A DNA stretch of 35,963 nt, taken from contig JAUXED010000013.1 of NCBI GenBank assembly GCA_030618105.1, positions 1 to 35,963 of the forward strand, given 5' to 3'. Origin of the DNA: Bacteroidota bacterium. Lineage in GTDB: Bacteria; Bacteroidota; Bacteroidia; Bacteroidales; VadinHA17. The position numbers and the translations under genes are program-made. Within the stretch, counting starts at the first letter, position 1, and the number at the start of each line of letters is the position of its first letter. The notes under the pieces are model-generated. The model was not told the DNA's origin and ran no database searches. It saw only the letters and a list, made by a program, of their open reading frames with translations. Below, in pieces: positions 1-35,963 of this stretch.

Positions 1-329
1 TGCTTGATTGTCGGGAAAAACCCGGTGCAAAACACCCAAGCTTGACCTTAGCTCTTTAAATTTCGCCGGCAGTCCAGAGCATCCTGCCAACTAACTTTGA
101 ATTACCTGCGCCTCGTTACCGGGTTGGAACAAAGTAAAACCGCCCGCGAGACGTCTCGTCCCAATATCTAATACCGGGATTAAGCAACTAACCTACTAAA
201 CTTCGGTCAGGCAGCGAGAGCGTAATTGTTTTCGCCATTTATGGTTTGCGATTGAGTTTAACGAGCATAATCACCAAGCTCGGCATGCTTGCATAACATC
301 TTGCCCGGATGTCAAAACCAGTCAGCCCC
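1..329 (-). ncRNA. ssrA: tmRNA (transfer-messenger RNA), 3' end cut by the window
   Basis: Rescues stalled ribosomes by acting as a tRNA and then as a short mRNA that adds a degradation tag. On the minus strand the RNA opens at 329 with GGGGCTGACTGGTTTTGACA, the typical tmRNA 5' end whose GGGGCTG pairs with the acceptor 3' strand. The tag frame lies at 236 down to 207 and reads GENNYALAA followed by TGA, the form known from Bacteroidota. The resume codon appears to be GGC. The acceptor 3' strand, T arm and CCA are not present, so the gene continues beyond base 1, probably by some tens of bases. A promoter-like element lies about 20 bp upstream of the mature end, which implies a short leader removed by processing. 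Confidence 0.96.
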
Positions 330-351
330 TATGTTATGTTCAACACAATTG

Positions 352-378
352 CAAAAGTACAAAAATTAAGCCAGAAAT
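352..378 (-). promoter_or_regulatory. Putative ssrA promoter (Bacteroidota type)
   Basis: On the minus strand TACTTTTG at 359-352 fits the -7 consensus TAnnTTTG. The -33 part is weak: a TTTCTGG stretch lies near 379-373. The -7 box ends 22 bp before the mature tmRNA 5' end, so the primary transcript would carry a short leader. Confidence 0.5.
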
Positions 379-382
379 GGAA

Positions 383-502
383 GAGGTGAAGGGGTGAAAA
401 GGAGAAGAGGAGAAGAGGAGAAGAGACGATTGTACGATAGAATGATAGAACGATAGAACGATAGGACGATAGGACGATGGTACGATAGGACGGAGAGAGG
501 AG
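383..502. repeat. Tandem octamer array, 14-15 units in one unbroken phase
   Basis: From 383 the sequence can be cut every 8 bp without loss of phase: gaggtgaa, ggggtgaa, aaggagaa, gaggagaa (twice), gagacgat, tgtacgat, agaatgat, agaacgat (twice), aggacgat (twice), ggtacgat, aggacgga. The unit drifts from a GAGGTGAA type to an AGGACGAT type while the period stays 8. The array lies between the divergent starts of ssrA and the dehydrogenase gene. Confidence 0.9.
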
Positions 503-521
503 AGTTATGAGTAATGGGAGT

Positions 522-556
522 GACCAGAAACCAGTAACAAGCAACCAGCAACAGCC
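522..556. repeat. Tandem heptamer array (RACCAGT family), 5 units
   Basis: Units gaccaga, aaccagt, aacaagc, aaccagc, aacagcc follow with a strict 7-bp period, 20 bp after the octamer array. The same unit family recurs at 10639-10666. The stretch 557-635 up to the next gene is AT-rich; I see no clear promoter there. Confidence 0.85.
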
Positions 557-635
557 AAAATCTTTACATGTTATTAAAATAGTTTCTGGTTCATTTCATT
601 TTCTTATTTTTAGAGTAAATTATTTTTTGATCATT

Positions 636-1847
636 ATGAAAGCAAAAGTTGGAATACTCAGGGAAACAAAAACACCTCCCGACCGCAGGGTAGCAGTTAC
701 ACCTTCACTGGCATTTGAGATGAAGAAAAAATTCCCGGATGTTGAATTAAGAGTGCAGGAGAGCGATCTGCGCTGTTTCGGCGATAAAGAATATATTGAT
801 TCGGGCATAAATGTATATGAGGATATTTCTGATTGTGATATCCTGATTGGTGTAAAGGAGGTTAATATTCCAGTCCTGATACAGGATAAAACATACCTGT
901 TTTTTTCACATATAGCTAAAAAGCAACCCTATAACAGGGACCTGTTACAGGAAATAATCAGGAAGAGGATCACTCTTATTGATTATGAGTACCTGACAGA
1001 TGAGAATAACCTTCGTATTGTGGCATTCGGTTACTGGGCTGGTATTGTAGGAGCTTTTAACGGACTGCGTGCCTGGGGGGAAAGGTACAATTCGTACGAT
1101 CTGAAACCGGCGCATGAATGTTATGATATGAGAGAGATGTTGAATGAGTTAAAAAAAGCAAACCTCCCTGCAATAAAAATATTAATTACAGGTGGAGGAA
1201 GGGTAGCATACGGAGCACTGGAAGCATTAGCCCCTTTGAATTTACGTGATATTTCACCGGAAGAGTTTCTTACCGAAACTTTTGATGAACCGGTAATTTG
1301 CAGAATCGATCCCGATCATTATGTTCGCAGGAAAGATGGCAGAACATTTGATCTTCAGCATTTTTTTGACCATCCTGCTGAATATAAATCCACATTCCGG
1401 CCTTTTACAAAAGTCACCGACCTGTTGATACTTTGCCATTTCTGGGATCCGGCATCCCCGGTGTTTATGACAAAAGAGGATATGCGGTCTGATGATTTCA
1501 ACATTAAGGTAATTGCTGATGTAAGCTGTGATATTGATGGTCCTGTTCCGTCAACTATCAGAGTTTCGACAATTGCTGAGCCGATATATGGTTATAATCC
1601 ATTAACAAATGAGGAATCAGAGCCATTTGACAAGGAAAGTATTACAGTAATGGCAGTGGATAATTTGCCTGGTGAGTTGCCAAGGGATGCCTCCGAAGAG
1701 TTTGGAAAAACATTATTGGATAAAATTTTGCCATCATTATTAGAAAACGATAATAAGGGAATTATTGAACGGGCAACCATTGCTAAAAATGGAAAATTAA
1801 CAAAAAAATTTGCTTACCTCCAAAACTATCTGGAAGGAAAAGAATAG
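636..1847 (+). CDS. AlaDH/PNT-superfamily dehydrogenase, saccharopine dehydrogenase (LYS1)-like
   Basis: A 403-residue cytosolic NAD(P)-dependent oxidoreductase of the alanine dehydrogenase/transhydrogenase superfamily. The N-terminus MKAKVGILRETKTPPDRRVA is the superfamily signature, with the Arg/Lys pair that binds the 2-oxo acid. The middle, with LFFSHIAKKQ (about 90-100), DYEYL and AFGYWAGIVGA, is closer to NAD-dependent saccharopine dehydrogenase LYS1 than to alanine dehydrogenase. The nucleotide-binding fold follows, with ITGGGRVAYGALEA near 190. The start is ATG 636. An in-frame reading from 507 would add 43 residues translated from the heptamer array and an AT-rich leader, so I reject it. 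The exact substrate cannot be settled from sequence; lysine/saccharopine metabolism is only suggested. The gene is convergent with rpe, 27 bp between stops. Confidence 0.8.
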   Translation: MKAKVGILRETKTPPDRRVAVTPSLAFEMKKKFPDVELRVQESDLRCFGDKEYIDSGINVYEDISDCDILIGVKEVNIPVLIQDKTYLFFSHIAKKQPYNRDLLQEIIRKRITLIDYEYLTDENNLRIVAFGYWAGIVGAFNGLRAWGERYNSYDLKPAHECYDMREMLNELKKANLPAIKILITGGGRVAYGALEALAPLNLRDISPEEFLTETFDEPVICRIDPDHYVRRKDGRTFDLQHFFDHPAEYKSTFRPFTKVTDLLILCHFWDPASPVFMTKEDMRSDDFNIKVIADVSCDIDGPVPSTIRVSTIAEPIYGYNPLTNEESEPFDKESITVMAVDNLPGELPRDASEEFGKTLLDKILPSLLENDNKGIIERATIAKNGKLTKKFAYLQNYLEGKE

Positions 1848-1853
1848 GGTAAC

Positions 1854-1889
1854 CCTCATCACCTCATCACCTCATCACCTCATCACCTC
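1854..1889. repeat. Tandem octamer array (CCTCATCA), 4.5 units, containing the rpe stop
   Basis: Four exact copies of cctcatca (1854-1885) followed by cctc. The array fills the gap between two convergent genes. On the minus strand it reads GAGGTGAT and supplies the last rpe codons and its TGA. The same unit recurs at 25905-25936 and, inverted, at 383. Confidence 0.95.
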
Positions 1890-2531
1890 TTTTAATGCAC
1901 GGATTGTTTTAGAGGGATTATCTGAACTAAATACGGTATTTCCGGCTACCAGAACGTCAACACCTGCTTCAACCAGTTTTTTTGCATTTGATAAATTCAC
2001 ACCACCGTCAACTTCAATGAGGGCTTTTGATCCGGTTTTTTCGCGTAGTTTAACAAGATTGCCTATTTTTTCATAAGAACTTTCAATAAATTTTTGTCCG
2101 CCATATCCGGGATTAACTGTCATTATCAAAACCAGATCAAGTTCAGGCAGAATTTCTTCAAGCAGATCTACAGGGGTAAGTGGATTAAGTGAAACGCCCG
2201 GTTTCATACCCAGGGTTTTTATTACCTGCACTGTTCTGTGCAGATGTTTGCATGCTTCATAATGGACAGTAAGAACATCGGCACCTGCTTCATGAAATTC
2301 ATTCAGAAATTTGTGCGGTTCTACAATCATCAAATGTACATCAAGTGGTTTTGATGCAAGTTTCTTAATAGTTTCAATTAAATGAAATCCAAAAGAGATA
2401 TTTGGTACAAAAACCCCGTCCATAACATCAATATGAACCCAATCAGCTACGCTATTGTTTATCTTTTTTATCTCATTTTTCAAGCAGCTAAAATCAGCAG
2501 TTAGTATCGATGGTGCAACCAGATGGTTCAT
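1875..2531 (-). CDS. rpe: Ribulose-phosphate 3-epimerase
   Basis: Interconverts D-ribulose 5-phosphate and D-xylulose 5-phosphate in the pentose phosphate pathway; a cytosolic TIM-barrel metalloenzyme. The 218-residue protein has the normal family length and opens MNHLVAPSILTADF, with the catalytic strand WVHIDVMDGVFVPN (His and Asp metal ligands) near 31-44, DVHLMI near 64, MTVNPGYGGQKF near 138 and EVDGGVN near 173, which carries the second catalytic Asp. The last codons, GAG GTG ATG AGG TGA, are made of the octamer array, so the terminal EVMR is repeat-derived. The rpoD terminator lies just upstream, so rpe is probably a separate transcript. Confidence 0.95.
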   Translation of the reverse strand: MNHLVAPSILTADFSCLKNEIKKINNSVADWVHIDVMDGVFVPNISFGFHLIETIKKLASKPLDVHLMIVEPHKFLNEFHEAGADVLTVHYEACKHLHRTVQVIKTLGMKPGVSLNPLTPVDLLEEILPELDLVLIMTVNPGYGGQKFIESSYEKIGNLVKLREKTGSKALIEVDGGVNLSNAKKLVEAGVDVLVAGNTVFSSDNPSKTIRALKEVMR

Positions 2532-2554
2532 ATAGATTAGTTTTATTTACAGAC

Positions 2555-2583
2555 AAAAATAAAAAATCCCTGAAAATCAGGGA
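2555..2583 (-). terminator. Rho-independent terminator after rpoD
   Basis: On the minus strand a perfect 7-bp stem TCCCTGA/TCAGGGA (2583-2567, 3-nt loop) is followed by TTTTTTATTTTT. It lies about 85 bp beyond the rpoD stop and 24 bp upstream of the rpe start. Confidence 0.85.
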
Positions 2584-2640
2584 ACTATTTTTAACAAAAT
2601 GTTTATCTAGTATGTAATCCCGTTAAATGATTACCGCGCA

Positions 2641-2668
2641 ACCTCAAACTTCAAACCTCAAACTTCTC
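2641..2668. repeat. Tandem heptamer array abutting the rpoD stop, 4 units
   Basis: acctcaa, acttcaa, acctcaa, acttctc in strict 7-bp phase. The last base, 2668, touches the rpoD stop codon complement at 2669-2671, so on the minus strand the array begins on the first base after TAA. Confidence 0.88.
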
Positions 2669-3532
2669 TTACCCCAGGTATGTTCTCAGTATTTTACTGC
2701 GGGTTGTGTGTTTAAGTCTTTTTATTGCTCTTTCTTTGATTTGCCGTACCCTCTCACGGGTAAGTTTAAATACCTCACCGATTTCTTCCAGTGAATGCTG
2801 GTGACGTCCTGCCAGGCCAAAATAGAGATTGATTATATCTGCTTCCCTGTTAGTAAGAGTTTTCAGAACTCTTTCAATTTCTTTTTTAAGAGAGTCGGTA
2901 AGTAGCTCTTTTTCAGGGCTCGGAGAGTCTTTGCTAAGATAAACATCATACATATTTCCGTCATCGTCATTTCCAAGCGGGGCATCCATAGATACATGTC
3001 TTCTGGAGTGACGTATAACTTCTTTTATATCTTCAGGTGCCAGTTCAAGCACTTGACCTATCTCACGGGCAGTAGGTTCTCTTTCATATTTTTGCTCTAA
3101 ATCGGCAAAGACTTTATTAATTCTGTTTATCGAACCTATTTTGTTTAAAGGCAGTCTGACAATTCTTGCTTGTTCAGCCAGTGCTTGCAGGATTGATTGT
3201 CTGATCCACCAGACAGCATATGAAATAAATTTAAAACCCCTTGTTTCATCAAATCGCTGAGCAGCTTTAATAAGTCCTAAATTTCCCTCGTTGATCATAT
3301 CCGGGAGACTCAAGCCCTGGTTCTGATATTGCTTTGATACGGAAACAACAAATCTAAGATTTGCTTTTACCAGAATAGTAAGTGCATCAATATCGTCATT
3401 GTGAATTCTTCTGGCAAGTTTAACTTCCTCATCTGCAGTTATAAGGTCAACTTTACCAATTTCGTGAAGATACTTATCAAGTGAAGCAGTTTCACGGTTT
3501 GTAACTTGTTTTATGATCTTAAGTTGACGCAT
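2669..3532 (-). CDS. rpoD: Primary (housekeeping) RNA polymerase sigma factor, short Bacteroidota form
   Basis: The sigma-70 subunit that directs RNA polymerase to housekeeping promoters. From ATG 3532 the protein is 287 residues and starts [21 protein letters not shown], the usual start of Bacteroidota RpoD, which lacks the long acidic region 1.1 of E. coli. Region 1.2 is [10 protein letters not shown]; region 2 contains [30 protein letters not shown] and the -10-reading [17 protein letters not shown]; region 3 follows; region 4 ends with the helix-turn-helix [19 protein letters not shown]. An upstream in-frame start adding MPISLS is possible but does not match the family. It is divergent from rho with a 233-bp AT-rich spacer. 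Its own promoter is not obvious. Confidence 0.96.
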
Positions 3533-3617
3533 AGATAAACTTATTGGCAAAAATTATACGAGAAATAAATTAAAAGGTTTCATTTATCATAAAAAAAAAC
3601 ATTTTTTTATTTTTTGT

Positions 3618-3648
3618 TTTGTTAATTATTTCGAATTGTTTATACTTG
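3618..3648 (+). promoter_or_regulatory. Putative rho promoter
   Basis: TTTG at 3618-3621, a 19-bp spacer and TATACTTG at 3641-3648 match TTTG-N19-TAnnTTTG with one mismatch. It would leave a leader of about 110 nt before the rho ATG, long enough for autoregulation, but no specific structure is seen. Confidence 0.6.
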
Positions 3649-3765
3649 CACAATATTTCCATGTAGCGTATTACATTCCTTATAAGTTTTAATCCATTAC
3701 ATATTATCTCAATACTATCTGAGAATTTCACAGAATTATTTTTATAAACCCATTTTTATACATAG

Positions 3766-5517
3766 ATGTACGATATACTTGAATTGAATAACAGGAAAGT
3801 TTCTGAATTAAGGGATCTTGCTAAAAGCCTTAAAATAAAGCGGGTCGACTCGTTGCGTAAACAGGATCTGATTTACAAAATCCTTGACGAACAGGCGATA
3901 ACAGCAACTGATAAGAAAAAGCCCGAAGCAAAAAAGCCCGAAGCAAAAAAGCCCGGCAGAAATGAAAAAGCTGAAATTAAAAAGTCAAAAAGAGAAAGAA
4001 TACCCTCGCTGAGATCAGGGAAAAAGGAATCTGATAAGAAAACATACAGCCCAGGGGATGACTATAAGCAAAGACCTGCTAAACATGATGTTTCGGAATC
4101 TTCCGGAGAAAAGAAAGAATATGATAAAAAACCCGTAAAATTCCAGTTACCTGAGAAACCGGAAATAAGGATTGATTTCAATAAGTCTGATACAAGAGAT
4201 CATACAGCACCACCTCAGCAAAGAGAAAAGCCGAAAAGCAGTAAAGATTTCAAAAAATCCGATACTCCGGTCCCTGACCTTAAGCATCAAACAAGGGAAA
4301 AGTTAAGCGGCAATAAGGATTTTAAAAAATCAGGACCGGTAGATCGTTTTTCCCCGCAAAAGAAAAGAGCAGAAAAAGTCCAGGAAAAATATGATTTTGA
4401 GGGACTTATTATAAATGCCGGAGTGCTGGAGATAATGCCTGACGGATATGGATTTTTACGATCAGCCGACTATAATTATCTTAATTCGCCCGATGATATT
4501 TATGTGTCACAATCACAGATCAAGTTATTTGGGCTGAAAACAGGCGATCTGGTTAAGGGTAGTATTCGTCCTCCAAAAGATGGTGAAAAATACTTTCCGC
4601 TTATTAAGGTTGAAGAGATTAACGGCAGGAGTCCGGACTATATCCGTGACAGGGAACCATTTGATTATCTCACACCACTTTTTCCTGACGAGAAATTTAT
4701 TCTTACCGGATCAAGTGGGGGAAACTTATCGGTAAGGATCGTAGATATGTTTTCTCCTATCGGAAAAGGACAGCGCGGACTGATAGTAGCTCAACCAAAG
4801 ACCGGAAAAACAGTTCTTCTCCAGGAGATTGCCAATGCAATTGCCAAGTATCAACCCGAGGTTTATCTTATGGTTCTTTTAATTGACGAGCGTCCTGAGG
4901 AGGTAACTGATATGGCAAGAAATGTGAATGGTGAAGTAATTGCTTCAACGTTTGACGAACCTGCTGAAAGACATGTAAAGGTTGCCAATATTGTGATTGA
5001 AAAAGCTAAAAGAATGGTGGAATGTGGTCATGATGTTGTTATATTGCTTGATTCTATTACTCGCCTTGCGAGGGCTTTCAATACAATTGCTCCTGCTTCC
5101 GGGAAAGTTCTTTCGGGTGGTGTGGATTCTAATGCATTGCATAAACCTAAGCGATTTTTTGGTGCTGCCAGAAATATTGAAGAAGGCGGTTCGCTTACCA
5201 TTCTGGCAACCGCCCTCACTGATACAGGCTCAAAGATGGATGATGTGATTTTTGAAGAATTTAAAGGTACCGGAAATATGGAACTTCAGCTTGACAGGAA
5301 ACTTTCAAATAAGCGGATCTTTCCATCTATTGATATTCCTGCTTCAAGTACAAGAAGAGAAGATTTGTTGCTGGATAAGGATATGATGAACAAAATATGG
5401 ATTTTAAGGAACTATCTTACTGATATGAACTCTGTTGAAGCTATGCAATTCCTCCGCGACCGTCTTGCACAAACCCAATCAAACGAAGAATTCCTGATAT
5501 CTATGAACAGTGGGTAA
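3766..5517 (+). CDS. rho: Transcription termination factor Rho with long basic disordered insertion
   Basis: Hexameric RNA-dependent ATPase that ends transcription. It has 583 residues against about 420 in E. coli. An N-terminal Rho_N helical domain (1-45, [20 protein letters not shown]) is followed by a Lys/Glu/Pro/Ser-rich, low-complexity insertion at about 46-207. The OB-fold RNA-binding domain (213-283) contains [14 protein letters not shown]. The ATPase domain has Walker A PKTGKT (344-349), [10 protein letters not shown] (371-380), Walker B VVILLDS (424-430) and the R-loop region [20 protein letters not shown]. The insertion holds KKPEA in tandem (51-60) and a 24-residue repeat three times, marked by DFNKS 137, DFKKS 161 and DFKKS 185. 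Long insertions are common in Bacteroidota Rho, and in Bacteroides thetaiotaomicron the disordered part is reported to drive phase separation. Confidence 0.97.
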
Positions 5518-5523
5518 ACCTAT

Positions 5524-5551
5524 TGTATCATTATAATAATACAGATTTTTT
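5524..5551 (+). terminator. Probable terminator after rho
   Basis: A near-perfect 20-bp dyad (5524-5543, TGTAT pairing with ATACA plus inner AT pairs, one mismatch) is followed by GATTTTTTC. It starts 6 bp after the rho stop. The stem is AT-rich, so its strength is uncertain. Confidence 0.5.
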
Positions 5552-5580
5552 CTCCAATATTTTTTTTGTGATAAATCTCA

Positions 5581-5611
5581 TTTGTATCGCGGATGTTTTG
5601 CCTTATATTTG
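5581..5611 (+). promoter_or_regulatory. Promoter of the pyruvate:ferredoxin oxidoreductase gene
   Basis: TTTG (5581-5584), exactly 19 bp, then TATATTTG (5604-5611): a perfect match to the Bacteroidota consensus. The predicted leader is about 160 nt. It is AT-rich and I see no riboswitch in it. Confidence 0.8.
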
Positions 5612-5780
5612 TACCCCGGTAAAAAATATATTGAAAATCAACTGAGCTTATTTGAAAGAAATATATTAAATGCCCGGCTGTTTTTACAGGTTTGTCTTTC
5701 GAAACTAATTTGGATTATTTTACTTTTATATGATTATTCAAAAATAAAAATTTATTTACAAAATATTTAAGAGGTTTAAA

Positions 5781-8700
5781 ATGACAAAAAAGAAAAAATT
5801 TATCACACTTGATGGGAATACTGCTGCTTCGCATATAGCTTACATGTTCAGTGAGGTTGCATGTATTTACCCGATTACTCCATCTTCCACAATGGCAGAA
5901 AACGTTGATGAATGGGCTGCTAATGGCAGGAAGAATATTTTTGGAGAGAAAGTTGAAGTATCTGAAATGCAGTCTGAAGGAGGTGCCTCCGGTGCGGTTC
6001 ATGGTGCAATGCAAGCAGGTGCTCTTTCTTCAACTTATACCGCATCTCAGGGACTGCTTTTAATGATCCCCAATATGTATAAGATAGCTGCAGAACTTTT
6101 ACCCGCAGTGTTTCATGTAAGTGCCCGTAGTGTGGCTGCTCATGCTCTCTCAATTTTTGGTGATCATAGCGATATTTATGCAACCCGTCAAACAGGGTTT
6201 GCTTTGTTGGCAAGTGGCAGTGTCCAGGAGGTTATGGATCTTGCTGCAGTGTCTCATCTTTCAGCAATAAAAACCAGTTTGCCGTTCCTTCACTTTTTTG
6301 ATGGATTCAGGACATCCAATGAGGTACAAAAGGTTGAAGATATTGACCAGGACGAACTTGCTAAACTTATTGATTATGACGCACTTGAAAAATTCAGAAA
6401 TAATGCTCTTAATCCTGAGCATCCAGTTACAAGAGGTACTGCTCAAAATCCGGATATTTTTTTCCAGGCCAAAGAGTCAATAAACAGGTTTTACGAACCG
6501 GTACCTGACCAGGTTGAAGCATATATGCAGGAAATAAAAAAGCTTACGGGAAGGGAATATCATCCTTTTAATTATTATGGCGCACCCGATGCTGAGAATA
6601 TTGTTATAGCAATGGGATCGGTTACTGATACCATCAGGGAAGTTGTGGATTGGCTGAATAAAAAAGGAGAAAAAGTCGGGCTGATATCAGTTCATCTTTA
6701 TAGGCCTTTTTCAGAAAAATATTTTTTTAACGTTCTGCCTGAAACAGTGAAGAAAATTACTGTGTTAGACCGTACTAAAGAACCTGGTGCAAATGGAGAA
6801 CCATTATATCTTGATGTCAGGAATCTGTTTTACAGAAAAGAAAATGCACCTGAGATAATTGGAGGAAGATATGGTTTAAGCTCAAAAGATACAACACCGG
6901 CTCACATTATTTCGGTTTTTGATAATTTAAAGAAAAAAGAGTCAAAAAATCATTTTACTATCAGTATCATCGATGATGTTACATTTACTTCATTGCCAAT
7001 TCTTGAGGATGTAGTTGTTGCTCCTGAAGGAAGTTATGAAGCAAAATTCTATGGGATAGGAGGCGATGGAACTGTTGGAGCTAATAAGAATTCGATAAAG
7101 ATAATTGGTGAATCAACCGATAAATATTGCCAGGCATACTTTGAATATGACTCAAAAAAATCTGGTGGCAGTACAATTTCACACTTGCGGTTTGGTAATC
7201 ACACAATCAAGTCGATTTATTATGTGAACACTCCTGATTTTGTAGCATGTCATGTTCCGGCATATCTATGGAAATTTAATATTTTGAAAGGCATAAAAAA
7301 AGGTGGGACTTTCCTTCTTAACAGTATCTGGGATGAGGAGGAAACAAAGAATAAACTTCCTGATTCAATAAAGAAAACCCTGGCAGAAAAAGAGATTAAC
7401 TTCTATATAATCAATGGAACCAATATTGCTGAAGAAATAGGGCTGGGTACCCGAACCAATACTATAATGCAATCAGCTTTCTTTAAAGTTTCTGAGGTGA
7501 TCCCTTATGATTTATCCGTTAAGGAAATGAAGGAGCTAATTCAGAAAACATATGGCATGAAAGGGGAGAAGATTGTTAATATGAATTGGGCAGCTGTTGA
7601 TAAGGGTGGTGATGTGAATAAAATCGATGTACCTGTAGAGTGGAAGGATCTGGAACCTGAAGTAAGGGAAAAAAGAGAAGATGTTCCTGAATTTGTACGT
7701 GATGTAGCAGACCGGATCAACCGTCTTGAAGGAGACCAGGTTCCTGTCAGTGCGTTTGTTGGCAGAGAAGATGGTTCATTTCCGGCAGGGACCACACAGT
7801 ATGAAAAGCGTGGTGTTGCTGTTAATGTTCCCGAATGGATACCTGAAAATTGTATCCAGTGTAATCAGTGTGCTTATGTCTGTCCTCATGCTGCTATCCG
7901 TCCCTTTCTGTTAACAGATGAAGAATTGAAGAATGCTCCTGAAGGCACAAAAACAATTGAAGGAAAAGGAGGAATTAAAGGATATCATTACAAAATTCAG
8001 GTAAGTGTACTTGATTGTACAGGCTGCAGCAATTGTGCTGATATTTGCCCCTCAAAAGAAAAAGCACTTATTATGAAGCATCTTGAAACTCAAGATGCTG
8101 AAATTAAAAGGTGGGATTATATGGATAAAGAGGTTGGATATAAGGAAAATGTAGTACCTAAGGATAAGACAATTAAAAACAGCCAGTTCGCTAAGCCTTT
8201 GTTTGAATTTTCCGGTGCTTGTCCGGGTTGTGGTGAGACACCATATATTAAAACGATAACGCAACTGTTTGGCGACAGGATGATGATAGCCAATGCAACC
8301 GGTTGCTCATCAATATACGGTGGTACAGCGCCTTCATCTCCTTATTGTACAAATGATAAAGGACATGGACCGGCATGGGCAAACTCACTTTTTGAAGACA
8401 ATGCTGAATATGGTTATGGGATGGCTAAGGGTGTTAACCATTTGCGAAACCGGATTGCTTTGAAAATGAAGGAGGCATTGAATGATAATTTGTCAGATGC
8501 TGTAAAAGATGTTTTTAAAGAATGGATTGATAATAAAGATAATGCCGAAGGATCACGTGTCGCTTCAGAGAAAGTGCTTGAAGTTCTTAAGGATGAAAAG
8601 TCATCCGTTGCTAAAGAAATTCTTGATCTGAAGCAATACCTGGTTAAAAAATCCGTATGGTCATTTGGAGGCGATGGATGGGCTTATGATATTGGTTACG

Positions 8701-9308
8701 GAGGACTTGACCATGTTCTGGCATCAGGTGATGATTTCAATATTCTTGTTTTGGATACCGAAGTTTATTCCAATACAGGTGGACAATCCTCAAAAGCAAC
8801 CCCAATCGGAGCAGTTGCCAAGTTTGCCGCTTCAGGGAAAAAAATCCGTAAGAAAGATCTTGGCGCAATGGCTATGATTTATGGTTATGTGTATGTAACA
8901 CAAGTTGCTATGGGTGCCAGCCAGTCGCAATTTTTTAAGGTACTGAAAGAAGCTGAAGCTTATCCCGGACCTTCATTGGTTATTGCTTATGCACCTTGTA
9001 TTGCACATGGTCTCAAGAGAGGAATGCAACCACAAGTTGAGGCAAAAGCAGCAGTTGAAGCAGGCTATTGGCACTTATATCATTATAATCCATTGCTTGA
9101 AGCAGAAGGAAAGAATCCGTTTGTTCTGGATTCAAAAGAGCCTGACTGGGATAAATTCCAGGATTTTCTCAATTCGGAAGTAAGATTTGCCTCGTTGACA
9201 AAATCATTCCCCGATGAGGCAAAAGTATTGTTCAAAGCAGCTAAAGAGAGCGCACAGTGGAGATATAACTACTACAAGCGTATGGCAGATACCGAATATT
9301 CTAAGTAA
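5781..9308 (+). CDS. nifJ: Pyruvate:ferredoxin (flavodoxin) oxidoreductase, single-chain
   Basis: Oxidises pyruvate and CoA to acetyl-CoA and CO2 with reduction of ferredoxin, the main anaerobic route from glycolysis to acetyl-CoA. The 1175 residues match the homodimeric one-chain enzyme with domains in the usual order: the pyrimidine-binding TPP domain with YPITPSSTMAE and EMQSEGGASGAVHGA, transketolase C-like domain II, the gamma domain near 420-600 (GIGGDGTVGANKNS), and a two-cluster ferredoxin domain near 690-760 (CIQCNQCAYVCPHA and CTGCSNCADICP). The C-terminal TPP domain has ACPGCGETPY with the cysteines for the third cluster, then GGDGWAYDIGYGGLDH and YSNTGGQSSKATP, which bind TPP and Mg. 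It is monocistronic, with its own promoter and a strong terminator. Confidence 0.97.
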   Translation: MTKKKKFITLDGNTAASHIAYMFSEVACIYPITPSSTMAENVDEWAANGRKNIFGEKVEVSEMQSEGGASGAVHGAMQAGALSSTYTASQGLLLMIPNMYKIAAELLPAVFHVSARSVAAHALSIFGDHSDIYATRQTGFALLASGSVQEVMDLAAVSHLSAIKTSLPFLHFFDGFRTSNEVQKVEDIDQDELAKLIDYDALEKFRNNALNPEHPVTRGTAQNPDIFFQAKESINRFYEPVPDQVEAYMQEIKKLTGREYHPFNYYGAPDAENIVIAMGSVTDTIREVVDWLNKKGEKVGLISVHLYRPFSEKYFFNVLPETVKKITVLDRTKEPGANGEPLYLDVRNLFYRKENAPEIIGGRYGLSSKDTTPAHIISVFDNLKKKESKNHFTISIIDDVTFTSLPILEDVVVAPEGSYEAKFYGIGGDGTVGANKNSIKIIGESTDKYCQAYFEYDSKKSGGSTISHLRFGNHTIKSIYYVNTPDFVACHVPAYLWKFNILKGIKKGGTFLLNSIWDEEETKNKLPDSIKKTLAEKEINFYIINGTNIAEEIGLGTRTNTIMQSAFFKVSEVIPYDLSVKEMKELIQKTYGMKGEKIVNMNWAAVDKGGDVNKIDVPVEWKDLEPEVREKREDVPEFVRDVADRINRLEGDQVPVSAFVGREDGSFPAGTTQYEKRGVAVNVPEWIPENCIQCNQCAYVCPHAAIRPFLLTDEELKNAPEGTKTIEGKGGIKGYHYKIQVSVLDCTGCSNCADICPSKEKALIMKHLETQDAEIKRWDYMDKEVGYKENVVPKDKTIKNSQFAKPLFEFSGACPGCGETPYIKTITQLFGDRMMIANATGCSSIYGGTAPSSPYCTNDKGHGPAWANSLFEDNAEYGYGMAKGVNHLRNRIALKMKEALNDNLSDAVKDVFKEWIDNKDNAEGSRVASEKVLEVLKDEKSSVAKEILDLKQYLVKKSVWSFGGDGWAYDIGYGGLDHVLASGDDFNILVLDTEVYSNTGGQSSKATPIGAVAKFAASGKKIRKKDLGAMAMIYGYVYVTQVAMGASQSQFFKVLKEAEAYPGPSLVIAYAPCIAHGLKRGMQPQVEAKAAVEAGYWHLYHYNPLLEAEGKNPFVLDSKEPDWDKFQDFLNSEVRFASLTKSFPDEAKVLFKAAKESAQWRYNYYKRMADTEYSK

Positions 9309-9327
9309 ATAATTTATGTTACTTTAA

Positions 9328-9357
9328 GAAGGGTGGCATTGCCGCCCTTTTTTTTTA
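9328..9357 (+). terminator. Rho-independent terminator of the oxidoreductase gene
   Basis: Stem GGGTGGC/GCCGCCC (7 bp with one G-T pair), 3-nt loop ATT, then nine T. It begins about 20 bp after the stop codon. Confidence 0.92.
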
Positions 9358-9381
9358 ACACTATGCCTTTTATTATATTTG
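9351..9381 (+). promoter_or_regulatory. Putative ruvX promoter
   Basis: TATATTTG at 9374-9381 is a full -7 match. Nineteen bp upstream is TTTT (9351-9354), which is part of the T-tract of the preceding terminator. The -33 box is therefore imperfect but well placed. Confidence 0.5.
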
Positions 9382-9387
9382 TGTTTT

Positions 9388-9411
9388 GAATGAGTGAATG
9401 AGTAAATGGGA
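9388..9411. repeat. Short octamer array, 3 units
   Basis: gaatgagt, gaatgagt, aaatggga. The unit is the same family (AAATGAGT) as at 22234 and 29622. It lies at the start of the predicted ruvX leader. Confidence 0.7.
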
Positions 9412-9486
9412 AGAAAAGACGTTATAACTTTAGGCACTTCTTTATTAGTTACAAATGTTTTAATTAATTAAATAAAATTCTGTGGT

Positions 9487-9939
9487 TTGGGTAGATATTT
9501 AGGAATAGATTACGGGATGAAAAGAACCGGTTTGGCTGTAAGTGACCCGACAAAAACAATTGCCAGTCCGTTCACTACAGTTTTAACAAACGACCTGCAT
9601 TCTTTCATTGAATCTTATATAGCAGATGAAGAACTTGAGGGTTTTGTTATCGGATATCCACGCCAGATGAATAATGAACCATCTGAAGCAGTGAGATATA
9701 TAAATCCCTTTGTAAAATATCTCGAAAAGAAGTATTCATATATTCCGGTTTACCTGGTTGATGAACGGTTTACTTCTAAGATAGCCATGCAGGCAATGGT
9801 TTCAGGGGGTATGAAAAAACAAAAGCGCAGAGATAAGGCGAATGTGGATAAGATAAGTGCTGCAATTATCCTGCAGTCTTTCCTTGATCAAAAAAATCCA
9901 CAGTCCACAGTCGGCAATCTAAAAACCCGAAACCCGTAA
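9487..9939 (+). CDS. ruvX: Putative pre-16S rRNA nuclease / Holliday-junction resolvase homologue RuvX (YqgF)
   Basis: An RNase H-fold nuclease; the family matures the 5' end of 16S rRNA, and a role in recombination was proposed earlier. The N-terminus GRYLGIDYGMKRTGLAVSD carries the first catalytic Asp; EGFVIGYPRQMN and VYLVDERFTSKIA follow, and DKISAAIILQSFLD gives the last acidic residue. The only plausible start is TTG 9487, since an in-frame stop (TAA 9469-9471) lies just upstream and there is no ATG before the conserved motif. The family normally ends soon after SFLD. Here about 15 more residues, KNPQSTVGNLKTRNP, are encoded by two heptamer arrays that also supply the TAA stop. The gene precedes def by 71 bp. 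Confidence 0.92.
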   Translation: MGRYLGIDYGMKRTGLAVSDPTKTIASPFTTVLTNDLHSFIESYIADEELEGFVIGYPRQMNNEPSEAVRYINPFVKYLEKKYSYIPVYLVDERFTSKIAMQAMVSGGMKKQKRRDKANVDKISAAIILQSFLDQKNPQSTVGNLKTRNP

Positions 9940-9952
9940 CCCGAAACTTGTA
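9895..9952. repeat. Two heptamer arrays forming the ruvX C-terminus and stop
   Basis: The first array, aatccac, agtccac, agtcggc (9895-9915), is read as NPQSTVG. The second, acccgaa, acccgta, acccgaa, acttgta (9925-9952), is read as TRNP and contains the TAA at 9937-9939. The first shares 24 identical bp with the array at the end of miaA. Confidence 0.93.
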
Positions 9953-10010
9953 ACATTTTAGTCATTCAAACTATGAGGTAATTGAATAGTTGCAAAAAAA
10001 TTTAAATAAC

Positions 10011-10583
10011 ATGATATTTCCTGTTTACGTGTATGGACATCCGGTATTAAGAAAAGTAGCCGGTAATATTGATAAGGATTACAAAGATCTGCAACAGTTT
10101 ATAGCCGATATGTTTGAAACAATGTATGATTCTGACGGAATTGGCCTGGCAGCTCCACAGGCTGGCAAATCCGTTCGATTATTTGTTGTCGATACCACCT
10201 CACTTAAGGATGAAGATCCTTCACTTAAGGATTTCAAGAAGGTATTTATCAATCCATTAATTCTTGAAAGGACCGGTGAAATCTCTCCTTTCAATGAAGG
10301 ATGCCTTAGTATCCCCGGAATCAGGGAAGATGTATCGCGAGAATCAAAGATAAGGATATCATACTATGACAGGGATTTTAATTTTTATGATGAATGGTAT
10401 GACGGAATACGTTCAAGAATTATCCAGCACGAATATGATCATCTGGATGGTATTTTATTTACCGATCATTTAGCTCCTTTAAAAAAACGCCTTTTGAAAA
10501 ACAAACTGAATGGAATATCAAAAGGTAAATTCGATGTTGATTATAAAACAGTTCTTCCGGGGAAGAGGGGAAGAAGTAAGTAG
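10011..10583 (+). CDS. def: Peptide deformylase
   Basis: Removes the formyl group from the N-terminal methionine of new proteins; a cytosolic metal enzyme. The 190-residue protein has the three family motifs: GIGLAAPQAG (about 46-55), EGCLSIPG (about 96-103, Cys ligand) and QHEYDHLDG (about 141-149, two His ligands and the catalytic Glu). The start is ATG 10011, giving MIFPVYVYGHPVLR as in Bacteroidota homologues. A TTG seven codons upstream is in frame but unlikely. The tail GRSK ends on a TAG that lies inside the first unit of a heptamer array, followed in frame by two TAA codons. It probably forms an operon with ruvX. Confidence 0.95.
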   Translation: MIFPVYVYGHPVLRKVAGNIDKDYKDLQQFIADMFETMYDSDGIGLAAPQAGKSVRLFVVDTTSLKDEDPSLKDFKKVFINPLILERTGEISPFNEGCLSIPGIREDVSRESKIRISYYDRDFNFYDEWYDGIRSRIIQHEYDHLDGILFTDHLAPLKKRLLKNKLNGISKGKFDVDYKTVLPGKRGRSK

Positions 10584-10603
10584 TAATAAGTAAGTAGTAA
10601 GTA
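10576..10603. repeat. Heptamer array (GTAAGTA) over the def stop, 4 units
   Basis: gtaagta, gtaataa, gtaagta, gtaagta in strict phase. The def stop TAG is at 10581-10583 within the first unit boundary. Confidence 0.9.
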
Positions 10604-10611
10604 GCGATGTT

Positions 10612-10635
10612 AGAGACAAGGCATGCCTTGTCTCT
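10612..10635. repeat. Perfect 24-bp palindrome between two heptamer arrays
   Basis: AGAGACAAGG, CATG, CCTTGTCTCT: both arms match over all 24 bp. In RNA it gives a strong 10-bp hairpin with loop CATG, without a T-tract. It sits midway between def and the ComEC-like gene and could act as an attenuator, mRNA-processing site or dispersed repeat. Confidence 0.9.
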
Positions 10636-10638
10636 TGT

Positions 10639-10666
10639 AACCAGTGACCAGTAACAAGTAACCAGT
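10639..10666. repeat. Heptamer array (RACCAGT family), 4 units, just before a start codon
   Basis: aaccagt, gaccagt, aacaagt, aaccagt. It ends 4 bp before the ATG at 10671, so it occupies the place of a ribosome binding site. It is of the same unit family as 522-556. Confidence 0.9.
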
Positions 10667-10670
10667 CTGA

Positions 10671-12806
10671 ATGCTAAACCGGTTTTTTAGTGAAGTCCCC
10701 TTCCTGAGGCTTATATTGCCGTTTTGTTTAGGAATATTATCAGGGTTTGCTACTCAGTTAGAAAGAAATTTTCTGATTGTTGTATTAGTATTTCTTTTAA
10801 TGGTTATTGGTGCCGACCTAATCCTAAAAATTTCATCAAAATTTTCACGGGAATGGATATATGGGATTATTCTCCAGTTGATCCTGTTTGTATCCGGATT
10901 AATAGTTGTTGAATTACGAAGATCAACTCCTGATTACAGGGATCACCTGAATGGTCATAATCTGATAATTGCCGATTTAGTGGAGTTCCCTGAAGAAAAG
11001 CCCAACAGTTACAAGGCAATTGCCAGAGTAAGAGCAGTAAAAAATCTGGGGGACTGGAAACAAACAGGAGGGAGGTGTCTGATCTATTTTCGGAAAGATG
11101 ATAATTCAGCAAAACTTTTTCCAGGTGACAGGGTAGTTTTTATTTCCGGTTTCAGAGAGATACCTTTTAACGGGAATCCTTATGAGTTCAACTACAAAAA
11201 GTATATGCACCGGCACGGGGTATTTAAACAAATATTTCTTGAAACGGATGAATGGGAAAAGACAGGAGAGAATAAGGGAAGCCCGTTGCTTCTCGCAGCA
11301 GTGAAGATGCAGAATCATTTATTTCATAAATACAGGGAATATGGTTTGAAGGACGATGTGCTGGAGGTTGCAGGTGCTCTTACTTTGGGGCTTAGAGAAA
11401 AACTTGGGGACGAAATTAAGCAGTCATACAGGGTTTCCGGTGCAGTGCATATTCTCGCGATAAGCGGGTTGCATGTTGGTATCTTATATATGGTATTATT
11501 CTATTCTTTGTCATTTCTAAAAAAAACACGTTATGGAAAGATTGTTATGGTATTGGTTATTTTGTGTGCTTTATGGTTTTTTGCATTATTAACCGGTTTA
11601 TCCCCTTCAGTTCTCCGGGCAAGTACAATGTTTTCATTTGTTCTTATAGGCCAGTCTCTCAGACGTTATTCCAATGTGTATAACTCCCTGGCAATTTCAG
11701 CATTTATTCTTCTTTTTATTAATCCGACATTGATTTCTAATGTAGGATTTCAGTTGTCTTATTGTGCTGTGTTAGGTATTGTTATCCTTCAACCACGCCT
11801 GCATAATCTTATGCGCAGCAGATTATGGTTAATTGATAAAATTTCAGGTTTGGTTGCAGTGTCCATTGCTGCTCAACTGGCTGCATTTCCTCTGAGTTTG
11901 TATTATTTTCATCAATTCCCTGTTTATTTCTGGCTTACCAATATTATTGTAATTCCTTTTACAACACTGATACTTTATAGTGGATTCCTTTTTTTTGTAT
12001 TTTCATTCCAGCCACTTGTTGCCGGGTTTATTGGGAAAGTACAGGCATTATTAATAAATGGAATGAATGTTAGTGTTGAGACAATAAAAGATTTTCCGTT
12101 ATCAATAATTGATGGAGTCTATATTTCTGAGGCAGAAAGTGTAATTCTTTATTGTATTGTAATTTTTACAAGCCTGTTTTTAATTCGAAAAAAAGGTGCA
12201 TTTTTCCTTCCGGTACTTGGTTCCATTTTATTTTTGTTATCAATAAACCTGTATCAGTTGTACGAAGTGCTTAGGCAAAAAAGTGCCGTATTATACAATA
12301 TTAATGGTGTTACTGCAATAAATTTTATTAATGGCAGAACAAGTTATATGGTTCATGATGCCGGCGAAAAAAGCATGGATGATAGGCTTAATTATTATAC
12401 TGAAAATCATATGATTGCATCCGGTATTAAAGAAACGGTTATGTTTTCACTGGCATCTGTTTCAGAAGGCAGAACAGTATTTCGTGATAACTCTCTTTTC
12501 CTTTATAAAGGATTTGTAAATTATCATAATTCACATTTTTATATTTATTTTGATAATTTTCAAGGGACATTCAACGATGGAAAAAAGGTAAATGTTGATT
12601 ATCTTATTTATTCAAATCCTGAGGGTATGAATATTTGTAATTTAAAGAAAGGGATATCCTTTAATAAGCTGATAATAAGCTCTATGATACCTGAATGGAA
12701 AGCTCGTTTGCTTCAGGAAGAATGTGACAGAAACAACATTTTCTGTCACCGTGTAAGAGATGATGGCCCCTATATTTTCGGCTTTGAAAAGCAGGATTCA
12801 TTCTGA
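10671..12806 (+). CDS. comEC: ComEC/Rec2-family DNA-uptake channel protein
   Basis: Inner-membrane protein of the family that carries single-stranded DNA into the cytoplasm during natural transformation. The 711 residues start with two or three membrane helices (PFLRLILPFCLGILSGF and following), then a soluble OB-like DUF4131 region (about 90-180). The Competence domain starts near 230 with ALTLGLREKL and the conserved AVHILAISGLHVGI, and continues with LSPSVLRASTMF and SNVGFQLSYCAVLGIV over roughly eight helices. The C-terminal 170 residues lack the HxHxDH metallo-beta-lactamase motif of longer ComEC proteins; short forms are usual in this phylum. No other competence genes are nearby. The upstream 4 bp plus heptamer array leave no normal ribosome binding site, which is not rare in Bacteroidota. 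Confidence 0.93.
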   Translation: MLNRFFSEVPFLRLILPFCLGILSGFATQLERNFLIVVLVFLLMVIGADLILKISSKFSREWIYGIILQLILFVSGLIVVELRRSTPDYRDHLNGHNLIIADLVEFPEEKPNSYKAIARVRAVKNLGDWKQTGGRCLIYFRKDDNSAKLFPGDRVVFISGFREIPFNGNPYEFNYKKYMHRHGVFKQIFLETDEWEKTGENKGSPLLLAAVKMQNHLFHKYREYGLKDDVLEVAGALTLGLREKLGDEIKQSYRVSGAVHILAISGLHVGILYMVLFYSLSFLKKTRYGKIVMVLVILCALWFFALLTGLSPSVLRASTMFSFVLIGQSLRRYSNVYNSLAISAFILLFINPTLISNVGFQLSYCAVLGIVILQPRLHNLMRSRLWLIDKISGLVAVSIAAQLAAFPLSLYYFHQFPVYFWLTNIIVIPFTTLILYSGFLFFVFSFQPLVAGFIGKVQALLINGMNVSVETIKDFPLSIIDGVYISEAESVILYCIVIFTSLFLIRKKGAFFLPVLGSILFLLSINLYQLYEVLRQKSAVLYNINGVTAINFINGRTSYMVHDAGEKSMDDRLNYYTENHMIASGIKETVMFSLASVSEGRTVFRDNSLFLYKGFVNYHNSHFYIYFDNFQGTFNDGKKVNVDYLIYSNPEGMNICNLKKGISFNKLIISSMIPEWKARLLQEECDRNNIFCHRVRDDGPYIFGFEKQDSF

Positions 12807-12896
12807 ATTATGAAAAATTCCGGTAAAAATATTGGTTAATTATTCTGATTATCCCTTAATTTGCCAGACTGTTGAAGAATCAATAAATTAAGATCA

Positions 12897-14234
12897 ATGA
12901 GGATTATTATTGGAGGTGCCGGGGAAGTTGGAACACACCTGGCAAGGATTTTAAGTAATGAGAATCATGACATTGTAGTTATTGATCCTGATGAGGATAA
13001 ACTGCGTTTAATTGATTCATCATTGGATGTTATGGCTATGGTGGGTTCGGCTACTTCAATTGAGCTTCTTGAAGAATCCGGAATAAAAAAGGCTGATTTG
13101 TTTATTGCCGTTGCAAATACCGAGCATGCCAATATTACGGCTGCCATTCTTGGGAAAAAACTGGGCGCTAAAATAACAGTTGCCCGAATTGATAATAATG
13201 AATTTCTTAAGTATTCAAACACTAAGCTTTTCAGAAGCCTGGGAATTGATTACCTCATCTATCCTGAAAAGATTGCTTCAAGAGAGATAGTTGGTTTACT
13301 TCGACAGACAGGTACCACCGAATTCATTAATTTTACCGGTGGAATGCTTTCTTTATTTGTTTTGAAACTTGACAAAAATGCACCTGTTATAAATAAAACA
13401 TTGCAGGAAGTTTCCCGGAATAAAGGTGCCCTTAATTACAGGGCAGTGGCTATTACCCGCGATGGAGAAACAATAATACCGCGTGGTGATAATGTATTTA
13501 AACTAAATGATACAGTATATGTTGTATCAAACAAGGCAGGACTTGAAGATGTTTTGAAATATTCAGGCAAGGAACATTATGGTATCAAAAACCTTATGAT
13601 ATTGGGAGGAAGCCGGATTGGTAAATTGACGGCTATTAAGCTTGAAAATGAGTACCAGATTAAGTTGATTGAAATTGATAAGGCAAAAAGTATACAATTA
13701 GCAGATCTCCTGGAAAATACCCTGGTAATAAATGGTGATGGGCGTGATATCGACCTGCTTAATTCCGAGGGATTGCAGAATATGGATGCTTTTATTGCAG
13801 TTACAGGTAATTCTGAAACAAATATTCTCTCGTGCCAGCTTGCCCGGAAAATGGGTGTGAAGAAAACTATTGCAGAGGTTGAGAATATAGAATATATTAA
13901 TCTTGCCGAGAATATGGGAATTGATACCATAATAAATAAGAAACTTATAACTGCCAGCCGGATATCACGATTTACCATGAGTGCCCAGGTTTCTATGATC
14001 AAGTGTCTTACCGGTACTGATGCTGAAGCTCTTGAGTTCATTGTAAAACCCGGGTCAAAAATAACGAAAGGTCTTTTAAAGGATATTAATTTTCCCAAAG
14101 ATGCCCTGGTGGGAGGTATTATCAGGGGTAAAACAAGTTTTATTGCTACAGGTAAGTCCAGGGTTGAAGCAAATGACCGGGTTGTTGTTTTTGCTCTTCC
14201 GTCTGCTATACGCAAAATTGAAAGTTTCTTCTAG
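12897..14234 (+). CDS. trkA: Trk potassium-uptake system, regulatory NAD-binding subunit TrkA
   Basis: Peripheral membrane protein that gates the TrkH potassium channel in response to nucleotides. The 445 residues form two RCK halves. The first Rossmann domain opens MRIIIGGAGEVGTHLARIL (GxGxxG) with the acidic VVIDPDEDK; the first TrkA_C domain follows at about 145-225. The second Rossmann domain has LMILGGSRIGKLTAIKL near 233 and IEIDKAK, with the second TrkA_C domain at about 365-445. The gene ends 12 bp before trkH, so the two are almost certainly cotranscribed and act as one complex. Confidence 0.95.
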   Translation: MRIIIGGAGEVGTHLARILSNENHDIVVIDPDEDKLRLIDSSLDVMAMVGSATSIELLEESGIKKADLFIAVANTEHANITAAILGKKLGAKITVARIDNNEFLKYSNTKLFRSLGIDYLIYPEKIASREIVGLLRQTGTTEFINFTGGMLSLFVLKLDKNAPVINKTLQEVSRNKGALNYRAVAITRDGETIIPRGDNVFKLNDTVYVVSNKAGLEDVLKYSGKEHYGIKNLMILGGSRIGKLTAIKLENEYQIKLIEIDKAKSIQLADLLENTLVINGDGRDIDLLNSEGLQNMDAFIAVTGNSETNILSCQLARKMGVKKTIAEVENIEYINLAENMGIDTIINKKLITASRISRFTMSAQVSMIKCLTGTDAEALEFIVKPGSKITKGLLKDINFPKDALVGGIIRGKTSFIATGKSRVEANDRVVVFALPSAIRKIESFF

Positions 14235-14246
14235 CATAACTATACC

Positions 14247-15695
14247 ATGATAAATTTCAGGATTATCTTTAAGGTGCTGGGATTGCTCCTTTTACTGGAG
14301 GGGCTATTTATGCTTTTCGCGATTCCTTTTTCTTTGTATTATCATGATAATGACCTGGTACCTATATTAATATCTTCCGGAATTTCTATTATTGCCGGTG
14401 GACTTACATGGATATTCTTTATTAAAGCTCCAACAAGTTTTGGCAGGCGTGAAGGGTACATTATTGTTGCATTTTCCTGGATCATTTTTTCTTTCTTCGG
14501 CAGTTTGCCATTCGTGCTCAGCGGAGAGATCCCTGATTTTACAAATGCCTTTTTTGAAACCATGTCGGGTTTTACAACTACCGGTGCCTCTATCCTTAAT
14601 GATATTGAATCAATGTCTCACGGATTATTACTTTGGCGTAGTATGACACAGTGGATAGGTGGTATGGGAATTATTGTCCTTTCAATTGCTATTCTGCCCA
14701 TTCTGGGTGTTGGGGGTATGCAATTATTTATCGCTGAAGTTCCGGGTCCAACTCCCGATAAGCTTCATCCCAGGATTAAGGCTACTGCCACACGTCTTTG
14801 GGGTATTTATATAATTTTTACCGGACTTGAAGCTATATTATTATTGTTCGGTGGTATGGACTTATTTGATGCTGTATGTCATTCATTTACAACTATGGCA
14901 ACCGGTGGGTTTTCAACTAAACAAGCAAGTATAGCATTTTATGCCTCACCCTACATCCAATACGTTATTACATTTTTTATGTTCCTCGCCGGAACCAACT
15001 TTACCCTCTCATACTTTGCACTTCACATGAAGTTTGGAAAAGTATGGAAGAATGAAGAATTTCGCTTCTATGTTGGACTATTACTGGGTATTACTTTCAT
15101 TGTATCGACGGTTCTTTATTTTACTGAAAATCTGTCTGTTGAAGGATCATTCAGGAATGCAGTATTCCAGGTTGTATCAATTATAACAACTACCGGGTAT
15201 GTTACAGCAGATTATTCCAGATGGGTCCCGTTTTTATGGGTAATTATCCTTATGCTCATGTTCACCGGGGGGTCTGCCGGTTCAACCGGTGGAAGTATTA
15301 AGATGATGAGGATACTTTTGTTATTGAAAAACAGCTGGCTTGAATTGAAAAGAATGATCCATCCGAATGCTATTTTGCCTGTCAGGTTTAATCATCGTTC
15401 AGTTTCTTCACAGATAATCTCAAATGTTCTGGCTTTTATAATTTTTTATTTGTTAATTACTATTTTTGGAGTAATAGTTATTTCATTTCTGGGTTATGAT
15501 CTTGATTCATCTTTCGGGGCTGTTGCAGCTACTCTTGGCAATGTAGGCCCGGGAATAGGAGCAGTAGGACCGGCAGAAAACTATTATCATTTCTGCGATT
15601 TTGGCAAATGGTTCCTTTCATTTCTTATGTTAATGGGCCGGCTTGAACTGCTTACGGTTCTTGTAATATTCTCACCATCATTCTGGAGAAAGTAG
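14247..15695 (+). CDS. trkH: Trk potassium-uptake system membrane subunit TrkH
   Basis: Integral membrane channel for potassium uptake. The 482 residues contain four membrane-pore-membrane repeats. The selectivity-filter strands are visible: ETMSGFTTTGASIL (about 107-120), TTMATGGFSTKQAS (about 218-231), SIITTTGYVTADYS (about 312-325) and ATLGNVGPGIGAVGP (about 429-443). A GGSAGSTGGSIK loop follows the third repeat, as is typical of TrkH/KtrB. It is paired with trkA upstream. Its stop is 15 bp from the stop of the convergent tsaC-like gene, with no clear terminator between them. Confidence 0.96.
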   Translation: MINFRIIFKVLGLLLLLEGLFMLFAIPFSLYYHDNDLVPILISSGISIIAGGLTWIFFIKAPTSFGRREGYIIVAFSWIIFSFFGSLPFVLSGEIPDFTNAFFETMSGFTTTGASILNDIESMSHGLLLWRSMTQWIGGMGIIVLSIAILPILGVGGMQLFIAEVPGPTPDKLHPRIKATATRLWGIYIIFTGLEAILLLFGGMDLFDAVCHSFTTMATGGFSTKQASIAFYASPYIQYVITFFMFLAGTNFTLSYFALHMKFGKVWKNEEFRFYVGLLLGITFIVSTVLYFTENLSVEGSFRNAVFQVVSIITTTGYVTADYSRWVPFLWVIILMLMFTGGSAGSTGGSIKMMRILLLLKNSWLELKRMIHPNAILPVRFNHRSVSSQIISNVLAFIIFYLLITIFGVIVISFLGYDLDSSFGAVAATLGNVGPGIGAVGPAENYYHFCDFGKWFLSFLMLMGRLELLTVLVIFSPSFWRK

Positions 15696-15710
15696 GATAA
15701 TTGATAACTC

Positions 15711-16325
15711 TTAACCCCTGACCTGTCCTAATCCTTCCCTGATCACCAACGGTTCATCACCTGTGCAATCAATTATAGTTGATGCCTCATTTTTTCCATA
15801 GCCGCCATCAATAACAATGTCAACCAAATCCCGGTATTTTTCGAATATTAACTCAGGGTCAGTGGTATATTCAATAACATCATCAGGGTCGTGTATTGAG
15901 GTTGTAATAATGGGTCTTCCCAAACGGCGGACTATTTCAAGAACAATATTATTATCAGGGATCCTTATCCCAATGGTTTTCTTTTTGGTTTTAAATATTT
16001 TAGGCACCTGGCTGTTTGCATGTAAAATAAAAGTAAAAGGACCGGGAAGATTCTTTTTCATTAATTTAAAAATATCATTGTCAACTTGCTTTGTGTACTC
16101 GGAAAGATGGCTTAGATCATGAAAGATAACAGAGAAGTCGGATTTTGACGGATCTACTCCCTTAATACGTGCCACCTTTTCAACAGCCCGGTGATTTTTC
16201 AAATCACATCCCAGTCCATAAACGGTATCGGTAGGATATATTATAAGCCCACCATCATCAAATGTTTTTACTACTTCTTCTAAAAGTTTTTCGCTAGGAT
16301 TTTCTGTGTAAATTTTAACTAGCAT
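15711..16325 (-). CDS. tsaC: L-threonylcarbamoyladenylate synthase (TsaC/Sua5 YrdC-domain family)
   Basis: Makes threonylcarbamoyl-AMP from threonine, bicarbonate and ATP, the first step of the t6A37 modification of ANN-decoding tRNAs. The 204 residues cover one YrdC domain: GLIIYPTDTVYGLGCD (about 27-42), VARIKG (residues about 51-56) with KSDFSVIFHDLS, LPGPFTFIL (about 91-99), TIGIRIPDN (about 117-125), PIITTSIHDPDD and EASTIIDCTGDEPLVIREG. The usual KxR of the YrdC site is RIKGVDPSK here. It lacks the C-terminal Sua5 domain, so it is the short TsaC type. It is transcribed alone; the region upstream holds an inverted repeat and SRP RNA. Confidence 0.9.
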   Translation of the reverse strand: MLVKIYTENPSEKLLEEVVKTFDDGGLIIYPTDTVYGLGCDLKNHRAVEKVARIKGVDPSKSDFSVIFHDLSHLSEYTKQVDNDIFKLMKKNLPGPFTFILHANSQVPKIFKTKKKTIGIRIPDNNIVLEIVRRLGRPIITTSIHDPDDVIEYTTDPELIFEKYRDLVDIVIDGGYGKNEASTIIDCTGDEPLVIREGLGQVRG

Positions 16326-16403
16326 TTTATTACATTTAGCCTAATCCGTTGATTTTACTAAGCAAGGGTGTAAAAGTATTAAAATATTTTAAAGAGTGAA
16401 AAA

Positions 16404-16535
16404 GGATTTTGCGAGGAGTGAAACGACGACGCAAACTCCCAAAAACAACAAGAATGTCAAAGAAATAGACTGTATTGAACTTTACGAAAAACCATAAAAG
16501 ATTGCTTCTCCGCCAACCGGCGGATCGCAAAATCC
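16404..16535. repeat. Inverted-repeat element with GC-rich internal hairpin
   Basis: Two outward copies of a roughly 36-bp sequence face each other. The outer 11 bp, GGATTTTGCGA at 16404-16414 and its exact complement at 16525-16535, match perfectly. The right copy contains CCGCC-AACC-GGCGG (16510-16523). The copies then diverge (GCGAGGAGTGAAACGACGAC in the left one). The element lies in the 285-bp gap between the tsaC-like start and SRP RNA; I see no gene in that gap. Confidence 0.7.
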
Positions 16536-16610
16536 ATATACTTTTTATGCTTTAAGGAAATACATGACAAGCCTGAATCCTTTAACTTAAAACCCGTAAC
16601 TCCAAAAAAA

Positions 16611-16710
16611 GTGGGTAAGCTACTTATATCGCACCGCTACAACCACTTACCCTTGCTACCTTCCGGTCCTGGGGGAGTTCAGCGGGAGCTGGCCGTATAA
16701 GACTTACCCG
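16611..16710 (-). ncRNA. ffs: Signal recognition particle RNA (small bacterial 4.5S type)
   Basis: RNA scaffold of the particle that targets nascent membrane proteins to the SecYEG translocon; it binds Ffh. On the minus strand the conserved domain IV motif AGGACCGGAAGGTAGCAA contains the GGAA tetraloop (CCGGAAGG) and the asymmetric loop. The ends GGGTAAG (16709-16703) and CTTACCC (16619-16613) pair and close a single long hairpin of about 97 nt, the expected size. A near-perfect promoter directly abuts the 5' end. Exact ends are estimated from the stem. Confidence 0.95.
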
Positions 16711-16713
16711 GTA

Positions 16714-16744
16714 CAAAATTAGTAACTTTTATTCATATTGCAAA
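16714..16744 (-). promoter_or_regulatory. Promoter of the SRP RNA gene
   Basis: On the minus strand TTTG (16744-16741), exactly 19 bp, then TAATTTTG (16721-16714) match TTTG-N19-TAnnTTTG in full. The RNA 5' end at about 16709 is 5 bp further, as expected for the start site. Confidence 0.85.
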
Positions 16745-16792
16745 CTGATACTGATTCTTAATGCCTCTTTATTGAAAATGTGCAAAAAAGTT

Positions 16793-16800
16793 TATATTTG
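16793..16800 (+). promoter_or_regulatory. Putative -7 box of the DUF4199 gene
   Basis: TATATTTG matches TAnnTTTG. The -33 region is weak (ATTG at an 18-bp spacing). It is divergent from the SRP RNA promoter, whose -33 box is about 50 bp away. Confidence 0.5.
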
Positions 16801-16827
16801 TCAGGTATAACAAAAAACACCTTAATT

Positions 16828-17382
16828 ATGGAAAAGAAAGTTTCAGTTTGGCAAGCAACTTTAAATTCAGGTCTCATTCTTGGACTTGCACTCGTTATTT
16901 ACACTCTTCTCTTATATTTTCTTGATCAAACCTTTAATAAATCATTAGGCTATGTTTCTATTCTAATCATTATTGGCGGCTTGGTGCTGGGCATCAAATC
17001 ATTCCGTGATGACGCAAGAGGTGGAATAATGTCATATGGTCAGGGCGTAGGTGCCGGAACAGTAATTGGTTTATATGCCGGGATCATTGGGGCAATATTC
17101 ACATTTTTGTTATATAAAGTCATTGATCCTGACCTGTTGGGCAAATTGCTGACTTTTACTGAAGAAAAATACCTTGAAAGTGGCAGAGTGCCTGAAGAGA
17201 TGATTGATCAGATAATGAAGTCACAGAAGAAGTTTATGACACCATTAGTATTATCGGTAAGTTCGATTTTTAGTAATGTGTTTTTCGGTGTCGTTGTCTC
17301 ATTGATCGCTTCTATTTTTCTTAAGAAAGAAGACAGCCCTTTTCAACAGGAAGCAACAGAACCTGAAGAAAAAGCTGAATAG
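16828..17382 (+). CDS. DUF4199 family membrane protein
   Basis: A 184-residue inner-membrane protein of unknown function, recognised by the layout of Bacteroidota DUF4199 proteins. It starts MEKKVSVWQATLNSGLILGL and has four hydrophobic segments: about 11-32, 36-55 (YVSILIIIGGLVLGIKSF), 72-95 (GAGTVIGLYAGIIGAIFTFLLYKVI) and 145-168. Between the first two pairs is the typical DARGGIMSYGQGVG segment, and before the last helix a charged amphipathic stretch with EEMIDQIMKSQKKF. The tail is acidic. An earlier in-frame codon at 16780 would put the start upstream of the -7 box, so I choose ATG 16828. It lies 18 bp upstream of a glycosyltransferase, the usual neighbour of this family, and is probably cotranscribed. 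Confidence 0.85.
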   Translation: MEKKVSVWQATLNSGLILGLALVIYTLLLYFLDQTFNKSLGYVSILIIIGGLVLGIKSFRDDARGGIMSYGQGVGAGTVIGLYAGIIGAIFTFLLYKVIDPDLLGKLLTFTEEKYLESGRVPEEMIDQIMKSQKKFMTPLVLSVSSIFSNVFFGVVVSLIASIFLKKEDSPFQQEATEPEEKAE

Positions 17383-17400
17383 TATAGTTTTACATAATTT

Positions 17401-18351
17401 ATGGATCTTACAGTTGTAGTTCCCCTTTTCAATGAGGAAGAATCACTTCCCGAATTGGTAAGTTGGGTTGAGAATGTATGTGTCAGCCAGAAGCTTTCAT
17501 TTGAGATATTATTAGTTGATGATGGAAGTACTGATTCGTCATGGGCGGTTATTGAGAAGTTATCATTAGCAAAGAGTTATATCCGGGGTATCAAATTCAG
17601 GAAAAACTATGGTAAGTCGGCTGCTCTCCATAGTGGTTTCCGCTCTGCTAATGGAAATGTAATTATTACTATGGACGCTGATTTGCAGGACAGTCCTGAT
17701 GAAATTCCCGGGTTGTACAGGATGATAATAGAGGAAAACTATGATCTTGTTTCCGGCTGGAAAAAGAAACGGTTCGATCCATTTACCAAAACCCTGCCAA
17801 GCAAATTTTTTAACAGAACAGCCCGCGGTGTAACCGGTATTCCTTTACATGATTTTAATTGTGGACTGAAGGCATATAAAAAGGAAGTAATAAAAAACAT
17901 TGAAGTTTTTGGTGAGATGCACAGATACATTCCTATCCTTGCCAGGCAGGCTGGGTTTATGAAGATTGGAGAAAAAGTGGTGCGGCATCAAAAAAGGAAA
18001 TATGGCATCACAAAATTTGGAATGAGCCGGTTTATAAAAGGATTTCTTGATCTTATGACAATCAGTTTCTTTTCAAGGTTCGGTAAGCGCCCCATGCACC
18101 TTTTTGGCACTATGGGAACCCTGATGTTCCTGATCGGATTTTTAGCAGCCGGATGGCTTGGCGGGGTAAGAATATATCAAACTGCAAATAGCATTGCAGC
18201 CGGCAGGGTTACGGAAAGTCCATATTTTTATCTTGCCCTTGCTGCAATGATCATTGGTACACAACTGTTTCTTGCAGGATTCCTGGGTGATCTTATTTCA
18301 CGGTCATCCCCTCAACGCAATCAATATCAGGTAGAGAAAGAGATTAATTGA
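17401..18351 (+). CDS. Family 2 glycosyltransferase, polyprenyl-phosphate sugar synthase (DPM1/GtrB-like)
   Basis: Predicted to move a sugar from a nucleotide sugar to a polyprenyl phosphate at the inner membrane. The 316 residues have the GT-A fold motifs LTVVVPLFNEEESLPELV (3-20), VDDGSTD (39-45), MDADLQDSPDEIP (91-103, the metal-binding DxD) and HDFNCGLKAYKKEV (150-163). The conserved QKRKYGITKFG follows near 197. Two C-terminal membrane helices (about 232-256 and 275-299) match the bacterial GtrB/ArnC type. Sugar and acceptor are unknown. It follows DUF4199 closely and overlaps the tail of the convergent heptose guanylyltransferase gene by 8 bp. Confidence 0.9.
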   Translation: MDLTVVVPLFNEEESLPELVSWVENVCVSQKLSFEILLVDDGSTDSSWAVIEKLSLAKSYIRGIKFRKNYGKSAALHSGFRSANGNVIITMDADLQDSPDEIPGLYRMIIEENYDLVSGWKKKRFDPFTKTLPSKFFNRTARGVTGIPLHDFNCGLKAYKKEVIKNIEVFGEMHRYIPILARQAGFMKIGEKVVRHQKRKYGITKFGMSRFIKGFLDLMTISFFSRFGKRPMHLFGTMGTLMFLIGFLAAGWLGGVRIYQTANSIAAGRVTESPYFYLALAAMIIGTQLFLAGFLGDLISRSSPQRNQYQVEKEIN

Positions 18352-19033
18352 AATATTCCCGTGCCTTTTCATAATCTTCAGGTATCCCAATATCAATAAA
18401 AGGAGCTTCCGAAATATATCCGTGGAAGTTGAGTCTATTACACATAACCTGAAGAAGGTCTGTCTCAAATGAAAACTTTTTACCTGGAGAATATTCTTGA
18501 AAAACCGACCGGTTAACAACATACACACCGCCATTTATCAACCCTTTTTCTGTAAATTTCTTTGGTATGAATTCTGTAATTTTTGTTCCGTTTACCTTTA
18601 CGGAACCATACCTGCTGAATTTCTCCATTGGTAATAGTGACAAACTAATATTAGCTTTTTCTTTTATATGTAAATGGTAAAGCTTGTCAAGATCAACCTC
18701 ATAATAAGTATCGCCATTCAGGAGAAAATAGTGATCATTATTTATATGATCCATGGCATTTCTTATTCCTCCTCCGGTCCCGAGAGGCTTATCTTCAATG
18801 GCATATAATAATTTCATTCCTTTATAATTATCACCGAAATGATCGAATATATATTGATATTTATACCCTACTGAAAGTATAACCTTTTTAATTTTGAATT
18901 TAACCAGGTATGAGAGCAGGTATTCCAGAAAAGGCTTACCATGAATTGGAGCCATCGGCTTGGGAATGTCACTGATAACACTCTTTAACCTGGTTCCCAG
19001 ACCACCTGCAAGTATAATTGCTTCCTCTGTCAT
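18344..19033 (-). CDS. hddC: D-glycero-alpha-D-manno-heptose 1-phosphate guanylyltransferase
   Basis: Sugar-1-phosphate nucleotidyltransferase that would form GDP-D-glycero-alpha-D-manno-heptose from the 1-phosphate and GTP. The 229 residues show the nucleotide-binding AIILAGGLGTRLKSVISDIP (5-24), PKPMAPIHGKPFLEYLL (24-40), the PLGTGGGIRNA loop (about 83-93) and the metal site LLNGDTYYEVD (about 103-113). The last strand has EAPFIDIGIPEDYEKAREYF. The GDP-heptose assignment rests on similarity to HddC and on the neighbouring GHMP kinase, one base apart; a glucose- or mannose-1-phosphate enzyme is the main alternative. Its stop overlaps the convergent glycosyltransferase gene. Confidence 0.85.
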   Translation of the reverse strand: MTEEAIILAGGLGTRLKSVISDIPKPMAPIHGKPFLEYLLSYLVKFKIKKVILSVGYKYQYIFDHFGDNYKGMKLLYAIEDKPLGTGGGIRNAMDHINNDHYFLLNGDTYYEVDLDKLYHLHIKEKANISLSLLPMEKFSRYGSVKVNGTKITEFIPKKFTEKGLINGGVYVVNRSVFQEYSPGKKFSFETDLLQVMCNRLNFHGYISEAPFIDIGIPEDYEKAREYFN

Positions 19034-19034
19034 T

Positions 19035-20057
19035 TCACACTTCCCACGTTTTCAGACCTGTTTTAGTAAATTCATATTCCTGCACCTGTCCGCCGTTCTT
19101 ATTTAGTACTTCAATTACCTTGTGGCGTGTATTGCCGGGGCAATAGAAAAACATATATCCCCCCCCGCCGGCACCTGATATTTTTCCTCCTGTGGCGCCT
19201 GCTTTCAATGCTCTTTCATAAATAAATTCGAGAGCCGGATTGCTAATATTTTCTGCCATTTCACGTTTATAATGCCAGCTGCTATGCAGTATCTCGCCAA
19301 TTTTATCAAGCTCATTTTTCAGCAGCGCTTCTTTCATTTGTACAGCAAGTTTTTTTATGTTGTGCATTGCTTCAACAGAGCTTTTCTTCTGCTCTTTTAC
19401 ATTTTTTACCTGCTCATTGATGATAGTGGATGAGAGCCGGCTGGATTCGGTATTGAAAAGCACCATTTTATAGGCTAACTCGTCTGTTACCTGTTCTTTA
19501 ATTCTTAATGGATTAACGATTACTTTTTCGTCCTTATAGAACTCCATAAAATTAACACCCCCGAAGGTAGCGGCGTACTGATCCTGTTTTCCACCAGCCA
19601 TTTCAAGATCTTTTCTCTCTATCTGATAAGCAAGGTTGGCAAGGTCATATTCTCCCAGAGGCAATTTAAGCCATTCACTAAAAGCTCCCAGAATAGCAAT
19701 TACCAGTGTAGATGAGCTGCCTAAGCCGGATCCCGGAGGTGCATCAACGTGGGTTATCAACTCGAATGACAGGGGACTATTTGTAAAGTCCTTAACAATA
19801 CGATTATATATGCCTTTTACCAGGTCAAGTGTTCCGTCAAGTTCCAATGATTTTGTGTTGTTGAGTGAAACAAGTTTTTTCCGGTCAACAGAGTTCAGAA
19901 TAATTTTCCCATCTGTATGTGGAATAAGTGTTGCATATGCGAATTTATTGATAGTTGCGTTTAATATTGCTCCACCAAATAAATCAGAGTATGGAGATAC
20001 ATCTGAGCCTCCTCCGGCAAATCCGAGTCGTAATGGGGCTTTACTTCTTATTATCAT
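19035..20057 (-). CDS. hddA: D-glycero-alpha-D-manno-heptose 7-phosphate kinase (GHMP family)
   Basis: Phosphorylates position 1 of D-glycero-D-manno-heptose 7-phosphate with ATP; GmhB-type phosphatase then removes the 7-phosphate. The 340 residues carry the three GHMP motifs: SKAPLRLGFAGGGSDVSPYS (5-24, substrate contact), the ATP loop DAPPGSGLGSSSTLVI (about 105-120), and KISGAGGGGYMFFYC (about 292-306). The phrase APLRLGFAGGGSD is typical of heptose and fucose kinases in this family. It overlaps the upstream glycosyltransferase gene by 17 bp and is followed after one base by the guanylyltransferase, so all three are translated from one mRNA. GmhA and GmhB are not in the window. Confidence 0.88.
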   Translation of the reverse strand: MIIRSKAPLRLGFAGGGSDVSPYSDLFGGAILNATINKFAYATLIPHTDGKIILNSVDRKKLVSLNNTKSLELDGTLDLVKGIYNRIVKDFTNSPLSFELITHVDAPPGSGLGSSSTLVIAILGAFSEWLKLPLGEYDLANLAYQIERKDLEMAGGKQDQYAATFGGVNFMEFYKDEKVIVNPLRIKEQVTDELAYKMVLFNTESSRLSSTIINEQVKNVKEQKKSSVEAMHNIKKLAVQMKEALLKNELDKIGEILHSSWHYKREMAENISNPALEFIYERALKAGATGGKISGAGGGGYMFFYCPGNTRHKVIEVLNKNGGQVQEYEFTKTGLKTWEV

Positions 20058-21201
20058 TATGCTGAATATTTATCGATTTATAAATTGTTTCAATTGCTTC
20101 AACCATTCGTGACCAGGAGTATTTTTTCTTTTCATTTTTTATGTTTTCAATAAAATCTTTTGAGCGGTTTTTGTTAAAAAATGTATGAATTGCCTTTGCA
20201 ATGGCTGCCGGGTCCTGGTGAACCACATAACCGGTTTTTCCGTCAGGAACAATCTCAGCTAATCCGCCCACATCAGTTACAATCATTGGTTTGTTGAAAT
20301 GATAAGCTATCTGTGTAACACCACTCTGTGTAGCTGATTTGTAGGGTTGAACAACAAGATCTGAAGCACAGAAATAGTTTTTTACTTCCCTGTCGGCAAT
20401 AAAATTGGTTTTAAGTATAACCCGGTCCTCTATTTTAAGCTGTTTAATAAGGTCATAATAAGGATCAGGCTTTGTGTAAAATTCTCCGGCTACAAGTACT
20501 TTTACAGGCAGATCTTTGACCTCCTTTTCAGCCATGGCTTTTAACAAAAGATCAAGTCCCTTGTAATCGCGAATAAAGCCAAAGAACAATATATATTTAT
20601 GTTGATCAGGTAAACCGAGTTTATCAAGAGCATCTTTTTTTGACACTATATCACCAAAATTATCAAACAATGGATGAGGAGAAAGAGCTCTTGGTTTTTC
20701 CGGATCAATATTTTTAATGTCCTCGAGAACCGGTTCTGACATAGCAATGTATGCATCAATTGGTTTTACAAAGTATCGGTTTAATAATTTATCACCCGGT
20801 CTTTTTTCATGCGGGATCATATTATCAACAATAGTTATAATACGGGTTTTTTTATTCTGTTTGATGATCCTGGCAATGGTGCCAAAACATGGAGCCATAA
20901 AGGGTATCCAGTATTTGAATATAACCAGATCGGGTTTCATCCTTTTAATTTTCCGGCCCAACCATATCCAGTTAAATGGATTTATTGAATTTAAAGTTCG
21001 TTTGATTGAAAGATGTTTGGGGGCATCCCACGATGCAAACTGACTTTTTCCGGGGAATAAGAATCCCGGATACTGAAGTTTGAATGTGTGTATGGTTACC
21101 TCTTCTCCATTGTTCTTAAACTCAGTGGCCAGTCTTTCATTGTAAGCAGCAAGTCCGCCCCTGTAAGGATAAGCAGTGCCTATGATCAATATCTTTTTCA
21201 A
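20041..21201 (-). CDS. Family 4 glycosyltransferase (GT-B fold)
   Basis: A 386-residue retaining glycosyltransferase, cytoplasmic or peripheral to the inner membrane. The N-terminal domain starts KKILIIGTAYPYRGGLAAYN, with the glycine-rich acceptor loop. The nucleotide-sugar domain contains LFFGFIRDYKGLDLLLKAM (about 203-221), KVLVAGEFY, LKTNFIADREVKNYFCASDLVVQPYK and the terminal GLAEIVPDGKTGYVV (about 330-344) with the phosphate-contacting Glu. It is first in an operon with the heptose kinase and guanylyltransferase, so it may transfer D-glycero-D-manno-heptose, but the donor is inferred from context only. The upstream gap holds a stem-loop and the miaA heptamer array. Confidence 0.9.
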   Translation of the reverse strand: MKKILIIGTAYPYRGGLAAYNERLATEFKNNGEEVTIHTFKLQYPGFLFPGKSQFASWDAPKHLSIKRTLNSINPFNWIWLGRKIKRMKPDLVIFKYWIPFMAPCFGTIARIIKQNKKTRIITIVDNMIPHEKRPGDKLLNRYFVKPIDAYIAMSEPVLEDIKNIDPEKPRALSPHPLFDNFGDIVSKKDALDKLGLPDQHKYILFFGFIRDYKGLDLLLKAMAEKEVKDLPVKVLVAGEFYTKPDPYYDLIKQLKIEDRVILKTNFIADREVKNYFCASDLVVQPYKSATQSGVTQIAYHFNKPMIVTDVGGLAEIVPDGKTGYVVHQDPAAIAKAIHTFFNKNRSKDFIENIKNEKKKYSWSRMVEAIETIYKSINIQHNDNKK

Positions 21202-21248
21202 AAAAGAGTATTTTATGCCGTAAATGTATAAATTTTGCTGCAGTTTCT

Positions 21249-21268
21249 TTGTTTAAGTTTTTAAACAA
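21249..21268 (-). terminator. AT-rich stem-loop between miaA and the glycosyltransferase operon
   Basis: TTGTTTAA (21249-21256), a 4-nt loop and TTAAACAA (21261-21268) form a perfect 8-bp stem. There is no T-tract on the minus strand, so termination is weak or absent; it may be a binding site. Confidence 0.3.
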
Positions 21269-21293
21269 TAATATCCTGAGGATTTTCTTGTCT

Positions 21294-21342
21294 GATTGCC
21301 AACTGCTAATTGCCGACTGTGGACTGTGGATTGCGGACTAAT
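21294..21342. repeat. Heptamer array forming the miaA C-terminus and stop, 7 units
   Basis: gattgcc, aactgct, aattgcc, gactgtg, gactgtg, gattgcg, gactaat in unbroken 7-bp phase. On the minus strand the array encodes NPQSTVGN and the TAG (21308-21306) of miaA. The same 24-bp core is at the end of ruvX. Confidence 0.94.
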
Positions 21343-22220
21343 TCAAGTATTTTATTAACATCAGAAGGTTCAAACCAGTGGATGTTTTTATCTTTTTGGA
21401 ACCAGGTAAGCTGCCGTTTGGCATATCGCCGTGTATTGCGTTTGATCAATTCAATTGATTCAGCAAGATTGATCTTTCCGTCAAAATGGTTAAACAGTTC
21501 TTTGTAGCCTACGGTATTAAGAGAATTTAAATTCCGGTATTGGTATAATTTCTTTGCTTCCTCCACAAATCCGGCTTTCACCATCTTTTCTACCCGTTTG
21601 TTGATCATATCATATAGTTCATCTCTTTCCCTGTTCAGTCCGATTTTCAATACTTTGAAATTTCGCTTTTTGGTTTTATCGGTAAGAAAAGATGAGTATG
21701 GTTTCCCGGTTGAAAGGCAAATTTCCACTGCCCGCTGAATACGTTTGGGGTTTTTCAGATCAACTTTTTTGTATGACAGAGGATCGAGAAGCCGAAGATC
21801 GGTTCTAAGACTGTTAATACCTTCACTAATTAACTTCTCCCCGACTTTTGTTCTTATTTCAGGATCTACATCGGGAATATCATCAATCCCCTCACAAACA
21901 GCATCAATATAAAGTCCTGAACCACCGGTTATTACTACTTTATTTCTAACAGGAAATAATTTTTTCAGTAAAGAAATAACCTCTTTCTCATACATACTTG
22001 CACTGTAATAGTCGTGTATTGACTTATGTTGAATAAAATAGTGTTTTACCTTTTTCAGTTGAGATGGGGCAGGGACAGCAGTTCCAATATTAAGCTCCCT
22101 GAAAATTTGTCTGGAATCTGCTGAAATAATGTATGTATCCAGTTCGGTTGCAACCTTTATGGCAACTTCAGTTTTTCCAATACCTGTTGGTCCGAGAATA
22201 ACGATTAAAAGATTCGACAT
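21306..22220 (-). CDS. miaA: tRNA dimethylallyltransferase
   Basis: Transfers a dimethylallyl group to A37 of tRNAs that read codons starting with U, as the first step of i6A/ms2i6A. The 304 residues are of normal length and have the P-loop ILGPTGIGKTEVA (8-20), SADSRQIFRELNIGTA (34-49) with the catalytic Asp, the substrate loop DYYSASMYEKEV (about 71-82), GGSGLYIDAV (about 99-108) and the C-terminal NTRRYAKRQLTWFQKD near 274-289. The final NPQSTVGN comes from a heptamer array, not from the family core. The gene lies between a luxC-type gene and a sugar operon, all on the minus strand, with array-filled gaps on both sides. Confidence 0.96.
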   Translation of the reverse strand: MSNLLIVILGPTGIGKTEVAIKVATELDTYIISADSRQIFRELNIGTAVPAPSQLKKVKHYFIQHKSIHDYYSASMYEKEVISLLKKLFPVRNKVVITGGSGLYIDAVCEGIDDIPDVDPEIRTKVGEKLISEGINSLRTDLRLLDPLSYKKVDLKNPKRIQRAVEICLSTGKPYSSFLTDKTKKRNFKVLKIGLNRERDELYDMINKRVEKMVKAGFVEEAKKLYQYRNLNSLNTVGYKELFNHFDGKINLAESIELIKRNTRRYAKRQLTWFQKDKNIHWFEPSDVNKILELVRNPQSTVGN

Positions 22221-22233
22221 CTTATTCTTTTGG

Positions 22234-22273
22234 GAATGATTAAATGCATAAATGCGTAAATGATTAAATGTAA
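22234..22273. repeat. Octamer array (AAATGNNT), 5 units
   Basis: gaatgatt, aaatgcat, aaatgcgt, aaatgatt, aaatgtaa in 8-bp phase. It lies in the 86-bp gap between the luxC-type stop and the miaA start, 13 bp from that start. Confidence 0.85.
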
Positions 22274-22306
22274 AATGGGATATATATTATTTGTTAACAT
22301 AATTTC

Positions 22307-23386
22307 TTAAGAGATTGATTTATTTGATAGCAAGAATTCGATGGTGTCAATATTATCAGCGTATTCCCAGACCTCGAGATTTTGTGCCTTTCCGGGAGGT
22401 ATTGCGTTGAAGTAAGGGTTGCCTGATACAATACACTGGATAATATCCCGGTTTTCTTCAAAATGTGGCTTTAATAATTCATATCTGTTGTAGTACTGGT
22501 AATGTAATACACTAACCGGAGAAGGTATAGACTCATCCTCCTTTAATAATACAAAGCCATTATCTTCATGTATAATTTGATTCATTAGTAATATTGAACG
22601 ATTGTATTTGTAATTATTAGCGTATTTGGGGTGGTCAATTATGAATGCAAAAGGATCTATTGCATTGAAAAACTGGTTGAAATCATATCCGTCAGGGATA
22701 TATAATTTGGATACGCTCCTGCAGCCCAATCCAAAATAGCGGAATATATCATCACACAGTAACTGTAATTCCTGCTTAGTTTCTGACCCATCCAGAACGG
22801 CAACAGAATTTCTGTTTTTCCGGATGATATTTGGACAACTGCCAAAATAATAATCGAAATACCTTGCCGTATTACCACTTCCGGTTGCAATAATCACGTC
22901 ATAACCTGAAATATGTTGATCAGTAAATTGAATTGAATCCCGGAAGCGGGGATATATTTCCATAAGGACATCAGCAAGAAGGGGAAGTAAAATATTATCT
23001 TTTGATGAAAGTTTTCCGGTGAATCGGTTACCTGAAATAAGAACAGACAGGAAATCATGAAAACCTACCAATGGAATATTCCCTGCCATTACCACACCTG
23101 CAGAGATTGGTTTTTTTGACATGTTTTTAAGTTCAGGGTACTGTTCCAACCATTTTTGGAGTTTGTGCCTTTCAAGCGAACGGCCTATACCGGTTACTGC
23201 CTGTCGCACAAATTTTTCTATAAACCAGGGGTTGTAAAAATTGGCTTCCCGGATGGCTGATTCAAACTGCTTGAAGTATTTTGCGTTTACCCTGTCAGTA
23301 TCTTTTACATTTGAGTCTGAGATCTCAAATTGTCTTAAGAATTTTCCGAGTTTAACAAATGCCTCTATCCGGTTTTCTAATTCCAT
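22307..23386 (-). CDS. LuxC-type acyl-CoA (fatty acid) reductase family protein
   Basis: A 359-residue protein of the LuxC acyl-CoA reductase family within the aldehyde dehydrogenase superfamily; such enzymes reduce acyl thioesters to aldehydes with NADPH. Visible family features are SAGVVMAGNIPLVGFHDFL (about 96-114), the glycine loop IIATGSGNTARYFDYYFG (about 165-182), KNRNSVAVLDGSE, and the likely catalytic cysteine in FRYFGLGCRSVSKLYIP (about 216-232). Bacteroidota carry such a protein in place of luminescence genes; the true substrate is unknown. No LuxAB, LuxD or LuxE is present. It is separated from the M56 gene upstream by 159 bp that contain a large palindrome and a promoter-like sequence, so it may start its own transcript. 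Confidence 0.85.
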   Translation of the reverse strand: MELENRIEAFVKLGKFLRQFEISDSNVKDTDRVNAKYFKQFESAIREANFYNPWFIEKFVRQAVTGIGRSLERHKLQKWLEQYPELKNMSKKPISAGVVMAGNIPLVGFHDFLSVLISGNRFTGKLSSKDNILLPLLADVLMEIYPRFRDSIQFTDQHISGYDVIIATGSGNTARYFDYYFGSCPNIIRKNRNSVAVLDGSETKQELQLLCDDIFRYFGLGCRSVSKLYIPDGYDFNQFFNAIDPFAFIIDHPKYANNYKYNRSILLMNQIIHEDNGFVLLKEDESIPSPVSVLHYQYYNRYELLKPHFEENRDIIQCIVSGNPYFNAIPPGKAQNLEVWEYADNIDTIEFLLSNKSIS

Positions 23387-23406
23387 ACCTGTTATATATA
23401 TCTGAA

Positions 23407-23437
23407 TAAAGGTATGAAATATTAGTTTGATTAGAAA
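23407..23437 (-). promoter_or_regulatory. Possible promoter of the luxC-type gene
   Basis: On the minus strand TTTC (23437-23434), 19 bp, TACCTTTA (23414-23407): one mismatch in each box. The start codon is about 20 bp downstream. The 40-bp palindrome begins exactly at its -33 side. Confidence 0.4.
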
Positions 23438-23476
23438 GAATTACGTTATTAATAACGTTATTAATAACGTAATTCT
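23437..23476. repeat. Perfect 40-bp palindrome built from 12-bp palindromic units
   Basis: AGAATTACG at each end and AACGTT at the centre (23456/23457) frame two TTATTAATAA blocks; both arms match over all 20 bp. Internally it is a tandem of a 12-bp unit, ACGTTATTAATA, each part itself symmetric. It lies upstream of the possible luxC-type promoter and its 3' edge overlaps the fossil stop codon of the M56 gene. It could be an operator, a transcript hairpin, or a slippage product. Confidence 0.93.
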
Positions 23477-23546
23477 ATATCTGGTTTTTCACCGAAACGA
23501 CTTCTTTCTCCGGTTCGTTTTTTTCTGTTTCAGACGGTAAAAACAC
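23475..23546 (-). pseudogene. Fossil C-terminal tail of the M56/TonB gene, out of frame
   Basis: Reading one base out of frame after the present M56 stop gives VFLPSETEKNEPEKEVV and then SVKNQI and a TAG at 23477-23475. This resembles the gene's own first linker, FSLQETEKAEPAEEVIP. Removing one copy of a diverged 17-bp tandem duplication (23544-23560 against 23561-23577, 13 of 17 identical) restores the frame as TFPIVFLPSETEK. I infer the tail was once translated. Confidence 0.7.
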
Positions 23547-25249
23547 TATTGGGTAACAAACATTATTGGGAAAGTGAAAGCAACATTAACCTCTTTACCC
23601 CTTTGTTTTCCTGGTATCCATTGCGGACTGGATTTAATAACTCTGATAGCTTCTGCATCGAGCAGGGGGCCTGCTCCTTTCACTATTTTAACATTTGTTA
23701 CATCTCCACTTTTGTCTACAACAAACTGAACAAACACTTTGCCTTCAATACCTTTTTCTCCAGCTTCACTTGGGTAGATTAAATGATCCATAACATACTT
23801 GCGAAATGCATCTATGCTCTCAAGTGAATCGTGAGGGAATATGGGCATATCTTCGACAATAAAGAAAATTTCTCCTTCAGGTATTTCTTCCTTCGCAACA
23901 GGTTCATCCTGTTTTATTTTCTCCGTTGGAATGACTTCTTCCGCCGGTTCGGCTTTTTCTGTTTCTTGAAGAGAAAACTTTACCGGGAAAACGAAAGCAA
24001 CATTCACCACCTGTCCTCTTTGTTTTCCGGGCATCCATGCCGGACTGGATTTAACAACCCTGACAGCTTCTGCATCGAGCAGGGGATCTGCTCCTCTTTT
24101 TATTTTAATATTTGTTACACCTCCCTTTTTATTCACTACGAACTCAACATAAACTGTTCCTTCAATTCCCTGTTCTTTAGCCTCTTCAGGGTAGTTCAGA
24201 TGATCCATAACCCAATCTCTAAAACCGTTAGGCCCTTTTTCTTGAAAACCTGGCATATCTTCAACTATAAAGAAAATTTCTTCAGATATAGTTGTATCCT
24301 GTTCTTGTGTGATAGTTAATTGTGTATTATTCAAATCTTTTTCAGTGAAATTACCCGTTAAATCATTGGGTTCGGTTTCCCGCGTAAAGGAGAATATCAT
24401 TACCAGTATAGCCGCTATAGGCAGAATGAACAATGATTTGATTATTGTTCTCTTTTTTGATTCTGTTTTTGTCATCATGGTTATTCGTTTTTTAATTAAT
24501 GAATTGGTTAATAAATGATGAACTACCTGAAAGAACTGGTTGCCAAAAACTTGCTGTAAAATTAATTGCTGGTAGTTCAGTTTGTTTTCCCCATTCTTTA
24601 TAACACTCAAATCAACCTCATATTCATGTATTTCCCGGAGTGCCAGTTTGTAAAACCAGATAAATGGGTTAAACCACTGGATAATACAAATTATCTCAAG
24701 AAGGATTATATCCAGGGTATGAAGTTTCCTGGCATGCTCTCCTTCATGATACAGTATATTCTTTAGTTCATTTTCCTGTATCTTTTCGGGATTGATGAAT
24801 ATAAAGTTGAAAAATGAGAAAGGGGAGAGGTCATTATCAATCGGTACAATTTTGTAACCGAGTAATTTCCTGGTGCCGTATTTCTTCACCAGTTTGAATA
24901 TCTGAAAGAACTGCACAAGGAACTTCAGGAAGAAAAAGATCACTCCTGCAAAATAGATGATCCGGATCAGGCTAATGCTTTGATTTTTTTCAGCCTGTAC
25001 CGTTTCCGGGCTTACCACCAACGGGTCCATAATAAAGCGGTCAAAAATATATATTATTGAACCCTGTTCAGCATGACCTGTAATAGTGATCCGGATAAAC
25101 GGTATTATCAGGGCAAGCAACAGTGTGGAAACCAGAATGATCCGGTTCAGGGAGAAATAGGTCTCTTTTCTTAGCAGGAACCAGTAAAAGACATATAATA
25201 CCGACAGGCTTATGCCCGATTCATATAGAAAAACACCAAATTCATTCAT
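23546..25249 (-). CDS. BlaR1-like M56 metallopeptidase with two TonB C-terminal domains
   Basis: An inner-membrane sensor protease of the M56 (BlaR1/MecR1) family. Membrane helices lie near 10-26, 35-53 and 92-118; the zinc motif HEGEH is at 168-172, with QWFNPFIWFYKLALREIHEYEVD (191-213) following, and a fourth helix at about 270-288. No penicillin-binding domain follows. Instead there are two TonB C-terminal domains (about 323-425 and 459-563), each opening EIFFIVEDMP and carrying DPLLDAEA or GPLLDAEA, then a WMPGKQRG or WIPGKQRG motif. They are a tandem duplication with a 417-bp period joined by an acidic EKAEPAEEV linker. The gene lies 3 bp after a BlaI-type repressor. M56-TonB proteins are common in Bacteroidota; the signal is unknown. 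The present C-terminus seems shortened by a frameshift. Confidence 0.92.
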   Translation of the reverse strand: MNEFGVFLYESGISLSVLYVFYWFLLRKETYFSLNRIILVSTLLLALIIPFIRITITGHAEQGSIIYIFDRFIMDPLVVSPETVQAEKNQSISLIRIIYFAGVIFFFLKFLVQFFQIFKLVKKYGTRKLLGYKIVPIDNDLSPFSFFNFIFINPEKIQENELKNILYHEGEHARKLHTLDIILLEIICIIQWFNPFIWFYKLALREIHEYEVDLSVIKNGENKLNYQQLILQQVFGNQFFQVVHHLLTNSLIKKRITMMTKTESKKRTIIKSLFILPIAAILVMIFSFTRETEPNDLTGNFTEKDLNNTQLTITQEQDTTISEEIFFIVEDMPGFQEKGPNGFRDWVMDHLNYPEEAKEQGIEGTVYVEFVVNKKGGVTNIKIKRGADPLLDAEAVRVVKSSPAWMPGKQRGQVVNVAFVFPVKFSLQETEKAEPAEEVIPTEKIKQDEPVAKEEIPEGEIFFIVEDMPIFPHDSLESIDAFRKYVMDHLIYPSEAGEKGIEGKVFVQFVVDKSGDVTNVKIVKGAGPLLDAEAIRVIKSSPQWIPGKQRGKEVNVAFTFPIMFVTQ

Positions 25250-25252
25250 GTT

Positions 25253-25630
25253 TCAATCTCCTTTTTGCTTTTGGATCTCTTTTTCCATGATCTTCATGAT
25301 CTCTTCCATTTCGTTTATACTAATGCTTTGTTCTTTAGCGAAGAAAGAGACCATGTTTTCAAAAGAATTGCTGAAATAGTTAGTAACAAAACTTTTTATA
25401 TGCACTTTGGTATAGACCTCTTTTTTTACAAGAGGATAATACCTGTGTGATTTACCGAACGCGGTATGAGCAACGAACCCCTTTTTCTCAAGAATTCGTA
25501 CAATAGTCGAAACCGTGTTGTACGCCGGTTTGGGGTTAGGTAGTTTTTCGATGATCTCTTTTACGAAAGCTTCGTCAAGTTTCCAGAGTATCATCATAAT
25601 TTGTTCTTCGGCTCTTGTAAGTTCTTTCAT
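25253..25630 (-). CDS. BlaI/MecI-family transcriptional repressor
   Basis: A 125-residue winged-helix repressor. MKELTRAEEQIMMILWKLDE starts the first helix, AYNTVSTIVRILEKKGFV (about 35-52) is the recognition helix and wing, SHRYYPLVKKE gives the beta wing, and a C-terminal helical segment serves for dimerisation. In this family the partner M56 protease triggers cleavage or release of the repressor; here the partner is 3 bp downstream. Two palindromic operator sites lie directly upstream, so the pair is very probably autoregulated. No beta-lactamase is present, so antibiotic resistance is not indicated. Confidence 0.94.
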   Translation of the reverse strand: MKELTRAEEQIMMILWKLDEAFVKEIIEKLPNPKPAYNTVSTIVRILEKKGFVAHTAFGKSHRYYPLVKKEVYTKVHIKSFVTNYFSNSFENMVSFFAKEQSISINEMEEIMKIMEKEIQKQKGD

Positions 25631-25634
25631 ACCC

Positions 25635-25642
25635 CAAATGTA
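25635..25642 (-). promoter_or_regulatory. Possible -7 box of the BlaI/M56 operon
   Basis: On the minus strand TACATTTG fits TAnnTTTG but ends only 4 bp before the BlaI ATG, so transcription from it would give an almost leaderless mRNA. The -33 box is poor. It overlaps the first operator. Confidence 0.4.
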
Positions 25643-25679
25643 TAACTAAATATTTAGTTATACAACTAAAATCTTAGTT
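25640..25679. promoter_or_regulatory. Tandem BlaI-type operator, two dyads 20 bp apart
   Basis: A perfect 24-bp palindrome (25640-25663; core AACTAAATATTTAGTT) and a second dyad AACTAAAATCTTAGTT (25664-25679, one mismatched pair) share the half-site AACTAA/TTAGTT. Their centres are exactly 20 bp apart, about two helical turns, so two dimers would bind on one face. The position, 10 bp upstream of the repressor start, suits autorepression. Confidence 0.85.
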
Positions 25680-25770
25680 ATTTTACATTTATTTTTTTAT
25701 AAGCTTGATTAATAGGGATAATGGAGACATAAGAAGCACAAAGAAAGCATCGGTGAGTATATTTTTAAAA

Positions 25771-25896
25771 GAATTAACCGCCAAGTACGCTAAGGATGCG
25801 CAAAGGACGCAAAGAAAAAATATTATTTGAAAAAACTTTTATATTTAAATATCCTTAGCGAACTTTGCGCCTTCTTTGCGATCTTTGCGGTTAATT
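25771..25896. repeat. Imperfect inverted repeat of a GCAAAG-rich dispersed element
   Basis: The left arm (about 25771-25815) reads aattaaccgccaagtacgct, then aaggatgcgcaaagg; the right arm (about 25850-25896), on the other strand, reads aattaaccgcaaagatcgca and ends with gcgcaaagttcgctaagg. The loop is about 35 bp of AT. GCAAAG is repeated within both arms. It lies in the gap 25681-25937 between the divergent operator and the aconitase end; no gene is seen there. Confidence 0.75.
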
Positions 25897-25904
25897 TCTT
25901 TTCA

Positions 25905-25936
25905 CTGCCTCACCTCATCACTTCATCACCTCATAA
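25905..25936. repeat. Octamer array (CCTCATCA) next to the aconitase stop, 4 units
   Basis: ctgcctca, cctcatca, cttcatca, cctcataa in 8-bp phase; the last unit ends one base before the aconitase stop codon complement (25938-25940). It has the same unit as 1854-1889 and the same position relative to the gene end. Confidence 0.85.
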
Positions 25937-25937
25937 T

Positions 25938-28202
25938 TCAGGCGTTCAGTTTCCGGATAAGGTTCAGGGCTGATCCTGCCTTAAACCATTCAATCTGATT
26001 TTTGTTATACGAATGGTTTACTTTTATTTGGTCTATTGTTCCATCAGCATGATAAAGAAACACAGCAAGCGGTTTCCCGGGAGCAAATCCGGCAAGGTCT
26101 GTAATTTGGAAAGTATCATCTTCCTGTACTTTATTATAATCATCAGGATTATCGAAAGTAATTGCCAGTATACCCTGCTTTTTAAGGTTTGTTTCATGGA
26201 TCCTTGCAAAAGATCTTACCAGGACAACTTTAACATTCAGAAATCGTGGTTCCATAGCTGCATGTTCCCGTGAAGAGCCCTCCCCATAATTTTCATCACC
26301 AACAATAACAGTCCCTATACCTGCTTTCTTATATGCTTTAGCGACTTTTGGCACCTCATCATAATTCACCGTGAGCTGGTTTTTAATATGATTGGTTTCA
26401 TTGTTAAAATAGTTCACTGCTCCGATAAGGAGATTCTTTGAGATATTTTCGAGGTGTCCGCGGTAACGCAACCATGGTCCTGCCATTGATATATGGTCGG
26501 TTGTACATTTCCCTTTTGCTTTAATAAGCAGATTGAGATCTTTCATATCATTTCCATCCCATTCATTAAAAGGTGTGAGTATTTGAAGCCGTTCGGAGTC
26601 GGGATTAACATTAATTACAACTCCACTTCCATCCTCAGCAGGGTGCTGGTAACCCCTGTCTTCAACTTCAAAACCCGCGGCCGGAAATTCAAGTCCTTCA
26701 GGTTCACTGAGTTTTACTTCCTTTCCTTCCTCATTGGTCAGCGTGTCTTTAATCGGATTAAATGTAAGGTTACCGGCAATAGATAAGGCAGTTACAATCT
26801 CAGGTGATGCAACAAAGCCATAAGTATTAGGATTTCCGTCATTTCTTTTAGCAAAATTCCGGTTAAAAGATGTGATGATAGAATTTTTTTCTTTTTTTTC
26901 TGCACCATGACGTTCCCATTGACCAATACAAGGTCCACAGGCATTGGCAAGAATGACACCACCTATTTTTTCGAAAACATCGATGAATCCGTCCCGGTTA
27001 ATAGTAAACCGTATCAATTCTGAGCCTGGTGTAACAATAAATTCTGATTTCACCTGTAATTTTTTATCAATTGCTTGTTGGGCAATTGAGGCTGACCTGG
27101 TTATATCTTCATAGGAGGAATTAGTACATGACCCGATCAATCCGACATCCAGTTTTTCAGGGAAATCATTCTTTTTAACAGCGCCGGCGAATTCTGATAG
27201 TGTCCATGCACGGTCGGGTGTGAAAGGACCGTTAATGTGTGGTTCCAGATTGGACAGGTTGATCTCAACTACCTGGTCGAAATATTTTTCAGGATCTTCA
27301 TAAACTTCCTTATCCCCCGTGAGCAGGTCTGTAGAATTATTAGCAGCATCTGCAACTTCATCCCGACCTGTTTGTCGCAGGTATTCTTCCATTTTATTAT
27401 CATATCCGAATAAAGATGTTGTTGCCCCGATTTCAGCACCCATATTACAAATAGTACCTTTCCCTGTTGCTGAAATACTTTTAGCACCTTCACCAAAATA
27501 TTCCACAATACACCCTGTGCCACCTTTAACAGTAAGCAACCCTGCAACTTTAAGTATCACGTCTTTTGCAGATGTCCAGCCGCGAAGTTTCCCTGTAAGT
27601 TTTATCCCAATTGATTTTGGAAATTTACATTCCCATGGCATACCTGCCATAACGTCAACGGCATCTGCGCCACCAACACCAATAGCTACCATTCCTAAAC
27701 CACCGGCATTAGGAGTATGGGAGTCTGTTCCAATCATCATCCCACCGGGGAACGCATAATTTTCCAGGATTACCTGGTGAATAATCCCGGCACCTGGTTT
27801 CCAGAAACCGATTGAATATTTGTTGGAAACGGATGCAAGAAAGTCATAAACTTCTTTATTGGTAATATTAGCGTTATGTAAATCAGTTTCAGCTTCAGTT
27901 TTTGCCAGGATAAGGTGATCGCAATGGACGGTAGCAGGAACCGCGGTTTTTTCTTTACCTGCCTGCATAAATTGCAAAAGTGCCATTTGAGCAGTGGCAT
28001 CCTGCATAGCTACTCTATCTGGTTTAAAATCAACGTAATCATTTCCGCGTTCGAATATTTTATTCTTAAAATTTTCATCGGTATGGGAATAGAGAATTTT
28101 TTCAGCAAGGGTCATTGGTTTGCCGAGAATTTCTTTTGCAGATTCGACATTTTTTTTGTAACCAGCATAAACTGTTCGGATCATGTCAATGTCAAAGGTC
28201 AT
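25938..28202 (-). CDS. acnA: Aconitate hydratase
   Basis: Isomerises citrate and isocitrate in the TCA cycle; [4Fe-4S] enzyme. The 754 residues match the mitochondrial-type aconitase found in Bacteroidota. The N-terminal domains have [14 protein letters not shown] (88-101), [15 protein letters not shown] (156-170) and the cluster cysteines in GSCTNSS (Cys359) and [10 protein letters not shown] (Cys422, Cys425). The C-terminal swivel domain includes [13 protein letters not shown] and the substrate-binding [19 protein letters not shown]. Together with the ferredoxin-linked pyruvate enzyme it suggests a partial, perhaps biosynthetic, TCA route; citrate synthase and isocitrate dehydrogenase are not adjacent. 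The symbol is by function and does not imply the E. coli AcnA subtype. Confidence 0.95.
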
Positions 28203-28385
28203 AACGTATTGATATTTAAGTTTATAATGAATTATTTGGATAAAATGAAAAACAAGTAAAATTACTAATATATTTTTTGTTTCCCGTAAACGGAACTAAA
28301 TAATTGATTAAATTTTCTTATTTTTATTCTCTGAAAAGAAAAATAGAAGTGGTTTCTTTTAAACAGGATTTGATAATTTGTGACT

Positions 28386-29627
28386 ATGAAAATAGGTTTA
28401 TTTAGAGAAAACCTCAAGGTATCAATTCAATCGGTAAGGACAAACAAGATACGGACCATATTGACTATTCTTATTATTGCATTTGGAATAATGGCTTTGG
28501 TGGGTATACTTACAGCTATTGATTCTATCAAGAATTCAATAACACAGCAATTTACTATGCTTGGCGCAAATTCCTTTACAATTGAGAGCAGGAGCATGAA
28601 TATTCAGGTAGGTGACAAGCGTTACAGAAAAAAAAATCATCCTTATATTTCGTATCAGGAAGCAGAAAGGTTTAAGGATGAATTTATTTTTCCTGGTGTA
28701 GTTTCAATTTCAATCGATGCTTCGGGTATGGCTACGGTAAAACGCAAATCGGAAAAAACCAATCCAAATATTTGGGTTATCGGGGCTGATGAGAATTATT
28801 TGAGGGTATCAGGCAAGAAATTATCAAGAGGAAGGAATTTTTCTTCTACGGAAATAGAGACGAATAGAAACTTTGCCATTGTTGGCTCTGAAATTGTTAA
28901 TAATCTTTTTGAAGATTCTGAAAATCCGTTAAATAAAGTTATTTCAGTCGGAAGTGGTAAGTATAAAATAATTGGAGTACTTGAAACCAAGGGTTCAAGT
29001 TTTATGGGGGATGAAAGGTTGTGTGTTTTACCGGTAACCAATGTACGGCAATATTTTTCACGTCCCAGGATGTCATTTAAAATAAATGTCTTACCTGATG
29101 ATCCAAAACTTGTGGGCGTTCTGGTTAGTGAAGCAGAGGGGGTTTTCAGGGTAGTGAGGGGGCTTACTGCCAGGGATGAGAGTGATTTTAACATTACCCA
29201 AAGTGACAATCTGGTAAATATTCTGATTGAAAGTATGGGGAAAGTGAGTTTAGCTGCATCCATTATAGGATTGATAACTCTACTTGGAGCCACGGTTGGA
29301 TTAATGAATATAATGCTTGTTTCGGTTACTGAAAGAACTAAGGAGATAGGTATTAGAAAAGCTATCGGAGCTAAGGCGCGAATGATCAAGCAACAATTCT
29401 TATTTGAAGCAATATTAATTGGTCAGATGGGGGGGGTTGTTGGGATTATTTTAGGTTTACTTGTTGGTAATCTTATGTCAGTTCTTCTCAAATCATCTTT
29501 TGTAGTTCCGTGGATATGGATTTTTAGCGGGGTTGCTGCATGTTTTGTTGTTGGATTAATTAGCGGATATATACCGGCAGTTAAGGCTTCTAAGCTTGAT
29601 CCGATAAAAGCATTACATTATGAATGA
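28386..29627 (+). CDS. MacB/FtsX-type ABC transporter permease, no ATPase neighbour
   Basis: A 413-residue inner-membrane protein with one N-terminal helix (about 22-45, [21 protein letters not shown]), a large periplasmic MacB_PCD domain (about 50-270) and three C-terminal helices (about 283-308, 340-365, 375-398) forming the FtsX domain. [29 protein letters not shown] is the coupling-helix motif of MacB/LolC-type permeases. Such proteins pull substrates or lipoproteins from the periplasmic face rather than across the inner membrane. The start is ATG 28386; a GTG two codons earlier is also possible. The ATPase and fusion protein that normally accompany it are not within 8 kb on either side, so it may use a distant ATPase. 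The stop codon lies in the first unit of an octamer array. Confidence 0.9.
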
Positions 29628-29733
29628 AGAAATGATTGAATGATAAAATGAGTAAATGAGTAAATGAGTAAATGAGTAAATGATAGAATGAGTAAATGAT
29701 AGAATGAGTAAATGAGTAAATGATAAAATGAGT
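29622..29733. repeat. Octamer array (AAATGAGT), 14 units, containing the permease stop
   Basis: Units of the form (A/G)AATGAGT, (A/G)AATGATA and similar follow for 112 bp without losing the 8-bp phase. The first unit, gaatgaag, contains the last sense codon GAA and the TGA stop. The longest pure run is four aaatgagt in a row. Confidence 0.95.
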
Positions 29734-29765
29734 TGAGTAGGTAAGTAAGTTGAGTAGGTGAGTAA
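29732..29765. repeat. 17-bp direct repeat, 2 copies
   Basis: gttgagtaggtaagtaa and gttgagtaggtgagtaa are adjacent and differ at one base. They follow the octamer array directly and share GAGT/AGTAA words with it. Confidence 0.85.
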
Positions 29766-29821
29766 GGAGAGGAGGAAGAGAGATAAGGTGAGGTTTTAAT
29801 CGTATTTTTATTATGCTCTAT

Positions 29822-29856
29822 TTTACTTTAAACTTTTTACTTTTATCTTTTATCTT
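29822..29856. repeat. Heptamer array (TTTACTT), 5 units
   Basis: tttactt, taaactt, tttactt, ttatctt, ttatctt in 7-bp phase. It lies 43 bp before the SiaC-family start, so the 271-bp gap 29628-29898 is almost fully made of short-period repeats. Confidence 0.85.
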
Positions 29857-29898
29857 CTGCATTAATATTACGGTTAGAAAAACATAAATATTTAAATT

Positions 29899-30279
29899 AT
29901 GAAGGATCTTATTATTGAAAAATCCAAAATATCACCATATGTTAACTTTGGTTACAAAACAGGGATTTTCAGATTAGAGGGTCGTTCTATTCACGAGAAT
30001 CCGGATGCCTTCTACGGGAATATTATTAAATGGGTTAATAAATATTTCCAAAACCCGGCTGAAAAAACTTTGGTGATGATAAAACTTGAATATGCCAACA
30101 GCGGATCGTCAAAATTTATTCTTGAGTTGTTACGTATAATAAAAGGTTATTATGATGCAGGTAATCCATGTATTGTAGAGTGGTATTATGAGGAGGAGGA
30201 TGAGGCGATTTATAATCTGGGCCTTCATTATCAGGAGACGGTTCAAATACCTTTCAATATAAAAATAGTATATGAATAA
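29899..30279 (+). CDS. SiaC-family (DUF1987) regulatory protein
   Basis: A 126-residue cytosolic protein of the SiaC family. In Pseudomonas, SiaC is phosphorylated on a threonine by the kinase SiaB, freed by the phosphatase SiaA, and activates the diguanylate cyclase SiaD; related proteins act in other phosphatase/kinase modules. Visible here are FRLEGRSIHENPDAFYGNI (24-42), the central strand VMIKLEYANSGSSKFILELL (59-78) and the acidic WYYEEEDEA (95-103). The usual phospho-site is in YxNTSSSK; here it is YANSGSSK, so the acceptor would be Ser68. No SiaA, SiaB or SiaD gene is nearby. It is convergent with gapA through a shared terminator. Confidence 0.85.
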   Translation: MKDLIIEKSKISPYVNFGYKTGIFRLEGRSIHENPDAFYGNIIKWVNKYFQNPAEKTLVMIKLEYANSGSSKFILELLRIIKGYYDAGNPCIVEWYYEEEDEAIYNLGLHYQETVQIPFNIKIVYE

Positions 30280-30284
30280 AAAAA

Positions 30285-30305
30285 ACCTGAAATTTGATTT
30301 CAGGT
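30285..30305. terminator. Bidirectional terminator between the SiaC-family gene and gapA
   Basis: A perfect 9-bp stem ACCTGAAAT/ATTTCAGGT with a 3-nt loop lies between convergent genes. On the minus strand it is followed by a run of eight T, a strong terminator for gapA. On the plus strand the tract is CTTTCTT, weaker. Confidence 0.88.
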
Positions 30306-30334
30306 CTTTCTTAAAAAATAATTATTCAGATAAA

Positions 30335-31339
30335 TTATTCAAATAGTTTTTCACACAGATCAACCACTCTTGCAGAGTATCCCCATTCGTTGTCATACCA
30401 TGATAGTACTTTAACAGTTTTTCCATTTACGATTGTACTTAGAGCATCGAAAATAGATGAATACTCAGTATGTATTACATCAACAGATACAATGGGATCT
30501 TCAGTATATTCAAGAATTCCTTTCATTGGTCCTTCAGCAGCTTCCTTTATTGCAGCATTGATCTCTGCAACCGTAGCTTCAACCTTCAGGTTAGCAACCA
30601 GGTCAACCAGTGATCCGGTTGGGGTAGGAACACGAATTGCCATCCCATCAAGTTTTCCATTTAATTCAGGAATAACTTTTCCTACAGCAGTTGCAGCACC
30701 GGTTGTGGTTGGTATTTGAGAAACAGCAGCAGACCTTGCCCTGCGAAGGTCTGAATGTGGAAAATCAAGGATACTCTGATCGTTCGTATAGGAATGAATA
30801 GTGGTCATCAAACCGTTCACAATTCCAAATTTGTCATTAAGCACTTTAACAACAGGAGCAAGGCAGTTAGTAGTACAAGATGCATTGGAAACACACTGGT
30901 CTTCCGGTTTAATATCCTCGTCATTTACTCCGAGCACAATGGTATTGTCAATTGTATCTTTTGCCGGAACAGTTAAGATCACTTTTTTTGCTCCATTTTT
31001 CAGATGGTCACCATAGCCACCTTTTGGGCTTTCCTTTAACCGGAAAACACCTGTTGATTCGACAACAACATCCGGGGTTTCTGACCAGGGAATATTTGCC
31101 GGATTTCTTTCCGCAGTTACTTTTATCCGCAATTCGTTAACTATTAGAAATTCGTTTTCAAAAGAAACTCCTTCGTATCTTCCTTGTGTAGAATCGTATT
31201 TCAAAAGATGTGCAAGTGTTTTTGTATCTGTCAGGTCATTAATCCCAACTACCTCAAGATCCGGCCTTTCAAGGGCGATCTTTAAAACATTTCTCCCAAT
31301 TCTTCCAAATCCATTGATTGCAATTTTAATTTTTGCCAT
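30335..31339 (-). CDS. gapA: Glyceraldehyde-3-phosphate dehydrogenase, type I
   Basis: Glycolytic and gluconeogenic enzyme that interconverts glyceraldehyde 3-phosphate and 1,3-bisphosphoglycerate. The 334 residues open KIKIAINGFGRIGRNVLKIA (3-22, GxGxxG) with INDLTD (33-38), consistent with NAD use. The active site is SNASCTTNCLAP (151-162) with catalytic Cys155, and the paired His lies in TTIHSYTNDQ near 182. The catalytic-domain end WYDNEWGYSARVVDL is present. It is a single-gene unit with a good promoter and a strong terminator. Confidence 0.97.
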   Translation of the reverse strand: MAKIKIAINGFGRIGRNVLKIALERPDLEVVGINDLTDTKTLAHLLKYDSTQGRYEGVSFENEFLIVNELRIKVTAERNPANIPWSETPDVVVESTGVFRLKESPKGGYGDHLKNGAKKVILTVPAKDTIDNTIVLGVNDEDIKPEDQCVSNASCTTNCLAPVVKVLNDKFGIVNGLMTTIHSYTNDQSILDFPHSDLRRARSAAVSQIPTTTGAATAVGKVIPELNGKLDGMAIRVPTPTGSLVDLVANLKVEATVAEINAAIKEAAEGPMKGILEYTEDPIVSVDVIHTEYSSIFDALSTIVNGKTVKVLSWYDNEWGYSARVVDLCEKLFE

Positions 31340-31379
31340 AATTCAAGTAATTAAATAATGTTTATTAAAAAATTTCATA

Positions 31380-31410
31380 CAAAATTAGGAATAATTATCA
31401 ATTCAGCAAT
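31380..31410 (-). promoter_or_regulatory. Putative gapA promoter
   Basis: On the minus strand ATTG (31410-31407), exactly 19 bp, TAATTTTG (31387-31380). The -7 box is a full match and the -33 box has one mismatch. The leader would be about 35 nt. Confidence 0.65.
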
Positions 31411-31456
31411 GATGAATATCATAAGATTGGTTCATCCGGAAAATGAATAGGTGCTA

Positions 31457-31536
31457 AATGGAATAATGGAATAATGGGAAGAAGTCGAAGAGTTCAAGGT
31501 CTAATAGTCGAAGAGTGAAGAATGTGATAATGGAGT
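31457..31536. repeat. Degenerate octamer array, about 10 units
   Basis: aatggaat, aatggaat, aatgggaa, gaagtcga, agagttca, aggtctaa, tagtcgaa, gagtgaag, aatgtgat, aatggagt keep an 8-bp phase; GTCGAAGAGT occurs twice. A trace of a heptamer array (ggactgc, cgactga) follows, related to the unit at ruvX and miaA. It fills the 229-bp gap between gapA and the outer-membrane gene. Confidence 0.7.
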
Positions 31537-31568
31537 GGACTGCCGACTGATTAGTTATATTTCATGTA

Positions 31569-32387
31569 CTAATAAACACCAGGTGCAGGGGACAGTTCCG
31601 GTTCAGAGATATTAAATTCGGGATTTTCAGGAAGTGGGGTTTTTGGATCAATAATATTGCCAAATCTGTAACTTACAAAAAGTGCGGGAAAAAACCAGAG
31701 ATTATCTTCACTTGCCATAATCGGTATTTTTTTCAGGAAGGCATCAAATGTAAACCCGATTTCAATAGCATGAATTGTCCGGTCAAGTTTACTGTATTCA
31801 AAATTTATCCCGGCCTTACCATAAGCCCCCGGGACAATTTTTATTTCATCAGCTCCTTTAAAGAATGATGATGGTCTGTAAATATCCTCAATTTTATGGA
31901 TCGATGCATTAAACTTTTCACTTCTCACTTCACTTTCATAAAGCGATACAGGGTAGAGTACATCGTAGTAAATAGGTTTATATAAGCTAATAGATGGTCC
32001 GCCGGAAAAAATGTAGCGGATAGCAATACCCCCCTGATCAATTTTTTTGAAAATCATATGCTGGAAACCCACTCCACTCCGGAGAGTTAATGCAAAATTT
32101 AACTTACCGAAAACAAACCGTCTGTTATTGGGAAAATAGGGATTGGTTGTTTTATACTCTTTAGGATGTTTAAGGATACTTATATCTCCCTCAAATATTC
32201 TTTTGTTAAAGAAATCGATCCTTTTCCCATACCTAAAGCTTAATCCGTAACCGGTTGAATTAAGCATAAGACCGATGGATTTCTCGTTTCTGAAAAAAGC
32301 TTTTTGCTGAACATCTAACTCTCCCTGCGAAATACCAACCAGGGAAGAAAAAATAAATATAAATAGAAGTAATGGGACCTTCTTCAT
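31569..32387 (-). CDS. Predicted outer-membrane beta-barrel protein, function unknown
   Basis: A 272-residue exported protein that I do not recognise by name. The signal peptide MKKVPLLLFIFIFSSLVGIS has a likely cleavage after GISQG. The mature part alternates hydrophobic and polar residues in strand-sized blocks, many rich in aromatics (GYGLSFRYGKRIDFF, FGKLNFALTLRSGVGFQHMIF, GGIAIRYIFSGGPSISLY, LWFFPALFVSYRFGN), as in small Bacteroidota porin-like barrels. The C-terminus is not the typical barrel end but a Pro-rich tail, KTPLPENPEFN and ELSPAPGVY, as seen in some lineage-specific proteins. The start is ATG 32387. A small lipoprotein gene lies 90 bp upstream on the same strand. Confidence 0.75.
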   Translation of the reverse strand: MKKVPLLLFIFIFSSLVGISQGELDVQQKAFFRNEKSIGLMLNSTGYGLSFRYGKRIDFFNKRIFEGDISILKHPKEYKTTNPYFPNNRRFVFGKLNFALTLRSGVGFQHMIFKKIDQGGIAIRYIFSGGPSISLYKPIYYDVLYPVSLYESEVRSEKFNASIHKIEDIYRPSSFFKGADEIKIVPGAYGKAGINFEYSKLDRTIHAIEIGFTFDAFLKKIPIMASEDNLWFFPALFVSYRFGNIIDPKTPLPENPEFNISEPELSPAPGVY

Positions 32388-32477
32388 AATGAACAAAATA
32401 ACTTAACCAAAAGATTTTATGTCCTGTGGTTCAGAATTTGATAACGGAAGGCGGAAAAACCCGAAAAAAGTTTCTGT

Positions 32478-32603
32478 CTACGCAGTTTCTTCAGTTTGTT
32501 CAATATCAGCCTTACTGTATGCAGGACATACTTCCCTGTTACAGGAACTGAGAATTATACCTAACACCATGCAGGCGGCAAATATTATTGCTAGCTTTTT
32601 CAT
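32478..32603 (-). CDS. Small lipoprotein, 41 residues
   Basis: A short frame easily missed by length cut-offs. It reads MKKLAIIFAACMVLGIILSS, then the lipobox cysteine C21 (LSSC), then NREVCPAY and an acidic tail ending in EETA before TAG. The charged start, hydrophobic core and lipobox make a complete lipoprotein signal; after processing only 21 residues remain. Residue Cys26 in the CPAY motif is the only other mature cysteine. Similar tiny lipoproteins with a CPAY motif are familiar in Bacteroidota, role unknown. The opposite strand has a longer open frame without a credible start, which I reject. Confidence 0.72.
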   Translation of the reverse strand: MKKLAIIFAACMVLGIILSSCNREVCPAYSKADIEQTEETA

Positions 32604-32687
32604 AGTAGTAAAATTTAGTACCAAAATAACTATTTTCCTTTGAAAGAAAAATATTTATTGCAAAAACAAAATTAATTTATTTTTTGT

Positions 32688-35600
32688 TTAAAAAAAATTC
32701 CAATCGGGAACCCGTCCCGGTGTCCAGGGCGCACCTGCTTTATCCATTTGTTTTTCAAGTTCTTTAAGATCTTGTTCGCCAATTTTCTTAAGTTTTTCAA
32801 TAAGCGGGGGAAGTTTTTCAGAGAGGATATTATAAGAATCCTTTTCTGTCTGGGTTAATGGTGCGGTAGAACCATAATGAGTATATGCCATATTTCTTAA
32901 TCGTCTCTGCAATGGCATTTGTCCTTGAGGCACCTCTTCCCAGCTTGCTATTGCCTTGTGTCCGTAAAATATAAATTCAATTTCATCAATCTCGTTTCTG
33001 ATTCTCTTTGCTTCAGTGATCATTTCGGGAGTTGAACCAGGCATTCTGTAGAGAGTTTGAAGGATATATTCAACTTTTTCACTCAGGTCTGATGTATATC
33101 TTATTGCACCTTGCATAGTACCGGCAAGTTCGCCGGCCTTTTCCTGGAATTCAAACACCTCTTTCCGGTTTTCCGCGGGAATAGTTGTATTATTGAGAGC
33201 CACGACGTTGAATTCAACCGGGCTAACCAGTTTTGTTACATTTCCCTGGAAAACTTTAGAGATGGAAACTTTATACATTCCCGGAATAGCAAGAATTCCT
33301 CCGCCACCATCTGCCATAGGATCGAATTCATCATTTTTCAGACGTACGGGAGAAGTGGATTCATACCTGAGATCCCATGTTATTCTCTGGATACCCTTTG
33401 ACGCTTTAGTTGTGAACTTCCTGACAATATTATCCTGATCGTCATATATGGTGAAACGGATATGAGGCTTTTCTTCTTTACCTTCTTCCCTGAGTTCATC
33501 CCATGATAATACTTCAATCTTTTCACCTTTTTTAAACTGTTCCTTCTCTTTCTCGTTTCTTAAGTCCTTTTGGGTTTTGATCCCTTCTTTTAAATAGTAA
33601 GTAAAAGTAGCTCCGTATGGTGGATTTTTACCCATGTAAGGTGTTGATCCCTGACCATATCTTCCTCTTTTTCTGATATATACAAGAGCGTCTTTAATTG
33701 GAAAAACACGTGCATCTTCTTCAAGAATTTCAGGTTTGAATGATCTTAGAGGGGTATAATCATCCATGATGTAAAAGCCGCGTCCAAATGTAGCTAATAC
33801 CAAATCGTTTTCCCTTTTCTGGATAACCATATCCATGATAGCAACCGCGGGTATTCCTGATTTTAACTGCTCCCATTTTTCACCTCCGTCAATGGAGAAA
33901 AATACTCCGAATTCAGTGCCGGCAAAAAGCAGATCAGGATTCACATAATCCTGTTCAATGGTATGTACAGTTCCGTTATCAGGAAGGTTGCCGCTTATCG
34001 GTTTCCAGGATTGGCCCTTGTCAGTACTTTTTAAGATATAGGGCTTAAAATCATCTCTTTTCTGGTTATCAAAAGCGGCATAAACCACATTTTCGTCAAA
34101 TTTCGAAGGGCAGATATCACTGACATATGTGTATTTGGGTACTCCTTCAAAATCACCGGTGCTTCGCCAGGTTGTACCTGCATCTCCGGTAACCTGGATC
34201 AGTCCGTCATCAGTACCGGCATACAACAGATCTTCTTTTACTTCCGATTCAGCCAATGATACAATTGTTCCAAACTGAGAGGTTGACACATCTTTTCTGA
34301 CTGCGTCAACACCCCAGAATTTACCCATAACTTTCCATGTATTCCTGTCCAGTTGTCTTGTCAGGTCATCTGATATCACTTTCCATGAATTTCCCCTGTC
34401 ATCACTGCGGAACATTTTATTGGCAGCAACATAAAGACGTGTGTGGGAATATGGACTAAGGATCAACGGTGCATTCCAGTTCCAGCGGTAAGTATCCTCA
34501 TCTTTACCGGGTTGTGGTTTAATGCTGATGCCTTCGCCGCTATGTTTATCGAATCTGACACTGTTACCATATTGCCACTCCGAATAAATGATGTTTGGAT
34601 CGGTTGGATCGATAGCTTGCCAGAATCCATCACCACCGACAGTAACAATCCACTCACCGGCAGTAACCCCGGCAGAACTTAAATTCTGAGATGGTCCGCC
34701 AAAGCTGTTGTTATCCTGGGTTCCGCCATAAACATTATAAAAAGGTTTGTCATTATCCACTGCCACCCTGTAGAATTGGGTAACCGGCAGGTTTGTTTTA
34801 AAAATATAGTTTTCCCCGCCATCAAACGATTCGTAAACACCACCATCGCCACCAATAAGAAAGTGCTTTGTATCATCAGGGTCAATCCACATGGCATGAT
34901 CGTCCACATGGCGACTTTTGCTCCCGATTGAATTCCATGTTTTTCCAGCATCTGTAGTAACTTTGGTTCTGACTTCCATGCTGTAAACTTTATCAACATC
35001 CACCGGGTCACAAAATATCTCATTATAATACTGACCGCTTGCATGATAGTCGCTCATTTTTTCCCATGATTCACCCCGGTTTACAGAACGGAAAAACCCG
35101 CCTGTTTCACCCTCAGCTTCTGCAATTATATACAGGACATCAGGATTAACAGGAGAGATAGCAAGCCCCATTCCGCCGACATGGCCTGAGGGCAATCCTT
35201 TGGTGATCTTTTTCCATGTCTCACCGTTATCGGTTGATTTATAAAAGCGCGACTCGGGACCGCCGCCGATCTTGGTATGTACATGACGTCTTCTTTGCTC
35301 TGATGTAGCGTACATCAAATCCGGATTACGCGGATCCAATATCACGTCATTCACACCTGTTTCTTCGCTTATTTCAAGAACCTTCTTCCATGTTTCCCCG
35401 CCATCGGTGGTTTTGTAAAGTCCCCGGTCGCCGCCGGGTCCCCATGCCGAACCTTCGGCAGCTACAAAAACAACATCAGAATTCCTGGGATCGATCACAA
35501 TTTTCCCAATCTGGCGTGATTCTTTAAGACCCATATTCTTCCAGGAACTTCCTCCGTTAGCGGATTTATATACCCCGTTACCATATCCGAGGGCACGTTG

Positions 35601-35963
35601 GTGATTATTTTCTCCTGTTCCTGCCCAAATAACATTCGGGTTATTGGGGTCCATTGCAAGACATCCCATCGAATATGCGCCGTGATCATCAAATACCGGC
35701 TTAAAAGTGGTACCGTTATTTTCTGTTTTCCAGATATGACCACTGGCAACGGCAACAAACCATTCTGAATGGTTTTGCGGATTAACTACAAAATCTGCTA
35801 TTCGTCCGGAAGAGAAGGCAGGGCCAATACTTCTCCATTTTAATCCTGAGAATGTGCTTGTTTTAGATTTTTCTTCATCCTCTTTTTCTTTGTCCTTTTT
35901 TGCTAAGGCAAAGCCGGAAGTTAAAACGGCAAGCACCATAATAAGTACCGGTAATAAATTAAA
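32688..35963 (-). CDS. Secreted BNR/VPS10 (sortilin-like) repeat protein, N-terminus beyond the window
   Basis: A very large exported protein, at least 1091 residues. The frame stays open to base 35963 (FNLLPVLI before the first internal Met), so the true start lies outside. The visible signal sequence ends VLAVLTSGFALA, followed by a charged KKDKEKEDEEK segment. From about residue 30 to 720 it holds two beta-propellers' worth of Asp-box repeats: SANGGSSW, TTDGGETW, STDNGETW, SVNRGESW, SFDGGENY, SDDRGNSW, STDKGQSW and SIDGGEKW, each near a WAGTG, IIAEA or YAGTD strand. The last 300 residues are a separate charged domain with helices. Such proteins are often labelled glycosyl hydrolase or sortilin; no catalytic residue is evident, so enzyme activity is unproven. 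No type IX sorting domain is seen at the C-terminus. Confidence 0.88.
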   Translation of the reverse strand, partial: FNLLPVLIMVLAVLTSGFALAKKDKEKEDEEKSKTSTFSGLKWRSIGPAFSSGRIADFVVNPQNHSEWFVAVASGHIWKTENNGTTFKPVFDDHGAYSMGCLAMDPNNPNVIWAGTGENNHQRALGYGNGVYKSANGGSSWKNMGLKESRQIGKIVIDPRNSDVVFVAAEGSAWGPGGDRGLYKTTDGGETWKKVLEISEETGVNDVILDPRNPDLMYATSEQRRRHVHTKIGGGPESRFYKSTDNGETWKKITKGLPSGHVGGMGLAISPVNPDVLYIIAEAEGETGGFFRSVNRGESWEKMSDYHASGQYYNEIFCDPVDVDKVYSMEVRTKVTTDAGKTWNSIGSKSRHVDDHAMWIDPDDTKHFLIGGDGGVYESFDGGENYIFKTNLPVTQFYRVAVDNDKPFYNVYGGTQDNNSFGGPSQNLSSAGVTAGEWIVTVGGDGFWQAIDPTDPNIIYSEWQYGNSVRFDKHSGEGISIKPQPGKDEDTYRWNWNAPLILSPYSHTRLYVAANKMFRSDDRGNSWKVISDDLTRQLDRNTWKVMGKFWGVDAVRKDVSTSQFGTIVSLAESEVKEDLLYAGTDDGLIQVTGDAGTTWRSTGDFEGVPKYTYVSDICPSKFDENVVYAAFDNQKRDDFKPYILKSTDKGQSWKPISGNLPDNGTVHTIEQDYVNPDLLFAGTEFGVFFSIDGGEKWEQLKSGIPAVAIMDMVIQKRENDLVLATFGRGFYIMDDYTPLRSFKPEILEEDARVFPIKDALVYIRKRGRYGQGSTPYMGKNPPYGATFTYYLKEGIKTQKDLRNEKEKEQFKKGEKIEVLSWDELREEGKEEKPHIRFTIYDDQDNIVRKFTTKASKGIQRITWDLRYESTSPVRLKNDEFDPMADGGGGILAIPGMYKVSISKVFQGNVTKLVSPVEFNVVALNNTTIPAENRKEVFEFQEKAGELAGTMQGAIRYTSDLSEKVEYILQTLYRMPGSTPEMITEAKRIRNEIDEIEFIFYGHKAIASWEEVPQGQMPLQRRLRNMAYTHYGSTAPLTQTEKDSYNILSEKLPPLIEKLKKIGEQDLKELEKQMDKAGAPWTPGRVPDWNFF

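Follow-up and report, generated by a model that had tools for sequence, protein, structure and literature searches.

A dispersed tandem repeat codes a common C-terminal octapeptide in RuvX and MiaA of a Bacteroidota bacterium

The window analysed here is a stretch of 35,963 nucleotides of contig JAUXED010000013.1, part of the draft genome of a Bacteroidota bacterium (G000; 2.39 Mb in 184 contigs). It holds two unrelated housekeeping genes, ruvX and miaA, on opposite strands, both with a tail coded by repeat DNA. The features at the two loci are as follows.

9487..9939, plus strand: ruvX, identified by open reading frame and translation (PF03652, 2.1e-36, residues 3-135 of 150), with the repeat-coded tail NPQSTVGNLKTRNP
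9890..9897, no strand: left copy of AAAAAAAT, read directly and taken as a target-site duplication; a single copy is present in the empty site of the congener G003
9897..9917, plus strand: array A, TCCACAG TCCACAG TCGGCAA, stop-free and coding within RuvX; the left inverted end is missing
9923..9947, plus strand: array B (AAACCCG/GTAACCC), which supplies the RuvX stop codon TAA at 9937-9939
9981..9993, minus strand: degenerate right inverted end GCAACTATTCAAT, with two mismatches to GTAACTAWTCAGT and a boundary uncertain by a few bases
9994..10001, no strand: right copy of AAAAAAAT, read directly
9990..10583, plus strand: def (peptide deformylase), adjoining ruvX (PF01327, 1.8e-48), with a likely ATG start at 10011
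21306..22220, minus strand: miaA (PF01715, 2.7e-74; IPPT, residues 38-276 of 304), with the repeat-coded tail NPQSTVGN
21309..21332, minus strand: the 24-mer shared with ruvX, within array A (21296-21337)

The sequence AATCCACAGTCCACAGTCGGCAAT is an exact 24-bp match between ruvX (9895-9918, plus strand) and miaA (21332-21309, minus strand), and it is translated in the identical frame in both genes as the octapeptide NPQSTVGN; in-frame translation gives a C-terminus of ...KNPQSTVGNLKTRNP for RuvX and of ...RNPQSTVGN for MiaA. A first-pass annotation had reported these 24 identical base pairs in one frame, with minus-strand coordinates (21331-21308) that are one base low, and had put the chance of frame agreement at one in three, which is correct and makes the agreement unremarkable. 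It had also noted that the arrays continue past both stop codons, as they do: array B extends to 9947 and the miaA array A spans 21296-21337. Tandem Repeats Finder places 7-bp arrays at 9897-9912, 9923-9947 and 21315-21339. At the RuvX end two distinct 7-bp families follow in succession, A (TCCACAG/TCGGCAA) and then B (AAACCCG/GTAACCC), and the repeats TCCACAG, TCGGCAG and TCGGCAA contain no stop codon in either direction. The leading AAT of the RuvX 24-mer is probably native, being the end of the left AAAAAAAT copy, so that about 21 bp of the match are repeat-derived.

Both patterns are abundant in G000. With up to two mismatches, pattern A is found at 60 + 68 places compared with 0 + 1 for the reversed pattern, and pattern B at 70 + 47 places compared with 2 + 2 for its reversed control; because these numbers are so far above the controls, the repeat in RuvX and MiaA is not a chance occurrence. 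A survey of pattern A in 60 relatives (up to one mismatch) found it in all seven members of the genus, at 15 to 105 places each, and patchily in the family (24 places in G014, 51 in G019, 42 in G032 and none in many), with at most one place per genome outside the family. Three genomes of the family, G021, G023 and G030, have reversed-control matches that outnumber pattern A (8 + 3, 10 + 5 and 13 + 5), and these presumably belong to another, unrelated repeat family. GC-rich palindromes (CCCGCCCG...CGGGCGGGC) lie in or adjoin many A arrays (L001, L003, L013, L015 and L171) and resemble a second, nested dispersed repeat.

In well-preserved copies the pattern A unit lies in the interior of a miniature transposable element (MITE). 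Most A arrays in the fetched loci have TAACTAATCAG or a variant of it directly before them, and the 13-bp inverted-end motif GTAACTAWTCAGT is present in high copy number, at 45 + 53 places in G000 (up to one mismatch) compared with 4 + 5 for the control. We took all 19 facing pairs less than 500 bp apart, chosen by eye among the 98 matches to GTAACTAWTCAGT; with up to two mismatches, these terminal inverted repeats bound short non-coding elements of 105-455 bp that begin with GTAACTAATCAGT and end with ACTGAATAGTTAC, position 8 being A on the left and T on the right. The interior consists of A arrays or a ACTTAAAGTGAAC... variant together with 8-bp arrays such as ATGAGTAA, and GCATTCCAAACTTAAGAC precedes the right end. 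The sequences flanking the 19 end-pairs agree at a mean of 6.05 of 8 positions, compared with 3.08 in mispaired controls. Six pairs are perfect, four match at seven positions, three at six and six at five or fewer, and the controls contain no perfect pair; widths of 4-7 and 9-12 bp show no excess of flank matches in these end-pairs, and the target duplication therefore has a fixed length of 8 bp. The first-pass annotation had proposed that intergenic repeat DNA became coding sequence twice: separate conversion in two genes is upheld, but the source is the interior of a MITE, as seen in its well-preserved copies, rather than free intergenic DNA.

Several further observations concern the elements themselves. 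A full copy, L177, has a predicted RNA fold of -60 kcal/mol (z of -7.4 relative to shuffled sequences). Two 455-bp elements, L165 and L174, share a similar additional interior segment in matching position and may represent a larger, ancestral form; three long inverted pairs with an open reading frame between them are present among the fetched loci; and the TATACTTTGCAT stretch of the element could be read as a putative promoter. A mobile four-helix-bundle gene within the element, suggested by a repeated MATGFRNLT-like start, was rejected, as three such starts open unrelated or very short frames. Elsewhere in the window a left-type end (ATAACTAATCAGT then CGGCAGTCCAC) is present at 31546-31558 (minus strand), about 10 bp past the stop of a gene at 31569-32396 (minus strand), and the segment 9387-9450, between a pyruvate:ferredoxin-oxidoreductase-like gene and ruvX, is similar, on visual inspection, to the interior sequence of the other variant of the element (ATGAGTAAATGGGAAGA...TTATAACTTTAGGCACTTC; compare L161 and L175).

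The end of ruvX in G000 carries an element remnant between two copies of AAAAAAAT, a sequence of low complexity. This site is polymorphic for the insertion, at this one locus, being filled in G000, G002 and G004 and empty in G003, which has one AAAAAAAT. None of the three filled sites has the left inverted end, and the array therefore directly abuts native ruvX codons; the TTGC that precedes the right AAAAAAAT is shared with the empty site of G003, which makes the right boundary uncertain. The RuvX tail is thus carried by G000, G002 and G004, the last with a longer element copy at the same place and a different tail end, STVGSRQESK. Three congeners lack it, ending in ...LDQKAANT (G001), ...LDCKKI (G003) and ...LDRKE (G005), and ruvX was not found in G006.

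The MiaA tail is restricted to G000 among the five congeners with a full gene; the others end in LIHKET (G001), LIRKEI (G003), LIRME (G004) and LIHKKT (G005), and in G005 an element end lies just past the miaA stop (GTAACAAATCAGTCGGCAG). Neither inverted ends nor a duplication was found around 21296-21337 in G000, and this array is not classed as a MITE on its own. Comparison with relatives, which the first-pass annotation had recommended, shows that RuvX and MiaA normally end earlier. Among the 30 loci listed for each gene, the RuvX tail is absent in 28 (the two carriers include G000, and G002 is a third carrier) and the MiaA tail in 29, G000 being the sole carrier. These endings can be set against the idea that the tail is native to RuvX and MiaA in this group and resembles intergenic repeats only secondarily. 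No supporting evidence for this was found; the RuvX tail is missing in G001, G003 and G005 and the MiaA tail in G001, G003, G004 and G005, and neither is present in the family- and order-level loci listed. A native tail is thus refuted by the congeners already and can be put aside with near certainty.

Other gene ends in the genus are coded by repeats. Among the first 100 of 128 matches to pattern A, three of the 36 arrays with a same-strand gene upstream overlap the gene end, at ruvX, miaA and an OsmC-like gene. The last of these ends in KESAVGNRQSAI, with a related SAVGN stretch (OsmC domain at residues 34-133 of 148); its endings are all different in five genomes, and in G004 and G006 it ends in VPKVSKV and VPKMPKV, judged by eye to be coded by another repeat. 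Among the best 30 matches to pattern B, three of 16 arrays overlap a gene end, at ruvX, a citrate-lyase-like gene (ending PETRNP) and a phosphoribosyltransferase-like gene, and a fourth, at an FtsY-like gene, begins right at the stop. The citrate-lyase-like endings differ across five genomes, two of them being B-coded; congeners carry different 7-bp arrays at this one spot, and no MITE ends were found near the B arrays of this gene. In six congeners the def gene ends in six different ways, with a single residue separating G000 from G001, and in the window its end, GKRGRSK, continues into a 7-bp array at 10571-10604. Two 8-bp arrays also touch gene ends in the window: a gene at 1875-2531 (minus strand) ends in KEVMR, coded by a GATGAGGT array (1854-1889) that also gives the stop, and a long array (AAATGAGT) extends over 29621-29764 from the stop codon of a MacB/FtsX-like gene (28380-29627).

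The occurrence of one peptide on two unrelated housekeeping proteins, and of the related SAVGN stretch near the end of a third, the OsmC-like protein, could suggest a functional C-terminal signal, such as a degradation or sorting tag, kept or spread by selection. The tail is, however, missing in most relatives, and at one and the same gene the ending varies between sister species; the OsmC-like case is accounted for by the same array; arrays are present at many non-coding places; and no more than the three of 36 A arrays mentioned above, from the first 100 of 128 matches, overlap the end of the gene before them. The shared signal that the first-pass annotation had entertained finds no support here and is rejected for lack of conservation; we regard it as highly improbable. 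The octapeptide is common to both proteins because copies of one dispersed repeat came to overlie both gene ends in the same one-in-three frame. Both tails lie beyond the matched Pfam domains, as does that of the OsmC-like protein, and neutrality is therefore the simplest reading and the most likely one.

Insertion sequences of the IS66 family have GTAA ends and make an 8-bp target duplication. Matches to the IS66-type transposase domain PF03050 were found in 15 of 59 family genomes, and inverted GTAA ends were sought in 20 PF03050 loci. Ends identical to those of the MITEs were found at one of the 20, L190, in G014, which belongs to another genus of the family. This is a 1,654-bp element that has GTAACTAATCAGT at both ends and is flanked on each side by GTTTTATT, and it encodes an IS66-type transposase as a single open reading frame of 482 amino acids (PF03050). 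Only the 13-bp ends are common to L190 and the MITEs, the interior being different. The inverted ends of L190 contain the stop codons of the transposase and of a neighbouring AAA/kinase gene, a parallel to ruvX. Locus L181, in G005, has ends with three mismatches and no 8-bp duplication (1/8), and L185-L187 have other ends, GTAAGC. A decayed remnant of an L190-type transposase C-terminus is present in G002 (58% identical with one stop, and 63% over the last 63 residues). In G000 there are zero matches to PF03050 and zero to the L190 transposase, in a draft of 184 contigs from which absence is not certain; the proposed mover is thus absent from this draft, and an IS66 parent within G000 itself was not found. 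IS66 is the likely parent family, given the element of a related genus in which identical ends and an 8-bp duplication flank a transposase of this type, and comparison of the ends suggests that such a transposase moved the MITE copies.

Dispersed heptamers of other kinds have been proposed to spread by slippage and recombination, and the heptamer arrays here could have spread alone in this way, the inverted ends being coincidental at some sites. The miaA and citrate-lyase-like arrays, which lack inverted ends, are in keeping with this, as is the citrate-lyase-like spot with its different 7-bp arrays in different congeners. For the A family, real transposition is shown by the inverted pairs, whose 8-bp duplication signal is sharp, together with an IS66 element with identical ends. 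As a general account slippage is unlikely; it may still explain miaA and some B arrays.

We therefore favour, with considerable confidence, the reading that a MITE family, probably mobilised by IS66-type elements, neutrally rewrote the 3' ends of ruvX and miaA. The family, with 13-bp inverted ends (GTAACTAATCAGT ... ACTGAATAGTTAC), an 8-bp duplication and an interior of 7- or 8-bp tandem repeats, would have spread within the genus, its mobilisation probably depending on an IS66-type transposase with a single open reading frame. In an ancestor of G000, G002 and G004, one copy would have inserted into the final codons of ruvX. Since the left inverted end is missing there, translation runs from native ruvX codons through the TCCACAG/TCGGCAA units, and in G000 and G002 it continues into the second array, which supplies the stop. 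At miaA in G000 a fragment of the array A repeat probably replaced the last few codons. The general route would be insertion of a MITE at or near the last codons, loss of the stop-bearing end, and translation of stop-free 7-bp units until another repeat provides a stop.

The elements sit preferentially in sense orientation downstream of genes. For A arrays, taken from the first 100 of 128 matches, the upstream gene points towards the array, with the array in sense, in 36 of 51 cases (two-sided p 0.005), and between co-directional genes 27 are sense and 4 antisense (p 3e-5). For B arrays, taken from the best 30 matches, the upstream gene points towards the array in 16 of 19 cases, and with co-directional neighbours 10 are sense and 2 antisense. 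These counts use open reading frames called by a simple codon score and uncurated, with copies that are not independent in descent, and leave out 17 of 71 A rows (10 taken to be right arms, 4 lying within an open reading frame and 3 repeating an array already counted) and 2 of 21 B rows (an array seen twice). Candidate causes of the bias are target choice, a benefit from the stop or hairpin, and selection against insertion the other way round. Of the three reading frames of the left end GTAACTAATCAGT, two contain stop codons. A bolder proposal, in our view unlikely, is that the elements are mobile gene-end caps: mostly sense and downstream of a gene, with stops in the left end and a long RNA hairpin predicted for a full copy, they may be tolerated or favoured for supplying a stop and 3' structure, so that C-termini in the genus are routinely rewritten by repeats. 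If the sense bias has a cause beyond gene placement, it would bear on the way in which the 3' ends of genes accommodate insertions or make use of them.

The RuvX/MiaA case is a clear further instance of a process already known and not a shared protein signal. It offers a comparative case of mobile DNA becoming protein sequence, in which a single genus shows occupied as well as empty sites, duplicated targets and several tails of independent origin, and it cautions that common C-terminal peptides need not be signals. Among the open-licence papers listed, we recognised none on this element family; the precedents are compared here from the available excerpts of their reports. The small mobile sequences RU-1, RU-2 and RU-3 of enterobacteria removed the normal stop of genes and added a C-terminus (PMC2759123); these too are MITE-like repeats that replace the stop and code a C-terminus beyond the conserved domain, but they have their own sequence, longer added peptides and no 7-bp arrays, and no IS66 parent is named in the excerpt. 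In Coxiella burnetii, several functional genes are likewise overlapped at their 3' ends by QMITE1 and QMITE2 copies, and one of these genes acquires a MITE-coded extension, although their sequences are different and the excerpt mentions no heptamer interior (PMC5896051). The BrickBuilt MITE of Porphyromonas gingivalis has a tandem-repeat interior and a Bacteroidota host in common with our elements, and differs in its 23-bp unit, IS5-like ends, 19 copies, duplications of varying length (3/4 copies) and a location described in the excerpt as always intergenic (PMC4596501). TAACTGA heptamers, dispersed in Beggiatoaceae, cyanobacteria and five Bacteroidetes with no mobile element or mechanism evident in the available text, are also 7-bp direct repeats, some of which overlap stops and are read as short C-terminal peptides, but they have another unit and lie mostly upstream of start codons (PMC4679880); in at least one genus, the present elements tie dispersed heptamer arrays, for which that text makes no mechanism evident, to a MITE of IS66 type. 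With IS66 insertion sequences themselves the likeness is in the ends, those of the transposase-encoding L190 being identical, whereas the G000 repeats are without a transposase. The RuvX/MiaA case unites features of the cited precedents and adds a likely IS66 parent.
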